Assembly: GCA_903920695.1 (NCBI GenBank)
Contig: CAIXNB010000075.1
Location: forward strand, 1-64,000
DNA length: 64,000 nt
Direction of reading: 5' to 3'
DNA from: an uncultured beta proteobacterium
GTDB lineage: Bacteria > Pseudomonadota > Gammaproteobacteria > Burkholderiales > Burkholderiaceae_C
Position numbers and translations under genes: made by a program. The notes under the pieces are model-generated. The model was given only the letters and a program-made list of their open reading frames with translations, was not told the origin of the DNA and did not search any database. Position 1 is the first letter of the stretch, and the number at the start of each line of letters is the position of its first letter. Below, one piece after another: positions 1 to 64,000 of this stretch.

Positions 1-137
1 TGACCGGTCTGGGCTTGGGCATTGTCGAGGGCCTGACCCGCGTCTTTTATCCGGAGGCATCGAGCATTGTGGTGTTTGTCATCATGGTCATCGTTCTGAT
101 GTTCCGCCCCGCCGGCCTGTTTGGCAAGGAAGCTTGA
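1..137 (+). CDS. livH: LivH-type branched-chain amino acid ABC transporter permease, C-terminal end (partial)
   Basis: Only the last 44 codons are in the window, read in the frame that starts at base 3 and stopping with TGA at 135-137. The residues are a hydrophobic helix followed by a cytoplasmic tail ending MFRPAGLFGKEA, the usual end of LivH permeases (RPxGLFG). It lies one base before the livM start, so the two permeases of the inner-membrane leucine/isoleucine/valine importer are translated as a unit. The identity rests on this tail and on the adjacent livM. Confidence 0.8.
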   Translation, partial: TGLGLGIVEGLTRVFYPEASSIVVFVIMVIVLMFRPAGLFGKEA

Positions 138-1100
138 ATGACCAGTTCTTCCAAACTCATTCGCGTAACCTACATCGCACTGCTGCTGCTGGCGCTGCTG
201 GCGCCCATGCTTGGCCTGTATCCGGTGTTTGTCATGAAGCTGCTGTGCTTCGCCATTTTTGCCAGCGCCTTCAACCTGTTGCTGGGTTTCACCGGCCTGC
301 TGTCCTTCGGCCATGCGGCCTTCTTCGGATCGGCTGCCTACATCACGGGCTGGTTCATCAAGGCGCAAAACCTCTCGCCAGAACTGGCCATCGTGGCCGG
401 CGTTATCGGCGCCGGTCTGCTCGGCGCAGTGGTGGGTCTGGTGGCCATCCGGCGCCAGGGCATTTACTTCGCCATGATCACGATGGCACTGGCGCAAATG
501 GTGTATTTTGGCTGCCTGCAAGCACCCTTTACCGGTGGCGAAGACGGCTTGCAAGGGGTGCCGCGCGGCACCTTGTTTGGCCTGTTTCCACTGGCGACTG
601 ACACCGCCATGTACTACCTGGTGGTGGCAGTGTTTGTGGCCTGCTTCCTGTTCATCTCGCGCATCGTGCATTCGCCATTCGGCCAGGTGCTCAAGATGAT
701 CCGCGAGAATGAACCGCGCGCCATCTCGCTGGGCTATCAGGTCGACCGCTACAAGCTGCTGGCATTTGTGCTGTCGGCCGCCCTGGCCGGACTGGCCGGT
801 TCGCTCAAGACCCTGGTGATGGGCTTTGCCACGCTATCCGACGTGCACTGGACCATGTCGGGCGAGGTGATCCTGATGACGCTGCTCGGCGGCGTCGGCA
901 CCTTCTTCGGCCCGGTGTTTGGCGCGGGCATTGTGATCTCGCTGCAGGACATGCTGGCCGACAAAGTGGGCTCCTGGGTCAACGTGATCATCGGTGTGAT
1001 CTTTGTGCTGTGCGTGCTGGCCTTTCGCAAGGGCGTGGTCGGCGAGTTGCAGGACTATCTGGAGCGCCGCCGGCGCGCGCAATCAGCGCCTGACGCCTGA
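138..1100 (+). CDS. livM: LivM-type branched-chain amino acid ABC transporter permease
   Basis: A 320-residue integral membrane protein, the second permease of a branched-chain amino acid (or related amide/urea) ABC importer. It shows about nine hydrophobic segments and the family block NLLLGFTGLLSFGHAAFFG near residue 50, with the EAA-like cytoplasmic stretch MIRENEPRAISLGYQ near residue 190. Its ATG directly abuts the livH stop. The ATPase genes livG and livF do not follow, because an Lrp-type regulator comes next; they may lie elsewhere or upstream. The exact substrate cannot be told from the permease. Confidence 0.9.
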   Translation: MTSSSKLIRVTYIALLLLALLAPMLGLYPVFVMKLLCFAIFASAFNLLLGFTGLLSFGHAAFFGSAAYITGWFIKAQNLSPELAIVAGVIGAGLLGAVVGLVAIRRQGIYFAMITMALAQMVYFGCLQAPFTGGEDGLQGVPRGTLFGLFPLATDTAMYYLVVAVFVACFLFISRIVHSPFGQVLKMIRENEPRAISLGYQVDRYKLLAFVLSAALAGLAGSLKTLVMGFATLSDVHWTMSGEVILMTLLGGVGTFFGPVFGAGIVISLQDMLADKVGSWVNVIIGVIFVLCVLAFRKGVVGELQDYLERRRRAQSAPDA

Positions 1101-1135
1101 GTGCCGTTCGCAAACCACGCGAGGTTTTCGGGATC

Positions 1136-1636
1136 ATGGACGCTCTTACCCTCGATGCAACGGATCTGCTACTGCTTGACCGCTTGCAGGCGGATGCATC
1201 GCGCAGCAACCAGGACCTGGCGGCACTGGTGCACATATCGCCCCCGACCTGCTTGCGCCGCGTCAAGCGGCTGCGCGATGCCGGGCTGATCGAGCGCGAA
1301 ATTGCCGTGCTCAGTGTCGACAAACTGGCCATACTGGTCGGTCACGGGCTGTGCGCCATCGCTGAAATTACCCTGGATCGACAGGACAACGAGGCGCAGC
1401 AAGCGTTCGAAAAACGTGTTCTCACAGAGGACGCCGTGCAGCAGTGCTACCGCGTCTCGCCCGGACCGGACTTTTGCCTTGTGGTGCACACCGCTCACAT
1501 GCCCGATTACTTGGCGTTGGCGCAACGCCTGTTCACGTCCGACGCCAACGTGCGCAACGTCAAGACCTTCTTCAGCGTCAAGCGCAGCAAATTCGGCGCC
1601 CGCGTCGTGCTGCCGGCCCAGCCGGCTCTGGTCTAA
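1136..1636 (+). CDS. Lrp/AsnC family transcriptional regulator
   Basis: A 166-residue regulator with an N-terminal winged helix-turn-helix (about residues 5-65, with LDRLQADASRSNQDLAALV and SPPTCLRRVKRL) and a C-terminal RAM/AsnC ligand-binding domain. Lrp-family proteins sense amino acids and form octamers or hexadecamers. It starts 35 bases after livM, in the same direction, so it may control the transporter or be co-transcribed with it. The family call is firm. The ligand and targets are inference. Confidence 0.88.
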   Translation: MDALTLDATDLLLLDRLQADASRSNQDLAALVHISPPTCLRRVKRLRDAGLIEREIAVLSVDKLAILVGHGLCAIAEITLDRQDNEAQQAFEKRVLTEDAVQQCYRVSPGPDFCLVVHTAHMPDYLALAQRLFTSDANVRNVKTFFSVKRSKFGARVVLPAQPALV

Positions 1637-1648
1637 TTTTTCCGGGTA

Positions 1649-3058
1649 TCAGCTTGATTTTTCTGGCTTCGCCGGTCGCTTCCAATTGGCGATGCTGACC
1701 TGTTTGCCGCGCGCCACGCTCAGGGCGCCAGCGGGCGTGTCCTTGGTGATGGTCGAGCCGCCGCCGACCGTGCCGCCAGCACCGATCATGACCGGCGCCA
1801 CCAGCACGCAGTTGCTGCCGATGTGGACGTCGGCCTCAATCACGGTGCGGTGCTTGAAGGCGCCGTCGTAATTGGCCGTGATGCTGCCAGCGCCGTAGTT
1901 GACACGCTCGCCCACCGTGGCATCGCCCAGGTAGGCCAGATGGTTGGCCTTGGCACCCTTGGCCAGCGTCGAATTCTTGACCTCGACGAAATTACCGATG
2001 TGCACCTCAGCGCCGAGCCGCGCACCGGGACGCAGGCGGGCAAAGGGACCAATCAGTGCGCCGGCGCCGACCTCGATGAAATCCTTACTCCCCAGCTTGC
2101 CGCCTTCGATGTGGGTAAACGGATGGATCACCGCGCCCGCACCAATCGCGACGTTGGCAATCACGCAGTTGGCGCCAATCTTCACGCCCTCGCCCAGCCT
2201 CACCTCGCCCTCGAAGACGCAGTTGACGTCAATCGCAACATCCTGTTCGCAGCGCAACACGCCGCGCACATCGAGGCGTGCCGGATCGGCCAGGCGCACG
2301 CCCTGCTCCATCAAGGCGTGCGCCGTGCGCAGTTGCCAGGCGCGTTCGAGTTCAGCCAGTTGCAGCGGGCTGTTGACGCCGGCCACCTGCAAGGGGTCGC
2401 TGATCCGGTGCGCCAGTACCGGCACGCCGTCGGCCACGGCAAACTTCACGATGTCAGTCAGGTAGTACTCGCCTTGCGCGTTGTTCTGATCGAGACGAGC
2501 CAGCCAGCGTTTGAGCTGCAAGGCCGGCAGCGCCATGATGCCGCTGTAGACCTCGCTGATGGCGCGCTGCTCGGCGCTGGCGTCCTTCTGCTCGACGATG
2601 GCCTGCACCGCATCACCCTGGCGCACGATGCGGCCATAACCGCTCGGATCGGCAAAGTCGATGGTCAGCAGCGCCAGTTTGCCGCCGCTGCAGGTCGCTA
2701 TCAACTCGCGCAGCGTCTCGGCACGGATCAAAGGCACATCGCCCGAGAGCACGACCACGACGCCATCATCGGCCAGCACCGGCACCGCCTGCTGCACAGC
2801 ATGGCCGGTACCCAGTTGCGGCTCCTGGCGCACAAAACGCAGATCGAAAGCGGCGCCAGAGCCAGCCACAGGTGCCAGCGCGGCTTCAACTTCGGCCGCA
2901 CCGTGGCCCACGATCACGACCACCTGGCGCGCCGCCAACTGCGTCGCCGTGTCCACCACATGCGCCAGCAGTGCACGCCCGGCCAAAAGATGCAACACTT
3001 TGGGCAGTCTGCTCTTCATGCGCGTACCCTTTCCGGCGGCCATGATCACCACATCCAC
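1649..3058 (-). CDS. glmU: Bifunctional N-acetylglucosamine-1-phosphate uridyltransferase / glucosamine-1-phosphate acetyltransferase
   Basis: GlmU makes UDP-GlcNAc for peptidoglycan and LPS: its C-terminal half acetylates GlcN-1-P and its N-terminal half adds UMP. The N-terminus has the nucleotidyltransferase signature MAAGKGTRM, and the C-terminal part shows left-handed beta-helix hexapeptide repeats with NLAYLGDATVG-like active-site residues (HLAYLGDATVG, NYDG). The GTG start at 3058 gives 469 residues, near the usual 456. A TTG at 3109 has a better ribosome site (AGGAG six bases upstream) and would add 17 residues, overlapping the divergent lipoprotein start by 14 bases. Which start is used is undecided. 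Confidence 0.95.
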   Translation of the reverse strand: MDVVIMAAGKGTRMKSRLPKVLHLLAGRALLAHVVDTATQLAARQVVVIVGHGAAEVEAALAPVAGSGAAFDLRFVRQEPQLGTGHAVQQAVPVLADDGVVVVLSGDVPLIRAETLRELIATCSGGKLALLTIDFADPSGYGRIVRQGDAVQAIVEQKDASAEQRAISEVYSGIMALPALQLKRWLARLDQNNAQGEYYLTDIVKFAVADGVPVLAHRISDPLQVAGVNSPLQLAELERAWQLRTAHALMEQGVRLADPARLDVRGVLRCEQDVAIDVNCVFEGEVRLGEGVKIGANCVIANVAIGAGAVIHPFTHIEGGKLGSKDFIEVGAGALIGPFARLRPGARLGAEVHIGNFVEVKNSTLAKGAKANHLAYLGDATVGERVNYGAGSITANYDGAFKHRTVIEADVHIGSNCVLVAPVMIGAGGTVGGGSTITKDTPAGALSVARGKQVSIANWKRPAKPEKSS

Positions 3059-3095
3059 AGCGCCTGGCGTTGTGCTGTTTTTTGAAATATTCGTG

Positions 3096-3992
3096 ATGCC
3101 TGTATTCAATCGCTTCTCCTGTCTGTTCCTGCCACTGCGCCCCATTATCGGCGCCCTGCTGGCCGCTTTCCTCGCGCTCACGCTGGCGGGCTGCAGCTCG
3201 GTGAAACTGGGCTACCAGAACGCTCCCGGACTGGGCTACTGGTGGCTTGACAGCTACCTCGATTTCAACGATGCGCAGTCGCTGCAAGTGCGCACCGAAC
3301 TGGCGGCGCTGCAAGCCTGGCACCGGCAGACCGAATTGCCGCTCTACGTCAGCGCGCTGGACCAGCTGCAGCGGCTGGCGCCCACGAATGTGAATGCAGA
3401 ACAGGTCTGCGCACTGATCGACGATCTGCGGCCACGCCTGCAGGTCTTGCTGGACCGGGTCGAGCCCGCCATAACGGCACTAGCGCCGACATTGACGGCA
3501 GCACAATTCGAACACCTGGCGCGCCAGTTCGACAAACGCAGCCTGAAGTGGCGCGACGAGTGGCTGGCCGGCACAGCGGAGGAACGCCAGAGACGCCGGC
3601 TCAAGCGCCTAATCGCCCGCGCCGAAGACTTTTATGGGCGGCTGGACAACGTACAACTCGCGGTCCTGCATACCAGCGTGGCTAACTCCGTGTTCGACGC
3701 CAGCCTGGGTTACCGCGAATCCCAGCGCCGCTACCGCGACACGCTGCAGACGCTGCGCCAATTGCAGGGCACCAATGCCAACGCCCAGGCACAAGTGCAC
3801 GCCTGGCTCGCGCGCAACCTGCGCTCGCCCGATCTCGATTACCAGAACTATGTTGAACGTCTGAACCAGGAAAACTGCACGACCCTGGCCGAGCTGCACA
3901 ACAGCACCAGCGCGGCGCAGCGGCGCCACCTGGCAGACACCCTGAAAGACTATGCAAGCGATGCCCGCGCGCTGATCGCACCGCAACGCTGA
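3096..3992 (+). CDS. DUF6279-like lipoprotein of unknown function
   Basis: A 298-residue protein with a signal peptide of about 32 residues ending in a clear lipobox (LTLAGC, Cys about residue 32), so it is probably anchored in a membrane facing the periplasm. The rest is predicted mostly helical and rich in Arg, Leu and Gln, starting with the sequence KLGYQNAPGLGYWWLDSYLDF. That opening is typical of a proteobacterial lipoprotein family that I recall as DUF6279; the family name is from memory. No obvious ribosome site precedes the ATG. Its start lies only 37 bases from the glmU GTG on the other strand. Function unknown. Confidence 0.75.
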   Translation: MPVFNRFSCLFLPLRPIIGALLAAFLALTLAGCSSVKLGYQNAPGLGYWWLDSYLDFNDAQSLQVRTELAALQAWHRQTELPLYVSALDQLQRLAPTNVNAEQVCALIDDLRPRLQVLLDRVEPAITALAPTLTAAQFEHLARQFDKRSLKWRDEWLAGTAEERQRRRLKRLIARAEDFYGRLDNVQLAVLHTSVANSVFDASLGYRESQRRYRDTLQTLRQLQGTNANAQAQVHAWLARNLRSPDLDYQNYVERLNQENCTTLAELHNSTSAAQRRHLADTLKDYASDARALIAPQR

Positions 3993-4011
3993 CAGCACCT
4001 AAGATCGCGCC

Positions 4012-5412
<1,401 letters not shown>

Positions 5413-5419
5413 AACCTTT

Positions 5420-5482
5420 TCCCCTCACTCATACCCCCAGCCCCTCTCTCGCCCCGCCGGGCGAAAGACGGGAGCTTCATGT
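5420..5482. repeat. Dispersed CT-rich palindromic repeat, copy 1
   Basis: A C/T-rich stretch with the core CGCCCCGCCGGGCGAAAGA, just after the sdaA stop. A similar element (TGCCCCGCCGGACGAAAGA core, preceded by CTCACTCCCCCTCTC) occurs just after folB at 14430-14488. The arms could fold into an imperfect hairpin. The position behind two unrelated genes suggests a dispersed repeat, perhaps acting as a transcript end. Confidence 0.6.
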
Positions 5483-5599
5483 GGCCGCTGGTTCAAAGCG
5501 ATGCCATGCTTCTCTTTGCTTGCTGGAAAAGATTGGCTGCCTGACGATAGCGAGCCATAAGCCATCATTTCCGTGGACGTCAAGAGTCCGCGAGCCATC

Positions 5600-5809
5600 G
5601 CTCTCGTAGTCCTCAATCAGGTCGCCGACGATGTCCACCAAGCCGACAAGCGCGTGTGACTCGTCATCAGCCGCCTCATCGAGCAAAACGTCCAGCATGG
5701 CGACCATGCGCTGGTAGTGGGCTTCATCGCGGATAGGCTCGATATCGGTCGCCGCGCGGAAGCTTTCCTACGCCGGGAGCAAGTGCTTGACTTCGATGTG
5801 TGCATTCAT
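5600..5809 (-). pseudogene. higA: HigA-type antitoxin, N-terminal remnant
   Basis: Read from ATG at 5809, the frame begins MNAHIEVKHLLPA, then hits a TAG stop at about 5770. It continues in the same frame with ESFRAATDIEPIRDEAHY, MVAMLDVLLDEAADDESHAL and VDIVGDLIEDYES. This is the N-terminal helical part of HigA antitoxins (ending in the LIEAYE-like segment). Resemblance ends abruptly near 5600, before the DNA-binding HTH. One nonsense codon plus the missing HTH make it a relic. The ATG overlaps the upstream higB remnant stop as ATGA, the normal higBA layout. Confidence 0.6.
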
Positions 5810-5905
5810 GACTTCCAGGCTCCTTTGTCGTAGTCGCGATGATTGAGAACGGCCTTGATGTAAACGATCTGCTTCGCAAACCGGATGTGGACAATCCGAG
5901 ATACT
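5806..5905 (-). pseudogene. higB: HigB-type toxin, C-terminal remnant
   Basis: The frame ending at 5806 reads VSRIVHIRFAKQIVYIKAVL then NHRDYDKGAWKS. This is the end of HigB/RelE-fold mRNA interferases (VYIK..xTHAEYDKGxW). Only about 32 residues resemble the family. Upstream of about 5905 the frame becomes the antisense of the neighbouring deaminase gene, so the toxin N-terminus is gone. It sits immediately before the higA remnant with a 4-base overlap. The family call is from motif memory. Confidence 0.55.
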
Positions 5906-5930
5906 TGACCAATGCAGCTTGCAGACGACG

Positions 5931-7214
5931 TCAGAAGCAGGTGACGATGGCGTCGACCACGCTGTAGTCGGCATCGACCAGCGGCATCCAGCGCCATTTG
6001 TCGAAGGTGGTGCACGGGTGCGAAATTCCCAGGCAGATCCGATCGCCGACCTGCAGCGCCTGATGCTGCGGACCCGCGCCCTGCAGATAGGCATGCTGGT
6101 CGTTGAGTTTGGCTATTTTCCAGTCGGCCGGCGCGGCGCACAAAGTCCGTGTTCCGCGCGCGCAGAGCGCCAGCGGAATCGGCATTTCGAGGTCGTACGA
6201 CAAGTCGCGTTTACCCACTGCCAGAATCGCCAGTCCCGGCTCCGGGCACGACTGCACGCAGGCCCAGACCTCCATCGCCGCCTGCAGACCCGTACCGCAG
6301 CCGGTGCGCGCGGCCACCGCGCTCATCATGCGTTGGTAATTGCCCTGGTCATGGGTGACATAGCAGCCCGAGCGCAGCAGGCCTTGCACGCGGCGTTTCA
6401 AGCTGGGTTTGAGCGCCGTGGCGACCAGGTCGAAAATGGCCGAGCCACCGGCCGTCAGCAACAGTTCATCGCTGTCAAACAAATCCTGTTCGTCACACGC
6501 TGCAACCAACGCCTGCAGCAAGTCCATCAAGGGCCGCACATAAGCCTGATCCTGCGCCGTATCGCCGCTGGCGGCCAAGCCCTCGTAACACTCGACCCCA
6601 ACCAGTTGCACGGCGGTGCTGGCGTGCAAGCGCTGCGCCAGTTCCAGCGCCTGCGTCAGGTCGCGACAACCGGTGCGCCCACCGGGCACACCGACTTCAA
6701 GCAGCACCTCGAAAGCGCCAGCATCAGGATGCCTGTGCTGCCAATCTTCAATCAGATCGAGTTGCGCCAGCGAGTCGACCAGAAACATCAGACGCAGTTC
6801 CGGCCGGCTAGGCAGCAGGGCGGCGATGCAATCGAGGTCGATGTCGGCAACAACCTGGTTCGCAATCAGGCAACGCTGGGCACCCGCCGCCAGGCCGACG
6901 CGCATTTGCGTCACCGTGGCAAAGGTCATGCCCCAGGCGCCCGCGTCAAGCTGCAGGCGAAACAACTGCGGCGACATGCTGGTCTTACCGTGCGGCGCCA
7001 GACCCAGTCCGTGCCCTGAAGCAAAGTCCTGCATCCAGGCCAGGTTGTGCTGCAGCACATCACGCTTGATGACGGCCAATGGCAACGGCAGGTCGCCATC
7101 CAGCACATTCCAGCCCTGCGCGCCGATCTGCGAGCGCCGCAGGGGTGGACTCTGGTGCGGAAAGCCCTTTTGCGAGGCGTCGATCCAGGGGTCCAACAGC
7201 GTGTCTTGGTTCAT
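5931..7214 (-). CDS. PLP-dependent amino acid deaminase, D-serine dehydratase/D-threonine aldolase-like (alanine racemase fold)
   Basis: A 427-residue enzyme with an alanine-racemase-type N-terminal barrel and a DSD-like C-terminal domain. The PLP lysine is the K in GLGLAPHGKTSMSPQLF near residue 75. The C-terminal motif GISHPCTTFDKWR supplies the His/Cys pair that binds a divalent metal in the DSD1 family. Such enzymes deaminate D-serine or cleave D-threonine-type substrates. The ATG at 7214 is preferred over a GTG at 7220. fthC lies 9 bases upstream on the same strand, so the two are probably co-transcribed. Substrate not settled. Confidence 0.85.
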   Translation of the reverse strand: MNQDTLLDPWIDASQKGFPHQSPPLRRSQIGAQGWNVLDGDLPLPLAVIKRDVLQHNLAWMQDFASGHGLGLAPHGKTSMSPQLFRLQLDAGAWGMTFATVTQMRVGLAAGAQRCLIANQVVADIDLDCIAALLPSRPELRLMFLVDSLAQLDLIEDWQHRHPDAGAFEVLLEVGVPGGRTGCRDLTQALELAQRLHASTAVQLVGVECYEGLAASGDTAQDQAYVRPLMDLLQALVAACDEQDLFDSDELLLTAGGSAIFDLVATALKPSLKRRVQGLLRSGCYVTHDQGNYQRMMSAVAARTGCGTGLQAAMEVWACVQSCPEPGLAILAVGKRDLSYDLEMPIPLALCARGTRTLCAAPADWKIAKLNDQHAYLQGAGPQHQALQVGDRICLGISHPCTTFDKWRWMPLVDADYSVVDAIVTCF

Positions 7215-7223
7215 GGCCACGCT

Positions 7224-7823
7224 CTAAACCGGCCAGACCACGCCGTTGTCGTTCAGAATGGCATCGAGCGGCATATCGTGCGGCTCGGGCTCGAAATCGG
7301 GCAGAAAACCCGGCGCAAAGCCAAGCCCGACCGTGACCGGGCGCGGCTGCAGCGTCGCCAGCATGCGGTCATAGAAACCGCCGCCGTAGCCCAGGCGGAA
7401 CCCGCCCGGCGCGTAGCCGACACAGGCTACAAACAGCAAGGTCGGCACGATCACTTCGGTGTCCCTGGGCTTGGGGATACCGTAGGCATCTTCTTCCATC
7501 GGGCAGCCCGGGTACCAGGCATGAAAAGTCATGGTCTTGTGCACCTTGTCGACCACCGGCAGACCGATCTTGCGCAGACGCGACTGCTCAATCAGTTCAC
7601 CATCTTCCTTCCAGCGGTGCAGGGCCGGCAGTGGATCGAACTCTCCCTTGATCGGCCAATAGGCGCCAATCACGGTGTCGGGCCGGTTCACCAGCCAGAT
7701 GCGCATGACACGCTGCAATAAATCCGCGCGTTGTAGGCGATCGGGCAGGTTCAAGCGTTGATGAATCAGTTGCTCGCGCAGGGCTTTCTTCTCAAGCCTT
7801 CTGTTGTTTCCCGATGTATCCAT
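7224..7823 (-). CDS. fthC: 5-formyltetrahydrofolate cyclo-ligase
   Basis: Converts 5-formyl-THF to 5,10-methenyl-THF with ATP, rescuing folate from a dead-end form. The 199 residues show the family pattern: an N-terminal KKALREQLIHQRL helix, YWPIKGEFDP near residue 55, and the C-terminal nucleotide-binding signature GGFRLGYGGGFYDRML. The start ATG at 7823 is 9 bases from the divergent transglycosylase start at 7833, so the two genes must have promoters inside each other's coding sequence or share a very compact one. Confidence 0.93.
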   Translation of the reverse strand: MDTSGNNRRLEKKALREQLIHQRLNLPDRLQRADLLQRVMRIWLVNRPDTVIGAYWPIKGEFDPLPALHRWKEDGELIEQSRLRKIGLPVVDKVHKTMTFHAWYPGCPMEEDAYGIPKPRDTEVIVPTLLFVACVGYAPGGFRLGYGGGFYDRMLATLQPRPVTVGLGFAPGFLPDFEPEPHDMPLDAILNDNGVVWPV

Positions 7824-7832
7824 AATCCCATC

Positions 7833-9836
7833 ATGCAGTTTCACACTATTTTGACATCGATTGCCGTCTCGGCCTGTCTGGTGCTGACGGCGGTCTCGCC
7901 GGTGCAGGCACAAGCCACGGCAGCGACCGCTTCGCAATCGGACGCGGTAATTCTGGAAATGAACCAGGCTTTCAAGAAGGGCGACAGCAAGCGCCTGAGC
8001 GCCCTGCTGCCGCAAGTGCGCGGCCACACTCTGGAGCCCTGGGCCACCTACTGGGAACTACGGGCCCGGCTCGAAACTGCGGCGCCGGCCGAAGTGCAGG
8101 ATTTCTTCACGCGCTTTGCCGGTAGTTACCAGGAAGACCGTCTGCGCAACGACTGGCTGCTGCTGCTGGGGCAACGCCGCTACTGGAGCGACTTTGCCGA
8201 CGCCCTGGCGCCGTTTCGCATGAATGATGACCGTGAAGTGCGCTGCTACAGCTTGGCGCTGGAGCCGCTGGCCACCAGTCCTGAACTGAGCGCTGATTTC
8301 AAGCGCGTCTGGTACGCGCAGAGAGACGTCGACGACGGCTGCAACTATGCGGCCAATCATCTGTTTGCAGCCAGACGGCTGAGCGAGGCCGATGTCTGGC
8401 GCAAGGCGCGTCAGGCCATGGAAAACAACCGCCCCAAACTTGCCAAGCTGGCGGCGGAGATCATCTCCACGGCAGCGGCAGCGCCGATCGATGAAATCAA
8501 CAACAACCCGGCGCGCTACCTGTCAAAACGCGTTATCGCCGCAAACCGTGTCGCCAAGGAATCCGTGGTACTGGCCCTGATCCGTATGGCAGCCAACGAC
8601 CCCGACAGTGCCGCCAGCGCCTTAGAAAACCACTGGAGCGTGCACTTGAGCGCGGAGCAACGCTCGTGGGTTTGGGGAGTGATCGGCAAACAAACGGCAC
8701 AGCGCCTGTCAGGCGACGCGCTTGCCTATTTTTCCAAGGCCATCGAAAGTGAGCTCAGCGATGGACAGCTCGGCTGGAAGGTTCGTGCCGCGCTGCGTCA
8801 GGCGCAGTGGAAAGACGTACTGTCGGCCATACAAGCCATGAGCCCCGAGGTGCGCCAGGAATCAGTCTGGGTCTACTGGCGCGCACGGGCACTGAACAAG
8901 CTGGCCAAGTCCGACACCGACCGCGCCGCAGCCAAAGCATCATTTGAAGGCATCGCCAGCGTGCGCGGCTTCTACGAACAACTGGCGCTGGAGGAAGTCG
9001 GCCAACGCATCACAGTACCGGCGCGCCCTGCTGCCCTAAGCGTCGAAGAGCAGGATGGCGCACGCCGCAATGCCGGTCTGCAGCGCAGCCTGTACGCGAT
9101 ACGAATCGGCTTGCGCAGCGACGGTGTGCGCGAATGGAACTACAGCACCAACCTGCACACGCCGGGTGGCATGAACGACCGCGAACTGCTGGCTGCGGCC
9201 GACCTGGCGTGCCAGAGCGAGGTCTGGGACCGCTGCATCAACACCAGCGATCGAACCAAGAACGTGATCGACTTCGAGCAACGCTTTCCGATGCCGCACA
9301 AGAGCGCCGTATTGCAGCGCGCAGCGCGGATCGGCCTCGATCCGGCCTATGTCTATGGCCTGATCCGCCAGGAAAGCCGCTTCATCATGGACGCGCACTC
9401 GGGTGTCGGCGCCGCCGGGCTGATGCAAATCATGCCACCAACGGCGCGCTGGACGGCAAAAAAGATCGGACTGACAAGCTTCAAGCCGAACCAGATCAAC
9501 GAGCGCGACACCAATATCGTCATCGGCACGGCCTACCTGAAACTGGTGCTGGACAACTTCGACGGATCGATGCCGATGGCCGCCGCCGCCTACAACGCCG
9601 GGCCAAGCCGTCCCCGTAGCTGGCGCGGCCAGAGCGGCGCACCGCTAATGGACGCGGCGATCTGGGCTGAGAATGTGCCGTTTGCCGAGACCCGTGACTA
9701 TGTGAAGAAAGTGCTGTCCAACACCACCAACTACGCCGCGCTGATCAGCGGCCAGCCGCAGTCGCTGAAACAGCGCCTGGGCTTGGTCGGCCCGCGTGAC
9801 GCCAGCGCCCCGGAACCGAGTCAGGACCTGCCGTAG
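7833..9836 (+). CDS. slt: Soluble lytic murein transglycosylase (Slt70-like)
   Basis: A 667-residue periplasmic enzyme that cleaves peptidoglycan glycan strands to 1,6-anhydromuropeptides. A signal peptide occupies about residues 1-27 (cleavage after VQAQA), followed by a long superhelical U-domain. The C-terminal goose-lysozyme-like SLT domain has the catalytic Glu in GLIRQESRF, then the GVGAAGLMQIMPPTAR block and AAAYNAGPSRPRSW. The ATG at 7833 was chosen because it opens the signal peptide. The product feeds the anhydro-muropeptide recycling that AnmK (33.6 kb) also serves. Confidence 0.92.
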   Translation: MQFHTILTSIAVSACLVLTAVSPVQAQATAATASQSDAVILEMNQAFKKGDSKRLSALLPQVRGHTLEPWATYWELRARLETAAPAEVQDFFTRFAGSYQEDRLRNDWLLLLGQRRYWSDFADALAPFRMNDDREVRCYSLALEPLATSPELSADFKRVWYAQRDVDDGCNYAANHLFAARRLSEADVWRKARQAMENNRPKLAKLAAEIISTAAAAPIDEINNNPARYLSKRVIAANRVAKESVVLALIRMAANDPDSAASALENHWSVHLSAEQRSWVWGVIGKQTAQRLSGDALAYFSKAIESELSDGQLGWKVRAALRQAQWKDVLSAIQAMSPEVRQESVWVYWRARALNKLAKSDTDRAAAKASFEGIASVRGFYEQLALEEVGQRITVPARPAALSVEEQDGARRNAGLQRSLYAIRIGLRSDGVREWNYSTNLHTPGGMNDRELLAAADLACQSEVWDRCINTSDRTKNVIDFEQRFPMPHKSAVLQRAARIGLDPAYVYGLIRQESRFIMDAHSGVGAAGLMQIMPPTARWTAKKIGLTSFKPNQINERDTNIVIGTAYLKLVLDNFDGSMPMAAAAYNAGPSRPRSWRGQSGAPLMDAAIWAENVPFAETRDYVKKVLSNTTNYAALISGQPQSLKQRLGLVGPRDASAPEPSQDLP

Positions 9837-9842
9837 CCAGGA

Positions 9843-10031
9843 CTATTTGGCCGGTTTGGAATCGGGAATCACAACGTCAAGGACCGCGCCTGTGGCCTCG
9901 ACGCCGGTCTTGACAACCACGGCCGCCGTGGTCACCACCGCATCGGCCACTGCCACCACGGCACAAGCACTGATCGGCAGCAAGGCGACCCTGAACAGCG
10001 CCAGCGCTGCGCCTCTTCCAACTCCTGACAT
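9843..10031 (-). CDS. Small lipoprotein (NF038104-like)
   Basis: A 62-residue protein with a short Leu/Ala-rich signal ending in a lipobox-like PISAC (Cys about 23). After it come CAVVAVADAVVTTAAVVVKT and a C-terminal DVVIPDSKPAK. A very similar layout (GCAVVSVADAA... VVDVAIPDS) is known in a small betaproteobacterial lipoprotein family that I recall as NF038104. It fills the gap between the transglycosylase and GST genes on the opposite strand. Its composition is strongly Ala/Val. Function unknown. Confidence 0.6.
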   Translation of the reverse strand: MSGVGRGAALALFRVALLPISACAVVAVADAVVTTAAVVVKTGVEATGAVLDVVIPDSKPAK

Positions 10032-10083
10032 GAGAGCACTCCGCTTGATATGCCTAGAATTATCGACTTAAGGAGACCCCCCC

Positions 10084-10788
10084 ATGCTCAAGCTTTACAT
10101 CGGCAACAAGAACTACTCATCCTGGTCAATGCGCGCCTGGGTGCTGCTGCGCCAAGCTGGCATCCCGTTTGAAGAGGTCATGCTGCGCTTTGACTCGTTC
10201 GATGATGACCGCAGTTCCAACTTCAAGAAGACCCTTAAGGCGCTGACGCCGACCGGCAAAGTGCCGGTTCTGGTGGACGGCGAACTGGCGGTGTGGGACA
10301 CGCTGGCGATTGCCGAATACCTGGCAGAACAATATCCGCAAAAGGCGCTGTGGCCGCGTGACAAGGCAGCACGGGCGCGCGCGCGCAGCATCTGCGCTGA
10401 AATGCACGCTGGCTTCACGGCGCTGCGCAGCAGTTGCCCGATGAACATCGAGGCGTCCTTGCCCGAGGTGGGCGCGCTGGTCTGGCGTGACAAGCCCGCC
10501 GTACGCTCCGATGTGGCACGACTGGCGGCCATGTGGCAGGCCTTGCTCGATGAACACGGCGGCCCCTTGCTGTTTGGCGACTTCACGATTGCCGACGCCT
10601 ACTTTGCGCCGATCTGCACGCGCCTGCAGTGCTACGCGCTGCCGCTGCCAGCCAACATTGCTGCATATGTCGAGCGTGTCTGCGCCCTGCCTGGTGTGCG
10701 GCAGTGGATCGATGAAGCCAAGGCCGAAAAGGACTTCCTCGATTTCGAGGAACCCTACCGCTTGAGCGCCACGCCTGCGGCGCGCTGA
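10084..10788 (+). CDS. Glutathione S-transferase family protein
   Basis: A 234-residue protein with an N-terminal thioredoxin-like GST domain (MLKLYIGNKNYSSWSMRAWV, then TPTGKVPVLVDG and the ADTLAI-like WDTLAIAEYL) and a C-terminal helical domain with the FGDFTIADAYFAPI signature. The opening with NKNYSSWSMR is typical of a bacterial GST subgroup of unknown substrate. A strong ribosome site (AAGGAG) sits 9 bases before the ATG. The cca gene starts one base after its stop, so the two are co-translated. Confidence 0.9.
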   Translation: MLKLYIGNKNYSSWSMRAWVLLRQAGIPFEEVMLRFDSFDDDRSSNFKKTLKALTPTGKVPVLVDGELAVWDTLAIAEYLAEQYPQKALWPRDKAARARARSICAEMHAGFTALRSSCPMNIEASLPEVGALVWRDKPAVRSDVARLAAMWQALLDEHGGPLLFGDFTIADAYFAPICTRLQCYALPLPANIAAYVERVCALPGVRQWIDEAKAEKDFLDFEEPYRLSATPAAR

Positions 10789-10789
10789 A

Positions 10790-12040
10790 ATGCAGACCTA
10801 CCTGGTCGGAGGCGCGGTGCGCGATGCACTGCTGGGCTTGCCCGTCACCGACCACGACTGGGTGGTGGTGGGTGCCACGCCGGACGCACTCATCGCGCAG
10901 GGCTTCCTGCCCGTGGGCAAAGACTTCCCGGTGTTCCTGCACCCACGAACCAAGGAGGAATATGCGCTGGCGCGCACCGAGCGCAAGACCGGCCCCGGCT
11001 ACTACGGCTTTGCCGTGCATGCAGCGCCCGACGTCACACTCGAAGAAGACCTGGCACGGCGCGACCTCACGGTCAATGCCATGGCGGTGCGCGCCGATGC
11101 CAGCGACCCTGCGCAATGGGTGATCGCGGGCGCACTGGTTGACCCGTATGGTGGTCGCAACGATCTGTCAGCCAAGGTCTTGCGCCACGTCACCGCCGCC
11201 TTTCGCGAAGACCCGGTGCGCATCCTTCGCGTCGCACGGCTGGCGGCGCGCTTTGCGGACTTCACGGTCGCACCGGAAACCCTGGCACTGATGCGTGAGA
11301 TGGTGGACGGCGGCGAGGTCGACCATCTGGTCAGCGAGCGCGTCTGGCAGGAACTGGCCAAGGGCTTGATGGAGAACACGCCCTCGCGCCTATTCGCGGT
11401 ACTGCGCGATTGCGGCGCGCTGGCGCGCCTGCTGCCCGAGGTTGACCGGCTCTGGGGCGTGCCGCAGCGCGCCGACTACCACCCGGAGATCGACTGCGGC
11501 GTGCACCTGATGCTGGTGCTCGACATGAGCGCGCGCCTGCACGCCACGCTGCCGGTGCGCCTGGCCTGTCTGTTCCATGATCTGGGCAAGGCCACAACAC
11601 CAACACAGCTGCTGCCCAAACACCACGGCCACGAAGAGCGCGGCGCGCGACTGCTGGCCGGCATTTGCGAGCGCCTGCGCGTGCCAACCGTTTGCCGCGA
11701 ACTGGCCGATGTGGTGGCGCGTGAACACGGCAACATCCACCGCAGCGGCGACTTGAATGCTGCGGCCGTGGTGCGCCTGCTGCAGCGCTGTGACGCCTTT
11801 CGCAACCCGGCGCGCTTCACCGAGGTACTGCTGGCCTGTGAGTGCGATTCGCGCGGGCGACTCGGCTCCAGCGAGGCCGCCTACGCGCCAACGTCGCGCC
11901 TGCTGGCAGCCCTGGCAGCCGCGCAGGCCGTGGCCACACATGCGATTGCGACCACGGCCATGGCAGCGGGCATCAACGGCAAGAAGATTGGTGAACGGAT
12001 CGAACAGGCGCGCGTCGAGGCGGTGCGCGCCAAGCTGTAG
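10790..12040 (+). CDS. cca: Multifunctional CCA tRNA nucleotidyltransferase
   Basis: Adds or repairs the 3' CCA of tRNAs. The 416 residues begin with the class II nucleotidyltransferase head: GGAVRDALLGLPVTDHDWVV with the metal-binding DxD (DHD), then RRDLTVNAMA and the RIL..ARLAAR neck. The C-terminal half has an HD phosphohydrolase domain with LACLFHDLGKA, as in the E. coli-type enzyme that also has phosphatase and phosphodiesterase activity. It follows the GST gene directly and ends head-to-head against the MidA-like gene with no gap. Confidence 0.95.
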   Translation: MQTYLVGGAVRDALLGLPVTDHDWVVVGATPDALIAQGFLPVGKDFPVFLHPRTKEEYALARTERKTGPGYYGFAVHAAPDVTLEEDLARRDLTVNAMAVRADASDPAQWVIAGALVDPYGGRNDLSAKVLRHVTAAFREDPVRILRVARLAARFADFTVAPETLALMREMVDGGEVDHLVSERVWQELAKGLMENTPSRLFAVLRDCGALARLLPEVDRLWGVPQRADYHPEIDCGVHLMLVLDMSARLHATLPVRLACLFHDLGKATTPTQLLPKHHGHEERGARLLAGICERLRVPTVCRELADVVAREHGNIHRSGDLNAAAVVRLLQRCDAFRNPARFTEVLLACECDSRGRLGSSEAAYAPTSRLLAALAAAQAVATHAIATTAMAAGINGKKIGERIEQARVEAVRAKL

Positions 12041-13195
12041 TCACAGCCGGTCGGTGCGGTCGCCTTGGGTGAAACCAATGGCGTCCCAGGGCTCGCCCTT
12101 GAACAGGCCGATGACCTTGAACAGCTCGCCCATTTCATGCTCCATGATGAGCTTTTGCGCCTGCACGCGGATCGTCGTCGAGGCGTCTTCAAGCCGGCTG
12201 AGCAAGCCACAATTCATCAGAAAGCGCGCCTGCGTGCAATAACCGAGCACGCCCATGTCAGCCTCCTGCGCCGCCAGCGCGATGCCAGTGAAATTGACGT
12301 GGGCCGTGACGTCCTTCAGGCCGACATCGGCCAGCGGATCGGTGTCGGAGCGGTGCGCGCGGTGGCACATCACGGTGCCCATGTGGCGCTGCGGGTGGTA
12401 GTACTCCGCTTCCGGAAAGCCATAGTCGATGAAGAACAGCGCGCCAGCGCTGAGCTTGTCGCCCAGGGTGCGGACAAAGGACTCGGCCTGCGGGTGGATC
12501 TCGGTCAGGTAATCATGCTCACCCTGCGGCTCCAGCGGTGGTCGCAGATCCGTGGGGCGATCACGCCAGACAAAGGCAGCCGTCGATTCGGTCGGTGGCG
12601 CCGCATCGGGTGCGCACCGGGCAAGCCCGCGCTCGTGCCAGACGCCCTGGGTACGCGCCAGCAACTTGACCGGCATGGCGTCGAGTACCTCGTTGCCGAT
12701 CACCACACCCTGTAGCGTCTCGGGCAATTCGCTGACCCAGCGCACGCGCTCGGCGTACTTTTCCAGCGTCTGCTGCTGGCGCGCGCGCAGGCTGCCCGAC
12801 AAATCGACGATGTTGTAGCGCGTCGGCGGCTGGCCCAGCGCCGCGAGCGTATCGAGCACCTGCAAGGCCAGCGCGCCAGAGCCGGCGCCAAACTCCCAGA
12901 CTTCCGTCGTCTGCGTTACCTGCAAGGCCTGCGCCACTTGGCTCGCCACGGTTTGGCCAAACAGCGGCGTCATCTCAGGCGCGGTGACAAAGTCGCTGCC
13001 CGGCGCCGGCGTATCGCCCTGCGTGGCATAGGGCAGGCTACCGAACTTGGTGCTGTCATTGGCGTAGTAACCCAGGCCCGGCGTGTACAGAGCCAGCGCC
13101 ATGAACTCATCGAAGCCGATCCAGCCGCCGCTGTCGCTGATGATCTGTGAAATGTGGCGCGTGAGAGCGCTCGTTAAACTGTAGGCTGTTGTCAT
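12041..13195 (-). CDS. MidA/NDUFAF7-like SAM-dependent methyltransferase
   Basis: A 384-residue protein of the COG1565 (DUF185) family, whose mitochondrial member NDUFAF7 methylates an arginine in complex I. Signatures seen are GWIGFDEFMALALYTPGLGYY near residue 30, the SAM-binding EFGAGSGALALQVLD, VIGNEVLDAMPVKLL, and FFIDYGFPEAEYYHPQR with the HMGT stretch. The ATG at 13195 opens the conserved region. It is divergent from the SDR gene, 20 bases apart. A role in complex I assembly in bacteria is inference from the family. Confidence 0.88.
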   Translation of the reverse strand: MTTAYSLTSALTRHISQIISDSGGWIGFDEFMALALYTPGLGYYANDSTKFGSLPYATQGDTPAPGSDFVTAPEMTPLFGQTVASQVAQALQVTQTTEVWEFGAGSGALALQVLDTLAALGQPPTRYNIVDLSGSLRARQQQTLEKYAERVRWVSELPETLQGVVIGNEVLDAMPVKLLARTQGVWHERGLARCAPDAAPPTESTAAFVWRDRPTDLRPPLEPQGEHDYLTEIHPQAESFVRTLGDKLSAGALFFIDYGFPEAEYYHPQRHMGTVMCHRAHRSDTDPLADVGLKDVTAHVNFTGIALAAQEADMGVLGYCTQARFLMNCGLLSRLEDASTTIRVQAQKLIMEHEMGELFKVIGLFKGEPWDAIGFTQGDRTDRL

Positions 13196-13215
13196 AACGC
13201 CCGGATTGTCCCCCA

Positions 13216-14010
13216 ATGTCGAATCCGCCTTCCGCCCGAACGGTTCTTGTCACCGGCGCCGCCAAACGCCTGGGCCGCGAAATTGCGCTCGCGCTGGCCA
13301 AAGATGGCTGGCAGGTGGCTGTGCATTACCGCGATTCACTGGAAGAGGCGACCAAGACGGTGGCCGACTGCGCCCGGCTCGCCGGCGCCAGCGCCGCCTT
13401 TCGCGCCAACCTGACCAACGAGACGGCGGTGCGCAATCTGCTGCCCAAGGTGATTGCGCAATTCGGCCGCGTCGACGCCATCGTCAACAGCGCCTCGACC
13501 TTCGAACACGACACCGCCGCCAATTTCAGCTTCGCGGCCATGGACAAGCACATGCGCAGCAATGCCGGTGCCGCCATCATCCTGGCGCAGGCCCTGCACA
13601 GCCACGTCGTGGGACGCGACGGATCGGCCAGCGCACACGCGCGCCGGCCGCTCGGTGTCGTGGTCAATCTGCTGGACCAGAAACTGTGGAACCAAAACCC
13701 GGATTTTTTCAGCTACACCCTATCCAAAGCAGCACTGGAAGCCGCCAACACCATGCTGGCAATGGCGCTGAGCCCGCAACTGCGCGTGGTGGGCGTGGCG
13801 CCGGGCCTGACACTGACGAGTCACCTGCTGAGCAAGGAGAAGTTCGAGGCTTTGCACAAGTTGTCACCCTTGGGCCAATCCTCGACGGCACAGGATGTCG
13901 CCGCCACGGTGAAATTTGCCATCGACAACCAGTCCATCACCGGCACCACGCTACTGGTCGACGGCGGCCAGCACCTGATGAAGTTCGAGCGTGATTTCTC
14001 CATGCTGTGA
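13216..14010 (+). CDS. SDR family oxidoreductase, pteridine reductase-like
   Basis: A 264-residue short-chain dehydrogenase/reductase. It has the Rossmann motif TGAAKRLGREIA (a TGxxxRxG variant of the kind seen in pteridine reductases such as PTR1/FolM), VNSAS for the NNAG position, and the catalytic YTLSK. NLLDQK and NPDFFSYTLSKAAL are typical of pteridine reductases. folB follows 42 bases downstream in the same direction, which supports a role in reducing dihydropterins. Substrate not proven by sequence. Confidence 0.82.
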   Translation: MSNPPSARTVLVTGAAKRLGREIALALAKDGWQVAVHYRDSLEEATKTVADCARLAGASAAFRANLTNETAVRNLLPKVIAQFGRVDAIVNSASTFEHDTAANFSFAAMDKHMRSNAGAAIILAQALHSHVVGRDGSASAHARRPLGVVVNLLDQKLWNQNPDFFSYTLSKAALEAANTMLAMALSPQLRVVGVAPGLTLTSHLLSKEKFEALHKLSPLGQSSTAQDVAATVKFAIDNQSITGTTLLVDGGQHLMKFERDFSML

Positions 14011-14052
14011 CGCCCGACAACAAACTCGCCCCAAAATCAACCGGCCCCCACC

Positions 14053-14424
14053 ATGGCACAAACTCTCGGTCGTCAGACCCTCACGCTCACTGGCCTGCGT
14101 TTCAATGCCAGCCTGGGGATACTGGAGTTTGAGAAAACCGCGCCGCAACCGATCCAGGTCGATGCCGAACTCAATCTCGGCCAGCAGGCCCTGCTGCCGC
14201 ACGCCGATGACATCCACCGCGTACTCGATTACCGCAAGGTACGCCAGATCATCATCAACGAATGCACGTCCGAACACGTCAACCTGCTGGAAACGCTGAT
14301 CGGCAAACTGGCGAACCGCCTGCTGCAACTGCCGGGGGTCAAAGGTGTGCGCGTCAAAATCGCCAAGCTGGAGATCTTCGACGACTGCGAAGTGGCGATC
14401 CGGGTCGAGACCGGGGAGTGGTGA
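14053..14424 (+). CDS. folB: Dihydroneopterin aldolase
   Basis: Splits 7,8-dihydroneopterin to 6-hydroxymethyl-dihydropterin and glycolaldehyde in folate synthesis, or acts as an epimerase. The 123 residues have the usual layout: LTGLRFNASLGILEFEK near the N-terminus, a DYRKVRQIIINEC helix, and a C-terminal VRVKIAKLEIFDDCEVAIRV strand. The neighbouring pteridine reductase-like SDR makes a small pterin operon. A C/T-rich repeat follows the stop. Confidence 0.9.
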   Translation: MAQTLGRQTLTLTGLRFNASLGILEFEKTAPQPIQVDAELNLGQQALLPHADDIHRVLDYRKVRQIIINECTSEHVNLLETLIGKLANRLLQLPGVKGVRVKIAKLEIFDDCEVAIRVETGEW

Positions 14425-14429
14425 GTTTC

Positions 14430-14488
14430 ATGTTTCCCCCACTCACTCCCCCTCTCTTGCCCCGCCGGACGAAAGAGGGGAGCGGACA
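14430..14488. repeat. Dispersed CT-rich palindromic repeat, copy 2
   Basis: The second copy of the element seen behind sdaA. CCCCTCTC and GAAAGAGGGG form imperfect arms around a CCCCGCCGGAC core. It starts six bases after the folB stop, the same placement as copy 1. Confidence 0.6.
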
Positions 14489-14734
14489 GCCCCATTTGGT
14501 CTAGTGCTTAAACAAAGGAAGTAGACAGGCTGCTGCAGGTTGATATTTCGATTGCGCAATGCACCAGCCCGTATGAAGCCGAAGGCGCAATCCGGGGACG
14601 CCTGTGCCGTGCCAGTCCCGTATTCCGCTGCGCTGCATACGGGCTACGCGTCGCAATGAGGAAACCGGGTTCATGGTCCGTACGCAATCAACAAGTAGGA
14701 GAAAATCGACCCCCATGGAACACAAGGAATACGA
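14489..14734. repeat. Gene-free region with REP-like inverted repeats
   Basis: No gene is seen between folB and ttcA. The stretch at about 14550-14665 contains CCCGTAT (14617-14623) and ATACGGG (14637-14643) as hairpin arms, and another CCCGTAT at 14568-14574 followed by GCGCAATCCGGGG. This is the look of a dispersed intergenic repeat in Burkholderiales. The ttcA ribosome site (AAGGAA) lies at the right end. Confidence 0.5.
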
Positions 14735-15670
14735 ATGAGCGCCGTCTGGATTGAAAAAGAAGAGACCCCGACTGAGACCGAGACACGGACGGAGCCCAGG
14801 ATCGAGCGCGAAACGCACAAGTTGGAAAAGCGCCTGTGCCGCCAGGTTGGGCAGGCGATCATGGACTTCAACATGATCGAGGAAGGCGACCGCGTGATGG
14901 TCTGCGTCTCGGGCGGCAAAGACAGTTACGGCCTGCTCGACATCCTGCTCAAACTGCAGGCCCGGGCGCCCGTCCACTTCGAACTGGTTGCCGTCAACCT
15001 GGACCAGAAGCAGCCCGGTTTTCCGGCGCACATCCTGCCGGCCTACCTCAAGCAGCTCGGTGTGCCGTTTCACATTGAAACGCAGGACACCTACAACATC
15101 GTCAAGAAGGTGATCCCCGAAGGCAAGACCATGTGCAGCCTGTGCAGCCGCTTGCGTCGCGGCATCCTGTACCGAGTGGCCGACGAATTGAAGGTCACCA
15201 AGATTGCGCTCGGTCATCACCGCGACGACATGCTGCAGACTTTTTTTCTGAACATGTTCTTCGCCGGCAAGCTCAAGGGCATGCCACCCAAACTGATCAG
15301 CGACGATGGTGGCCACATCGTGATCCGTCCGCTGGCCAATGTGGCGGAAAAAGACTTGACGCGCTGGGCCGCGCATCGGCAGTTTCCGATCATTCCGTGT
15401 TCGCTCTGCGGCAGCCAGGAAAACCTGCAGCGCCAGCAGATCGGCAACATGCTGCGCGAATGGGAAAAGAAATACCCGGGACGTATCAAAACCATGCTCA
15501 CGGCCCTGCACAACGTCGTGCCCTCGCACCTGATGGACGCCAAGCAGCACAACTTCAAGGACATCCAAATCACCGGCGTGCCCAGCGCCGACGGCGACAA
15601 GGTGTTTGATGAAGAAGAATTTACCAGCGCCGCCCTGTCCGGCTCGCAGGTGATCAGCCTTCAGCTCTGA
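14735..15670 (+). CDS. ttcA: tRNA 2-thiocytidine(32) synthetase TtcA
   Basis: Thiolates C32 of certain tRNAs using ATP, an iron-sulfur cluster and sulfur from IscS. The 311 residues show the PP-loop [10 protein letters not shown] (about residue 60) and the two CXXC pairs [10 protein letters not shown] and CSLCGSQEN that hold the cluster. [18 protein letters not shown] is the conserved central block. The start at 14735 has AAGGAA upstream. An acidic, Glu/Thr-rich N-terminal stretch of about 25 residues precedes the conserved domain. Confidence 0.95.
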
Positions 15671-15673
15671 TGC

Positions 15674-17392
15674 TTACAGCTCCAGCACCTTCACACGCTG
15701 CTCACTGGGCTTGCGCACGATACTGAGCGCCTTCAGGTGGTCACGCAGGGCATCGGCGTCGACAATCCCGCTGTCCGAACGAAAGCCCTTGGCATTGCGG
15801 ATGCTGGCAAAACCGTCGCCACCACCGGCCACGAAGTTGCTGACGACGCAGCGGTAGATCGCGTCGGGACGCAACGGCTGGAAAACACCCCCATCATCCT
15901 TCACCGCCAGCGCAGTCACGCGCTGACCACTGGCAGCATTCGGTGCCACCGTCATGCGCAGACCGGCCAGGTAGGGATAAGGCGACGGATATTTCTTGCT
16001 GATCAGGAAATCGATGTCTCCCTCCAACGCCTCTTTCAATTGGGCGCCACTCAAATCCAGCAGCACCAGCGTGTTGGCAAACGGCATCACTTCCAGCACG
16101 TCGCCGACCGAAATGCTGCCGGCCAGCAAGTCCTTGCGCACGCCGCCATTGTTGAGAATGGCCACCTGTGCCTTGGGCAGGGCGGCCAGCATTGAGTCAG
16201 CCACCAGCGGGCCGGGACCGCTGTTGAGCCCACGTAGCAGATCGTCGGTGGCCGTGGCCACGGTCGCTTTACGAAAATTCTCCAATTGCGCACCATAGGG
16301 CACCAGTGCTGCAGCGGCCTGGGGGTCTTCCTTGACCAGCCGCAGCAGGCCGCCCGGCTTGAAGGTTTGCACAATCTGCGCGTAGGCCGGGCTGTCAGGC
16401 GGCACCGTGACCGCGTCGCGCACAAAGTGGTCGGCCACCGGTATCACGGGATTCGCTGCATAGCCGGTGATCCGTCCGTCGGCGTCGAAGTTCGCGTCGA
16501 GCCGGCCCAGCATCTGCCCCCACTTCCAGGCCTGCAGCACCAGCACCCGGCCCCCGTCTGGCGCGCGCACCTCGGTCGGATAGGGGCCAGCCGGCACCAA
16601 GCCGATTGACCCCAGGCTGGCCGGATCACCCAGCAGGGTGTGACTGTGACCGCCGACGATGATGTCGATGCCATTGACCGCTGCGGCCAACTTCAAGTCT
16701 TCGGCATAACCCAGATGGGACAGCAGCACGATCTTGTTGACGCCCTGCGCCGTCAGGGCTGCAACTTCGCGCTCGGCGCTGGCCCTGGCATCCAAGAATT
16801 TGACCTGGCCGACATCGAGCGTGGTTTGCGGCGTCGATTCGGTCGTCAAACCGATGATGCCGATGCGCTCACCCTTGGTCTCCTGAACGATGCGCGTCGG
16901 CACGTGACGCGCTGCCAAGACTGCGTCGCCGGAAAAGTCGACGTTCGAGGAAACAAACGGGAACTTCGCCCATTGCAGATAGGTCGGAAGCGCCGCCGTG
17001 CCACGGTCGAACTCATGGTTGCCCAGGGTCATGGCCGACACACCGAGGCGATTCAGGAACGCGAACTCGGGCTGGCCATTGAGCAAGGTGAAATAAAGCG
17101 TGCCCTGCACCGCGTCACCAGCGTGCAGCAGCAGCAGGTCCGGGTTGGCGATACGCATCTCGTCGACCAGCGTCTGCAGCCGCGCAAAGCCACCGGCTTG
17201 CACCACGGTCTTCTGGCCATCGAGCATGAGCGTCACGGGCGTTGGCTCAAGGTGTGAATGGCTGTCGTTGAGATGGGCGATGGCCAGGCTGTAGCTGCCC
17301 GCTGTGCTGCAAGCCTGCAGGAAGGCGCAAGCGCAGAACAGCGCAAGCGCAAGAAGGCGGCGAAAAGACGCCTGGCGAAGAACAATGATCAC
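15674..17392 (-). CDS. 5'-nucleotidase/UshA-like metallophosphoesterase lipoprotein
   Basis: A 572-residue exported enzyme of the 5'-nucleotidase family. It has an N-terminal calcineurin-type metallophosphatase domain (HLNDSHSHLEP, LLHAGDAVQG, TLGNHEFDRG, VGGHSHTLLG) and a C-terminal substrate-binding domain (NNGGVRKDLLAG, SNFVAGGGDGF). A signal peptide ends in a lipobox-like FLQAC. The GTG at 17392 with AAGGTG upstream is preferred because it places the signal at the N-terminus; the open frame extends to 17491. It probably hydrolyses nucleotides or sugar nucleotides in the periplasm. Confidence 0.87.
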   Translation of the reverse strand: MIIVLRQASFRRLLALALFCACAFLQACSTAGSYSLAIAHLNDSHSHLEPTPVTLMLDGQKTVVQAGGFARLQTLVDEMRIANPDLLLLHAGDAVQGTLYFTLLNGQPEFAFLNRLGVSAMTLGNHEFDRGTAALPTYLQWAKFPFVSSNVDFSGDAVLAARHVPTRIVQETKGERIGIIGLTTESTPQTTLDVGQVKFLDARASAEREVAALTAQGVNKIVLLSHLGYAEDLKLAAAVNGIDIIVGGHSHTLLGDPASLGSIGLVPAGPYPTEVRAPDGGRVLVLQAWKWGQMLGRLDANFDADGRITGYAANPVIPVADHFVRDAVTVPPDSPAYAQIVQTFKPGGLLRLVKEDPQAAAALVPYGAQLENFRKATVATATDDLLRGLNSGPGPLVADSMLAALPKAQVAILNNGGVRKDLLAGSISVGDVLEVMPFANTLVLLDLSGAQLKEALEGDIDFLISKKYPSPYPYLAGLRMTVAPNAASGQRVTALAVKDDGGVFQPLRPDAIYRCVVSNFVAGGGDGFASIRNAKGFRSDSGIVDADALRDHLKALSIVRKPSEQRVKVLEL

Positions 17393-17496
17393 AGCGACAC
17401 CTTGAAACGCAGGCCGAAGCGGCCCCGATGGAAGGGTCATAGTTTGAAGCATTTTCGAATCACGCCAGCAGTTCGCTGGAAATACAATCAAGGCCC

Positions 17497-18138
17497 ATGC
17501 AAGCCACCCGCATCATTGCCATCCGCCACGGCGAGACCGCCTGGAACGTCGACACCCGTATTCAGGGGCAACTCGACATCGAATTGAACGCAACCGGCCA
17601 CTGGCAAGCCAGCCGCGTGGCGCAGGCTCTGGTGGACGAGCCAATCAGTGCGATCTACTCCAGCCATTTGTTGCGCGCCTGGGACACGGCGCGCGCGATT
17701 GGCGACAGCACCGGGCTTGATCCGCAAGCCTGCCCCGAATTGCGCGAGCGCAGCTTTGGAGTTTTTCAGGGCAAGACCTTTGTTGAAATCGAAGCCGCCT
17801 GGCCAGAGCAGGCGCTGCGCTGGCGCCGGCGCGACCCGGATTGGGCGCCCGAAGGCGGCGAATCGCTGGCGCAATTGAGTCAACGCATCGTGCAAACCAC
17901 CTCGGCCTTGGCGCAACGCCACGCGGGCGAGCAGATTGTGCTGGTGGCGCACGGCGGCGTCATGGACATGCTGTACCGCGCGGCCACCGGGCAGGACCTG
18001 CATACCGCCCGAAGCTGGAATCTGGGCAACGCGACCATCAACCGCCTACTCTGGACGCCGCAGGGCTTGACCCTGGTCGGCTGGGCCGACACCCGGCACC
18101 TGGAAAACGATGAAGCCCTGGATGAAAGCTTTACCTGA
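17497..18138 (+). CDS. Histidine phosphatase family protein (phosphoglycerate mutase-like)
   Basis: A 213-residue protein of the histidine phosphatase superfamily. The catalytic RHGETAWN is at residues 8-15, with LRAWDTARAI for the second arginine, ERSFGVFQG, and VLVAHGGVMDMLYR carrying the second histidine. Such proteins are often named GpmB or CobC but usually act as broad phosphatases, and the substrate cannot be inferred here. Its 3' end overlaps the YhhN gene by 17 bases. Confidence 0.88.
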   Translation: MQATRIIAIRHGETAWNVDTRIQGQLDIELNATGHWQASRVAQALVDEPISAIYSSHLLRAWDTARAIGDSTGLDPQACPELRERSFGVFQGKTFVEIEAAWPEQALRWRRRDPDWAPEGGESLAQLSQRIVQTTSALAQRHAGEQIVLVAHGGVMDMLYRAATGQDLHTARSWNLGNATINRLLWTPQGLTLVGWADTRHLENDEALDESFT

Positions 18139-18847
18139 ACCCGATCAACGCGCGCCCGAGGCCGGCACGCGCGCGCTGGAACGGCTGCTGATCATGGCCG
18201 CCGTGCTGGCCACCCTCAGCAGCACGCTGGGCCTGCTGACGCTGCACTTTGTTTTCAAGCCCCTGACCATGCTGCTCGCTGTAGGCATGGTTCTGCTGCG
18301 CGCCCGCCGCTCGGGGACAGTCGAACAGTTTGATGCCTTGCTGGTACTGGCGCTGCTGGCCTCACTCGCCGGTGATGTGTTCCTGATGCTGCCAGGTGGC
18401 TACTTCCTGCCGGGTCTGGCCTCGTTTCTGGTCGCACATCTTTTCTACATCGCCTTGTTCGGCCAAGGCGTGCCCTGGTTTGCAAGCCGCCGAGCCCTAG
18501 CCGGCACATTGAGCGCAGGCGCTGTCATGTACGCCTGGGTCTGGGGCGGTCTGGGCGACCCGGTGTTGAAAGTTGCGGTGGCCACCTACGTCACGGTGAT
18601 TGCGTTGATGGTCGGGCAAGCCATCGGTCGCGCGACGGTGCAGCAAAGCCCAGCCGCACGGGCAGTGGCGCTGGGCGCCTGCTTCTTCATGCTGAGCGAC
18701 TCGCTGATCGCCGTGAACCGCTTCGTGCAGCCACTGCCGCTGGTACCCCTGTGGGTTCTGAGTACCTACTACCTGGGGCAGATCCTGATGGTGCGCAATG
18801 CCAGACCCACAATTTCGTCATTGCGGAACACGACCCGCAATCCATAG
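18122..18847 (+). CDS. YhhN family membrane protein (TMEM86/lysoplasmalogenase-like)
   Basis: About 241 residues with roughly eight hydrophobic segments. DVFLMLPGGYFLPGLASFLVAHLFY and FFMLSDSLIAVNRF carry the conserved acidic residues of the YhhN family, whose animal member TMEM86 hydrolyses lysoplasmalogen. The start at 18122 overlaps the phosphatase gene by 17 bases; an ATG at 18110 is also possible. The last nine or so residues (about SLRNTTRNP) are encoded by a dispersed intergenic repeat, so the natural C-terminus has probably been replaced or extended. Confidence 0.83.
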   Translation: MKALPEPDQRAPEAGTRALERLLIMAAVLATLSSTLGLLTLHFVFKPLTMLLAVGMVLLRARRSGTVEQFDALLVLALLASLAGDVFLMLPGGYFLPGLASFLVAHLFYIALFGQGVPWFASRRALAGTLSAGAVMYAWVWGGLGDPVLKVAVATYVTVIALMVGQAIGRATVQQSPAARAVALGACFFMLSDSLIAVNRFVQPLPLVPLWVLSTYYLGQILMVRNARPTISSLRNTTRNP

Positions 18848-18909
18848 TGCGCGTGGCAGTGGATGCCGAATCAGGTCCGGCATGACAACTACGGTGGCCG
18901 GGATGACAG
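18817..18909. repeat. Dispersed intergenic repeat (GTCATTGCGG family), copy 1
   Basis: Begins GTCATTGCGGA, continues with CCGCAATCCAT and CGCGTGGCA, and ends GGGATGACAG. A second copy lies at 39811-39906 with the same order of blocks. This copy overlaps the end of the YhhN gene and reaches the ruvB stop. Confidence 0.7.
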
Positions 18910-18915
18910 CAATTC

Positions 18916-19974
<1,059 letters not shown>

Positions 19975-20036
19975 TGGGCTTTGAATTGGAGTGAAGTCTG
20001 AATATAGCGTGCAATGGCAGTAGCCCTAGCTCAAAA

Positions 20037-20609
20037 CTACTTCGCCAGCGCCTTGAGCGCCAGCTTGATACCCTCACTGACACCAACTTCGGCGGGAAGG
20101 GCCTTGAGCGATACGGCGGCTTCCTTGTCGCTATAGCCCAGCGCCAGCAGCGCTTGCAGGATATCGGCCTGGGCCGCACTGGCCAGATTGACGCTCACAC
20201 CGATGTCGGCCCCGAGCTTGCCCTTTAGTTCCAGCAGCAGGCGTTCAGCCGTTTTCTTGCCGATGCCCGGCACCTTGACCAGTCGCCCGGCCTCCTGCAG
20301 CGTCACGGCTTGCGCCAGTTCGGCCACACTCATGCCCGACAGCACGGACAACGCGGTGCGCGGCCCGACACCGGAAATCTTGATCAGCTGCCGAAAGGCC
20401 TCGCGCTCCGGCGCACTCGAAAACCCATAGAGAATCTGCGCGTCTTCCCGCACCACAAAGTGTGTCAACAGGCTGACTTTGCTACCCAGTTCGGGCAGGT
20501 TGTAGAACGTGCTCATCGGCACATGGACCTCGTAGCCCACCCCATGGCAATCCAGCAGCACCTGGGGTGGATTCTTGTCTTCGAGTGTGCCCGTCAGTTT
20601 GCCGATCAT
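20037..20609 (-). CDS. ruvA: Holliday junction branch migration protein RuvA
   Basis: Tetrameric protein that binds the four-way junction and loads RuvB. The 190 residues begin [20 protein letters not shown] (OB-fold domain I). They then show two helix-hairpin-helix motifs ([13 protein letters not shown] and [16 protein letters not shown]) and end with the small RuvB-contacting domain III ([12 protein letters not shown]). It forms an operon with ruvB. Confidence 0.96.
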
Positions 20610-20650
20610 TTCTTGCCTATCATTGGTAACCCATTTGAGGAATTATCAAC

Positions 20651-21592
20651 TTGATTCTCAGACACATCTTTTCACCGCCCAACAATACCCGCTTGTCGCA
20701 CCTGTGCGGGCCGATGGACGCGCATCTGCGCAGCATCGAAGTAGCCTTGCAGGTCAAGATTGCGCACCGGCACGAACAGTTCAAGGTTGACGGCACCAAG
20801 GCCAACGCCAAGCGCGGCATGGAGATGCTGCAGGCTTTGTACGAAATGGCGGCGCGTCCGATCGAGCCAGCCACCGTGCAACTGATGCTGGCAGGCGACG
20901 CCGACATGGACGATACGGACAGCCCAGCACTCAAGACCAAGCGCAGCGACCTCAAGCCGCGTACCATGAACCAGGCCATGTACCTGGACAACATCGCCAG
21001 CCATGACATCACCTTTGGCATCGGCCCGGCCGGCACCGGCAAGACCTACCTCGCCGTCGCCTGTGCCGTTGACGCATTGCAGCGTAGCGCCGTGCAGCGC
21101 ATCGTGCTGACACGCCCGGCAGTAGAGGCAGGTGAGCGGCTCGGCTATTTGCCAGGCGACCTGGCACAAAAGATCGATCCCTATCTGCGTCCGCTCTATG
21201 ACGCTTTGTACGACCTGATGGGCTTCGAGCAGGTGCAAAAAGCGCTGGAACGGCAAACGATCGAGATCGCACCGCTGGCTTTCATGCGCGGGCGCACACT
21301 GAACACGGCATTTGTGATTCTGGACGAGGCGCAAAACACGACGCCGGAACAGATGAAAATGTTCTTGACCCGTATCGGCTTTGGCTCCAAGGCCGTCGTG
21401 ACGGGCGACGTGAGTCAAATTGATTTGCCAAAAACCCAGCTCAGCGGCTTAATCGACGCCGAACGCGTCCTCAAACGCGTCGAGGGCATCTCGATCTGCC
21501 GCTTCACCAGCGCCGACGTGGTACGGCACCCGCTGGTCGCGCGCATTGTCGACGCCTATGATGCACCGCGCAAAAGGAGTAGCGCAGCATGA
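20651..21592 (+). CDS. phoH: PhoH family protein (PhoH-like ATPase)
   Basis: A 313-residue cytoplasmic ATPase of the PhoH/YbeZ type, a partner of the rRNA maturation factor YbeY, whose gene follows with a 4-base ATGA overlap. Walker A is GPAGTGKTY near residue 128, Walker [10 protein letters not shown], followed by a [12 protein letters not shown] sensor. The start is a TTG at 20651: upstream is GAGGA at good distance, and the sequence [20 protein letters not shown] is the family N-terminus. The next ATG (20714) would lose this. Confidence 0.93.
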
Positions 21593-22110
21593 CCCGAAAA
21601 GCAAGCGGGAAACGAAGCGGAAAGTCTGACAGCCCGGCATTACCAGCAGCCGGCAAGCTCAGTCAGCTGACGCTATCGCTGCAATTTGGCACCCGCGACG
21701 ATGCCGCCACGCACCGCGCCGCGCTACCGCGGCACAAGGTGGCACGCTGGATTCGCCATGCGCTGCAACGTGATGGCGAAATCACGGTGCGCATCGTGGA
21801 TGCCGAGGAGGGTCGCGCGCTCAATCGCGACTACCGGCATAAGGACTATGCGACCAACGTACTGACCTTCGACTACGCGCAAGCGCCGCTGGTCATCGCT
21901 GATCTGGTGCTATGCGCGCCCGTCGTGTCCCGGGAAGCGCGCGAGAACGAAAAAACACTGCAGGCACACTACGCGCACCTGCTGGTGCACGGCGTCCTGC
22001 ACGCGCAGGGCTGGGACCATGAAACCAGTGAACGCGAGGCCCAGGCCATGGAAGCGCTTGAGACGCAAATCTTGGCCGGCCTTGGGTTTGACGATCCCTA
22101 CCGAAACTGA
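21589..22110 (+). CDS. ybeY: rRNA maturation factor / endoribonuclease YbeY
   Basis: A metal-dependent RNase needed for 16S rRNA 3'-end maturation and 70S quality control. The 173 residues carry the zinc motif [11 protein letters not shown] (HX3HX5H) near the C-terminus, preceded by [18 protein letters not shown]. About 50 Lys/Ser- and Gln/Arg-rich residues at the N-terminus precede the conserved domain. Co-translated with phoH through the ATGA overlap. Confidence 0.94.
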
Positions 22111-22158
22111 ATGCCGACCGCCTGATGCCTTTGCATCAAACGGCGGCAAACATGATCT

Positions 22159-22512
22159 TTACTGAGCCAATATCCAGCCGATCAGGTTCTTGATCTCGGC
22201 CACATCCTTGGTCGCAATGACCTTGTGCTCTTCTTCTGTGCCATCGATCATTTTGACCTTGGGCGCCTTCGTGAGCGCATCCACCAGTTTTGCCTCGGCA
22301 TCGGCTTTGCCGTGCCACTTGGCAGCGATCTTCTTGAATGAAGACGCCTTCTTGTCCTTGTCAACCGCATGGCATTTCAGGCAATCACTCTTCTTCGCCA
22401 GGGCCTGAGCCGCATCGGCATTGACAGCAGCGCTGGCAACGCCAGAAAACGCGATGGCAGCAGCCCCCAGGACCGACAAAGTGATCAGTGTTTTTGGAGT
22501 CGAAAGTTTCAT
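22159..22512 (-). CDS. Class I monoheme cytochrome c
   Basis: A 117-residue periplasmic c-type cytochrome. A signal peptide (residues about 1-28, ending GVASAA) is followed by one heme motif CLKCH near residue 44 and a probable distal ligand region around KMIDGTEEEHKVIATKD. The ATG at 22512 has AAGAAGGGAAT upstream. It is transcribed away from the sigma-54 promoter region of the multiheme module, sharing a 498-base gap with it, so it may be a small soluble partner of that electron-transfer system. The redox partner is inference. Confidence 0.9.
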   Translation of the reverse strand: MKLSTPKTLITLSVLGAAAIAFSGVASAAVNADAAQALAKKSDCLKCHAVDKDKKASSFKKIAAKWHGKADAEAKLVDALTKAPKVKMIDGTEEEHKVIATKDVAEIKNLIGWILAQ

Positions 22513-23010
22513 TGGAAATATTCCCTTCTTGGTTCCAATTGTTTCCATTTGCCGGATAGGTACACCGGCAAGAGCCTGTGAATCCGCATCGCGGCCCACA
22601 AACACATCGGCATTTTCACGCTGATTCAGTTGCGCTCCTAGACCGCACATGCGGTGTCTCTGATCTGTATCAAAGCGCAAGCTTTAAGGCCCGGGACAGG
22701 CTCGGGAGCAGGATCCGCCAAGGAATTCTTCTCCTTTCAGTCAAAAAACAAACCTGGCTGCACATAAAAAATATTCGCCAACTGTCGCGAGCTGTCACCC
22801 TGATTACGCGGGCAACTCCTGCTTTGCGCCAGAAAAATGTATAAATAAAATGTACCTTGGGAATCGTTCACAGCCCGAAACCGCGCTCGCCGGGTTCGCT
22901 AAAGTTCATGTAATTCATTGATAACAAACGTTAAACCACAAATAACAGAGACCTGGCACAGGGCTTGCATAGAACAAACCAGCAAGCACATGAAAGTAGA
23001 GGGTATCCAA
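22513..23010. other. Gene-free divergent control region of the cytochrome module
   Basis: 498 bases between the monoheme cytochrome gene (minus) and the first receiver gene (plus). It holds the sigma-54 promoter at 22954-22969. Upstream are candidate activator-site features: the direct repeat CTGTC-GCGAG-CTGTC near 22780-22800 with a central TCGCGA palindrome, and an AT-rich stretch with two ATGTA words near 22835-22855. None of these upstream features is a recognised binding site. Confidence 0.5.
22954..22969 (+). promoter_or_regulatory. Sigma-54 (-24/-12) promoter
   Basis: TGGCACAGGGCTTGCA matches the sigma-54 consensus TGGCAC-N5-TTGCA with the correct 10-base gap between the invariant GG (22955-22956) and GC (22967-22968). 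Transcription would start near 22980, about 30 bases before the ATG at 23011. A sigma-54 activator gene lies 3.3 kb downstream on the other strand. Confidence 0.85.
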
Positions 23011-23430
23011 ATGAATCAAGAAACCAAAATCCTGGTGATAGACGATGAAGAAGTCGTCCGCCTCAGTTATCTGCGGGCCCTGTCAGACGGCAGCCGCAAG
23101 GTGGAACTGGTGAGAAGCGGCACGGATGCCCTGCAATTGATGGGCGAGCACTCCTTTGATGTCGTTTTACTGGACCAGCGTATGCCGGGCATGGATGGCA
23201 TGCAGGTGCTCAAAGCCATCAAGGAAAAATGGCCCGAAAGCGAAGTGATCATGATTACCGGCTACCCCGCGATTGAATCGGCCAAAGAGGCTGTGACGCT
23301 GGGTGCCTATGACTACCTCGCCAAGCCCATCGGACCGGACGATGTCGTCCATGCCGCCGACGGCGCCATGATGCATAAAAAATGGATGCTGCGTTGCGAC
23401 CAACAGGCCCAACACGCTGCGGTTCATTAG
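23011..23430 (+). CDS. Single-domain response regulator (CheY-like receiver)
   Basis: 139 residues, nearly all receiver domain: acidic pair DDE at 11-13, phospho-acceptor Asp 55 in VVLLDQRMPGMDG, Thr in MITGYP, and Lys in YLAKP. No output domain follows, only a short tail. It is the first gene behind the sigma-54 promoter, so it is probably induced by the same activator that drives the cytochromes. It could act as a phosphate sink or relay for the nearby heme-sensing kinase. The ATG at 23011 has a GAGGG site upstream; an in-frame ATG at 22990 is less likely. Confidence 0.88.
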   Translation: MNQETKILVIDDEEVVRLSYLRALSDGSRKVELVRSGTDALQLMGEHSFDVVLLDQRMPGMDGMQVLKAIKEKWPESEVIMITGYPAIESAKEAVTLGAYDYLAKPIGPDDVVHAADGAMMHKKWMLRCDQQAQHAAVH

Positions 23431-23499
23431 AGCCTGAATGTCCGAGGAAATGTGTTGAAAATTTCAGCAATCTTGCTGGTCAATTGTTAAGGAGATACC

Positions 23500-24063
23500 A
23501 TGAGTGCACTGCGTAAGGTTTTGGTGGTTGATGATGATGCCGTGGTTGGCAAGAGTTTCAACCGCGTCCTGTCGGAGAAAAATGGCTATATCGTCACCAC
23601 GGTCGAGAATGCCCATGAGGCGCTAAAGCAAATCCGCGAGCAGTCGTTCGATGTCGTTTTCACCGACATCAAGATGCCCGGTATGGACGGTGTCGAGTTG
23701 GCGGAAAAGGTCAGGGCCAGCCAGCCCTGGACGCCGGTGGTCATCATCACCGGCTACGGCACGACTGACAATGAAGTCAGGGCCAAGGCCGCTGGCGTCA
23801 CGGAGTTCATGCGCAAGCCGCTGTCGCCCGAAATGATCGAGGAAAGTGCAGCGCACGCGCTGACACCGGCAGCGGTGCCGGAAATGGCGGCAGCGCCGGT
23901 CGAGCAGGTGCAGGCAAAGGAAAGCCGGGTCAAGAATATCGCCCTGTTCCTGGCTGCTCCGTTCATCGGTCTGGCTTATGCGGTGATGCTGCCCGTAGTC
24001 GGCATGGTGATGCTGGCCAAGCTTGGTACCCAAGCCTTCAAGGCAAGAAATCAAAAAAAATAA
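23500..24063 (+). CDS. Response regulator receiver protein with C-terminal membrane segment
   Basis: 187 residues. Residues 1-120 form a receiver domain (DDD at 11-13, Asp 56 in VVFTDIKMPGMDG, IITGYGT, MRKPLSP). An Ala/Pro/Glu-rich linker follows. Residues about 146-173 are strongly hydrophobic (FLAAPFIGLAYAVMLPVVG) and end in a basic tail KARNQKK. A CheY-like domain tied to the membrane by its own C-terminus is unusual. It lies 69 bases after the first receiver gene, with a good AAGGAG site, and just before a terminator. Possibly it signals at or is sequestered by the inner membrane; role unknown. Confidence 0.85.
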   Translation: MSALRKVLVVDDDAVVGKSFNRVLSEKNGYIVTTVENAHEALKQIREQSFDVVFTDIKMPGMDGVELAEKVRASQPWTPVVIITGYGTTDNEVRAKAAGVTEFMRKPLSPEMIEESAAHALTPAAVPEMAAAPVEQVQAKESRVKNIALFLAAPFIGLAYAVMLPVVGMVMLAKLGTQAFKARNQKK

Positions 24064-24121
24064 AGCCTTGAGCTACATCACGAATCTGCCAAACAATTAC
24101 CTTGACGAGAAAACGCAGACG

Positions 24122-24156
24122 CCATCAGGGATGACAATCGTCCCTGATGGTTTTTT
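24122..24156 (+). terminator. Rho-independent terminator
   Basis: Ten-base stem CCATCAGGGA / TCCCTGATGG (24122-24131 and 24141-24150) with a nine-base loop and six T residues. It lies between the second receiver gene and the nine-heme cytochrome gene, so it should end or attenuate transcripts from the sigma-54 promoter. Confidence 0.85.
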
Positions 24157-24187
24157 GCCGTTAAGAACCCATAAGAGGGGAACCTGA

Positions 24188-25588
24188 ATGAATAGCTCCT
24201 GCGCTGCGGGCACCATGATCCTGTCATCACGTCCAAAGAGTTTTGTATTGGCAGGCATGCTTGCACTTGCCCTGTCCTTTGTCGGCCTGACTGCCCGCGC
24301 GGCAGAAGGCGAAATGTCCAAAGAGAGCACAGCCTGCCTGTCCTGTCACGACAAGCAGGGCTTGACCAAAACACTCGATAGCGGGGAAGTTTTGTCATTG
24401 AGCATCTCGACCACGGCCTATACCGAGTCAATGCACAAGAAGGCCGATTGCGAGGACTGCCACTCGAACCTTGATTCGAAAACACACGGCAAGGTCAAGA
24501 GCGCCATCAAGAGCAAGCGCGAATTCACATTAGGCATGCGCGAATCCTGCCGCGACTGCCACAAGAAAAAAGCCACCGAATACGATGACAGCGTTCATGC
24601 AGCACTGATCAAGGCCGGCAACAAAAAAGCGCCGCTGTGTTCAGACTGCCACAACCCCCACACCGTGCGTTCGACCAAGATCGTGACACCAATCGCCGAA
24701 ACGCCCTGCGCCAAATGCCACGAAGCCATCTTCAAGGCCTATTCAAAAGACGTCCATGGTCATGAGCGCATCGCCAAGGGTATCAGCGCCCCGCTGTGCG
24801 CCGGTTGCCACCAGGCACACGCAGTCAAGGCGGCATCGATGGGCGAGGGCGTCAAGGATGCCTGTCTGGCCTGCCACAAAGAGGCTGTCAATCAGCACAA
24901 GGACTGGTTGCCCAACACCGCACGACACTTTGACGCCATCTCCTGCCCTGTCTGTCATGCGCCGGACGCGAAGCGCCGCGTTAACCTCAGACTCTACGAC
25001 AGCACGGCAAAGCGCCAGGTTGCAGAAAAAACCGGCGTGCCAAAATTTGAAAACCGGGCCGATGCCGGCGACAGCAAGGCCATGGGCCTGGATGAACGGG
25101 CGCTGTGGAGCCTGCTGAAGGAATTCAATCAGGATGGCGGCGACGGCAAGATGCTGCTGCGCGGCCGACTTGAAGTCAGCTCTGGCGTCGAAGCCCACCA
25201 GTTGGCCGAGAAATCAAAAGCGATCAAGGACTGCGACACCTGCCACAGGCAGGGCGCTGCAGCCTTCCAAAGCGTGACCCTGACGATCGCCGGCCCGGAC
25301 GGCCGCCCCCTGCGCCATGGTGTGCAAAATGAAGTGCTCAATTCCCTGACTTCGATGGAATCGGTACGCGGTTTCTATGCCATCGGCAGCACCCGCATCA
25401 AGTTGCTGGACTACCTGTTGGTGCTGGTCGTGTTCGGTGCCCTGAGCGTGCCACTGGCCCATATGACGGTCAAGCGACTGTTCAAGGGAGTGCGCGAAAA
25501 ACTCGAGGCTGAACGGCTCGCCGCCGCTCAGGATGCTAATAAACAGGCTTCAACCGGCAATCGTCATGATGACGACGCCTCAAAATAG
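24188..25588 (+). CDS. Nine-heme c-type cytochrome with C-terminal membrane anchor
   Basis: 466 residues. A signal peptide (about 1-39) leads to a periplasmic domain with nine CXXCH motifs in the order CLSCH, CEDCH, CRDCH, CSDCH, CAKCH, CAGCH, CLACH, CPVCH, CDTCH, with many extra histidines for bis-His ligation. One transmembrane helix near residues 398-416 (LLDYLLVLVVFGALSVPLAH) is followed by a charged cytoplasmic tail. An AGGGG site precedes the ATG. The cytochrome b gene follows 12 bases later. The pair looks like a quinol-linked electron conduit between inner membrane and periplasm. Direction and final acceptor are unknown. Confidence 0.9.
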   Translation: MNSSCAAGTMILSSRPKSFVLAGMLALALSFVGLTARAAEGEMSKESTACLSCHDKQGLTKTLDSGEVLSLSISTTAYTESMHKKADCEDCHSNLDSKTHGKVKSAIKSKREFTLGMRESCRDCHKKKATEYDDSVHAALIKAGNKKAPLCSDCHNPHTVRSTKIVTPIAETPCAKCHEAIFKAYSKDVHGHERIAKGISAPLCAGCHQAHAVKAASMGEGVKDACLACHKEAVNQHKDWLPNTARHFDAISCPVCHAPDAKRRVNLRLYDSTAKRQVAEKTGVPKFENRADAGDSKAMGLDERALWSLLKEFNQDGGDGKMLLRGRLEVSSGVEAHQLAEKSKAIKDCDTCHRQGAAAFQSVTLTIAGPDGRPLRHGVQNEVLNSLTSMESVRGFYAIGSTRIKLLDYLLVLVVFGALSVPLAHMTVKRLFKGVREKLEAERLAAAQDANKQASTGNRHDDDASK

Positions 25589-25600
25589 CAGGAAACCGCC

Positions 25601-26239
25601 ATGGAAAAGCTTTATATCCACCCCCTCCCGGTCAGGCTCTGGCACTGGACCAATGCCTTCGGTTTCGTGTTGCTGATTGCAACCGGCTTGCAGATAAGGT
25701 ACCTTGACCTGTTTCACTTGCTGCCGTTTCGGACCGCAGTCGTTGTTCATAACTGGATTGGGTTCATCCTGATCGCCAACTTCTTTGTCTGGCTCGGCTA
25801 TTACCTGTCCAGCGACAAGATCAAGGTCTATCACCCCGAACTGAGCCCAAAGAAGTACTTCCAAGCAAGCTTTCGTCAGATCCAGTTCTACGGATACGGT
25901 ATCTTCCGCGGTGACCCGAACCCGCACCATCCGAGCGCTTACAAGAAGTTCAACGCCCTGCAAAGCATGCTGTACCAGATCATCATGATGCTGTTAGTGC
26001 CAATCATGTTCTTCACCGGACTGCTGCTGTGGGATGTGGGCCGCTTCTCTTCAATCGTCGAGATGCTAGGCGGTGTGCGCGTGGTAGACACGGTGCATGT
26101 GCTGCTGTTCATCGTGTTCTGCGGCTTCATCGTCGTGCACGTCTATCTGGCCAGCCTGGGCCACACCGCCTCAGCTCACTTCAAAGCCATGATCACCGGC
26201 TACGAAGAAGTTGAGGACGAACCCAAGCACTTAGAATAA
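25601..26239 (+). CDS. Cytochrome b561/thiosulfate reductase-type cytochrome b subunit
   Basis: 212 residues with four transmembrane helices and heme-b histidines in helix 1 (VRLWHWTNAF), helix 2 (VVHNWIGF) and helix 4 (DTVHVLLFIVF, VVHVYLASLGH). This matches the di-heme cytochrome b subunits of hydrogenases, formate dehydrogenases and thiosulfate reductases, which exchange electrons with quinones. It lies 12 bases behind the nine-heme cytochrome, so the two probably form a membrane complex. No catalytic molybdenum or nickel subunit is nearby. Confidence 0.88.
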   Translation: MEKLYIHPLPVRLWHWTNAFGFVLLIATGLQIRYLDLFHLLPFRTAVVVHNWIGFILIANFFVWLGYYLSSDKIKVYHPELSPKKYFQASFRQIQFYGYGIFRGDPNPHHPSAYKKFNALQSMLYQIIMMLLVPIMFFTGLLLWDVGRFSSIVEMLGGVRVVDTVHVLLFIVFCGFIVVHVYLASLGHTASAHFKAMITGYEEVEDEPKHLE

Positions 26240-26268
26240 AAAAAAGAGGCTTCGGCCTCTTTTTTTTT
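26236..26268. terminator. Bidirectional rho-independent terminator
   Basis: Stem AAAAAGAGGC / GCCTCTTTTT with a TTCG loop (26241-26264), T-tract to the right and A-tract to the left. It lies between the converging cytochrome b and sigma-54 activator genes and can serve both. Confidence 0.9.
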
Positions 26269-26279
26269 GCGCCATTCTT

Positions 26280-27707
26280 TCAGGACGGCTCGGCTTCGTC
26301 GGGGTCGTATTCGGTGTCACGCACCCGAATGTTGTACTTCTTCATCAGCGCCTGAAAATTCGAGCGTTGCATGCCGGTTTCTTCTGCACTCTTGGTCACG
26401 TTCGACGCATTGCGCTTGAGCGTCTCCTGAATAAACAGTTTCTCGACGTCCTCGACCGACTTCTCGCGTGCAATCTTCTTCAGGCGCTTGAGGTCCTCGC
26501 CCGTTCTGGGCACTTCCAGGTCTGAGCGCGGCGTGGTATCGATGATGTTGACCAGATGCGCCTGGTGGATGGCCTTGTCGGACGCCAGGATGATGGCCCG
26601 GTGCATGGTGTTTTCAAGCTCGCGCACATTGCCGGGCCAGTCGTAGTTGACCAGCGTGCTCATGGCAGCCTCCGAAATCTCCGGCACCGGTTTTTCCATC
26701 TCCGCGCAGAATGCCTTCAAGAAATGGAATGCGAGCGCCGGAATATCATCGCGCCGCTCGCGCAGGGCCGGCGCCTGGATCGGGAAGACGTTGATGCGGT
26801 AGTACAGATCTTCGCGGAAGGTCCCTTCGGCGACCATCGCCTTGAGATCCTTGTTGGTTGCCGTCACCAGTCGGACGTTGGTCTTCTGGGTCACGGTGCT
26901 GCCAACCGGCCGGAATTCTCGCTCCTGGATCACACGCAGCAACTTGGCCTGCGTTGACAGCGGGATATTGCCGAACTCGTCAAGAAAGAGCGTGCCATTG
27001 TTGGCGACCTCGAACATGCCACGCTTGTTGGCCACGGCTCCGGTAAAAGAGCCCTTGGTATGGCCAAACAGTTCACTCTCCAAAAGGTTCTCGCTCAGCG
27101 TGTTGCAGTCGACCGTGACAAAGGGCTGGTCCTTGCGCAAGCTGTTGTAGTGAATGGCACGGGCGATCATTTCCTTGCCGGTGCCACTCTCCCCGGTGAC
27201 CAGGACGGTCGTATTGGTTGGCGCGCACTTGGCGATCAAGGCGAACACCGCCTGCATCGGCGCGCTGGAGCCGATGATGTTTTCAAAGCGGTATTTGGAG
27301 CCGACCTCGGTTTTGAGATTGCGGTTCTCCTGCAGCAGCCGGCGGCGCTCCAAAGCGCGGTCCACAACATGCTTGAGTTCATCGGGGTCAAAGGGTTTGG
27401 ACAGATAGTCAAAGGCGCCCAGTTTCATGGCCTTGACCGCAGTCTGAATCTGCGACAGGCCGGTCACCATGATCACGTCAACATCAGGATGGCGCTCCTT
27501 GACCTGCTGCAGGACCTCCAGACCATCGATGCCGGGCATCATGATGTCGAGCACCAGCAAGTCGTACTCGCTCTCGTCAACCTTGCGCAGGGCCTCCATG
27601 CCGTCCTGCGTCGAGTCGACCGAATATAACTGCTTGTCGCTCAGGATGCGCCGACAGCTCCGAATGACAATTTCCTCGTCATCAACGATCAGGACTCTGG
27701 CACTCAT
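26280..27707 (-). CDS. Sigma-54-dependent response regulator (NtrC/AtoC class)
   Basis: 475 residues in three parts. The receiver has phospho-acceptor Asp 54 in LLVLDIMMPGIDG. The AAA+ activator domain has Walker A GESGTGKE, FGHTKGSFTGA (a GSFTGA form of the sigma-54 contact loop) and Walker B GTLFLDEFGNI. The C-terminal Fis-type HTH contains NASNVTKSAEETGMQRSNF. Its start overlaps the kinase stop by four bases, so the two form a two-component pair. The sigma-54 promoter at 22954 in front of the cytochrome module is the obvious candidate target; that link is inference. Confidence 0.92.
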   Translation of the reverse strand: MSARVLIVDDEEIVIRSCRRILSDKQLYSVDSTQDGMEALRKVDESEYDLLVLDIMMPGIDGLEVLQQVKERHPDVDVIMVTGLSQIQTAVKAMKLGAFDYLSKPFDPDELKHVVDRALERRRLLQENRNLKTEVGSKYRFENIIGSSAPMQAVFALIAKCAPTNTTVLVTGESGTGKEMIARAIHYNSLRKDQPFVTVDCNTLSENLLESELFGHTKGSFTGAVANKRGMFEVANNGTLFLDEFGNIPLSTQAKLLRVIQEREFRPVGSTVTQKTNVRLVTATNKDLKAMVAEGTFREDLYYRINVFPIQAPALRERRDDIPALAFHFLKAFCAEMEKPVPEISEAAMSTLVNYDWPGNVRELENTMHRAIILASDKAIHQAHLVNIIDTTPRSDLEVPRTGEDLKRLKKIAREKSVEDVEKLFIQETLKRNASNVTKSAEETGMQRSNFQALMKKYNIRVRDTEYDPDEAEPS

Positions 27708-29332
27708 TGTTTGCTCTCATCTGCATTGGGTAAAGTTTCGTTTGAAGGCGGCGTCACCGGCAGGACAACGCGGAACGTGGTGCCGACGCCGACCACGCTC
27801 TCAACGCTGATCCTGCCACCGTGCGCTTTGACAATGCCATAACTGACCGACAAGCCCAATCCCGTTCCCTTACCAACCTCTTTGGAGGTGAAGAACGGGT
27901 CAAAAATCCGCTGCAGGTTGGCCTGAGGAATGCCACAACCGGTATCGGTCACAAGCACCTCCACCATCGGCTCAAGCGCAGCGTCAGCCTTGGCGGTGGG
28001 CGCAAGCGCGCGGCTTTGCACCGTGACCTGCCCCTTGCCCTCGATCGCCTGCTGGGCATTGACCAGCAAGTTCAGGATGACCTGTTTGACCAGGTCGGCA
28101 TCGCCCCAGGCCTGCGGCAGTGCCGGGTCAAGTTCGGTGGTGATTTCGACCTGTTGCAGCGACGCGGGCCGCTCGACAAAGCGCACCGTGTCCTCAATCA
28201 CCTGGTTCAGGTTATAAAACCCTTTGACCGGCACTTTTTCGCGCGCGAAATCGAGCAGGCGCTTGATGATGCTGGCGCAACGCTTGGTCTCGCGAATCAC
28301 CAGATCCAGATCCTCGGCGTCCTCGCTGCCCTCCGGCGCTTTCTTGCGCATCAACGAGGTAAAGGTCAGCACACCCGTGAGCGGATTGTTCAACTCATGC
28401 GCAATGCCGGAGGCCAGCACGCCGATCGACGCCAGTTTTTCACCCTGCGCCACCTCGGCCTTGGCCGCCAGCAATTCTTTGGTTCGATCCGCAACCTTGG
28501 TTTCCAGAGTCTGCACCAACTGCTCCATGGCGTGTCGCGACTCACCCAGCGCTGTGGTCATCTGATTGAAAGAGCCGGCAACGCGGCCAAATTCATCGTT
28601 GCTGCGCACCGGAATGGCGTGACCGAGTTCGCCCGAACTCACCTTGTCTGCCCCCGTGGCCAGATCCTTCAAGGGCAGGTAGATCAGGCGCTGCAGCAGG
28701 AAGCCGATGGTGAGCGCGAAAAGGATGATGAAACCAATCGACATGCCGATCACGTAAATGGCATGGGTGCGCAGCGACTGATCCATCTCGTCGAGGGAAT
28801 AGGCGACATCGACAATACCCAGCACCGACTGGTTGGCCCGATGCTCGTGGCAGGAGGCTGAGGAACAGGATGCCTCGTTGCGTATCGCGTGCATGGACCC
28901 GAGCACCCGGTGCCCGCCGGTGGTTTCGACAATCTTCCAGCGTTTGTCGTCCGGCACCCGCTGCAAGGGCTGACTGGTCTGATGGCAGCTGATGCAGGAG
29001 TCGTCTTTCTGGTCAACCGAGTAGCCAACCTCGGCCTTGTGATTGGAATGAATGATCGTGCCGTCCTTGCTGATGACACGGATGCGCTCAATGCCTTTTT
29101 GCTTGCCAATGTCCTCAATGATCTTTTCCACGATGTCGCGCTTGTTGACCAGCATCGTGTAGCGCGTACTGGCGACCACCATTTCAGAAATTTGGGTGAC
29201 ATGGCGGGCCACCACACTTTGCATGTCTTCCTGGCGTTGCTTGAGGATCAGCAGCGTGAAAAGAACCATCGCCGTCGACAAAACGATGATCAAAGACAGA
29301 CTGATTTTGAGCTTGAGACTATTTTTTGGCAT
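27704..29332 (-). CDS. Histidine kinase with heme-type periplasmic sensor domain
   Basis: 542 residues. TM1 is about 9-30, the periplasmic domain about 31-190, TM2 about 191-214, then HAMP and a HisKA/HATPase core (His 312 in ASGIAHELNNPL, NLLVNAQQA, DTGCGIP, GKGTGLGLS). The periplasmic domain contains CISCH (113-117), a canonical heme c site, and CSSASCH (156-162), a CX4CH variant, suggesting one or two covalently bound hemes that sense redox state or a gas. The ATG at 29332 was chosen because TM1 follows at once; the frame extends to 29398. It is paired with the sigma-54 activator. Confidence 0.9.
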   Translation of the reverse strand: MPKNSLKLKISLSLIIVLSTAMVLFTLLILKQRQEDMQSVVARHVTQISEMVVASTRYTMLVNKRDIVEKIIEDIGKQKGIERIRVISKDGTIIHSNHKAEVGYSVDQKDDSCISCHQTSQPLQRVPDDKRWKIVETTGGHRVLGSMHAIRNEASCSSASCHEHRANQSVLGIVDVAYSLDEMDQSLRTHAIYVIGMSIGFIILFALTIGFLLQRLIYLPLKDLATGADKVSSGELGHAIPVRSNDEFGRVAGSFNQMTTALGESRHAMEQLVQTLETKVADRTKELLAAKAEVAQGEKLASIGVLASGIAHELNNPLTGVLTFTSLMRKKAPEGSEDAEDLDLVIRETKRCASIIKRLLDFAREKVPVKGFYNLNQVIEDTVRFVERPASLQQVEITTELDPALPQAWGDADLVKQVILNLLVNAQQAIEGKGQVTVQSRALAPTAKADAALEPMVEVLVTDTGCGIPQANLQRIFDPFFTSKEVGKGTGLGLSVSYGIVKAHGGRISVESVVGVGTTFRVVLPVTPPSNETLPNADESKQ

Positions 29333-29403
29333 TTGGCGAGTCAACCCAGACTGCACTGCGCAGATTATGACATCGCCTTGGCGCTGGACTGGCCTCAACA
29401 GCC

Positions 29404-29877
29404 TCAGTTTGCACTGGATTGCGGTGCCATGCGCAAGGGAATCGTCACGGGTCCGTCGTTAACCAGATGGACCTGCATGGCAGCACCGAACTGCCCGGTC
29501 TGCACCTCGCCATGCAAGTGCCTGGCCTGCGCCACAAAATAGTCGTACAGACGGCGGCCCTCATCCGGCGCGGCGGCCGCTGTAAAACTTGGCCGATTGC
29601 CAGCAGACGCATCCGCTGCCAGTGTGAACTGACTCACCACCAGCAAGCCCCCAGCAGCGCCTTGGCCGTCGATGTCCTGCAGGCTGCGGTTCATCTTGCC
29701 GTGCGCATCGCAAAAGATACGCAGTTTGATGATCTTGGCCAACATCTTGTCGCTCTGGACCTCGCTATCACCACGCTCGGCGCACAGCAGCACCAGCAGC
29801 CCGGTGCCGATCTCACCCACGACCTGGGCATCAATCAGCACGCGCGCCTGCGTGACCCGTTGCAGCAGCGCAATCAT
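29404..29877 (-). CDS. dtd: D-aminoacyl-tRNA deacylase
   Basis: Frees tRNA from mischarged D-amino acids (and glycine from tRNA-Ala). The 157 residues begin [16 protein letters not shown] and contain the signature [17 protein letters not shown] and, near the C-terminus, [18 protein letters not shown] (the NxGPVT cross-subunit Gly-cisPro counterpart). The ATG at 29877 opens the conserved region. It lies 19 bases behind the CDF transporter gene and 71 bases ahead of the sensor kinase. Confidence 0.95.
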
Positions 29878-29896
29878 GCGGGACCCCGGACTGAGG

Positions 29897-30814
29897 TCAT
29901 AACAGATCCCGCGGATCGTCAAAATGCGCTTCGACGTCGCTGGGCAGGAGCTGGATCGTGGCGCGCAGACCTGGCACCGCGCGCATCAGCGCCTGTTCGA
30001 CACTGGTGCGCACCGCAGCGGCCCGCCCCAGCGACCAATTTGCCGGCATATGCATGTGCAAATCAACAAAGCGCCGCTGCCCGGAGCGGCGTGTGTTTAC
30101 ATGATCGAAGCGAATGGTGTCATGGTCAAAAACTGCCAGTGTTTTCTGGATCTCGCGCAACACATCAGGCTCCACCGCTTCGTCCATCAGACCCTGCGAC
30201 GAACGCCACATCAGATGCGCGCCTTCCCAGAGAATGTTCAGCGCAACACCAATCGCCACCACCGGATCAAGCCAGAGCCAGCCAGTCATGGCCACGGCGG
30301 CAATGCCCACGACAACGCCAACCGAAGTCCAGACATCCGTCACCAGGTGCCGGGCATCGGCGTCCAATGCGATCGAGCGATGCGTTTTGGCAGCACTGAA
30401 CATAACCCAGGCCAGCAGGCCATTGAGCGCCGAACTGATCACGGACAAGGCCAAGCCCCAACCAACTTCCTGAATCGGCTGCGGGTCCAGTAACCGGTGG
30501 CCAGCGGCCCAGACAATGCCCGCAGCGGCGGCAATGATTAGGACCCCCTCGAAGCCGCTTGAAAAATACTCGGCCTTGTGGTGGCCGTAGGGGTGCTCCT
30601 CATCCGCCGGTCGCTGCGCGATGGTCACCATCATCAATGCAAAAATCGCGCTAGCCAGGTTCACCAGCGACTCCATCGCGTCCGACAGCAAGCCAACTGA
30701 GTCCGTGATATACCAAGCCAGAGTCTTGAGCGTGATGGTGATGAGAGCCACCATGATCGACGCCCACAGCAGGCGCGGCGGCGTCAGAACACGCGCTGGC
30801 AACAAACGCAGCAT
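29897..30814 (-). CDS. Cation diffusion facilitator family transporter
   Basis: A 305-residue inner-membrane proton/metal antiporter, of the family that exports Zn, Fe, Co, Cd or Mn. Six hydrophobic helices and the metal-site residues are seen: [12 protein letters not shown] in TM2 (a DxxxS site rather than HxxxD or DxxxD), [14 protein letters not shown] in the loop, [15 protein letters not shown] in TM5. The C-terminal domain is the cytoplasmic ferredoxin-like fold. It starts six bases after tyrS on the same strand. Metal specificity cannot be read from this. Confidence 0.9.
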
Positions 30815-30820
30815 ACCGGG

Positions 30821-32065
30821 TTAGCCCAGCGTGACCCGGGCAAACTTACGCTTGCCAACCTGCAGCACATAACAGCCGGCGCCAAGCTTGAGGCCTTTGT
30901 CGCTGATGACGCTGGAATCGATGCGCACGCCGCCGCCATCGACCAGACGGTTACCCTCGCCCGTCGATGCGGCCAGCCCGGCCATTTTGAGCAAGGCACC
31001 GATACCCAGCGGCACACCGCCTTCCCCTAACAAAACTGAAACTTCGGCAATCTCGTCGGGCACGCCACCCCGACTGCGATTGATAAAGTCCTGCTCAGCC
31101 GCGTCCGCCGCCGCCGCTGAGTGAAAGCGCGCGGCAATTTCCTTGGCTAGCGCCACTTTGGCTTCTTTCGGATTGGCGCCAGCCTCGACGTCAGCCTTCA
31201 GGGCCGCAATATGGGCTTCACTCTTGAAACTCAGCAAGGTGTACCAGCGCCACATCAGCGTATCCGAGATACTCAGCACCTTGGCAAACATGGTGTTGGC
31301 GTCTTCGGAAATCCCGATGTAGTTATTCTTGCTTTTGGACATCTTTTCGACCCCGTCCAGCCCTTCAAGCAGCGGCATGGTCAGGATGCACTGAGGCTCC
31401 TGGCCGTATTCGGCCTGCAGGTGCCGTCCCATCAGCAGATTGAACTTCTGGTCGGTGCCGCCGAGTTCCAAGTCGCTCCTGAGCGCCACGCTGTCATAGC
31501 CCTGCATCAGCGGGTACAAGAACTCATGCACGCTGATCGACTGGCCGGCCTTGAAACGATCATGGAAATCATTGCGCTCCATCATGCGCGCCACCGTGTA
31601 GCGTGCGGCCAATTCGATCATGCCGCGCGAACCCAGGGTATCGCCCCACTCGCTGTTGTAGCGAATCTCGGTTTTCGACGGATCGAGCACCATGGAGGCC
31701 TGGCGGTAGTAAGTCTGCGCGTTGACCTCGATCTGCTCGCGCGTCAGCGGCGGGCGCGTGCTGTTGCGCCCGGATGGGTCACCAATCAGAGTGGTGAAGT
31801 CGCCGATCAGGAAGATGACCGTATGGCCCAGGTCCTGCAGTTGACGCATCTTGTTGAGCACCACGGTGTGCCCGATGTGGATATCCGGCGCGGTAGGGTC
31901 CAGCCCCAGTTTGATGCGCAGCGGCGTACCGATGGCCTCCGAGCGCGCCAACTTGCGGACCCAGTCATCCTGCGGAATCAGCTCTTCACAGCCCCGCAAC
32001 GAGACGGCCAGCGCCTCCCGAACACGGTCGGTTACAGGAAACTCGGGAGCCAAGGCTTGATTCAT
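30821..32065 (-). CDS. tyrS: Tyrosyl-tRNA synthetase
   Basis: Charges tRNA-Tyr. The 414 residues show the class I signatures DIHIGHTVVLNK (HIGH) and EKMSKSKNN (KMSKS), the tyrosine pocket LGGTDQKFNLLMGR, and a C-terminal S4-type RNA-binding domain. It is read divergently from the M23 peptidase gene. The 92-base gap between them should hold both promoters, but I see no strong hexamer pair. Confidence 0.96.
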   Translation of the reverse strand: MNQALAPEFPVTDRVREALAVSLRGCEELIPQDDWVRKLARSEAIGTPLRIKLGLDPTAPDIHIGHTVVLNKMRQLQDLGHTVIFLIGDFTTLIGDPSGRNSTRPPLTREQIEVNAQTYYRQASMVLDPSKTEIRYNSEWGDTLGSRGMIELAARYTVARMMERNDFHDRFKAGQSISVHEFLYPLMQGYDSVALRSDLELGGTDQKFNLLMGRHLQAEYGQEPQCILTMPLLEGLDGVEKMSKSKNNYIGISEDANTMFAKVLSISDTLMWRWYTLLSFKSEAHIAALKADVEAGANPKEAKVALAKEIAARFHSAAAADAAEQDFINRSRGGVPDEIAEVSVLLGEGGVPLGIGALLKMAGLAASTGEGNRLVDGGGVRIDSSVISDKGLKLGAGCYVLQVGKRKFARVTLG

Positions 32066-32157
32066 AAGGGTTTTTCTCTATGGGACGGGATGCGACGAAG
32101 TTATACTCTGCTACTTCTCAAGCGGCCGATTTTAATTCGAGCGTCTGAGCAATCTCT

Positions 32158-33588
32158 TTGTCTGTTCGGTTGACCACTAATCAACCCTCATCTGGAAGCT
32201 ATTTTTTGACCAACAGCCTTGTTGCCGCCGGAAACGCGTTACTCGCTTTCTCCCGCCGCACCATTAAACAATATCCCCAGCAAATCAGCGCCGTCATCGC
32301 CGCTGTCATGCTGGGTGCCGGCGGCGGTGCTCTTGCCGTAGCCGCGCTGGCGCCCGATGCGTCGGATTTACCGGTGCATCAGGTTCTGGAGGCGGTCACC
32401 GCCTCCACCGTGACGATGCCCGCTGATCTAGACGTCCAGTCCTTCAAGCTGTTCCGCTCCGACATCACACGCTCGACCGACACCGCCGACACCTTGCTCA
32501 GCCGCCTGGGCGTGGATGACGCGTCGGCCGCCGCATTTCTGCGCACTGACGCAATCGCCCGTTTGCTGCTTGGACGCAGCGGCCGCAGCGTCACCATAGA
32601 AACCGGTAGCAACAACAGCCTGCACAAACTCAGCGCTCGCTGGACTGCAGACAACGACGGCAACTTCAAACGCCTGATCATAGAGAAGACTGCGCAAGGT
32701 TTTCAATCACGCCTTGAGACCGCACCCTTGACGGCATCGAACCGGCTTGCCAGCGGCACCATCCAGACCTCGCTGTTCGCTGCCACCGACGAAGCCAAAA
32801 TCCCGGATGCCGTTGCCACTCAGCTAGCCGAGATCTTCGCCAGCAATATCGACTTCCACCGCGCGTTGCGCAAGGGTGATCGCTTTTCGGTCGTCTATGA
32901 AACCCTTGAAGGCGACGGCGAACCGCTGCGCGCCGGACGCGTGCTGAGCGCCGAATTCGTCAATGGCGGCAAAGCCTTCCAAGCTATGTGGTTCCAGGAG
33001 CCGCTGGCAGGCGCCGCCGCCACAACCACGGCCCAGTCCGGCAACAAGGGCGGTTACTACACGCTCGATGGTCAAAGCCTGCGCCGCGCCTTCCTGGCCT
33101 CGCCGATGGAATTTTCCAGAATCACCAGCGGCTTCAAGATGCGCATGCATCCGATCCTGCAGACCCTGCGCGCCCATCAGGGCGTCGACTACGGCGCACC
33201 AACCGGAACAGCGGTCCGTAGCGTGGGCGACGGCGTGGTTGAGTTCGCCGGTGTTCAAAACGGCTACGGTAACGTAATCATCCTGAAGCATCGCAACAAC
33301 TACAACACGGTGTACGCCCACCTGAGCCGCATCAATGTGCGCAAAGGCCAGAGCGTGAACCAGGGTCAGAATATCGGCGCCGTAGGTGCGACCGGCTGGG
33401 CCACCGGCCCTCATCTGCATTTTGAATTCCGCGTTAACGGCGTCTACCGTGACCCAATCACCATCGCCCGTCAGAGCGAGTCGGTGCCGGTTTCAGCCGG
33501 TGCCAAACCGATTTTCAGCAAGCTCGCCGCTGAGAATCGCGTCGCCCTCGCCGCCGCCGCCCTGGTGCAGCAGACCAGCGCCCAATAG
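32158..33588 (+). CDS. M23 family metallopeptidase (LytM/NlpD-like)
   Basis: A 476-residue envelope protein: one N-terminal membrane helix (ISAVIAAVMLGAGGGALAVAAL), a periplasmic linker and OapA-like region, and a C-terminal M23 peptidase domain with HxxxxxxxD in HQGVDYGAPTGT and HLHFEF, the zinc-binding residues of lysostaphin-type endopeptidases. It probably cuts peptide cross-links in peptidoglycan. There is no ATG before the conserved part. A TTG at 32158 gives the full frame, and a TTG at 32206 with GGAAG upstream is a good alternative. anmK follows 26 bases later. Confidence 0.88.
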   Translation: MSVRLTTNQPSSGSYFLTNSLVAAGNALLAFSRRTIKQYPQQISAVIAAVMLGAGGGALAVAALAPDASDLPVHQVLEAVTASTVTMPADLDVQSFKLFRSDITRSTDTADTLLSRLGVDDASAAAFLRTDAIARLLLGRSGRSVTIETGSNNSLHKLSARWTADNDGNFKRLIIEKTAQGFQSRLETAPLTASNRLASGTIQTSLFAATDEAKIPDAVATQLAEIFASNIDFHRALRKGDRFSVVYETLEGDGEPLRAGRVLSAEFVNGGKAFQAMWFQEPLAGAAATTTAQSGNKGGYYTLDGQSLRRAFLASPMEFSRITSGFKMRMHPILQTLRAHQGVDYGAPTGTAVRSVGDGVVEFAGVQNGYGNVIILKHRNNYNTVYAHLSRINVRKGQSVNQGQNIGAVGATGWATGPHLHFEFRVNGVYRDPITIARQSESVPVSAGAKPIFSKLAAENRVALAAAALVQQTSAQ

Positions 33589-33614
33589 TCCGTCGGGTAA
33601 AAGGCACGACACAC

Positions 33615-34733
33615 GTGTCTGAGCTCTATCTCGGCCTGATGTCCGGCACCTCCCTCGCCGGCGTAGACGGGGTCCTGGCAGATTTGTCCACCACACCGCT
33701 GACAGTACTGTCCCACGCCAGCGCCCCTCTGTCGGCGCCCCTGACGCAGGAACTGCTGGCGCTCAACAGTCCGGGCGGCGTCAATGAGTTGCATCGCGGC
33801 GCACTGGCCGCCAATGCCCTGGTGCATATCTACGCGCAAGTGGTTGCTCACCTGCTTGAAAAGTCTGGAGTCGCCAAGGCAGCCGTCAACGCTATCGGTG
33901 CGCACGGCCAAACCGTGCGGCACCGACCCCAATTCTTCGACGGCACGGGCTATAGCCTGCAACTCAACAATCCGGCACTGCTGGCGGAACTGACAGGCAT
34001 CACCACGGTCGCGGACTTTCGCAGTCGCGATGTCGCCGCCGGTGGCCAGGGTGCGCCACTGGTGCCGGCCTTTCACCAATCGGTATTTGGGCGGCCAGGG
34101 TACACTGTGGCAACGCTCAACATCGGCGGCATTTCGAACCTCACGGTACTGGGCCCTGCGATGGCCGATGATGTGTTGGGCTTCGATTGCGGCCCCGGCA
34201 ATGCTTTGATGGACGCCTGGTGTCAGCGCCACCTCGGAGCGCCCTTTGACGCCGACGGAGCCTGGGCCGCAGCAGGGCAGGTATCGGTCGAACTTTTGGC
34301 AAGCCTGCTGGCCGAGCCCTACTTTGCCGTCGCGGCGCCGAAGAGCACCGGGCGCGACCTCTTCAACGCGGAGTGGCTGGCCGCCAAACTTGAAAACTTC
34401 CAGTCACTGGAGCCGGTCGATGTACAGGCGACCTTGACGGAACTAACCGCCAGCAGTTGCACCGCCAGCCTGAATCGCTACGGCATGCAGAGTCAGAAAC
34501 TGATCGTATGTGGCGGCGGTGCCTTCAATGCTGAACTGATGCGCCGGTTGCAGGCCCATCTGCCCGGTGTGCGGGTCAATTCCTCGCAGGCCCATGGCCT
34601 GCCGCCCTTGCAGGTGGAAGCTACGGCATTCGCCTGGCTGGCAAGGCAAGCTTTATTGCGCCAGACCGGTAGCCTGAAAAAAGTAACGGGCGCCAAAGGC
34701 GCCCGCATACTCGGTGCAATCTACCCCGCCTGA
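33615..34733 (+). CDS. anmK: Anhydro-N-acetylmuramic acid kinase
   Basis: Phosphorylates 1,6-anhydroMurNAc while opening the anhydro ring, a step of peptidoglycan recycling. The 372 residues open with YLGLMSGTSLAGVDGVLADL (the ATP-binding MSGTSxDGxD motif, here with Ala for the usual Asp at one position), then GAHGQTVRHRP, ADFRSRDVAAGGQGAPLVPAF and DCGPGNALMD. The start is GTG. It pairs functionally with the lytic transglycosylase at 7.8 kb and lies behind an M23 peptidase gene, a small wall-turnover operon. The residue change in the first motif deserves a check. Confidence 0.94.
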   Translation: MSELYLGLMSGTSLAGVDGVLADLSTTPLTVLSHASAPLSAPLTQELLALNSPGGVNELHRGALAANALVHIYAQVVAHLLEKSGVAKAAVNAIGAHGQTVRHRPQFFDGTGYSLQLNNPALLAELTGITTVADFRSRDVAAGGQGAPLVPAFHQSVFGRPGYTVATLNIGGISNLTVLGPAMADDVLGFDCGPGNALMDAWCQRHLGAPFDADGAWAAAGQVSVELLASLLAEPYFAVAAPKSTGRDLFNAEWLAAKLENFQSLEPVDVQATLTELTASSCTASLNRYGMQSQKLIVCGGGAFNAELMRRLQAHLPGVRVNSSQAHGLPPLQVEATAFAWLARQALLRQTGSLKKVTGAKGARILGAIYPA

Positions 34734-34765
34734 CGTCAGGCGCGGGTCTTGCACCTCGACTCAGA

Positions 34766-35128
34766 TCAGGAGAAACTCGAACCACAACCGCAGGTTGTGG
34801 TGGCATTCGGGTTCTTGATGACAAACTGCGCACCCTGCAGATCTTCCTTGTAGTCGATCTCGGCACCAACCAGGTACTGGTAACTCATGGCATCGATCAA
34901 CAAAGAGACGCCGTTCTTGGTCATGGTCGTGTCGTCTTCATTGGTGATTTCATCGAAGGTGAAACCATACTGAAACCCCGAGCAGCCGCCACCTTGCACG
35001 AAAACGCGCAACTTCAGGTCGGGGTTACCCTCTTCGGCAATCAGGTCCGCCACTTTCGCGGCCGCACTGTCCGTGAAGATGATGGGATCGGGCATTTCAG
35101 TCACAACGGACTCTGCAACAGCACTCAT
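34766..35128 (-). CDS. erpA: Iron-sulfur cluster insertion protein ErpA
   Basis: An A-type Fe-S carrier that delivers clusters to target enzymes. 120 residues with the three conserved cysteines: one in [12 protein letters not shown] and two in the C-terminal TTCGCGSSF. The ATG at 35128 has AGGAGT upstream and gives the usual length. It is downstream of rplM-rpsI on the same strand, a common betaproteobacterial order. Many iron-sulfur clients are expected, including the serine dehydratase and TtcA of this window. Confidence 0.94.
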
Positions 35129-35373
35129 GGCTACTCCTGGATGTTTGGAAACAAAGCTGGCTCCGGTGCGGTAGCTGCGGCCTGTCTCCTGCGTTTTCAA
35201 TATCAATAACGTAATACTACAGCAATTCGCTCAGGAATTCAGCAAAATAGCATTTGCCGCTGATGCTGTGGGGGCTTTGCCTTGCCTTCCCGCCCAAAAT
35301 GCAAACAGCCACCGGAACCTGCATCCCGATGGCCGTTGTCTGGCAGCAAGGGCCAGCGCAATTTCTGGCGAAA

Positions 35374-35766
35374 TTAGCGCTTGCTGAACTGCTTGCGACG
35401 ACGCGCGCCGTGGAAGCCGACCTTCTTGCGTTCGACTTCGCGGGCATCGCGGGTCACGAAACCGGCTTTACTCAGCTCGGACTTGAGCGTTGCATCGTAG
35501 TCAATCAGGGCACGCGTAATGCCGTGGCGCACAGCGCCAGCCTGACCGGACTCACCACCACCAGCGACATTGACCATAATGTCAAACGTCTGGGCGTGGT
35601 TCGTCAAAAACAGCGGCTGCTTGCAGATCATGATCGAGGTTTGACGACCGAAGAATTTTTCGATGTCTTTGCCGTTCACGACGATTTGGCCGGAGCCCTT
35701 TTTCAGGAAAACACGGGCGACGCTGGATTTGCGACGGCCGGTACCATTGTTCCATTCACCAATCAT
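35374..35766 (-). CDS. rpsI: 30S ribosomal protein S9
   Basis: 130 residues, full length: starts [19 protein letters not shown] and ends with the basic tail [16 protein letters not shown] that reaches the P site. It follows rplM by 10 bases on the same strand, the universal rplM-rpsI operon. The 245 bases between its stop and erpA hold no gene I can support. Confidence 0.98.
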
Positions 35767-35776
35767 TCAAGGCTCC

Positions 35777-36208
35777 TTAAAGTTCCAACACTTTGGGTTG
35801 CTGGGCAGTGTGCGGGTGCTCAGCACCACCGTACACCTTGAGCTTCTTGATCATGGCGTAGCCAAGCGGGCCCTTGGGCAGCATGCCCTTGACGGCTTTT
35901 TCCAAAGCGCGGCCCGGATGCTTGGCTTGCATGTCACGGAAGTTGGTGGCAGTAATCCCGCCGGGGTAACCCGAATGACGGTAGTACACCTTGTCAATCG
36001 ACTTGGCGCCGGTGACGCGCAACTGGGCTGCATTGATGATGACAATGAAGTCACCGGTATCGACGTGAGGCGTATAAATGGCCTTGTGTTTGCCGCGCAA
36101 ACGGAGAGCAACTTCGCTGGCTACTCGTCCGAGGACCTTGTCGGTCGCGTCAATCACAAACCACTCGTGCACCACGTCAGCGGGTTTTGCGCTGAAAGTT
36201 TTGGTCAT
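35777..36208 (-). CDS. rplM: 50S ribosomal protein L13
   Basis: 143 residues: [20 protein letters not shown] at the start, then [28 protein letters not shown] and the [20 protein letters not shown] block that defines L13. First gene of the rplM-rpsI operon. A TATAAT -10 element lies about 122 bases upstream on the same strand. Confidence 0.98.
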
Positions 36209-36329
36209 GAGTTTTCTCTTTTACGAGGGTTTGGCGGGCTCTTTTCCACGGTCGGCGTTCCTCTAACGGGAATCTCTTAGGTGGGGACAGGCTTCGCCGC
36301 GGAGCCACAAAAGCGCTGCGAAGCCGAGC

Positions 36330-36335
36330 ATTATA
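36330..36335 (-). promoter_or_regulatory. Probable -10 element of the rplM-rpsI promoter
   Basis: On the minus strand the sequence reads TTTCGTATAATGCTCG, with a perfect TATAAT. No convincing -35 hexamer is seen at 16-18 bases. The resulting leader of about 115 bases would precede rplM. The divergent rlmJ start is at 36437, so this gap serves both. Confidence 0.5.
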
Positions 36336-36436
36336 CGAAATTTCGGCTACGGCATCCGTGCGGCCTGAGCGCAATCAACCCGACCCCTGGCGCAAGAGAA
36401 AGCGCGAAGCCGGATTTTGGCGGTTACCATGCTGGG

Positions 36437-37393
36437 ATGTTCAGTTACCGCCACGCCTTCCACGCCGGCAACCACGCCGATGTGCTCAAACACACGGTGT
36501 TGATTGCTATTCTGCGTCATCTGCGACAAAAAGATACGGCGCTCACCGTGTTCGACACCCACGCCGGGGCCGGTTTGTACCGGCTTGATGGCGACTATGC
36601 CGAGACCAGCGGCGAAGCCGCCAACGGCCTTTTGCGCCTGCTGGCCGAAAAAGACAAGCTCCTGGGCGCTGCCGCCAAGGCGCAGCCCGGCGCCAAGCCG
36701 ACAGCAGCGTCCAAGGCCTTCGCCGCCGGTCTGGCGCCACTGCTGCAGGATTATCTGGAACTGGTCGCCGGTTTCAACAAGATGGACAGCCACCGCATCT
36801 ATCCCGGCTCGCCCTTCATCATCCAGAGTCTGCTGGGCGAGCGCGACAAGCTCAAGCTGTTCGAGTTGCACCCGACCGACGCCAAAACGCTGTCGGCCAA
36901 TATTGCCCAACTGGAAGCCGGGCGCCAGGTGGCGGTGCTATGCGAGGACGGGTTCGAAGGCGTGAAAAAATTCCTGCCACCACCGTCGCGCCGCGCCCTG
37001 CTGCTGTGCGACCCGAGCTACGAGATCAAGACCGACTATGCCCGCGTGGTGGCAATGATCGCGGATTCAATGCTGCGCTTTGCCACCGGCACCTATGTTG
37101 TCTGGTACCCCCTGATTCCGCGACCTGAAGCGCACGACGTGCCGCGCAAGCTCAAAACCCTGGCGACCAAAGCAGGTAAAAGCTGGCTCAACGCAACGCT
37201 AACCGTGAAGTCCAGCAAGTTGACTGCGGATGAAGCCGGTGAGGTGATCCGCCCGGGCCTGCCCGCCAGCGGCATGTTCATCATCAATCCGCCGCATACG
37301 CTCAAGGCCGCGCTCCAGTTGGCGCTGCCCCAATTGGTCAGCCTGCTGGAGCAGGACCCGCATGCGGCCTTCACGGTCGACTCCGGGGGTTGA
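36437..37393 (+). CDS. rlmJ: 23S rRNA (adenine(2030)-N(6))-methyltransferase RlmJ
   Basis: 318 residues, matching RlmJ/ComJ-type methyltransferases: N-terminus MFSYRHAFHAGNHADVLKHT, SAM motif VFDTHAGAGLYRL, catalytic DPSYE (DPPY variant) and a C-terminal GMFIINPP. It methylates A2030 of 23S rRNA. An insertion rich in Ala/Lys around residues 75-95 makes it slightly longer than the 280 residues of E. coli. The ATG at 36437 begins the conserved sequence. Confidence 0.92.
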   Translation: MFSYRHAFHAGNHADVLKHTVLIAILRHLRQKDTALTVFDTHAGAGLYRLDGDYAETSGEAANGLLRLLAEKDKLLGAAAKAQPGAKPTAASKAFAAGLAPLLQDYLELVAGFNKMDSHRIYPGSPFIIQSLLGERDKLKLFELHPTDAKTLSANIAQLEAGRQVAVLCEDGFEGVKKFLPPPSRRALLLCDPSYEIKTDYARVVAMIADSMLRFATGTYVVWYPLIPRPEAHDVPRKLKTLATKAGKSWLNATLTVKSSKLTADEAGEVIRPGLPASGMFIINPPHTLKAALQLALPQLVSLLEQDPHAAFTVDSGG

Positions 37394-37435
37394 GTGACTG
37401 ACTGACGAGTCCAGCATCACGAAGGGAGAAGAAAC

Positions 37436-37468
37436 ATGAACACCACCAAGAGGGTATCGCATGGCTAA
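37436..37468 (+). other. Short upstream reading frame overlapping the next gene start
   Basis: ATG at 37436 is preceded by a strong GGGAGAAGA site and opens a ten-codon frame (MNTTKRVSHG) whose TAA at 37466-37468 lies inside the start of the pyrophosphorylase gene (ATG 37461). Translating it would carry ribosomes onto that start. Whether it is a real leader peptide is unknown. Confidence 0.35.
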
Positions 37469-38564
37469 GGGAATGATTCTGGCGGCCGGCCAGGGCACAA
37501 GGGTACGCCCGCTGACGCGCGACCTGCCAAAACCGATGGTGCCGATCCTGGGCAAACCGGTGATGGAGTACCTGATTGAACATCTGGCGCGCCACGGCAT
37601 CACCGAGATCATGGTCAACGTCGCCTGGCATCATCAGAAAATTGAGGAGTATTTTGGCGACGGCCGACGCTGGGGCGTGCAGATTGGCTACGCCTACGAA
37701 GGCATCCGCGACCACGGCGACATCCTGCCGCGCCCGATGGGCTCAGCCGGCGGCATGCGCCGCATCCAGGACTTCGGTGGCTTCTTCGATGAAACCACGC
37801 TCGTGCTGTGCGGCGACGCGCTGATCGACCTCGACATCACGGCAGCGCTTGCCGAGCACAAGGCCAAAGGCGCGATCGCCAGCGTTGTGGCACTCGACGT
37901 GCCCCTGGCCGATGTGCAGAATTACGGCATCGTGGTGGCCGCAGCCGATGGCCAGATCGAGTCCTTTCAGGAAAAGCCCAGCCCGGCCGAGGCCAAATCC
38001 ACCCTGGCCAGTACCGGCATCTACATCTTCGAGCCCGCCATTCTGGGCCTGGTGCCCCCGAACACGGTTTACGACATTGGTTCGCAACTGTTCCCGCAAC
38101 TGGTGGCGCAAAAGCTGCCCTTCTTCGTGCAGAACCGCCCGTTCAACTGGATCGACATCGGCCGCGTCAGCGACTACTGGTCCGTGCTGCAGCGCGTACT
38201 GCGCGGCGAAGTGGCGGAAATGAAAATTCCGGGACGCCAGGTCAAGCCCGGCGTCTGGGTCGGCCTCAACACCTCGATTCCATGGGACAAGGTCAAGATT
38301 GAAGGGCCGGTCTACATCGGCTCGAGCGTGCGCATCGAGCCCGGCGCCAGCATCACCGGGCCGGCCTGGATCGGGCACGGCAGCCACATCCGCACTGGGG
38401 CCAAGGTGGTGCGAAGCATCCTGTTCGAGTACACGCGCATCGCCGCCGACATGCGATTCTCTGAAATGATTGTCTCGCCCGAATACTGCGTCGATCGCAA
38501 TGGAGAAACTCTGTACCGGGGCGACGACACGGCGCAGCTGCGCTGGGGCGATGCCCGCGCCTGA
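37461..38564 (+). CDS. NDP-sugar pyrophosphorylase (mannose-1-phosphate guanylyltransferase-like)
   Basis: 367 residues with an N-terminal nucleotidyltransferase domain (MILAAGQGTRVRPLTRDLPKPM, LVLCGDALIDLDI, FQEKPSPAEA, STGIYIFEP) and a C-terminal left-handed beta-helix with hexapeptide repeats (VYIGSSVRIEPGASITGPAWIG). It probably activates a hexose-1-phosphate (mannose or glucose) for glycan synthesis. The nucleotide and sugar are not fixed by sequence alone. It may supply the surface glycans suggested at the right end of the window. Confidence 0.88.
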   Translation: MAKGMILAAGQGTRVRPLTRDLPKPMVPILGKPVMEYLIEHLARHGITEIMVNVAWHHQKIEEYFGDGRRWGVQIGYAYEGIRDHGDILPRPMGSAGGMRRIQDFGGFFDETTLVLCGDALIDLDITAALAEHKAKGAIASVVALDVPLADVQNYGIVVAAADGQIESFQEKPSPAEAKSTLASTGIYIFEPAILGLVPPNTVYDIGSQLFPQLVAQKLPFFVQNRPFNWIDIGRVSDYWSVLQRVLRGEVAEMKIPGRQVKPGVWVGLNTSIPWDKVKIEGPVYIGSSVRIEPGASITGPAWIGHGSHIRTGAKVVRSILFEYTRIAADMRFSEMIVSPEYCVDRNGETLYRGDDTAQLRWGDARA

Positions 38565-38639
38565 AGTCGTCGCTTCTGGCAGCGCGCGAGGCAGGACGGC
38601 ATCGTCCGTCGTTACAACAACGTACGGACAGCAGCGGAT

Positions 38640-39767
38640 TTACAAGGCGCGCTGAATGATGATCTTCTGCACGTCGCTTGTGCCTTCGTAGATCTGGCAG
38701 ACCCTCACGTCACGGTAGATTCGCTCCACCGGAAAGTCGCTTACATAGCCGTAGCCGCCCAGCGTCTGGATCGCAACGCTACAAACCTGCTCGGCCATCT
38801 CGCTGGCAAAGAGTTTGGCCATGGCAGCTTCCTTCAGGCAGGGTCGACCCGCGTCGCGCAATGATGCGGCGTGCCAGATCAGTTGGCGCGCTGCCTCGAT
38901 CCTTGTCGCGCACTCGGCCAGGCGAAACCCAACCGCCTGGTGGTTGAAGATGGCCGTGCCAAAACTCTCGCGCTCCTTGGCGTAGCCGATGGCGCAGTGC
39001 AGCGCGCTGCGCGCCATGCCGACGCTTTGCGCCGCGATGCCGATGCGCCCGCCCTCGAGGCCACCGAGGGCGATGCCGTAACCCGCGCCTTCGGCGCCAA
39101 TCAGGTTCTCTTCCGGAATGCGGCAGTTGTCGAAGTTGATCTGCGCCGTGTCGCTGGAATGCTGTCCAAGCTTGTCCTCAATGCGCGCAACCACGTAACC
39201 GGGCGCGCTGGTGGGGACCAGGAAGGCGCTCATGCCGCGCTTGCCGGCGCCCTTGTCGGTTACCGCAATCACAATCGCCACATCGCCGTACTTGCCGCTG
39301 GTGATGAACTGCTTGACACCGTTTAGCACATAGCTGTCGCCATCCTTCACGGCCGTGGTGCGCAGCGCTGACGCGTCCGACCCCACATGCGGCTCGGTCA
39401 GACAAAACGCACCCAGCATCTTGCCCTGCGCCAGCGGTTCCAGCCACTGGCGCTTTTGCGCGAGGTTGCCGTAGCGCATCAGGATCGCATTGACCGGGCA
39501 ATTGGTCACGGAAATTGCGGTGCTGGTGCCGCCGTCGCCAGCGGCGATTTCCTCGAGCACCAGCGCCAGCGTCAGGTAGTCCAGGTTGGCACCGCCAAAT
39601 TCCTCGGGCACACAAATACCGTAGGCGCCCAAAGCCGCCAACCCTTGGTGCGCCTCCTTGGGAAAGCAATGCTCTTTGTCCCAGCGCGCGGCGTTCGGCC
39701 ACAGTTCAGCTTGGGCAAACGCGCGCACTGCGTCACGAATCATTTCTTGATCTTGGGTCAATAACAT
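38640..39767 (-). CDS. Acyl-CoA dehydrogenase
   Basis: A 375-residue FAD enzyme that forms the 2,3-double bond in acyl-CoAs. It shows AFCLTEPHVGSDASAL (FAD binding), FAD-contacting FITSGKYGDVAI, VAIQTLGGYGYVSDFPVER, and the catalytic Glu in CQIYEGTSDVQKIII. The ATG at 39767 starts the conserved LTQDQEMIRDAVRAFA. It is downstream of the thiolase on the same strand across a repeat-filled gap, and the two fit a fatty or branched-chain acid oxidation route. Chain-length preference cannot be told. Confidence 0.93.
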   Translation of the reverse strand: MLLTQDQEMIRDAVRAFAQAELWPNAARWDKEHCFPKEAHQGLAALGAYGICVPEEFGGANLDYLTLALVLEEIAAGDGGTSTAISVTNCPVNAILMRYGNLAQKRQWLEPLAQGKMLGAFCLTEPHVGSDASALRTTAVKDGDSYVLNGVKQFITSGKYGDVAIVIAVTDKGAGKRGMSAFLVPTSAPGYVVARIEDKLGQHSSDTAQINFDNCRIPEENLIGAEGAGYGIALGGLEGGRIGIAAQSVGMARSALHCAIGYAKERESFGTAIFNHQAVGFRLAECATRIEAARQLIWHAASLRDAGRPCLKEAAMAKLFASEMAEQVCSVAIQTLGGYGYVSDFPVERIYRDVRVCQIYEGTSDVQKIIIQRAL

Positions 39768-39810
39768 GAGGCACTCTCTCCAACGTTTATCAAACAACTT
39801 GCATTCATTT

Positions 39811-39906
39811 GTCATTGCGGACCTGATCCGCAATCCATGCCTCGCGTGGCACTGTCAGAAGGCATGGATCCCGGGTCAAGCCCGGGATGACAAACCGGGC
39901 ATGACA
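39811..39906. repeat. Dispersed intergenic repeat (GTCATTGCGG family), copy 2
   Basis: Contains GTCATTGCGGACCTGATCCG, CAATCCATG, CGCGTGGCA and the palindrome GATCCCGGGTCAAGCCCGGG with GATGAC at its end. It shares block order with the copy at 18817-18909. It fills the gap between the thiolase stop and the acyl-CoA dehydrogenase start. Confidence 0.75.
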
Positions 39907-41088
39907 TCAGAGCATTTCAAGCGCCACAGCCGTGCCTTCCCCACCACCGATGCACAGCGTGGCAACACCTTTTTTCAGGCCGCGCGCTTGCAGCGCGTAC
40001 ATCAGCGTCACCATGATGCGTGCGCCGGACGCACCAATCGGATGGCCCAGCGCGCACGCGCCACCGTTGACGTTGACGATGTCGTGGCTTAAACCGAGGT
40101 CGCTCATCAAGGCCATCGGCACCACAGCGAAGGCTTCGTTGACTTCCCACAGATCAACGTCCTTGACGCTCCAGCCGGCCTTGTCCAACGCCTTCTTCAC
40201 GGCGCCAACCGGGGCTGTGGCGAACCAGTTCGGCTCCTGCGCGTGCACCGCGTGGCTGACGATGCGTGCCAGTGGCTTGAGGCCGAGTTTGGCAGCGGTC
40301 GAGGCGCGCATCAGCACCATGGCAGCCGCGCCATCGTTGATACTGGAACTGCTGGCAGCGGTGATGGTGCCGTCTTTCTTGAAAGCGGGTTTGAGCGCCG
40401 GAATCTTTTCCAGCTTGACCTTGCCCGGACCTTCGTCGATAGAAATCACCACATCACCGGCGCGTCCCTTGACCGTGACCGGCGTGATCTCGGCGGCAAA
40501 GGCGCCTGATTTGGTCGCGGCCTGGGCGCGCTGCACGCTGGCAATGGCGAAAGCGTCCTGCTGCTCACGCGTAAAACTGTACTTGGCGGCGCAGTCTTCG
40601 CCGAAGGTGCCCATGGAACGACCGGCTTCGTAGGCGTCTTCCAGACCGTCGAGCATCATGTGGTCAAAAATGCGGTCGTGGCCGATGCGGTAGCCACCAC
40701 GCGCCTTGGTCAGCAGATAGGGCGCATTGGTCATGCTCTCCATGCCGCCGGCCACCACCACATCAACGCTGCCGGCCAGCAGCATGTCGTGGCCGAACAT
40801 GGCCGCGCGCATGCCCGAGCCACACATCTTGGACAGCGTCACAGCGCCGGCGCTGATCGGCAAACCTCCCTTGAACGCAGCCTGACGCGCCGGTGCCTGA
40901 CCCTGCCCGGCCATCAGACAGTTGCCGAACAAAACCTCATCGACCTGCTCGCCGCTCACGCCGGCGCGTTGCACGGCAGCCTTGATGGCGGCACCGCCGA
41001 GGTCATGCGCGGCCAGTGCGGAAAAGTCGCCTTGGAAGCTGCCCATGGGGGTACGGGCGGCGCCAACAATAACAATGGAATCGGTCAT
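39907..41088 (-). CDS. Acetyl-CoA acetyltransferase (thiolase)
   Basis: 393 residues, the usual thiolase length. The nucleophile Cys is in LSKMCGSGMRAA near residue 88. The other catalytic residues are in WEVNEAFAV, GGACALGHPIGASGAR (His) and CIGGGEGTA (Cys). It condenses two acetyl-CoA or cleaves 3-ketoacyl-CoA. Close relatives serve polyhydroxybutyrate synthesis (PhaA/BktB) or degradation, but no phaB or phaC is nearby, so a catabolic role beside the acyl-CoA dehydrogenase is equally possible. Confidence 0.94.
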   Translation of the reverse strand: MTDSIVIVGAARTPMGSFQGDFSALAAHDLGGAAIKAAVQRAGVSGEQVDEVLFGNCLMAGQGQAPARQAAFKGGLPISAGAVTLSKMCGSGMRAAMFGHDMLLAGSVDVVVAGGMESMTNAPYLLTKARGGYRIGHDRIFDHMMLDGLEDAYEAGRSMGTFGEDCAAKYSFTREQQDAFAIASVQRAQAATKSGAFAAEITPVTVKGRAGDVVISIDEGPGKVKLEKIPALKPAFKKDGTITAASSSSINDGAAAMVLMRASTAAKLGLKPLARIVSHAVHAQEPNWFATAPVGAVKKALDKAGWSVKDVDLWEVNEAFAVVPMALMSDLGLSHDIVNVNGGACALGHPIGASGARIMVTLMYALQARGLKKGVATLCIGGGEGTAVALEML

Positions 41089-41115
41089 GGTGTAGATCTC
41101 CTGTGAAGTAAAAAA

Positions 41116-42939
41116 CTATTTGTCCTGCTCGGGGTGAAAACGCTGGTCGCGGTCGTAGGGAAAAACATCGAACACGTGCCCCTCCAGAATACGCTCTTTC
41201 TGTCCCTGCCAGAACGCCACATCCAGCAAATCGGCATGGTGATTCATGAAGACCTCGCGCACCGTCGGGTTGCCCAGCAAAAACGGCGCGAAGGTTTCAG
41301 GAAACACGTCCCTGGCGCCAACGCTGTACCAGACCTCGCCCGACATCTCCTCTTCCGCATTGCGCGGCGCCGGCACGCGGCGGAAGTTGCAATCGGTGAT
41401 GTACTCGATCTCGTCGTAGTCATAAAAGACCACCTTGCCGTGGCGCGTCACGCCAAAATTCTTCCACAGCATGTCGCCGGGAAAGATGTTGGCCGCCACC
41501 AGATCCTTGATGGCGTTGCCGTACTCGACCACGACGCGTTCGATCTGCTCATGCGCGAACACCGCCGCACCATGTGGATTGGGGTCGGCCCCGCCAGCGT
41601 CGAACGCTTCCTGCAAGTAGATGTTGAGCGGAATCATGCGCCGCTCAATGTAGACGTGTTTAACGAGGACTTCGACGCAACCGTCACCGTCGCGGTCGCC
41701 GATCTCAAGTTGGCTTGGTGCGAACTGCTCAAGCTCGGCGATCAGTTCATCCTCAAAACGCTCGCGCGGAAAACCCACGCCGCTGTACTCCAGCGTGTCG
41801 GCCATGCGTCCGACCCGGTCGTGCTGCTTGACCAGCAGATACTTGCCCTTGATCTTCTCGCGCGTGGTGTCCTTCTGCGGTGGATAAAAGTCCTTGATGA
41901 CCTTGAATACATAGGGAAAGGACGGCAGGTCAAACACCAGCATCACCATGCCCTTGATACCGGGCGCGATGCGGAATTTGTCCGACGAGTGACGCAGGTG
42001 ATGCAGAAAATCGCGGTAGAACAGCGTCTTGCCCTGCTTGGCCAGTCCGAGCGCGTTGTAAATCTCGTTGCGCGGCTTGCGCGGCATCATGCTGTGCAGG
42101 TACTGCACATAGGCCGACGGGATCTCCATCTCGACCATGAAGTAGGCGCGGGCAAAGCTGAACAGCATCAGCAGTTCGTCCTCGCCAAACAGGGCGGCAT
42201 CGATCACCAGTTTGCCGGCACGGCTGTGCAGCAGCGGCAGCGCGAACGGGAACTCATTGAAGCCGTTGATCAGCTTGCCGACGACGTAACAACCTTTGTT
42301 GCGAAAGAACAGGCTGGTCAGCACCTGAATCTGGAAATTGGCGCGCAGCTTGGCGTCACCCAGGCGCACCAGCATGGCGGCCTGCACCAGTGCGGCGTCC
42401 GCCAGCAGTTGCTCGAACGGCAGGCGCAGGTCAAAGTCCTTGAGGATTTGCACCAGCACTTCGCGCACATTGCCAGTGCCCGGGTAATAGGAGCGGTAGG
42501 TCAGGCGCGATTCGGGCTCACCGTTTTCGATGTACTCGGTGCTGACGGCCGGGCGCACGAAGATGAAATCGTTCTGGAAATAGCTCCGATGCAGGATCTT
42601 GGTTGTGACCGAGTTGAAGAAGGTCTCGGCCAGTTCCGGCTGATGGTGATTGACCAGCAGGCCGATGTAATGCAGCTTGACCTGCTGCCAAATGTCCATG
42701 GCCTGCTCACCGGCTTTGAATTCGCGCTCGAGCCGGTTCGAGCATTCACGCACGCGCAGGTCGTAGAACTCGATGCGCTCACGCTGGGCGCGCTGCTGGC
42801 CGTGCCAGTCGGCGGTCTCGAAACGATGCTTGGCGCGCGCCGACTCGGTGCGAAACAGCCGGTAGTGCCGATTGAAGCCATCCAGCATGGCCTTGGCAAT
42901 GGCGTAGGCCAGCGTGGAGTCAAGGCGTTGCGGAAACAC
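41116..42939 (-). CDS. aceK: Isocitrate dehydrogenase kinase/phosphatase
   Basis: A 607-residue bifunctional enzyme that phosphorylates and dephosphorylates isocitrate dehydrogenase to set flow between the TCA cycle and the glyoxylate bypass. The kinase core shows the ATP-binding region [20 protein letters not shown], the [20 protein letters not shown] catalytic loop and YDYDEIEYI. The start is GTG with AGG upstream. It lies six bases after the carbonic anhydrase gene. Its presence implies growth on acetate or fatty acids, in line with the neighbouring thiolase. Confidence 0.95.
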
Positions 42940-42945
42940 GAAGGC

Positions 42946-43617
42946 CTAGTCCGCCGAAGGCAGGGCGATCCCCCGCGGGTAGCGTTTGAGTGCGTTGCGA
43001 AAAACCCCCACCACGTCCTGCGGTCCCTGCATGCTGACCTGCATGTCCTTGACCAGACCGTCCGCCAGCCCGTAGCACCAGCCGTGCACGGCCACTTTCT
43101 GGCCGCGTTGCCAGGCGTCCTGCAGCACATTGGACATGGCGACGTTGCCGACCTGCTCGATCACGTTCATCTCGCACAGCACGTCTTCCTGCTCAGCTGG
43201 CGTCAAGTGCTCGATGCGCCGACGGTGCCGCAGTTTCACGTCGTGCACATGGCGCAGCCAATTGTCGGCCAGACCGACACGCGTGCCGCGTAAGGCCGCC
43301 AGCACGCCGCCGCAGCCGTAATGGCCCACCACCATGATGTGCTCAACCTTGAGGTGGTCCACCGCAAACTGGATTACCGAAAGGGCGTTGAGGTCGGAGT
43401 GCACCACCACATTGGCCACGTTGCGATGCACAAAGACCTCGCCCGGATCAAGCCCGGTGATCTCGTTGGCCGGCACGCGGCTGTCGGAGCAGCCAATCCA
43501 GAGGTATTTGGGTGTCTGCTGCTGCGCCAGCAGGCTGAAGAAGCCGGGACGCTCGCGCTCCATGCGGGCCGCCCAGACGCGGTTGTTGTCGAGCAAGTGC
43601 TGCAGGGATTGGGGCAT
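42946..43617 (-). CDS. can: Beta-class carbonic anhydrase
   Basis: Interconverts CO2 and bicarbonate. 223 residues with the zinc ligands in IGCSDSRVPANE (Cys and the Asp-Arg dyad) and VGHYGCGGV (His and Cys). FVHRNVANVV is the typical block between them. Upstream of aceK on the same strand, six bases apart, so the two are probably co-transcribed. Confidence 0.95.
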   Translation of the reverse strand: MPQSLQHLLDNNRVWAARMERERPGFFSLLAQQQTPKYLWIGCSDSRVPANEITGLDPGEVFVHRNVANVVVHSDLNALSVIQFAVDHLKVEHIMVVGHYGCGGVLAALRGTRVGLADNWLRHVHDVKLRHRRRIEHLTPAEQEDVLCEMNVIEQVGNVAMSNVLQDAWQRGQKVAVHGWCYGLADGLVKDMQVSMQGPQDVVGVFRNALKRYPRGIALPSAD

Positions 43618-43750
43618 GGGGCTATCTTAAACAATTGTGACGGGCATTAGCGGCAAGAACCTTAATGTGAAACAATGCACCCGGGGTCCACAAGGCTGTT
43701 CACGTTCGATTGTTAGAATGATTTTCGAGCACCACGTATCACGAGCCTAG

Positions 43751-45463
43751 ATGGAAACAGCCAACCCAACACCCCAGCCCATCGGCGCCTTGTTACTGCA
43801 ACGTGGACTGATCAACGCCAAAGACATTGACAAAGCGCTGGCCTTTCAGCAGCAATTCAAAGGCCGCTTTGGGGCCATCCTGGTGCGCATCGGTGCCATT
43901 TCCGAAGACGCCCTGCTGCCCGTCCTGGCTGAGCAACTCCATCTGCACCTGGTCGACAGCAAGGAATTGCCCGCACACGCGCAAGCCATCCTGGAAACCA
44001 TGCAATTGAGCGGGCTTTCTCCGGCTTGGTTTCAGGATCAGGGTGTGGTCGTCTGGGAAGGAGCAGAAGGCCTTATCCGTTGCGCCTCGCGCAACCCGAT
44101 CGACAGTAATCTGCAGGAAACCCTGTCTGCGGCGTACCCATCACACACACTGTCGTGGGAACTGGCGCGTACCCAGGATATTGCCAGCTTGATCAAACTG
44201 ATTCAGACCGAATCGCAAGGTGAGCCGCACGATGAGATCGCGCATTTGCGCGAGTTGGCCGAAGAAGCGCCGGTCGTCGAACTGGTCAACAACCTGCTCT
44301 CACAGGCCACGGACGAAGGCTCATCCGACATTCATCTCGAACCCGAGGAACGCCAGTTCCTGGTGCGCTATCGCATTGATGGCGTCTTGCACCTGCGCAT
44401 GACACTGCCACGTGAGCGCTTTGACGCGGTTGCCTCGCGCATCAAACTCATTTCAGGCATGGACATCGCAGAGCGGCGCTTGCCACAGGATGGGCGCATC
44501 TCCACCCGCGCCAGCGGCATAGAAATGGACATTCGCGTGTCCTGCGTGCCCGGCGTGAACGGCGAATCAATCGTCATGCGGCTCCTGCCCAAAGAGCGCA
44601 CCGACCTCAGCCTCGACGCCATGGGCATGGAGCCCGATCACCTGAAGCAATTCATCCGTTGGGTGAATGAGCCGCATGGCGTGCTGCTGGTCACGGGGCC
44701 GACCGGCTCCGGCAAGAGCACAACCTTGTACGCCGGACTGGAAAAGGCAAATGACCGCTCACGCAAGATCATTACGGTGGAAGACCCGGTCGAGTACAAG
44801 ATGACTGGCGTCACCCAGATTCAGACACAGAGTGACATCGGCTACACCTTTGCCCGGGCCTTGCGCGCCATTTTGCGGCAGGATCCGGACATCATCATGA
44901 TTGGCGAAATCCGCGATCTGGAAACTGCCGAGATCGCCGTCCAATCCGCGCTCACCGGGCACATGGTCTTGTCCACCTTGCATACCAACGATTCATTAAG
45001 CGCCTTTACCCGTTTGCTCGACATGGGCGTGGAGCCCTTTCTCATCGCCTCGGCAGTCCGTGCTGTGCAAGCGCAGCGCTTGGTGCGCAAACTCTGCGAC
45101 AAGTGCGCCACAGGCGTCACCCCGGCCCCGAGCCTGAGCGCTGCAGCCGAAAGAATCAGGGCCAGAACACCGGTGCTGTTTGACGGCCAGGCACGCTGGC
45201 GCATCGCGCACGGTTGCGGCGCATGCCGCGGCAGCGGTTACCGGGGCAGACTGGGCATCTTTGAATTTCTCGAAGTCACGGTCGAAATACAAGACGCCAT
45301 CATGCGCCAGGAGACGGCCGCCGAAATGCTGAAGATTGCCCAGGCACAAGGCTATCGCAGCCTTCGCGAGGATGGGCTCATCAAGGCCTGGCGCGGCTTG
45401 ACGAGCACCGATGAAGTGTTGCGGGTGACCGGCCTGAGTGAATCTGCGGATGTTCTCTTATGA
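43751..45463 (+). CDS. gspE: Type II secretion system ATPase GspE
   Basis: The cytoplasmic hexameric ATPase that powers pseudopilus assembly. 570 residues: an N-terminal GspE/PilB N domain, then the ATPase domain with Walker A GPTGSGKSTT, Asp box ITVEDPVEYKMTGV, Walker B LRQDPDIIMIGEIRD and the His box LTGHMVLSTLHTND. A C-terminal zinc site is present (KLCDKCATG ... GCGACRGSGYRG). It is the first gene of an eleven-gene T2SS operon and overlaps gspF by four bases. Confidence 0.95.
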   Translation: METANPTPQPIGALLLQRGLINAKDIDKALAFQQQFKGRFGAILVRIGAISEDALLPVLAEQLHLHLVDSKELPAHAQAILETMQLSGLSPAWFQDQGVVVWEGAEGLIRCASRNPIDSNLQETLSAAYPSHTLSWELARTQDIASLIKLIQTESQGEPHDEIAHLRELAEEAPVVELVNNLLSQATDEGSSDIHLEPEERQFLVRYRIDGVLHLRMTLPRERFDAVASRIKLISGMDIAERRLPQDGRISTRASGIEMDIRVSCVPGVNGESIVMRLLPKERTDLSLDAMGMEPDHLKQFIRWVNEPHGVLLVTGPTGSGKSTTLYAGLEKANDRSRKIITVEDPVEYKMTGVTQIQTQSDIGYTFARALRAILRQDPDIIMIGEIRDLETAEIAVQSALTGHMVLSTLHTNDSLSAFTRLLDMGVEPFLIASAVRAVQAQRLVRKLCDKCATGVTPAPSLSAAAERIRARTPVLFDGQARWRIAHGCGACRGSGYRGRLGIFEFLEVTVEIQDAIMRQETAAEMLKIAQAQGYRSLREDGLIKAWRGLTSTDEVLRVTGLSESADVLL

Positions 45464-46662
45464 ATTTTCAGTATCAGGCTGCCAACGCGCAAGGACAACT
45501 ACTCAACGGTCAGATCGATGCCGTGGACGAGCGTGAAGCGATGCGCCTGCTACAACAGCAAAACCTGATCCCGATCTCCATTTCTTCCGCCAAGACGCTT
45601 GCAGCAAACGGCCCGGCCAGCAGCAGGAAGGCCAGCATGCAGGACAAGACGCTGGCGATACAGGAACTCACCACCCTGCTCAATGCGGGGGTCCCGCTGG
45701 CCGAATCGGTCGACTCCATCAGTTCGGCCCATGCCGGCACAGCCATCGGCACTGCATTTGCCAAAACGTTGAGCGCGTTACGCAGCGGTGAACGGTTTGC
45801 CGAGGCGCTGCGCCTGGCTGAGCTCGATCTTCCGGTCTATCTATACCAGTTGGTCGCGGCCGGCGAACTGACCGGCAAGCTCGGTCACTCGCTACAAACC
45901 GCCGTCACGCAGATGGAATATGAAAACCGCATGCGCCAAGAAATGCGCAACGCGCTGACCTACCCCGCCATACTCGTCGTGTCCGGGATCGCCGCAACTC
46001 TGCTGGTGTTCATCGTTGTCGTGCCCAAATTTGCCAATCTGCTCAAGGGCAATGCGGCCAACGTTCCCTGGCTCTCTAGATGGGTCATCGGCACCGGTAT
46101 GTTCGTGCAGGCCAACCTGCTATGGGTTGGCCTAGGCGCCCTGGCGCTTGTCATGGGCACAGTCGCAGCACTGCGCAACCCGGTGATGCGAGGCCGCGCC
46201 TTCGAGGCCTTGGTACGCCTGCCCCTGCTAGGGCGCTGGATTATCGAGACCGAGATCGGTCGCTGGGCATCGATGCTGGGCGCTCTGCTTGAAAATCGCG
46301 TTGCCATCATGACCGCCATGGAGTTGGCGCTGGGCGGTGTCAGAATTTCCGCGCTGCGCAACAGCCTGCAACAGGTGCTGCGCGAAGTCCGAGGCGGGGC
46401 CCGACTGGCCGACGCGCTGGCTACCAACCGTGCGCTTGAAGCCACCGGCATCAACCTGATTCGCGTCGGCGAACGCTCGGGGGAACTCGCCCCCATGCTG
46501 CGCGCCTTGTCCACCCTGTACGAAAATGCGGGCCGCGATAGAATGAAACGATTCCTGCTATTGCTTGAACCCATTGCAATTCTGTTGATTGGCAGCGTCA
46601 TCGGTGTCATCATGGTCGCCATCATGCTTGCTGTGACCAGCATGAACGACAGCGTTTCCTAA
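45460..46662 (+). CDS. gspF: Type II secretion system inner membrane protein GspF
   Basis: The 400-residue polytopic platform protein. Two GspF domains repeat the ELTTLLNAGVPLAESVD-type and WASMLGALLENRVAIMTAM-type blocks, with three transmembrane helices (about 170-190, 215-235 and 370-395). It opens MNFQYQAANAQGQLLNGQID, as is standard. It connects the GspE ATPase with the pseudopilus. Confidence 0.95.
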   Translation: MNFQYQAANAQGQLLNGQIDAVDEREAMRLLQQQNLIPISISSAKTLAANGPASSRKASMQDKTLAIQELTTLLNAGVPLAESVDSISSAHAGTAIGTAFAKTLSALRSGERFAEALRLAELDLPVYLYQLVAAGELTGKLGHSLQTAVTQMEYENRMRQEMRNALTYPAILVVSGIAATLLVFIVVVPKFANLLKGNAANVPWLSRWVIGTGMFVQANLLWVGLGALALVMGTVAALRNPVMRGRAFEALVRLPLLGRWIIETEIGRWASMLGALLENRVAIMTAMELALGGVRISALRNSLQQVLREVRGGARLADALATNRALEATGINLIRVGERSGELAPMLRALSTLYENAGRDRMKRFLLLLEPIAILLIGSVIGVIMVAIMLAVTSMNDSVS

Positions 46663-46664
46663 CC

Positions 46665-47117
46665 ATGAAACTCATGAAAAACTCATCGCATTCGTACCGT
46701 GGTTTTACCCTCATTGAGATGCTGGTGGTGCTGGTCATCATTGGCATGCTGGCCGGCCTGGTCGGACCTAAGTTATTCGGCCGCGTAGACAGTTCCAAGG
46801 TCAAGACAGCCGAGATACAAATCAAGATGTTCAAAGGCTCGATTGAGACCTTTCGCCTCGATGTCGGGAGACTTCCGACGCAGGCTGAAGGACTGGCGGT
46901 CCTGAACCAGGCGCCAACTGACGAAATGGCGCGCACCCGTTGGCGTGGCCCCTACCTTGATCAAGACGTTCCGCTCGACCCCTGGGGTAACCACTACCTG
47001 TACAGCCTGCCAGGAGCCAATGGACAACCGTTCGCACTCTATTCACTTGGTGCGGACGGCAAGCGCGGCGGCGAAGGTACGGATGCAGACATCGGACTGT
47101 TGCCACCCTCGCAGTAG
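46665..47117 (+). CDS. gspG: Major pseudopilin GspG
   Basis: 150 residues. A prepilin leader ends at the G/FTLIE site (YRGFTLIEMLVVLVIIGMLA), followed by the GspG-specific LPTQAEGLAVL, WRGPYLDQDVPLDPWGNHY and SLGADGKRGGEGTDADI, the calcium-binding region. It forms the shaft of the T2SS pseudopilus. A prepilin peptidase gene is not in this window. Confidence 0.96.
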   Translation: MKLMKNSSHSYRGFTLIEMLVVLVIIGMLAGLVGPKLFGRVDSSKVKTAEIQIKMFKGSIETFRLDVGRLPTQAEGLAVLNQAPTDEMARTRWRGPYLDQDVPLDPWGNHYLYSLPGANGQPFALYSLGADGKRGGEGTDADIGLLPPSQ

Positions 47118-47129
47118 CAACACAGAATC

Positions 47130-47537
47130 ATGCAAAAATTCGGTAGAGGTTTCACCCTCGTCGAAATTTTGGTCGTGTTGGTCATTGTCGGGCTGCTCGC
47201 CGGAGTGGCTTTGCCGCGCTTCTATACCCTGTCCCGACGTTTTGAAATGGCCACCCAACGCGACAGCCTGCTGAGCGAGATCGGCAATTTGGGCTACCGC
47301 GCCTACATTAGGGGGAAAGGCACTGTGCTCGGCTCGTTGCCGGCATCCAACACCGTCCCAGCCCCGATCAGGTTGCCGTCAGGCTGGCGCATTGAGGTGC
47401 GTCAGCCGATCCACTATGACTTTAACGGCATTTGCAGCGGTGGCTCCATCACCCTGCGAGGGCCAGATGAATTTCGCGAAAATCTGCAATTGACGCCGCC
47501 GCTATGCAAACCCGCCACCGATCCGGGTGCTCCGTGA
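47130..47537 (+). CDS. gspH: Minor pseudopilin GspH
   Basis: 135 residues with the prepilin cleavage site in GRGFTLVEILVVLVIVGLLA, then a variable C-terminal domain with two cysteines. Its place directly after gspG and before gspI identifies it as GspH. It overlaps the GTG start of gspI by four bases. Confidence 0.85.
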   Translation: MQKFGRGFTLVEILVVLVIVGLLAGVALPRFYTLSRRFEMATQRDSLLSEIGNLGYRAYIRGKGTVLGSLPASNTVPAPIRLPSGWRIEVRQPIHYDFNGICSGGSITLRGPDEFRENLQLTPPLCKPATDPGAP

Positions 47538-47968
47538 AGCTAGGCCCGCGCCACCAACAGCGGGGCTTCACCCTGATCGAGGCCATCGTCTCGCTGGTGC
47601 TGATTTCAACCACCGGCATGGCCTTGTTCAGCTGGATCAACAGCAACATCATCACCCTCGGCCGCGTGCAGGAAAGTAATGCTGAAAACGCCGCCACCCT
47701 GAATGCGCTGGAATACATGCACAACATCAACCCGATGACCTCTCCGCAAGGGCAAGTCGATCTGGGTGCGTACCGCATCTCCTGGAAAGCCGAGGCGAGC
47801 ACCGAACTGCACGACGGAGCCGACTACCCATATGGGATCAGCCCTTACCAGTTAGGTGTATACCAGACAAAAGTAACCCTGCAAAAATCAGACGGACAAC
47901 TCTGGTTTGCGTTCAGCTTGCAGCAAGTTGGTTTTAAGAGAGTGCGAGACATATCGCAGCCGCTCTGA
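47534..47968 (+). CDS. gspI: Minor pseudopilin GspI
   Basis: 144 residues from a GTG at 47534 whose TGA overlap with gspH (GTGA) suggests coupling. An ATG at 47504 would add ten residues but has no ribosome site. The cleavage motif is QRGFTLIEAIVSLVLIS. Position and length fit GspI, a member of the pseudopilus tip complex. Confidence 0.83.
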   Translation: MKLGPRHQQRGFTLIEAIVSLVLISTTGMALFSWINSNIITLGRVQESNAENAATLNALEYMHNINPMTSPQGQVDLGAYRISWKAEASTELHDGADYPYGISPYQLGVYQTKVTLQKSDGQLWFAFSLQQVGFKRVRDISQPL

Positions 47969-47974
47969 GTAACG

Positions 47975-48589
47975 ATGACAGGCCAGTTTTCCCGCCAATC
48001 TGCCCAAGGGCCAAGACAGATCGGATTTACCCTGATCGAAGTGCTGGTCGTGCTGATCCTTTTCAGCCTGATCGGTGGCGTATTGTTTCAGGCACTTGAA
48101 CGCACCTATCGCTTGGAAGAGCGCTTCGGAACTGAGCTATTCAATGTTCAACAAGGGCAGATGGTCACTGAATGGTACCGCCAGACAGTGCAGGGGCTCT
48201 ATCCAGATAGTCCGGGGGGACACAATCTGTTTCGCGGCACCGATCGAGAATTTTCCGGTTTGAGCAGCAACCCGCTCAGCAACGAGTATGGTGCCCCGAC
48301 CCCGATCAGCTGGAAAATCCGGAGCAATCAACAAACGGGCGGCACCGAACTTGTCTATTTGGAAGGCAAACAAATATCCTCGATCTTGGCTTGGCACGGA
48401 ATAAACGCAAAATTCATCTATTTTGATGAAAAACAAACCCCTCACGAAAGATGGCCGCCAGCGCTCGGGCTATTCCCCCAACTTCCATCGCAAATTCAGC
48501 TGCTGGTCAAGGGCTCCGGTGAGCACAGCGTCATCATCGCCTCACCGAGGGGGCCAGCTCAATCTTTGCCACGCCTGCAGGATCAATGA
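47975..48589 (+). CDS. gspJ: Minor pseudopilin GspJ
   Basis: 204 residues with the prepilin motif QIGFTLIEVLVVLILFSLIG after a 17-residue leader. The C-terminal beta-rich domain is larger than in GspH and GspI, as usual for GspJ. It overlaps gspK by four bases. Confidence 0.87.
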   Translation: MTGQFSRQSAQGPRQIGFTLIEVLVVLILFSLIGGVLFQALERTYRLEERFGTELFNVQQGQMVTEWYRQTVQGLYPDSPGGHNLFRGTDREFSGLSSNPLSNEYGAPTPISWKIRSNQQTGGTELVYLEGKQISSILAWHGINAKFIYFDEKQTPHERWPPALGLFPQLPSQIQLLVKGSGEHSVIIASPRGPAQSLPRLQDQ

Positions 48590-49602
48590 ATAAGGTCACT
48601 TCGTCTGCGGTGCGACCGGACCGACAACATGGCTTTGTCCTCGTCATGACACTCTGGGTCCTGGTTATCGTGGCCATCGCCACAGCTTACTTTTCCGAGC
48701 GCGTGACCCAAGCGGTGGAACTCGCGCAGCAGTCCCGGCAAAACACCAGCGCCATGGTAGGCATGGCCAGCACCCGGGCCGAAATACTTTACCGCCTCGG
48801 CACCACCTCGCTGACCGAATATGGGCTGGGACGAGGTAATGCCGCCATAGGACTTGACAACCGTCCCTATCGAGGCTTGGGCGGTTCCCTGCTGCGTCTG
48901 CAGGACAGTCGTGGGTTGCTCAATTTAAACCATGCCGAGGATGATACGCTGCAACGTTTCCTTGGTTTAATTGGCATCCCGGCAGAACAGCGTGGCCACA
49001 TGATTGACACCTTGCGCGACTACACCCAGGCCAGCAAACTGCACCGACTCAACGGTGCCGGCGACGAAGACTATGCGACCCAGAATCTCGCCCTTCCGAG
49101 CCATCAAAATCTAATCACCCCCTGGGAAGCTAGACGCATCATTGGATGGCGCGATGCGTCGCCGCTCTGGCAAAACGCACGCCTGGTTGAACTAAGCGCT
49201 ACCGGTGTTTCTATGGGTCTCAACCCCAACACCGCACCTGCCGAGGTTCTGTCAACACTGCCGGGAGCTACTGCAGAGAAGACACAACTCGTCATAGCCA
49301 GGCGTACGTTGACCCCCATCACCGATGTGCGCGAACTTGCTGAACTGTTAGGCCTCCCTGCACAGCAGATAGCGGATCAAATTGGTGTTATACCGAGCAA
49401 CTCCATTCGCATTACACAATCCACAGCCGGAGTTTCCTGGTCTGTTCAGTACAACATCACCTTGACCCCCAAAGGCAGTGATACGCCGTGGAGAATCGAC
49501 TATCAAAGCCGCGTAAGCACCAATCAGGCCGACGGCGCGCAGACCAGTCCGATTGACCTCCCACCTCGATCCAAGGCGCCGCCTGAAGCTTTGCCGTTGT
49601 GA
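48586..49602 (+). CDS. gspK: Minor pseudopilin GspK
   Basis: 338 residues. The N-terminal helix has a cleavage-like site in QHGFVLVMTLWVLVIVA, without the Glu+5 seen in other pseudopilins, which is characteristic of GspK. The large globular domain has the LNLNHAEDDTLQRF and LNPNTAPAEVLSTLPG motifs. It caps the pseudopilus tip with GspI and GspJ. A 105-base gap follows before gspL. Confidence 0.92.
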   Translation: MNKVTSSAVRPDRQHGFVLVMTLWVLVIVAIATAYFSERVTQAVELAQQSRQNTSAMVGMASTRAEILYRLGTTSLTEYGLGRGNAAIGLDNRPYRGLGGSLLRLQDSRGLLNLNHAEDDTLQRFLGLIGIPAEQRGHMIDTLRDYTQASKLHRLNGAGDEDYATQNLALPSHQNLITPWEARRIIGWRDASPLWQNARLVELSATGVSMGLNPNTAPAEVLSTLPGATAEKTQLVIARRTLTPITDVRELAELLGLPAQQIADQIGVIPSNSIRITQSTAGVSWSVQYNITLTPKGSDTPWRIDYQSRVSTNQADGAQTSPIDLPPRSKAPPEALPL

Positions 49603-49707
49603 AAGTCCACTAGAATTAGCTTCACGAATGCTATCTCTTGCTCTCTTTGGTTTGTGAAGTAATGTATATGCGATTTGCGTCAGCCAAATAACACCACCCT
49701 TCCACCA

Positions 49708-50751
49708 ATGATTCTTCGCTTACCGGCCCGTCGTTTTTTGCAAAGCACTGAAAAGACCGAAACACCTGAAGCACGTTTTGGCACCTTGCAGTGGGTTTTG
49801 ACACGAGCCATGTACCGTTTCAAAATTTTCGACCTGGCTCAAGTTCCCGCAAAAAATAGAATGCAAGCACTGGGCTTGGAACTGGCGCAGTGGACACCCT
49901 TTTCCCATAGTGACTACTACGTAGGTTGGCATGGCCCAAAGGCTTTGGTTTGGGGATGGGACGCAGAGAAAGTCAGAACGGCAATTGCTGCGCAGGGACT
50001 AAAGCTAAAAAGTGCGCAAGTCTTGCCTGAGACTGTTTTGAGGGCCCCCCTTTCGGACGGCCTGTGCTTGATAACTTGCCAAGAGGGCTATGAAGGACAG
50101 TTTTGGCTCGAGGGTCACATCGAGCGCAGCCGCTGGTGGCCACAGCCTCCGTCCCCGGATGAGTGGCTAATGTTTCAGCGTGATGCCGCCATTGCGCCCA
50201 ACCAACAACAACGGCAACCGCCTGTAGCGCGGTCAGCCCCATTGGATGCAAAGCCGTGGATCACAGGGGCTGGTGCGACGAGCGACCCGGCAATTCAAGT
50301 GGGGCGTGTCATTGTCGCGTTATGCGCCCTCTTGCTGCTGCTGCCCACGTACTGGTATGGATTTGGTTTGTACAAAGTACGTCTCAGCACTGCGCAAATT
50401 CAGGAACAACGGGTCCAAATGGAGCTTGAAACAGCACCAATTGCCAAAGCACGTGGCCAGGCATTGGACTACCTCGCCCGGATCAACACCTTGCGCGGCA
50501 TTGCACCTTACCCGGGACAACTGAGCTTGATGGCAAAAATTGCGCAAGCGCTACCCGCAGACAATTCGTACATCAAGGACTGGGATTTCCAGCAGGGGCA
50601 GCTCAAAGTCACTGTTACCTCGAAGACCGATATTTCCACCACCCAGCTCATAAGCATGATGCAACAGGCAAATTCGTTCCGCAACGTCAAGGCTTTGCCC
50701 GGGCAGGATCCCAAAAACGTCATGTTTCAGATGGATGTGATCGGCAAATAG
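49708..50751 (+). CDS. gspL: Type II secretion GspL-like / PilN-like inner membrane protein
   Basis: 347 residues from the ATG at 49708. A cytoplasmic N-terminal part of about 225 residues, one transmembrane helix (VIVALCALLLLLPTYWYG) and a periplasmic PilN-like ferredoxin domain at the C-terminus (DWDFQQGQLKVTVTSKTDIS) are seen. This architecture and the operon position fit GspL, which docks GspE. The cytoplasmic part is clearly divergent, so the name rests mainly on architecture and synteny. No ribosome site is obvious. Confidence 0.7.
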   Translation: MILRLPARRFLQSTEKTETPEARFGTLQWVLTRAMYRFKIFDLAQVPAKNRMQALGLELAQWTPFSHSDYYVGWHGPKALVWGWDAEKVRTAIAAQGLKLKSAQVLPETVLRAPLSDGLCLITCQEGYEGQFWLEGHIERSRWWPQPPSPDEWLMFQRDAAIAPNQQQRQPPVARSAPLDAKPWITGAGATSDPAIQVGRVIVALCALLLLLPTYWYGFGLYKVRLSTAQIQEQRVQMELETAPIAKARGQALDYLARINTLRGIAPYPGQLSLMAKIAQALPADNSYIKDWDFQQGQLKVTVTSKTDISTTQLISMMQQANSFRNVKALPGQDPKNVMFQMDVIGK

Positions 50752-50753
50752 AC

Positions 50754-51401
50754 ATGTTCGACGACTTACTCAACGAATTGCGCAGCAACCCAAGGTTACG
50801 CTCGGGTATCGCCTTGATCATCGGCATATTTTGGTTGTATGGCCTTCTTGTGCTGAACGAAACCTTGCATGAAGAAAACCAACGAAACCAAGCGGCAACG
50901 CAGACTCGGGCGCGCCTACAGGCACTGTTGGCACAGCCGGAGTGGCAATCACGGGCGATGGCGGCCCAGGCCACGGCGGTGCAACTGGAGGGGCGGCTGT
51001 GGCAAGCGCCCACGACCGGGTTGGCACAAGCAGCCTTTCAGGATTGGCTCAGCGCCACAATGATCCAGGCTGGCATTGCACGCCCACAAATAGCTGTCAC
51101 AGTCGCCGATGAAATCGCTCCTGTAGCATCCAGTCAAGGCGCCAATGTCGCCGGATCAACTCCACCAGGATTGTGGAAAGTTACTGCCAAACTGGGTTTT
51201 GAATCCAATGCTCCGGCGTTGCTGAACTTCTTGAATCTGCTTGAAAACAATGAAAAACAAATTGTGGTCGCCACCCTCAATGTGCGCAAGGAACCCGCGC
51301 CACGTGTTGAAATGGAACTTAGTGGCTATTTCCAAAGGCAGGACGCCTCGGTGCGGACAAGCGAAACAGCAAGGCAGAACAACCTGCCGGCTACGAGATA
51401 A
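50754..51401 (+). CDS. gspM: Type II secretion GspM-like / PilO-like protein
   Basis: 215 residues: one N-terminal transmembrane helix (IALIIGIFWLYGLLVLNE), a coiled-coil-like stretch and a periplasmic ferredoxin-like domain. It starts two bases after gspL and fits GspM, the partner of GspL. Sequence similarity to classical GspM is not visible by eye; the assignment is positional. Confidence 0.65.
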   Translation: MFDDLLNELRSNPRLRSGIALIIGIFWLYGLLVLNETLHEENQRNQAATQTRARLQALLAQPEWQSRAMAAQATAVQLEGRLWQAPTTGLAQAAFQDWLSATMIQAGIARPQIAVTVADEIAPVASSQGANVAGSTPPGLWKVTAKLGFESNAPALLNFLNLLENNEKQIVVATLNVRKEPAPRVEMELSGYFQRQDASVRTSETARQNNLPATR

Positions 51402-51403
51402 TC

Positions 51404-51844
51404 ATGCGCTTTGTTCAAGATAACCTTTACCCCTTATTGGCCACCCTGGCTTTAACATTTGCAATTGTTTTCTGGTTTGGGGCTCCGAACCCGCCCCCGA
51501 TAAAAGCACAGACTTTGATCGCTGAGCCCTGGAGCCTGCCTAAGGAGGCTGAACACGATGCCAAGAAACCTCTCGATGTCATCAATGCACGCAATTTGTG
51601 GGGCATCGTAGCGACAAATGCACCAAAGGAGCCCGAATGGCATGTGCTAGGCATTGTCCGAAGCGGGTTAGATCGGTTCATCTTGCTGGCCTTTGAAGGC
51701 AAACCGATTGAGATGCTCAAAGCCGGCGATGCGCTGCCCGATGGCGTAAAAATCATGCAAATAGAGAAAGACCGTTTTTTCGTGATGACACCAGACAAGA
51801 AAAAACTCGCCTTTGGAATTTACAAAAATGAACCTGCAAAATAG
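51404..51844 (+). CDS. GspC-like type II secretion protein lacking a PDZ domain
   Basis: 146 residues: one N-terminal membrane helix (LLATLALTFAIVFWFG) and a periplasmic domain with NARNLWGIVATN and VLGIVRSGLDRFILLAFEGK. The latter resembles the homology region of GspC (LxGVV....ALI...G) that contacts the secretin N0 domain. It is too short to have the C-terminal PDZ or coiled-coil of classical GspC. It starts two bases after gspM and overlaps gspD by 17 bases. Confidence 0.65.
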   Translation: MRFVQDNLYPLLATLALTFAIVFWFGAPNPPPIKAQTLIAEPWSLPKEAEHDAKKPLDVINARNLWGIVATNAPKEPEWHVLGIVRSGLDRFILLAFEGKPIEMLKAGDALPDGVKIMQIEKDRFFVMTPDKKKLAFGIYKNEPAK

Positions 51845-53945
51845 CGTACCTTGCCTGCTGGCGTTGTCCAGCCTGCTGCTGGGCGCTTGTGTCGCCAACC
51901 CTCCGATCCTGCCCGAGCCGTTGGTTAAGGTGCGGGTCGATGCGCGTGTTGAGGCAGCAGGACAAAGCCTGGGATCTCGCAGTCAAGACGATGACAGGGG
52001 AACTCTATCAACCACCATTGAAAGCACCCCAAAGCCACCGGCTGCAGGCAAACTAAGCACCGTGAAAGACGAAGTGCCAAAGGGTGCAGGCACTGAAGAG
52101 GCCAACATCACCGTCGCATTTGACCAGATGCCCTTGCCCAACTTTGTGCAAGCCGTCTATGGCTTGATTCTGAAGAAAACCTACAGCATGGACCCGCAAG
52201 TTGCTGGCCGCAAAGATCTGGTAACACTGCGTGCCGCGCAACTGCAAACCCCGGCTCAGATTGAAAACGCGGCACGTCTGCTGCTCAAGACTTATGGCGT
52301 GGCAGTCAACGATTTGGGTGCGGGTAACTATCGTATCACCCCCGACAATGTCCAAACCGGCTATGCGCCAGAAATTCTGCGGGGTCGCGCCTTGCCCGAA
52401 GTGCCGTTGCCGTTACGCCCAATCTACCAGCTGATCGAAATGCAAGCGTTGCGCAGCAGCGAAGTTGCGGGGTGGCTGACGAAAATATTCAGCAGCAAAG
52501 TAAACATTGTTGACGACTTCAGCCACAACACCTTGATCATAAGCGGTCAGTCCGATGATGTGAGCGCGGTGTTGGCGGCGATCCATGTCCTTGACCAGCC
52601 GTTGATGAAAGGCCGCCAGAGTCAACGCATCAATCCGGTATTCTGGTCTGCTGAAGAGCTTGGCAAAAGACTCAATGAAGTCCTCACCACTGAAGGCTAT
52701 GCGGTCTCCAGTGCAGCGCTCGGGTCGGCATCGTTTCCGGTCAATCTGCTTCCCATTCAGGGCATCAATGCCCTCATCGTTTTTGCCGCCGACCCGGCGT
52801 TGATGCAACACATCATCGACTGGGCCCAGAAGCTCGACAAGCCCAACAACAGCCCGGCCTCGGAGGGAGGCTACTTCACCTACCGGGCGCGTCAGACCAA
52901 TGCCGAAGATCTGGCCAAAACTATGCAAGCCGTGTTCGGCGAAATGCAGGCAGCAAGACCGGCCACTGGTGCGGCAACGGCCGGCACGGTGGCTGCAGGT
53001 GCTCCAACTGCGGTCAAGTCATCGCGTGTTGTCGTCAATGCCCCAACCAACACCCTCATCTTTCAGGGTGACACCAAAAATCAGAGTCAACTGTTCAATC
53101 TACTGCAGGAATTGGACAAGCCCGCCAAAGCCGCCCTGATCGAGGTAACAGTGGCTGAAGTCACGCTGGACGATACCAATCAGCTTGGCGTCGAATGGGC
53201 ATTCGGCGCATCCGGCGCCAACTATGTCGGTGGCACGCTGGCCGGGGTAACGCTGGGCAACGGCGGCTTGGCGGTGGCTGGCCTGGGCATCGGCACCGGT
53301 GGGCTTACTGTGGCCAAGCTGAGCAGCGCCGGCGACCTGCGCGCCATGCTCAATTTGATGGCTACCAGTAGTAAGGCCAATGTGCTGTCGAGCCCTCGCA
53401 TTCTGGCGCGCAATGGCGAAACAGCGACCATTCAGGTCGGCTCGGAGATTCCCACTATTACCCAACAGCAAACCACGGCGGCCACTGGCGGTACCGGTGT
53501 ATTGCAGTCCATTCAGTACCGCAATACCGGCGTCATCCTCAAAGTAAAACCCATCATTTATGCAGGCGACCGAATTGATCTCGAGGTAACCCAGGAAGTC
53601 AGCGACAGCACCCGGGTTGGCGTGGCGGGCTCCCCCATTATCGACACACGCAAGGTGGAGACCCACCTGTCGCTAAAAGACGGCACCCCTGTCTTGCTCG
53701 GTGGACTTATTTCGCAGAACAACAGTCGCTCTGAAACCGGCGTGCCACTGCTCAAGGACATTCCCGGCTTCGGGCAACTGTTTCGCACCAATACTGACAT
53801 TAATCGCAAGACCGAGTTACTAGTGTTGATCACTCCCTACATCGTCGCCGACGATCACGACGCCCAGGAGATCACCAACGCCTTTCGTAACCAGCTTGGA
53901 GACTGGGCCAAACCCAAGGCGGACGCAACACCATTAACCCACTAG
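51828..53945 (+). CDS. gspD: Type II secretion system secretin GspD
   Basis: 705 residues. The outer-membrane channel has N0-N3 domains (FDQMPLPNFVQAVYG, ... LIISGQSDDVSAVLAAIHVLD, ... VVVNAPTNTLIFQGD) and a secretin core (VLSSPRILARNGETATIQVGSEIP, VGVAGSPIIDTRKVETHLSLK, GVPLLKDIPGFGQLF). The ATG at 51828 opens a lipoprotein signal (SLLLGAC), so the secretin itself is probably lipidated. It is the last gene of the operon, rather than second as in the classical order. Gly/Ala-rich loops lie in N3 and between residues 375 and 400. Confidence 0.93.
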   Translation: MNLQNSVPCLLALSSLLLGACVANPPILPEPLVKVRVDARVEAAGQSLGSRSQDDDRGTLSTTIESTPKPPAAGKLSTVKDEVPKGAGTEEANITVAFDQMPLPNFVQAVYGLILKKTYSMDPQVAGRKDLVTLRAAQLQTPAQIENAARLLLKTYGVAVNDLGAGNYRITPDNVQTGYAPEILRGRALPEVPLPLRPIYQLIEMQALRSSEVAGWLTKIFSSKVNIVDDFSHNTLIISGQSDDVSAVLAAIHVLDQPLMKGRQSQRINPVFWSAEELGKRLNEVLTTEGYAVSSAALGSASFPVNLLPIQGINALIVFAADPALMQHIIDWAQKLDKPNNSPASEGGYFTYRARQTNAEDLAKTMQAVFGEMQAARPATGAATAGTVAAGAPTAVKSSRVVVNAPTNTLIFQGDTKNQSQLFNLLQELDKPAKAALIEVTVAEVTLDDTNQLGVEWAFGASGANYVGGTLAGVTLGNGGLAVAGLGIGTGGLTVAKLSSAGDLRAMLNLMATSSKANVLSSPRILARNGETATIQVGSEIPTITQQQTTAATGGTGVLQSIQYRNTGVILKVKPIIYAGDRIDLEVTQEVSDSTRVGVAGSPIIDTRKVETHLSLKDGTPVLLGGLISQNNSRSETGVPLLKDIPGFGQLFRTNTDINRKTELLVLITPYIVADDHDAQEITNAFRNQLGDWAKPKADATPLTH

Positions 53946-54049
53946 ACAACACGATTCGCGATATCTTTCGCAGATGCATGCGCTGAGCCACCCAGCATGA
54001 CCCCAAGCTGGCGAAATGTGCCTGCCAGCCTGCCGCAACCGTGCCGGGT

Positions 54050-54339
54050 CGTATCCGAACTGGTCAAGCAGCGCCTTAAATCGGGCACCGAGTTGTTTTT
54101 CTGGCGCAACAACATTGGACAGGAAGTTGCCATTGCCATGGAGCCCGCCGGGACCTTCAGGCCATCGAGATCAAGTCTGGCCGCACCTTCACTACCGATT
54201 GGCCTCAAGGCATGCGCAAATGGACCGCGCTGCCCGGCCCAAGCGTTACCGTCCATGTCCATTTTTGGCAGTCTTGGCGCTATGAGCGCCATGGCAGCGC
54301 CGTATTGCGCTGGGGAGTTCTCGCTGGGCGCCATTGACA
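54050..54339 (+). pseudogene. DUF4143-type AAA ATPase, C-terminal remnant with frameshift
   Basis: One frame reads ELVKQRLKSGTELFFWRNN then IGQEV, and the next frame continues LQAIEIKSGRTFTTDWPQGM up to a TGA near 54337. These match the C-terminal segment (..FWRDNxGxEVD.. ..xIEIKSGxT) of ATPases with the DUF4143 domain. The two parts are separated by a frameshift near 54150 and the ATPase half is missing. A dead accessory gene left in this gap. Confidence 0.55.
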
Positions 54340-54679
54340 ACGGCTGAAGTGTCCAACACTCGAAATGCGCTATGCCTTCAATGGCATTCTGCGCTTATCT
54401 GGCGGTTGATGCAGCCTGTTCTAATCGCAGCCTGCCGATCAAACCACTGCCGCTCCTTGAAGGCGCTGCGGTCAACCAGTGCCTGGTACGCTTAGTCCCG
54501 GCTTTCCATCTATCGCAGGCAGCTTGCAGGCCAACCTCCAGCGGCGTTCAATCGGCAAGCATCGCACCTGGCGCCCCTGAGGTCACCGTCCGGCGAGCAA
54601 GCGCCATGCTCAACCGCTGGCAAACCCTTGGCACAACCACCAAATGTTGTAAAAATAGCAAAAAAGAGTCTCCCATTCA

Positions 54680-54707
54680 TTGACCCTGAGAGTTTGCTTG
54701 CTATACT
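54680..54707 (+). promoter_or_regulatory. Sigma-70 type promoter of the exported protein gene
   Basis: TTGACC (54680-54685) and TATACT (54702-54707) are separated by 16 bases, close to consensus. Transcription would begin near 54714, giving a 5' leader of about 110 bases before the ATG at 54825. Confidence 0.65.
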
Positions 54708-54824
54708 GGCCCGGTCTTTCGAAAGACAGCATGGCAAACCGACACAACCAAGTTGTTCGGCGGCTTGTAATGTAGTTCGGGATATAGTTTGATCGACTAT
54801 CACTTTTACATAGAATGGGTTTGT

Positions 54825-56294
54825 ATGAAAATTAACAAGTTTGCTTTCAATCTGTCGGTTCTCGCTGCTGCTGCCTTGCTCGCATCGGGCGCACAAGCGA
54901 ACGGAGCAATTACTCCGAATGCTGCTGGTGCGACAGCCACCACCTACGCTGCAGAAGCGATCGGTGCTGCTACCGCAGTAACCTTGCCCAACATTGTGTA
55001 CACAATGGGCGTCGCTCGTGCAGCGGCTGGTCAAGATATGACCATCATTTACGACCTGCCAGCAGGAGCCACTTTCAACACGACACCTGCCGCCCCCACT
55101 TTTACGAAGGTTTCTGGCGGTGGGGTTCCTGTACCCGTAATTACATTGAAGCGTGGCGGTGCAGGTTCTAGCCAAGTGGTTTATTCGGTGTCAATCGATC
55201 CCGTCGCTGCGGCAAACTCCGTGAATGCAACGGACACGTTCACTTTGGTTGCACCAGCTGTAAAACTTGGTGCAACAAGTGTCGGATTGGGTGCCCTGAC
55301 CCTCAATGTAACTGTGGTGGATCAGGTTGAGACTGCTTGCGTTGATAACGCTGGCACGACTTCAACTTGCTTTGTTACTTCCAAGCCTGCGACATTGACG
55401 AATGTCGCTAATTTTTATGACACAGTTGCTGGAGCTGTTGGCGTTGCCACCGACACCGCTACAAAAACTGATGTGAATGCACCCGTGCCATTGGCTGGTT
55501 TTGTACTTGCTGGAGATGACACCGCGACTGTTGCCAAAGCGACCGTTCAAATCAGGAACACACTGGCTGGCTATAAGAATGCAGCAAATACCGCAGATTA
55601 CACCCTGGGCGCATCTGATCTGATCTCTGTGACTGTGACCGATCCTACAGGCTTCTTGGGTTTGGCCGCCAATGGTTTGGGTTATGCCTTGTCCTCAGCG
55701 CTGGTGTTTGCCCCGTCTGGAACAACTGCCACCATCGCTACCATTCCCGGTAATGATGCAAACCTGTCAGCGAACCGCTTGTTCTCGTTCACGTCCGATG
55801 CAGTCACTCCAATGGGCGTAGCTCGCACTCTGTCTATCGCTGGGTCTGTGACGCCTGCAGTGGGTGCAGCCCACAACTTCACCGGCAACAGCACTTGGTG
55901 GACATGGGGTAGCAATGGCACCATTCTGGAAACGCCTATGGCTGCCTACACCACGGGTTACAACAACCGTTTCGTGTTCATGAACTACGGCACAACCGCC
56001 GTAACTTACTCCACCGCCTGCCTGGTTGAAGCAGGAAAAACCGCTGTTAGCGGAACTGGCGCCACCGGTACGTTGCTGGCTGGTAAGCAAACCGTCGTTC
56101 TCGCTGCAGACGTGTGCACTATCACGGGAACTGCTACTGCGACCGGCAATGCAGCTACTCGCGCTGGCGTTCGTTTCACGATCAATGCGCCTAGTGCCAT
56201 TGTGAAGGGCGTATACAACAGTGTGAACAATACAACCGGTGCTATCGACTCCATCGAACTGGTGCGTCCCACAACCAACGCAAACCAGTTCTAA
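54825..56294 (+). CDS. Exported Ala/Thr/Val-rich protein of unknown function, possible surface-layer type
   Basis: 489 residues with a clean signal peptide (MKINKFAFNLSVLAAAALLA, cleavage near SGAQA-NG). The mature part is rich in Ala, Thr, Val and Gly, poor in Lys and predicted mostly beta. It has a few cysteines that could pair (CVDNAGTTSTC; STACLVEAG with DVC) and ends RPTTNANQF. No catalytic motif or sorting tail is recognised. Its own strong promoter, long leader and strong terminator suggest high expression. Position behind the T2SS and before two glycosyltransferase-like genes suggests a secreted, perhaps glycosylated, surface protein; this is inference. Confidence 0.75.
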   Translation: MKINKFAFNLSVLAAAALLASGAQANGAITPNAAGATATTYAAEAIGAATAVTLPNIVYTMGVARAAAGQDMTIIYDLPAGATFNTTPAAPTFTKVSGGGVPVPVITLKRGGAGSSQVVYSVSIDPVAAANSVNATDTFTLVAPAVKLGATSVGLGALTLNVTVVDQVETACVDNAGTTSTCFVTSKPATLTNVANFYDTVAGAVGVATDTATKTDVNAPVPLAGFVLAGDDTATVAKATVQIRNTLAGYKNAANTADYTLGASDLISVTVTDPTGFLGLAANGLGYALSSALVFAPSGTTATIATIPGNDANLSANRLFSFTSDAVTPMGVARTLSIAGSVTPAVGAAHNFTGNSTWWTWGSNGTILETPMAAYTTGYNNRFVFMNYGTTAVTYSTACLVEAGKTAVSGTGATGTLLAGKQTVVLAADVCTITGTATATGNAATRAGVRFTINAPSAIVKGVYNSVNNTTGAIDSIELVRPTTNANQF

Positions 56295-56315
56295 TCTAGT
56301 TCGCGTTGATCTCAC

Positions 56316-56339
56316 AAAAGGGGGCTTCGGCCCCCTTTT
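56316..56339 (+). terminator. Rho-independent terminator after the exported protein gene
   Basis: A perfect ten-base stem AAAAGGGGGC / GCCCCCTTTT with a TTCG loop, ending in a short T-tract, 21 bases after the stop codon. Confidence 0.88.
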
Positions 56340-56373
56340 GCATGGGGGTTTTTGTTAAAAAGTAAGAGATTGC

Positions 56374-57012
56374 ATGATGATTGTTAAGGCATTTGGGGCT
56401 GTTTTACTGGTTCTGGCAGTATTGAGCGGATGCACATCCGTCAAGCCCACCGCTTCAGCGCCACAGGACGGGCAAATTGAGATTGCGTCAATTGATGTTT
56501 CTGCATTGCAGGCAGCGGCCAATCAAGGTGATTTGGACGCGCAATTTGCGCTTGCGCAGGCATATGAGGTCGGCAATTTGGGATTGCCACTGGACCAGGA
56601 CAAAGCCTTCCATTGGTATGGAAAAGCCGCCCATGCAGGGTATGTACCGGCACAGTTTTTTTACGGCGCGATGCACGCCAGTTCCCGCGGGACGCCTTTA
56701 GATATCCCTGGCGCGATTCGCTGGTACCGCAAAGCTGCCGAGCAAAATTATCCTGATGCACTCTATCCCATGGGCTATGCCTATGAGTTGGGTCTGGGAG
56801 GTCTTACTGTCGACTGGAGTCAGGCACTGTACTGGTATCAAAAGTCGGCCGATGCAGGTAGCGTGTTCGCGTACCAAAGATTGGCAAAGGCTTATCGTAA
56901 CGGTGAGTTTGGTCTGACGCCAGACGAGGCGCAAGCACTGCTTTTTGATGCAAAGACAAAGTTGAATCGTGGCGAAGAACTGGTATCCATGCCCGTAGGG
57001 CAACAAAAGTAA
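56374..57012 (+). CDS. SEL1-repeat (TPR-like) lipoprotein
   Basis: 212 residues. A signal peptide ends in the lipobox VLSGC (Cys about 20). Three to four SEL1-like repeats follow: DAQFALAQAYEVGNLGLPLD, AFHWYGKAAHAGYVPAQFFYG, AIRWYRKAAEQNYPDALYPM, ALYWYQKSADAGSVFAYQRL. Such proteins scaffold protein-protein contacts at the envelope. It follows the exported protein gene after a terminator, so it is probably a separate unit or read-through. Partner unknown. Confidence 0.85.
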   Translation: MMIVKAFGAVLLVLAVLSGCTSVKPTASAPQDGQIEIASIDVSALQAAANQGDLDAQFALAQAYEVGNLGLPLDQDKAFHWYGKAAHAGYVPAQFFYGAMHASSRGTPLDIPGAIRWYRKAAEQNYPDALYPMGYAYELGLGGLTVDWSQALYWYQKSADAGSVFAYQRLAKAYRNGEFGLTPDEAQALLFDAKTKLNRGEELVSMPVGQQK

Positions 57013-57013
57013 C

Positions 57014-58825
57014 TCAGAGATCGGGCTCCATGACTTGAGAGGCGCAGATGTACTCCGACCACATGCCGTGCATAGCACTTTCAAAGGCATTGGCAAATCG
57101 CGGCGCATCGCACAATGGCGACGCCAGTAGGTTTTGGCGTAAATTCTCTCTTAGCGAACTCAGCTGCTGTAGATTGCCGATCCGCTCTTTGACGCGCGTT
57201 ACATAGTCCGCCTTGTCGGTCGCGATCCAATCCTGCAATCCCGCATTCACAAGAATCCCTACCCCCTGTCGCGACAAAAAAGTCTGCCCGGCCAGAGTGA
57301 GCACTGGCACCCCCATCCAGAGGCTCTCCACCGTGATGGTCCCGCCGGGGTAGGGAAATGGATCCAGTTGAATATCCACATGGTGATAGGCAGACAAGTA
57401 CGCATCCCGTGGGGCTGCGCCTTCCATGGTGATTCGGTCTTCACCTACTCCGTACACGCCAAAACGCCGAATCAGATCAACCCGGGCGTTCAGGTGATCG
57501 AGTTGCTTCGTCTTGAAGAGGATTCGGCAAGAAGGCACAGCGTTCATTAACTGTGCCCACACAGAGATCACTTGATCATTCACTTTGGACAAGTTGTTGA
57601 AGCAACCGAATGTAATGAAACCATTTGCCAAGGCAGGCAATGGTGAGACGGGGATGTTCAGATCAGGCGCTGCAAAGCAAAGCCGTGTTTCAGGAAGTCT
57701 CCAGATTTTCTCCGTAAAGTACTGCTCCTCGGACTTGGGCAGTGTCCATGGATCGGCCAATAGATAGTCCATGGCGCTCAATCCGGTTGACGCAAAGTAG
57801 CCAAGCCAGCTCACCTGAACAGGTGCCGCCTTCCACGCGAAAACGGGCAGGCGATTCAAGGCGGTATGCCCCGAGAGGTCAATTAGAATATTGATTCTAT
57901 CGCTGTTGATCAGTGCCGCCAGCTCGGAATCAGTCATCTCATTGGCCGCAGTCCATTGCCTAAACGCTGGCTGAAGGCGCGCGGTGAGCGCGTCATGGAC
58001 GTGATGCGTGCTGTATGCGAATAGGTCCAACTGCGAGTGCGTGTTAGCTTTCAATGCGCGTACCACGGCTTCCAAAAAATAGCCCACCGGGTGCTGCCTC
58101 AAATCTGGGGAAACGAATCCCACACGCAAACGCCGCACACCAGCGAAGTCTTCGCGCCGATGCGTAAAAGGGCGAACAACGCGCTCCACCAAGGCTCCAT
58201 AACGCTTGGCCTCCTCAAATATGACAGTCGAATCATGGGCAAGATAATTGTGAATCCACACAATATTGCTTTGGACTGCGGCCAAGTCGGGCCGATGCGA
58301 CAATGATATTTGGAAGCAAACTAAAGCCTCTTCCATCCTCCCCAGATCAAGAAGTACCGACCCCAAGTTGCTGTGTGCTTCTGCGAAATCCGATTTGATC
58401 TGCACCGCAAGGCGATAACTTGCAATGGCTTCGTTCGGCCGTCCAGCATTGCGTAGCGCCACACCTAGCGTGTTGTGCACTTCGGGATCGAAGGGCAGAC
58501 ACTGAGCAGCCCTTTGAAGCGCCAATAAAGCATTCTTGCCCTGTAAATGCAAGGACGCTCCCAGAAATTTCCAAACTATTCCGGCGTCTGGAAATGTCCG
58601 GATTAAATGTAGTGCACGCGCTTCCAACTCCAAGTATTTGCGTGCACCAAACAACGCTGCCAGCGCGTGCATGTCAGAGACAGCCAATAAGGCTGGCGCA
58701 ACGACAGCCTCTTCAACCTGAACAGCGCAGCATTTTTTCCATTTCTTGCCGCTGCCACAAGGGCAAGGATCATTTCTTCCGACTCTCAACTTCAGTACAC
58801 CTGTATTTGTCAATGAAAGCAGCAT
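57014..58825 (-). CDS. SEC-C / TPR / O-GlcNAc transferase-like (GT41, SPINDLY) protein
   Basis: 603 residues. A SEC-C zinc motif (CPCGSGKKWKKCC, residues 21-33; CxC-x8-CC) is fused to about four TPR units (EVHNTLGVALRNAGRPNEAI, AEAHSNLGSVLLDLGRMEEA) and a GT41 catalytic region. That region includes LRQHPVGYFLEAVV, ILIDLSGHTALNRL, PVQVSWLGYFASTGL, FGCFNNLSKVND and PYPGGTITVESLWMGVPVLT. It looks active: the histidine of HPVG and the UDP-binding loop are present. It probably transfers GlcNAc or another sugar to protein Ser/Thr. It is divergent from a second SEC-C/TPR protein of the same design. Confidence 0.88.
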   Translation of the reverse strand: MLLSLTNTGVLKLRVGRNDPCPCGSGKKWKKCCAVQVEEAVVAPALLAVSDMHALAALFGARKYLELEARALHLIRTFPDAGIVWKFLGASLHLQGKNALLALQRAAQCLPFDPEVHNTLGVALRNAGRPNEAIASYRLAVQIKSDFAEAHSNLGSVLLDLGRMEEALVCFQISLSHRPDLAAVQSNIVWIHNYLAHDSTVIFEEAKRYGALVERVVRPFTHRREDFAGVRRLRVGFVSPDLRQHPVGYFLEAVVRALKANTHSQLDLFAYSTHHVHDALTARLQPAFRQWTAANEMTDSELAALINSDRINILIDLSGHTALNRLPVFAWKAAPVQVSWLGYFASTGLSAMDYLLADPWTLPKSEEQYFTEKIWRLPETRLCFAAPDLNIPVSPLPALANGFITFGCFNNLSKVNDQVISVWAQLMNAVPSCRILFKTKQLDHLNARVDLIRRFGVYGVGEDRITMEGAAPRDAYLSAYHHVDIQLDPFPYPGGTITVESLWMGVPVLTLAGQTFLSRQGVGILVNAGLQDWIATDKADYVTRVKERIGNLQQLSSLRENLRQNLLASPLCDAPRFANAFESAMHGMWSEYICASQVMEPDL

Positions 58826-58948
58826 GTCCGAAGCGAAATCCTCACAAGAAAATTGCGCAACTTAGCCTGTAATATGATGTACGACAGTCTACCGCAAGCG
58901 CAAGCTCAGGCGCCCAATGCCCTGCCAACTACTAGTCAGAAAAGCCGA
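58826..58948. promoter_or_regulatory. Divergent control region between the two SEC-C/TPR genes
   Basis: 123 bases, more AT-rich than the surroundings, with TAATAT near 58870 as a possible -10 for the plus-strand gene. No convincing -35 is seen. Possible TTG and ATG codons in frame at 58853 and 58874 would shorten this gap. Confidence 0.3.
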
Positions 58949-61486
58949 ATGAACAACCAACCCATAAGAAGAATCAGCCGCAACGACAGTTGCTTATGTG
59001 GAAGCGGAAAAAAATACAAACACTGCTGTTTGATTAAGCAGCCCACTCCTGTCAACAACTTGAAGCCAAATGGGTTCGATGTGGCAGCTGCCATTCAAGC
59101 CGCGCTCCATCATCACCGCGCTGGAGATTTGAACAAGGCAGCGGCAATCTACAGTCAAGTGCTACAGGCCGATTCAGGCCAGGCAGAGGCCCTTCATTTG
59201 TTGGGACTCATACACCATCAACAGGGAAATAACATCACTGCGGTCGGTTTAATACGCCAAGCATTAGCCCGAAACGCATCTGACCCTCTAATTTACAATA
59301 ACCTTGGCGTCGCACAATTTGCACTGGGCAGCGTCGATGAAGCGATCGCCAATTACCAGCACGCATTAGCGCTCCAACCTGGTTACATCGACGCACATAA
59401 CAATTTAGGCGCAGCACTCAAACTTCAAGGCAAGTTGGAAGAATCTGAAAAATGTTTTCAGCAGGTGTTAACCCTGAATCCAAATTTACCACAAGGCTAT
59501 AGCAACTTGGGCTCTGTGCAACAAGCTCAGGGCAAGCTGAACGAAGCAATAACCAGTTATCACAAGGCCATAGCGTTGAAACCTGATTTTGCTGAGGCGC
59601 ACGCAAACTTGGCTAGCGCCCTCCAAGCACAGGGGCAATTGGAAGCAGCAGTTGAAAGTTGTTTGAACGCGTTGAGATGCGGGCCAAATTATTCAAGGGG
59701 TTACTGCAATCTAGGCGTCGCCTTACAGGCGCAAGGTAAGCTTGAACAAGCAATCCCCAACTATAGAAAGGCGATAGCTCTTGCACCGAATGAATTCGAA
59801 ACACACAACAATTTGGGATCAGCACTTCAAGGTGTGGGCCAACTGCAAGAAGCAATTGACTGTTACCAAAAGGCGCTGGAAATAAAACCTGATTACACTG
59901 AGGCTTTCTGCAACTTGGGTGCTGCATTCCAAGCTCAAGGCAAGCAAGTCGAGGCAATTGCTTGTTTTCAAAGTGCGCTACTGCACACCCCTAACCACCC
60001 GGATGCCTGTTTTAACCTTGCAACGGCACTTCAAACCCAAGGCAGACTGGAGGAGGCATCTCATTATTACCATCAAGCCAGTGCGGCAGGTTTTGGTGCT
60101 GTGGCGCGCATTTTGTGCGATTTGATGCTTGCGCCCATTATGGGACCTTGGGAAGAAGTTCGTGCGAGTCGGGCAAAATTCGAAAGCAACTTAGACCGTC
60201 TTCTCGCTGAGAGTGTGTCCATTGAAGATCCAGTTAAGGATGGGTGCCTCACGAATTTCTATGCGGCAAATCACGGCTTCAACGATAAGGACATACAACA
60301 GAAGATCGCACATTTTTATGAAAAGGCGAGCCCTTCTTTGCTCTATTCGGCACGACATTGCGATCAACCGCGATCGACTGGAAAGTCTATTCGGATAGGC
60401 TTCTACTCCAAACACATTTACATGCACTCCGTTTCGATCTGCTTCAATAAAGTAGTAGAACATTTATCGCAGCAAGATGGATTCGAAGTAATGCTGATTT
60501 CGAATCATGATGCATCGCATGCTGCCGTCAGCAGGTTGTATTCAAATTTCAAGGGGGAACATGTTCAAGTACCTTATCAACTTGAAGCAGCACGCAATAA
60601 AATCGCCTTGCTCGAGTTGGATATTTTTGTATATCTCGACATCGGCATGGAACCACTAAGCTACTTCCTTGCATTCTCTCGCCTGGCCCCCATTCAATGC
60701 GTTTTGCCAGGACACCCGGTGACAACAGGCATAAAAAATGTGGATTATTACTTGTCATATGACTTGGCCGAATCGCCCGATGCACAAGACCACTACAGCG
60801 AGAAACTATTACGCTTGCCCATAGGTGCATTTTATTTTGAACGCCCTACACTTCCTCTAACTTTCAAAACGAAACAGGATTTCGGGCTTCCAAATAATAG
60901 GCGGATCTATTTGTGTCCCATGAAATTGCAGAAAATTCATCCGGATTTTGATGAGGCCATGACCCGAATTTTGGAACTCGACCCCGAGGGACTCATAGTT
61001 TTATTTGAAGATCACCAGCACACCGCGTGGAAGGAATTACTAGAGCAACGCTTCAACAAAACTGTACCGACAACTGTTCGGGATAGGATCTGGTTCCTAC
61101 CATGGATAAATGATCGAGAAGATTTCCTCAGTATCAATCAACTTTCGGATGTGGTTCTTGATCCCTTTCATTTTGGCATAGGATCTACGGCTATTTCTGT
61201 CTTCTCCGTCGGGACCCCCATTGTTACAAAGCCGAGCCAATACTTACGCGGGCGCATTGGACTTTTCTACAGCAAACTACTCGATACGATGGAGTGTGTC
61301 GAAAACAGTACTGAGGACTACGCTCGAAAGGCTGTAGCCATTGCAACCGATGGCGTCCTGCGTCAAAAGATCAAATCAAAATTGTTAAGCAACAGTGGCA
61401 ACGTATTTGAAAATCAGCAGGCCCTGTCGGACGTCTCTGCACTCTTTCGAACACTATCCGCACCTGCCGAAGGAACAATTGCATGA
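58949..61486 (+). CDS. SEC-C / multi-TPR / O-GlcNAc transferase-like protein
   Basis: 845 residues from ATG 58949 (in-frame ATG at 58874 and TTG at 58853 are alternatives). It has an N-terminal SEC-C motif (CLCGSGKKYKHCC), then about ten TPR units (residues about 40-385, e.g. PLIYNNLGVAQFALGSVDEA, AHANLASALQAQGQLEAAVE). A C-terminal domain is GT41-like but more diverged: APIQCVLPGHPVTTGIKNVD, DIFVYLDIGMEPLSY, FHFGIGSTAISVFSVGTPIV. The base composition is visibly more AT-rich than the window average, hinting at acquisition or relaxed selection. It overlaps the aminotransferase by ATGA, tying it to the glycan cluster. Confidence 0.85.
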   Translation: MNNQPIRRISRNDSCLCGSGKKYKHCCLIKQPTPVNNLKPNGFDVAAAIQAALHHHRAGDLNKAAAIYSQVLQADSGQAEALHLLGLIHHQQGNNITAVGLIRQALARNASDPLIYNNLGVAQFALGSVDEAIANYQHALALQPGYIDAHNNLGAALKLQGKLEESEKCFQQVLTLNPNLPQGYSNLGSVQQAQGKLNEAITSYHKAIALKPDFAEAHANLASALQAQGQLEAAVESCLNALRCGPNYSRGYCNLGVALQAQGKLEQAIPNYRKAIALAPNEFETHNNLGSALQGVGQLQEAIDCYQKALEIKPDYTEAFCNLGAAFQAQGKQVEAIACFQSALLHTPNHPDACFNLATALQTQGRLEEASHYYHQASAAGFGAVARILCDLMLAPIMGPWEEVRASRAKFESNLDRLLAESVSIEDPVKDGCLTNFYAANHGFNDKDIQQKIAHFYEKASPSLLYSARHCDQPRSTGKSIRIGFYSKHIYMHSVSICFNKVVEHLSQQDGFEVMLISNHDASHAAVSRLYSNFKGEHVQVPYQLEAARNKIALLELDIFVYLDIGMEPLSYFLAFSRLAPIQCVLPGHPVTTGIKNVDYYLSYDLAESPDAQDHYSEKLLRLPIGAFYFERPTLPLTFKTKQDFGLPNNRRIYLCPMKLQKIHPDFDEAMTRILELDPEGLIVLFEDHQHTAWKELLEQRFNKTVPTTVRDRIWFLPWINDREDFLSINQLSDVVLDPFHFGIGSTAISVFSVGTPIVTKPSQYLRGRIGLFYSKLLDTMECVENSTEDYARKAVAIATDGVLRQKIKSKLLSNSGNVFENQQALSDVSALFRTLSAPAEGTIA

Positions 61487-62613
61487 AAGTGCGCGCCCAG
61501 AATACTGCGATTTATGTAACCCAGCCGCAGCTACCACCGCTGGCGGAGTTCATACCCTATCTGGAGCAGATCTGGGCCAACAAGACGCTGACCAATTGTG
61601 GGCCATTTCACCAGCAATTGGAGCAGGCGCTGTGCGAGTACTTAGGCGTGAAGCACCTCGCGCTGTTTGCCAACGGCACGCTGGCACTGGTCACTGCGCT
61701 GCAGTGCCTGCGCATTACCGGGGAGGTGATTACCACGCCATATTCGTTTGTGGCCACAGCGCACTCTCTGCTGTGGAACGGCATCAAGCCGGTGTTTGTG
61801 GACATAGACCCCCACAGCCTGAACCTAGACCCGGACCGCATAGAGGCGGCCATTACACCGCAGACCACGGCCATCATGCCAGTGCACTGCTATGGTCAGT
61901 CATGCGATGTAGCGCGCATCCAGAAGATTGCCGACAGCTACGGGCTGAAGGTAATTTACGACGCGGCCCATGCTTTTGGGGTGCACTGCCACGGTGGCAG
62001 TGTGCTGAACCATGGCGACCTGTCGGTGCTGAGTTTTCACGCCACCAAGGTCTTCAACACCTTCGAGGGCGGCGCGATTGTGTGCGCCGACGCCAAGACC
62101 AAGCAGCACATCGACCACCTAAAGAACTTTGGCTTTGTGGACGAGGTGACGGTGATAGCGCCAGGCATCAACGGCAAGATGAGCGAGATTAACGCGGCCT
62201 TTGGCGTGCTGCAACTCAAAGGAATAGACAAGGCGCTGGACAAGCGGCGTTGCATAGACGCGCGCTACCGGGCGGCCTTGCAGGGTGTAACAGGCATCCG
62301 TTGCCTGGACTACGGCACAGGCAGCAAGCCCAACCATTCGTACTTTCCCATTTTGGTGGGGTCAGAGTATCCGCTGGAGCGTGACGCTCTGTACGAAAAG
62401 CTCAAGGACAACGGTTTTCATGGCCGGCGGTATTTTTACCCGCTGATCAGCGAGTTCCCGATGTATCGAGGATTAGCATCTGCCGCCCCGGCCAATCTGC
62501 CTGTGGCCACCCGCGTGGCGCGGGAAGTCATTTGCCTGCCCATTTACCCGGATCTGGCCTGGGAGCAGGTGGACGCCATCGCCGATTTAATTGCTCACCC
62601 TAAAGTTCCATGA
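61483..62613 (+). CDS. DegT/DnrJ/EryC1/StrS family sugar aminotransferase
   Basis: A 376-residue PLP enzyme that aminates keto-deoxy sugar nucleotides. Signatures: LFANGTLALVTALQ near residue 60, TPYSFVATAHSLLWNGIKPVFVDI, IMPVHCYGQSCD, YDAAHAFGVHCHG and the PLP lysine in LSFHATKVFNTFEGG. GINGKMSEINAAFG follows. This resembles TDP-4-amino-4,6-dideoxy-sugar (VioA/FdtB-like) transaminases, whose product enters O-antigen or glycoprotein sugars. Coupled to the preceding TPR glycosyltransferase and to WbqC through 4-base overlaps. Confidence 0.88.
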   Translation: MKVRAQNTAIYVTQPQLPPLAEFIPYLEQIWANKTLTNCGPFHQQLEQALCEYLGVKHLALFANGTLALVTALQCLRITGEVITTPYSFVATAHSLLWNGIKPVFVDIDPHSLNLDPDRIEAAITPQTTAIMPVHCYGQSCDVARIQKIADSYGLKVIYDAAHAFGVHCHGGSVLNHGDLSVLSFHATKVFNTFEGGAIVCADAKTKQHIDHLKNFGFVDEVTVIAPGINGKMSEINAAFGVLQLKGIDKALDKRRCIDARYRAALQGVTGIRCLDYGTGSKPNHSYFPILVGSEYPLERDALYEKLKDNGFHGRRYFYPLISEFPMYRGLASAAPANLPVATRVAREVICLPIYPDLAWEQVDAIADLIAHPKVP

Positions 62614-63341
62614 CTACGCTGGCGGTGATGCAGCCGTATTTCTTGCCCTACATCGGCTACTGGCAGTTGATGCGTGCGGTCGACCGGTTTGTGGTGTACG
62701 ACGACGTGAACTACATCAAGGGCGGCTGGATCAATCGCAACCGCATTCTGGTGCAGGGTGCGCCTGCTTTCATCACGGTGCCTTTGGTTGAGTCGTCGCC
62801 CAACAAGCGTATCCACGCACTGGAGATGCAGCCCGCCGTCTGGCGCGACAAACTTGTGCGAACGGTGGCGCAGAACTATGCCAACGCGGCATGCTTCGAC
62901 GAGGTATTTCCTGTAGTGGAGGGCTTGATCCGATTGGACGAGAACAACCTTGCGGCCTACCTGACGCAGCAGTTGCAGGTGCTGGCCCGGTTCATGGGCA
63001 TCGCGACCGAGATAGTCGTGTGCAGCCGGCGCGGCTACGACAATGCGCAGTTGGCTGGGCAGGAGCGGGTAATAGACATGTGCCAGCAAGAAAGGGCCGA
63101 TGTGTATATCAACGCCCAGGGCGGGCAATCGCTGTATGGGGCGCAAGCGTTTGCGGTGGCGGGCATCAGGCTGAGATTTCTCGCGATGCGCCCCGTGTCG
63201 TATCGGCAAAAGCGCCCCGATTTTATTCCGTACCTGTCGATCCTGGACGCGCTGATGGCAGTGGGTGCGGCGGGCATCCAGGAGCACCTAGATGCGTTTG
63301 AGTGGGTAGGCAAAACAGTTTCTGGAGAGGTGGACACATGA
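62610..63341 (+). CDS. WbqC family protein
   Basis: 243 residues typical of WbqC-like proteins found in O-antigen and amino-sugar clusters: AVMQPYFLPYIGYWQLM at the N-terminus (with the conserved QPxYxPxxG pattern), DRFVVYDDVNYIKGGWINRN, and INAQGGQSLYG. The family is thought to act in acylation or amino acid attachment to 4-aminosugars, but the chemistry is poorly defined. It overlaps both neighbours by four bases, so it is part of one operon. Confidence 0.9.
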   Translation: MTTLAVMQPYFLPYIGYWQLMRAVDRFVVYDDVNYIKGGWINRNRILVQGAPAFITVPLVESSPNKRIHALEMQPAVWRDKLVRTVAQNYANAACFDEVFPVVEGLIRLDENNLAAYLTQQLQVLARFMGIATEIVVCSRRGYDNAQLAGQERVIDMCQQERADVYINAQGGQSLYGAQAFAVAGIRLRFLAMRPVSYRQKRPDFIPYLSILDALMAVGAAGIQEHLDAFEWVGKTVSGEVDT

Positions 63342-64000
63342 GCAACGGGCAAACGGCGGACTACTGGGCACTCTACTGGCGCAACCGCGATCGCCTGAAA
63401 TCGGACGACCCGCATTTCCAGGTGGGCCGTACGGTGGGCGGGGTGCCGATTGATGCCCAGAATTGGGAATTTCATTTGGGTGAAATTGAGAGTGCTTTGA
63501 GTCTGCAGCCACATGACACGCTGCTGGACCTGTGCGCTGGCAACGGCATGATTTCCATGCCGCTGTCGTTGAAGTGCAAGGCCACCACGGTGGTAGACAT
63601 ATCCGAAGCACTGCTGCAAAACATTGATGTCCAAGAATACCCAACAATTGAAGTGCTGGTGGGCGACTTAAGAAGTATTGCGCTGCCGCCACAGTCTTTT
63701 TCCAAAGGGCTGATGTACGGTGCGTTGCAGTATTTCAACGAGCGGGAAACCATAGGCGTGTTCGAAACCATTTACAACGCACTGATGCCACGGGGTGAGT
63801 ATTTGATTGGCGACATACCGGACATAGACCGCCTGTTTCAGTTTTACCGAAAACCCGAGTGGGTGCGGGTGTACTTTGATTCGATCAAGGCCGGCACGCC
63901 TGCAGTCGGGCACTGGTTCAAACAAGAGGTGCTCATGTCCCTAGCACATCATGTCGGCTTTGGTAGCGCCAAAGTGATCTACCAGCACCCGAACCTGCTG
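63338..64000 (+). CDS. Class I SAM-dependent methyltransferase (partial, cut by window end)
   Basis: 221 codons are visible. SAM motif I is DTLLDLCAGNGMISMPLSLK and motif II VVDISEALLQ; GLMYGALQYF and LMPRGEYLIGDIPD follow, as in small-molecule or sugar methyltransferases. The ATG at 63338 overlaps the WbqC stop as ATGA, with GGAGAGG upstream. No stop is reached. Probably methylates the sugar made by this cluster; inference from context. Confidence 0.85.
   Translation, partial: MSNGQTADYWALYWRNRDRLKSDDPHFQVGRTVGGVPIDAQNWEFHLGEIESALSLQPHDTLLDLCAGNGMISMPLSLKCKATTVVDISEALLQNIDVQEYPTIEVLVGDLRSIALPPQSFSKGLMYGALQYFNERETIGVFETIYNALMPRGEYLIGDIPDIDRLFQFYRKPEWVRVYFDSIKAGTPAVGHWFKQEVLMSLAHHVGFGSAKVIYQHPNLL

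Follow-up and report, generated by a model that had tools for sequence, protein, structure and literature searches.

Which electron exit a bacterium uses is usually attributed to transcriptional control only. The locus described here, which belongs to Rhodoferax-like freshwater bacteria, raises the question of whether a two-component system might also act on a respiratory membrane complex itself, and it provides a testable case of such control. On balance, we lean towards a reading in which a CbcBA-like cytochrome pair feeds MtoD and MtrCAB, under a sigma-54-dependent heme-kinase circuit that would exert double control. The gene set, its conservation, the match between promoter and kinase, the mtoD/mtr synteny of a sister clade, and a membrane segment that occurs with a receiver in kinase lineages and without one in that clade, are read directly from sequence.

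Gene set and co-occurrence

The window (the whole stretch of DNA that was analysed, 64,000 nucleotides) contains a group of seven genes (Table 1). An earlier note on this DNA had described them as a compact unit, and this was confirmed, as every gene was found and the set is kept together across relatives. The monoheme cytochrome gene falls just beyond the range covered by that note (22513..29332). The kinase stop and activator start overlap (ATGA). Among 22 loci of other genomes, 18 had the activator gene convergent to that of cytochrome b; the kinase gene was also present in 15 of these 18, and the remaining three lie on contigs that end before it.

Table 1. Features of the seven-gene locus in window coordinates.
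Feature	Position	Strand	Evidence
Monoheme cytochrome c, MtoD-like (periplasmic shuttle)	22159..22512	-	PDB 4XXL, E 1.3e-29
Upstream dyad GTATAAATAAAATGTAC, predicted activator-binding site	22839..22855	+	TGTACYT
IHF-like site TAATTCATTGATA	22911..22923	+	core YAANNNNTTGATW
Sigma-54 -24/-12 promoter TGGCACAGGGCTTGCA	22954..22969	+	exact TGGCACN5TTGCW site
Receiver 1, stand-alone response regulator	23011..23430	+	PF00072, 8.5e-29
Receiver 2, receiver domain and C-terminal membrane segment	23500..24063	+	PF00072, 1e-28
Hydrophobic segment APFIGLxYAxxLPxVG of receiver 2 (residues 145-180)	23932..24039	+	segment family
Terminator-like hairpin and T run, receivers/cytochromes boundary	24122..24156	+	-24.0 kcal/mol
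Nine-heme cytochrome c, C-terminal membrane anchor	24188..25588	+	PF14522, PF09699, others; 466 aa
Cytochrome b, PF01292 family	25601..26239	+	PF01292, 1.2e-29; 212 aa
Two-way terminator hairpin between convergent units	26239..26268	.	sequence
NtrC-class activator	26280..27707	-	PF00158, 2.1e-70; PF00072, 5.2e-35
Histidine kinase	27704..29332	-	periplasmic Cache-like domain, HAMP, HisKA, HATPase
Kinase CX4CH heme-binding motif (C156, C161, H162)	28847..28867	-	Cys/Cys/His columns kept 133/133
Kinase CXXCH heme-binding motif (C113, C116, H117)	28982..28996	-	132/133 aligned sequences

Among 89 genomes of the genus, 27 contained both the kinase and the nine-heme gene, one the kinase alone, 11 the nine-heme gene alone and 50 neither; Fisher values for these counts, as for the signature and segment counts in the genus given below, ignore shared ancestry. 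Kinase, activator and promoter had been proposed to belong together, which was borne out by a nine-heme gene in all but one of the 28 kinase-bearing genomes and by a promoter signature that follows the kinase. Kinase-activator homologues regularly lacking the cytochrome genes, which would have spoken against this proposal, were not seen in the genus, but one exception was found at the level of the order (G067), which has kinase and activator, together with a receiver-segment protein that lies behind a sigma-54 site, and in which no nine-heme gene was found. Another genome (G103) has the cytochrome pair and no kinase.

Promoter, kinase and activator

The near-perfect sigma-54 promoter that had been placed at the head of the set is an exact TGGCACN5TTGCW site ahead of receiver 1, the first gene of the operon. 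There are 12 such exact sites in the 4.88-Mb genome, compared with three for a reversed control. From 40 receiver-1 rows, one of which had no upstream sequence, 39 were merged into 25 distinct regions, and all 25 carried a sigma-54-like site (score of at least 25/30) at -49 to -62; about one in ten random 400-bp pieces reaches the same score, yet without a fixed position.

The promoter signature has three parts: the upstream dyad, a site that resembles the IHF consensus, and the -24/-12 box. The first two were counted in a selection of 33 promoters, consisting of 22 receiver-1 regions (most near-copies dropped) and 11 receiver-2 regions kept only where a sigma-54-like site was present. Of these 33, 26 had TGTACYT, against an expectation of 0.48 in shuffles and usually between -99 and -104, and 22 had YAANNNNTTGATW, against 0.27 and usually between -41 and -43. 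The activator is predicted to bind the TGTAC dyad. The full signature was present in 25/28 kinase-bearing genomes of the genus (G408, G420 and G441 had no exact match) versus 4/61 kinase-less ones, with none in the reversed control. An order-level scan returned 3 of 399 genomes, namely that of the window (G000) and G322, both with the kinase, and G299, without it (control 0); at this level G067, G329 and G381 have the kinase and no exact signature match. The matches in G446 and G299, which lack a good IHF core, may be due to chance. The signature makes the regulon searchable.

Three elements were absent from the earlier note's list: the dyad, the IHF-like site and the hairpin that separates receiver 2 from the cytochromes. 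Stable hairpins, with differing stems, occur near the equivalent place in many kinase-type loci. A strict scan for perfect stems found them in 4/43 loci versus 8/400 random pieces; a minimum-energy scan at or below -16.7 kcal/mol, a threshold met by 26.7% of random pieces, found them in 29/40 kinase-type or outgroup loci and in 1/10 kinase-less loci. The argument for a hairpin here is one of place and matching stems, not of energy. Such a hairpin would result in a lower level of the enzyme than of the receivers.

The c-type heme motifs reported in the kinase were recovered as one canonical CXXCH and one CX4CH, both near-invariant in an alignment of 133 sequences; the exception in CX4CH is L075, where three residues separate the two Cys. 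Heme would be covalently attached at both motifs. The sensor domain appears to adopt a Cache fold in the predicted model (five runs, two of them moderate, with mean pLDDT of 71.5 and 67.9, and three poor). In this it may resemble sCache_heme (DUF3365/Tll0287, PF11845), a periplasmic Cache-type domain with CXXCH for which fusions to histidine kinases and to other partners are described (PMC12889525). Assignment to PF11845 was, however, rejected, as the window sensor domain scored 15.2 bits against a cut-off of 24.1; it also has the additional invariant CX4CH. Matches to PF11845 were obtained for 8 of 16 sensor family members at E values up to 1 (best 0.0065).

These similarities bear on a rather unlikely alternative, in which the kinase would sense nitric oxide in the manner of sCache_heme proteins, and nitrosative conditions, not acceptor supply, would be what the module responds to. 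The predicted Cache fold and the weak PF11845 matches are in keeping with it, and a signalling-associated sCache_heme protein has been described as binding NO without forming a stable O2 complex (PMC12889525). The score under the cut-off argues against it, as does the second heme motif of the kinase, which the available portion of that paper does not mention for sCache_heme. In the reading favoured here, the kinase would sense the periplasmic redox state or nitric oxide through its two predicted covalent hemes and would pass phosphate on to three receivers; which of the two signals it reads is measurable.

The activator consists of a receiver, a sigma-54 AAA+ domain and a weak Fis-type helix-turn-helix (18.6 versus 22 bits), and with receiver, AAA+ domain and a sigma-54 promoter bearing an upstream dyad it falls within the NtrC-family sigma-54 response regulators. 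No curated NCBIfam cut-off was reached by kinase or activator among the best 25 families for each. Systems of the AtoSC/ZraSR/NtrBC type have the same combination of kinase, receiver-AAA+ activator, upstream dyad, IHF-like site and -24/-12 promoter; the window differs from them in that its predicted regulon includes receiver-segment membrane proteins.

The cytochrome pair and its probable electron route

All nine CXXCH motifs of the nine-heme cytochrome are invariant in 16 aligned sequences, and the protein matches PDB chain 28pb_A (E 1.1e-17); the related loci L074 and L075 have seven heme motifs instead of nine. Cytochrome b is predicted to carry two b hemes; across 48 distinct sequences, its His15, His50, His166 and His180 are at least 98% conserved. 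The statement in the earlier note that no named system has exactly this set was not borne out, as CbcBA (Cbc5, GSU0593/GSU0594), an inner-membrane quinol oxidase of Geobacter sulfurreducens with BccR as its sigma-54 activator, comes close. CbcBA combines a PF01292 cytochrome b with a membrane-bound heptaheme cytochrome c containing PF09699 (PMC7726332), as the window pairs a PF01292 cytochrome b with a PF09699 multiheme cytochrome c, and it is in use at low acceptor potential (PMC12307469). The window pair was nevertheless not classed as CbcBA, as it has nine hemes and not seven, and it is accompanied by a kinase with heme motifs and two receivers, one of them bearing the segment. By its resemblance to CbcBA, the pair may work in a similar way, including quinol chemistry. 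In CbcL/MtrH/MtoC, multiheme c-type cytochromes mostly with six transmembrane motifs (PMC6295460), the multiheme c part and the six-helix b part share a single polypeptide, whereas cytochromes c and b of the window are separate genes. Our literature search, for which alone absence is claimed, found no description of this module, and the pair is not named in the available portion of a paper on mtrCAB neighbours (PMC8805035).

Several observations connect the pair to an extracellular route. The PDB 4XXL match to the monoheme cytochrome covers residues 10-116; 4XXL is MtoD, with heme ligands His47/His95 (PMC4412085), to which His48/His96 of the window protein align, both being conserved in 23 distinct sequences. 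The protein is therefore a class-I monoheme cytochrome c with MtoD-equivalent bis-His ligands, as in the Mto/Mtr pathway of betaproteobacteria. The window copy lies near the cytochrome pair, and a paralogue (57%) lies in the same genome together with mtrCAB on contig C113. Matches to the MtrB family over the cut-off were found in 35/38 genomes with the nine-heme gene versus 12/51 without it; the three exceptions are G443, G461 and G467, of which G461 is 98% complete and has weaker matches. In a sister clade without the kinase, mtr-type genes adjoin the pair in seven of ten loci (four of the seven were tested, and the mtr families were over their cut-offs in these), and an MtoD-like gene follows cytochrome b in nine. 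Three of the ten have no adjacent mtr-type gene, and L061 has mtrA and mtrB without mtrC. As the pair adjoins mtr genes in the sister clade and the window's own genome has mtrCAB, an extracellular electron route, which the earlier note had thought plausible, is likely. By electron transfer, the pair would then connect the quinone pool with a periplasmic shuttle of the MtoD type, and this shuttle would in turn serve MtrCAB as the outer-membrane conduit.

A common sigma-54 promoter type for the locus and the mtr conduit was considered and rejected, since no exact site is present on C113. An FNR-like TTGATN4ATCAA sequence lies by the genome's own mtrCAB (L086:10183), and the conduit is thus placed outside the predicted regulon.

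The same observations weigh on two other readings of the pair. It is improbable that it works for a periplasmic reductase or another respiration. Cytochrome b does score well with a thiosulfate reductase cytochrome b model, although below its cut-off (128 versus 204 bits), and the three pair-bearing genomes without MtrB over the cut-off would be accounted for; against this stand the distribution of MtrB, the mtr-type neighbours in the sister clade and the profile matches of the seven window genes, which revealed no reductase. Electron uptake, in which the pair would reduce quinones, with Fe(II) or Mn(II) as electron donors and Mtr and MtoD as the relay, has a somewhat better chance but is still unlikely. 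Ramlibacter lithotrophicus RBP-1 has receivers and the nine-heme gene twice (L025, L105), expression of mtrCAB by cocultures on Mn(II) is described for strain RBP-2 (PMC8805035), and the organism in which MtoD was described oxidises Fe(II) (PMC4412085). Conversely, a kinase homologue (P0109), 68% identical over the sensor part, bears the label of Rhodoferax ferrireducens, a cultured Fe(III) reducer (PMC2755013), and MtoD (+155 mV) is reported to show no interaction with the inner-membrane cytochrome ImoA of Sideroxydans (PMC13390432, as far as its available portion goes).

The membrane segment of receiver 2

The two receivers named in the earlier note are both present; what had been missed is the membrane segment of receiver 2, which is tied to the oxidoreductase. 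A long helix (residues 140-186) is predicted for it, in the one good model among five runs. The segment was found by search in 36 of the 38 genomes with the nine-heme gene, and in the remaining two by direct reading, versus 4/51 without that gene. In 10/10 loci of the kinase-less clade, a segment-only protein of 54-64 residues is encoded just upstream of the nine-heme gene, so that the segment is kept while kinase, sigma-54 box and receiver are absent. In the tree, a 100/100 branch sets this clade apart, and it falls within the kinase-bearing rows; as it represents a single loss event, the argument from fusion and separation counts as n = 1. It nevertheless offers a built-in comparison, having the complex and a bare segment without the kinase, the receiver or the sigma-54 box there.

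The regulation of the small protein may differ as well. Within 400 bp upstream of it, the best sigma-54 scores in the kinase-less loci were 20-24/30 (n = 10), which is what random pieces reach (mean 22.4), and exact FNR-like sites were found in 5/10, at a distance of 19-44 bp from its start in four. A differently placed 600-bp scan gave FNR-like sites in 4/10 kinase-less loci versus 1/33 other rows. These sites suggest a regulator swap.

The presence of the segment as a separate, tiny protein in sister bacteria suggests that the kinase would also act on the complex directly. We infer that the segment is a membrane partner of the oxidoreductase, receiver-gated in kinase-bearing lineages, and that the segment of receiver 2 would dock on the cytochrome b/nine-heme pair. 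The complex would then be under double control, by transcription and by a receiver tethered to it. The stricter form of this proposal, a phosphorylation-gated complex in which a CbcBA-like quinol:cytochrome oxidoreductase has the segment as a small membrane partner or subunit, fused to a receiver so that the kinase, besides controlling expression, would set activity directly, is put forward only tentatively.

A slightly weaker candidate, and one that we doubt, is that both receivers act as feedback brakes on the kinase or as phosphate sinks for it, the tail of receiver 2 being a plain anchor near the kinase and unrelated to the enzyme. This would agree with the conservation of the phospho-acceptor in both (D55 in 27/27 distinct sequences of receiver 1, D56 in 35/36 of receiver 2), with the position of receiver 1 at the head of the operon, with the sigma-54 site that a split-off receiver 2 often has of its own, and with G067, where the circuit and a receiver-segment protein occur without the nine-heme gene. 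A mere anchor, however, requires neither the persistence of a separate segment protein by the cytochrome gene once kinase and receiver are gone (ten loci, one clade) nor receiver-less segment proteins driven by the same promoter.

The latter were seen in 20 signature promoter stretches picked from 51 signature matches, mostly at places not yet seen beside cytochromes. In eighteen of them the first gene, whose first Met lies 44-108 bp downstream, encodes a segment protein, which includes a receiver in 12 cases and lacks one in six; the remaining two run into a receiver-2-like start and then the contig end. As segment proteins with the same promoter occur away from cytochromes, the segment is not solely a partner of the cytochrome pair. 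In the lineages L014/L042 and L047/L078 no segment gene lies upstream of the nine-heme gene and copies are found elsewhere in the genomes; the upstream segment gene is likewise absent from L024 and from the G322, G103 and G381 loci. Whether or not they include a receiver, segment proteins carry one to three copies of the segment, under a common sigma-54 signature promoter.

Gene set and conservation of the unit

The genes described in the earlier note, from the monoheme cytochrome to the heme-motif kinase, were all found in the window and as described (Table). The kinase stop and the activator start overlap (ATGA), and the nine-heme gene is present as a single copy in G000, the 4.88 Mb source genome (99.4% complete), where its own score is 1045 bits and the next matches reach at most 39 bits.

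Table. Features of the cytochrome and regulator unit in the window
Feature	Position	Orientation	Remark
Whole unit	22159-29332
Monoheme cytochrome	left end of unit	leftward
Dyad	22839-22855		TGTACYT element forms one half
Sigma-54 box	22954-22969		one of 12 exact boxes genome-wide
Receiver 1, receiver 2, nine-heme cytochrome, PF01292 cytochrome b		rightward	in that order
Strong hairpin with T run	24122-24156		between receiver 2 and nine-heme gene
Two-way terminator	26239-26268		between convergent units
NtrC-class activator, histidine kinase upstream of it		convergent to cytochrome unit

Scanning species genomes gave 22 loci, in 18 of which the activator lies convergent beside cytochrome b, an arrangement kept even where the flanking genes differ; the kinase stands behind the activator in 15 of these and a contig end in the remaining three. 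Kinase and nine-heme gene occur together in 27 of 89 genus genomes (nine-heme gene in 38, kinase in 28) and in four of 399 order-wide genomes (five carrying each), but not without exceptions. In the order-wide sample, genome G103 has the nine-heme and cytochrome b pair and no kinase, while in genome G067, which carries a kinase (67-68%), an activator and, downstream of a sigma-54 site, a receiver-segment protein, no nine-heme gene was found. At three loci (L019, L024 and L025) no kinase is adjacent, but one is encoded elsewhere in the same genome.

The Ramlibacter lithotrophicus genome (G488) carries the receivers and nine-heme gene twice (L105 and L025), one copy lying about 6 kb from a kinase-activator pair. 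Among 133 kinase relatives, only that of L071 (genome G408; 3487-5112) lacks an intact first heme motif, CXXCH being replaced by CXXCY with the second motif kept.

Signature promoter and the receiver 2 segment

The sigma-54 box was located at -49 to -62 in all 25 distinct receiver 1 upstream regions, and receiver 2 often has a box of its own where it is separated from receiver 1. Among 33 selected promoters, the TGTACYT element was present in 26 (0.48 expected), mostly 99-104 bp upstream of the box, and the IHF-type YAANNNNTTGATW in 22 (0.27 expected), mostly 41-43 bp upstream of it. Combined into a single search pattern, with the reversed pattern as control, the three elements were matched at 51 places in 29 of the 89 genus genomes (control none), namely in 25 of 28 kinase-bearing genomes versus 4 of 61 others; in the order-wide set, 3 of 399 genomes matched (G000, the kinase-bearing G322, and G299; control 0). 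The earlier observation is borne out and its interpretation holds in outline, but the latter was incomplete in having missed the membrane segment of receiver 2.

This hydrophobic segment (APFIGLxYAxxLP) ends receiver 2. In 18 of 20 stretches examined around promoter matches, the first gene, 44-108 bp downstream as counted from the first Met, encodes the segment, either one to three times in receiver-segment proteins (12 stretches) or twice in receiver-less proteins of 123-130 residues (six stretches); in the other two, L116 and L124, a receiver-2-like start at +536 and +104, respectively, is followed by the contig end. An MtoD-like gene (82%) is next downstream in L112. The segment had no covering Pfam family in three proteins tested; a search with it matched 423 proteins, and among the matches listed 114 of 120 also contained a receiver domain. 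By search it was present in 36 of 38 genus genomes with the nine-heme gene versus 4 of 51 without, and for the remaining two of the 38 (G458 and G479) it was read directly in L064 and L069. As judged from sequence, what is new is the fusion of a receiver to a membrane segment that goes with the cytochrome pair.

The six receiver-less two-copy proteins are those of L107, L108, L114, L115, L118 and L125, and no cytochrome gene was recognised downstream of them within the stretch. G000 has a second set on contig C102 (L081, 6665-10074), in which a pair of receiver-like ORFs, at 35% to receivers 1 and 2, precedes a protein of 704 residues containing eight CXXCH. The contig start truncates a receiver-2-like tail at 14-340 of this locus.

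A sister clade without the kinase

Eleven genus genomes carry the nine-heme gene without the kinase. In the midpoint-rooted tree, ten of them (loci L061-L070) make up one side of a 100/100 branch that sits within the kinase-bearing rows; the eleventh, G477 (75% complete), carries the signature promoter. In the ten loci a small protein precedes the nine-heme and cytochrome b genes, with an MtoD-like gene next in nine. Genes of mtr type adjoin the set in seven (on the upstream side in L063, and with no mtrC in L061); tested genes of L061, L062, L064 and L070 exceed the cut-offs for MtrC/OmcA, MtrA/DmsE or MtrB, the other genes being assigned from their size and number of hemes. These loci contain no activator or receiver of the window kind, and the best sigma-54 score in the 400 bp preceding the small protein, 20-24 of 30, was at the level of random pieces. 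The small protein (54-64 residues from the first ATG) contains no receiver and bears the motif SPFIGLxYAVLLPGK. As kinase, sigma-54 box and receiver are absent while a segment protein remains beside the cytochromes, the former three went together and the segment stayed, and this joint loss is one evolutionary event.

In L061, L063, L064, L065 and L069 the small protein is preceded by an exact FNR-like site (TTGATN4ATCAA), which suggests a regulator swap in the clade lacking the heme kinase.

Cytochrome expression and electron route

The hairpin in the window ends about 30 bp before the cytochrome start, and many kinase-type loci have one, with a different but matching stem, near the same place; hairpins of such stability occur in one of the ten kinase-less loci. 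From this position, the cytochromes probably rely on readthrough, so that more receiver than enzyme would be made.

All nine heme motifs and the C-terminal anchor are kept in the nine-heme protein. It matches PDB chain 28pb_A, deposited under the bare name 'Cytochrome c', whose aligned part contains at least seven CXXCH. Four conserved His in the cytochrome b fit two b hemes, and the window monoheme cytochrome aligns to MtoD with both heme ligands included. The module would work in the manner of Geobacter CbcBA, under a sigma-54 two-component circuit of its own. Of 38 genomes that have the pair, 35 scored above the MtrB cut-off, versus 12 of 51 that lack it. On contig C113 of G000, MtoD-like, MtrC, MtrA and MtrB genes are consecutive, and an exact FNR-like site of the same form upstream of the mtr genes (L086:10183) suggests oxygen control of mtrCAB.

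Beside mtrCAB on this contig (L083 and L086) lie two more multiheme ORFs resembling MtrC, together with three proteins that are PdsA-like (below cut-off) and carry four to six CXXCH, making up a larger electron-transfer cluster. Elsewhere in the window, at 57014-61486, lie two divergent large proteins, in both of which, by eye, a Cys-rich SEC-C-like start and TPR-like repeats precede a glycosyltransferase-like part.
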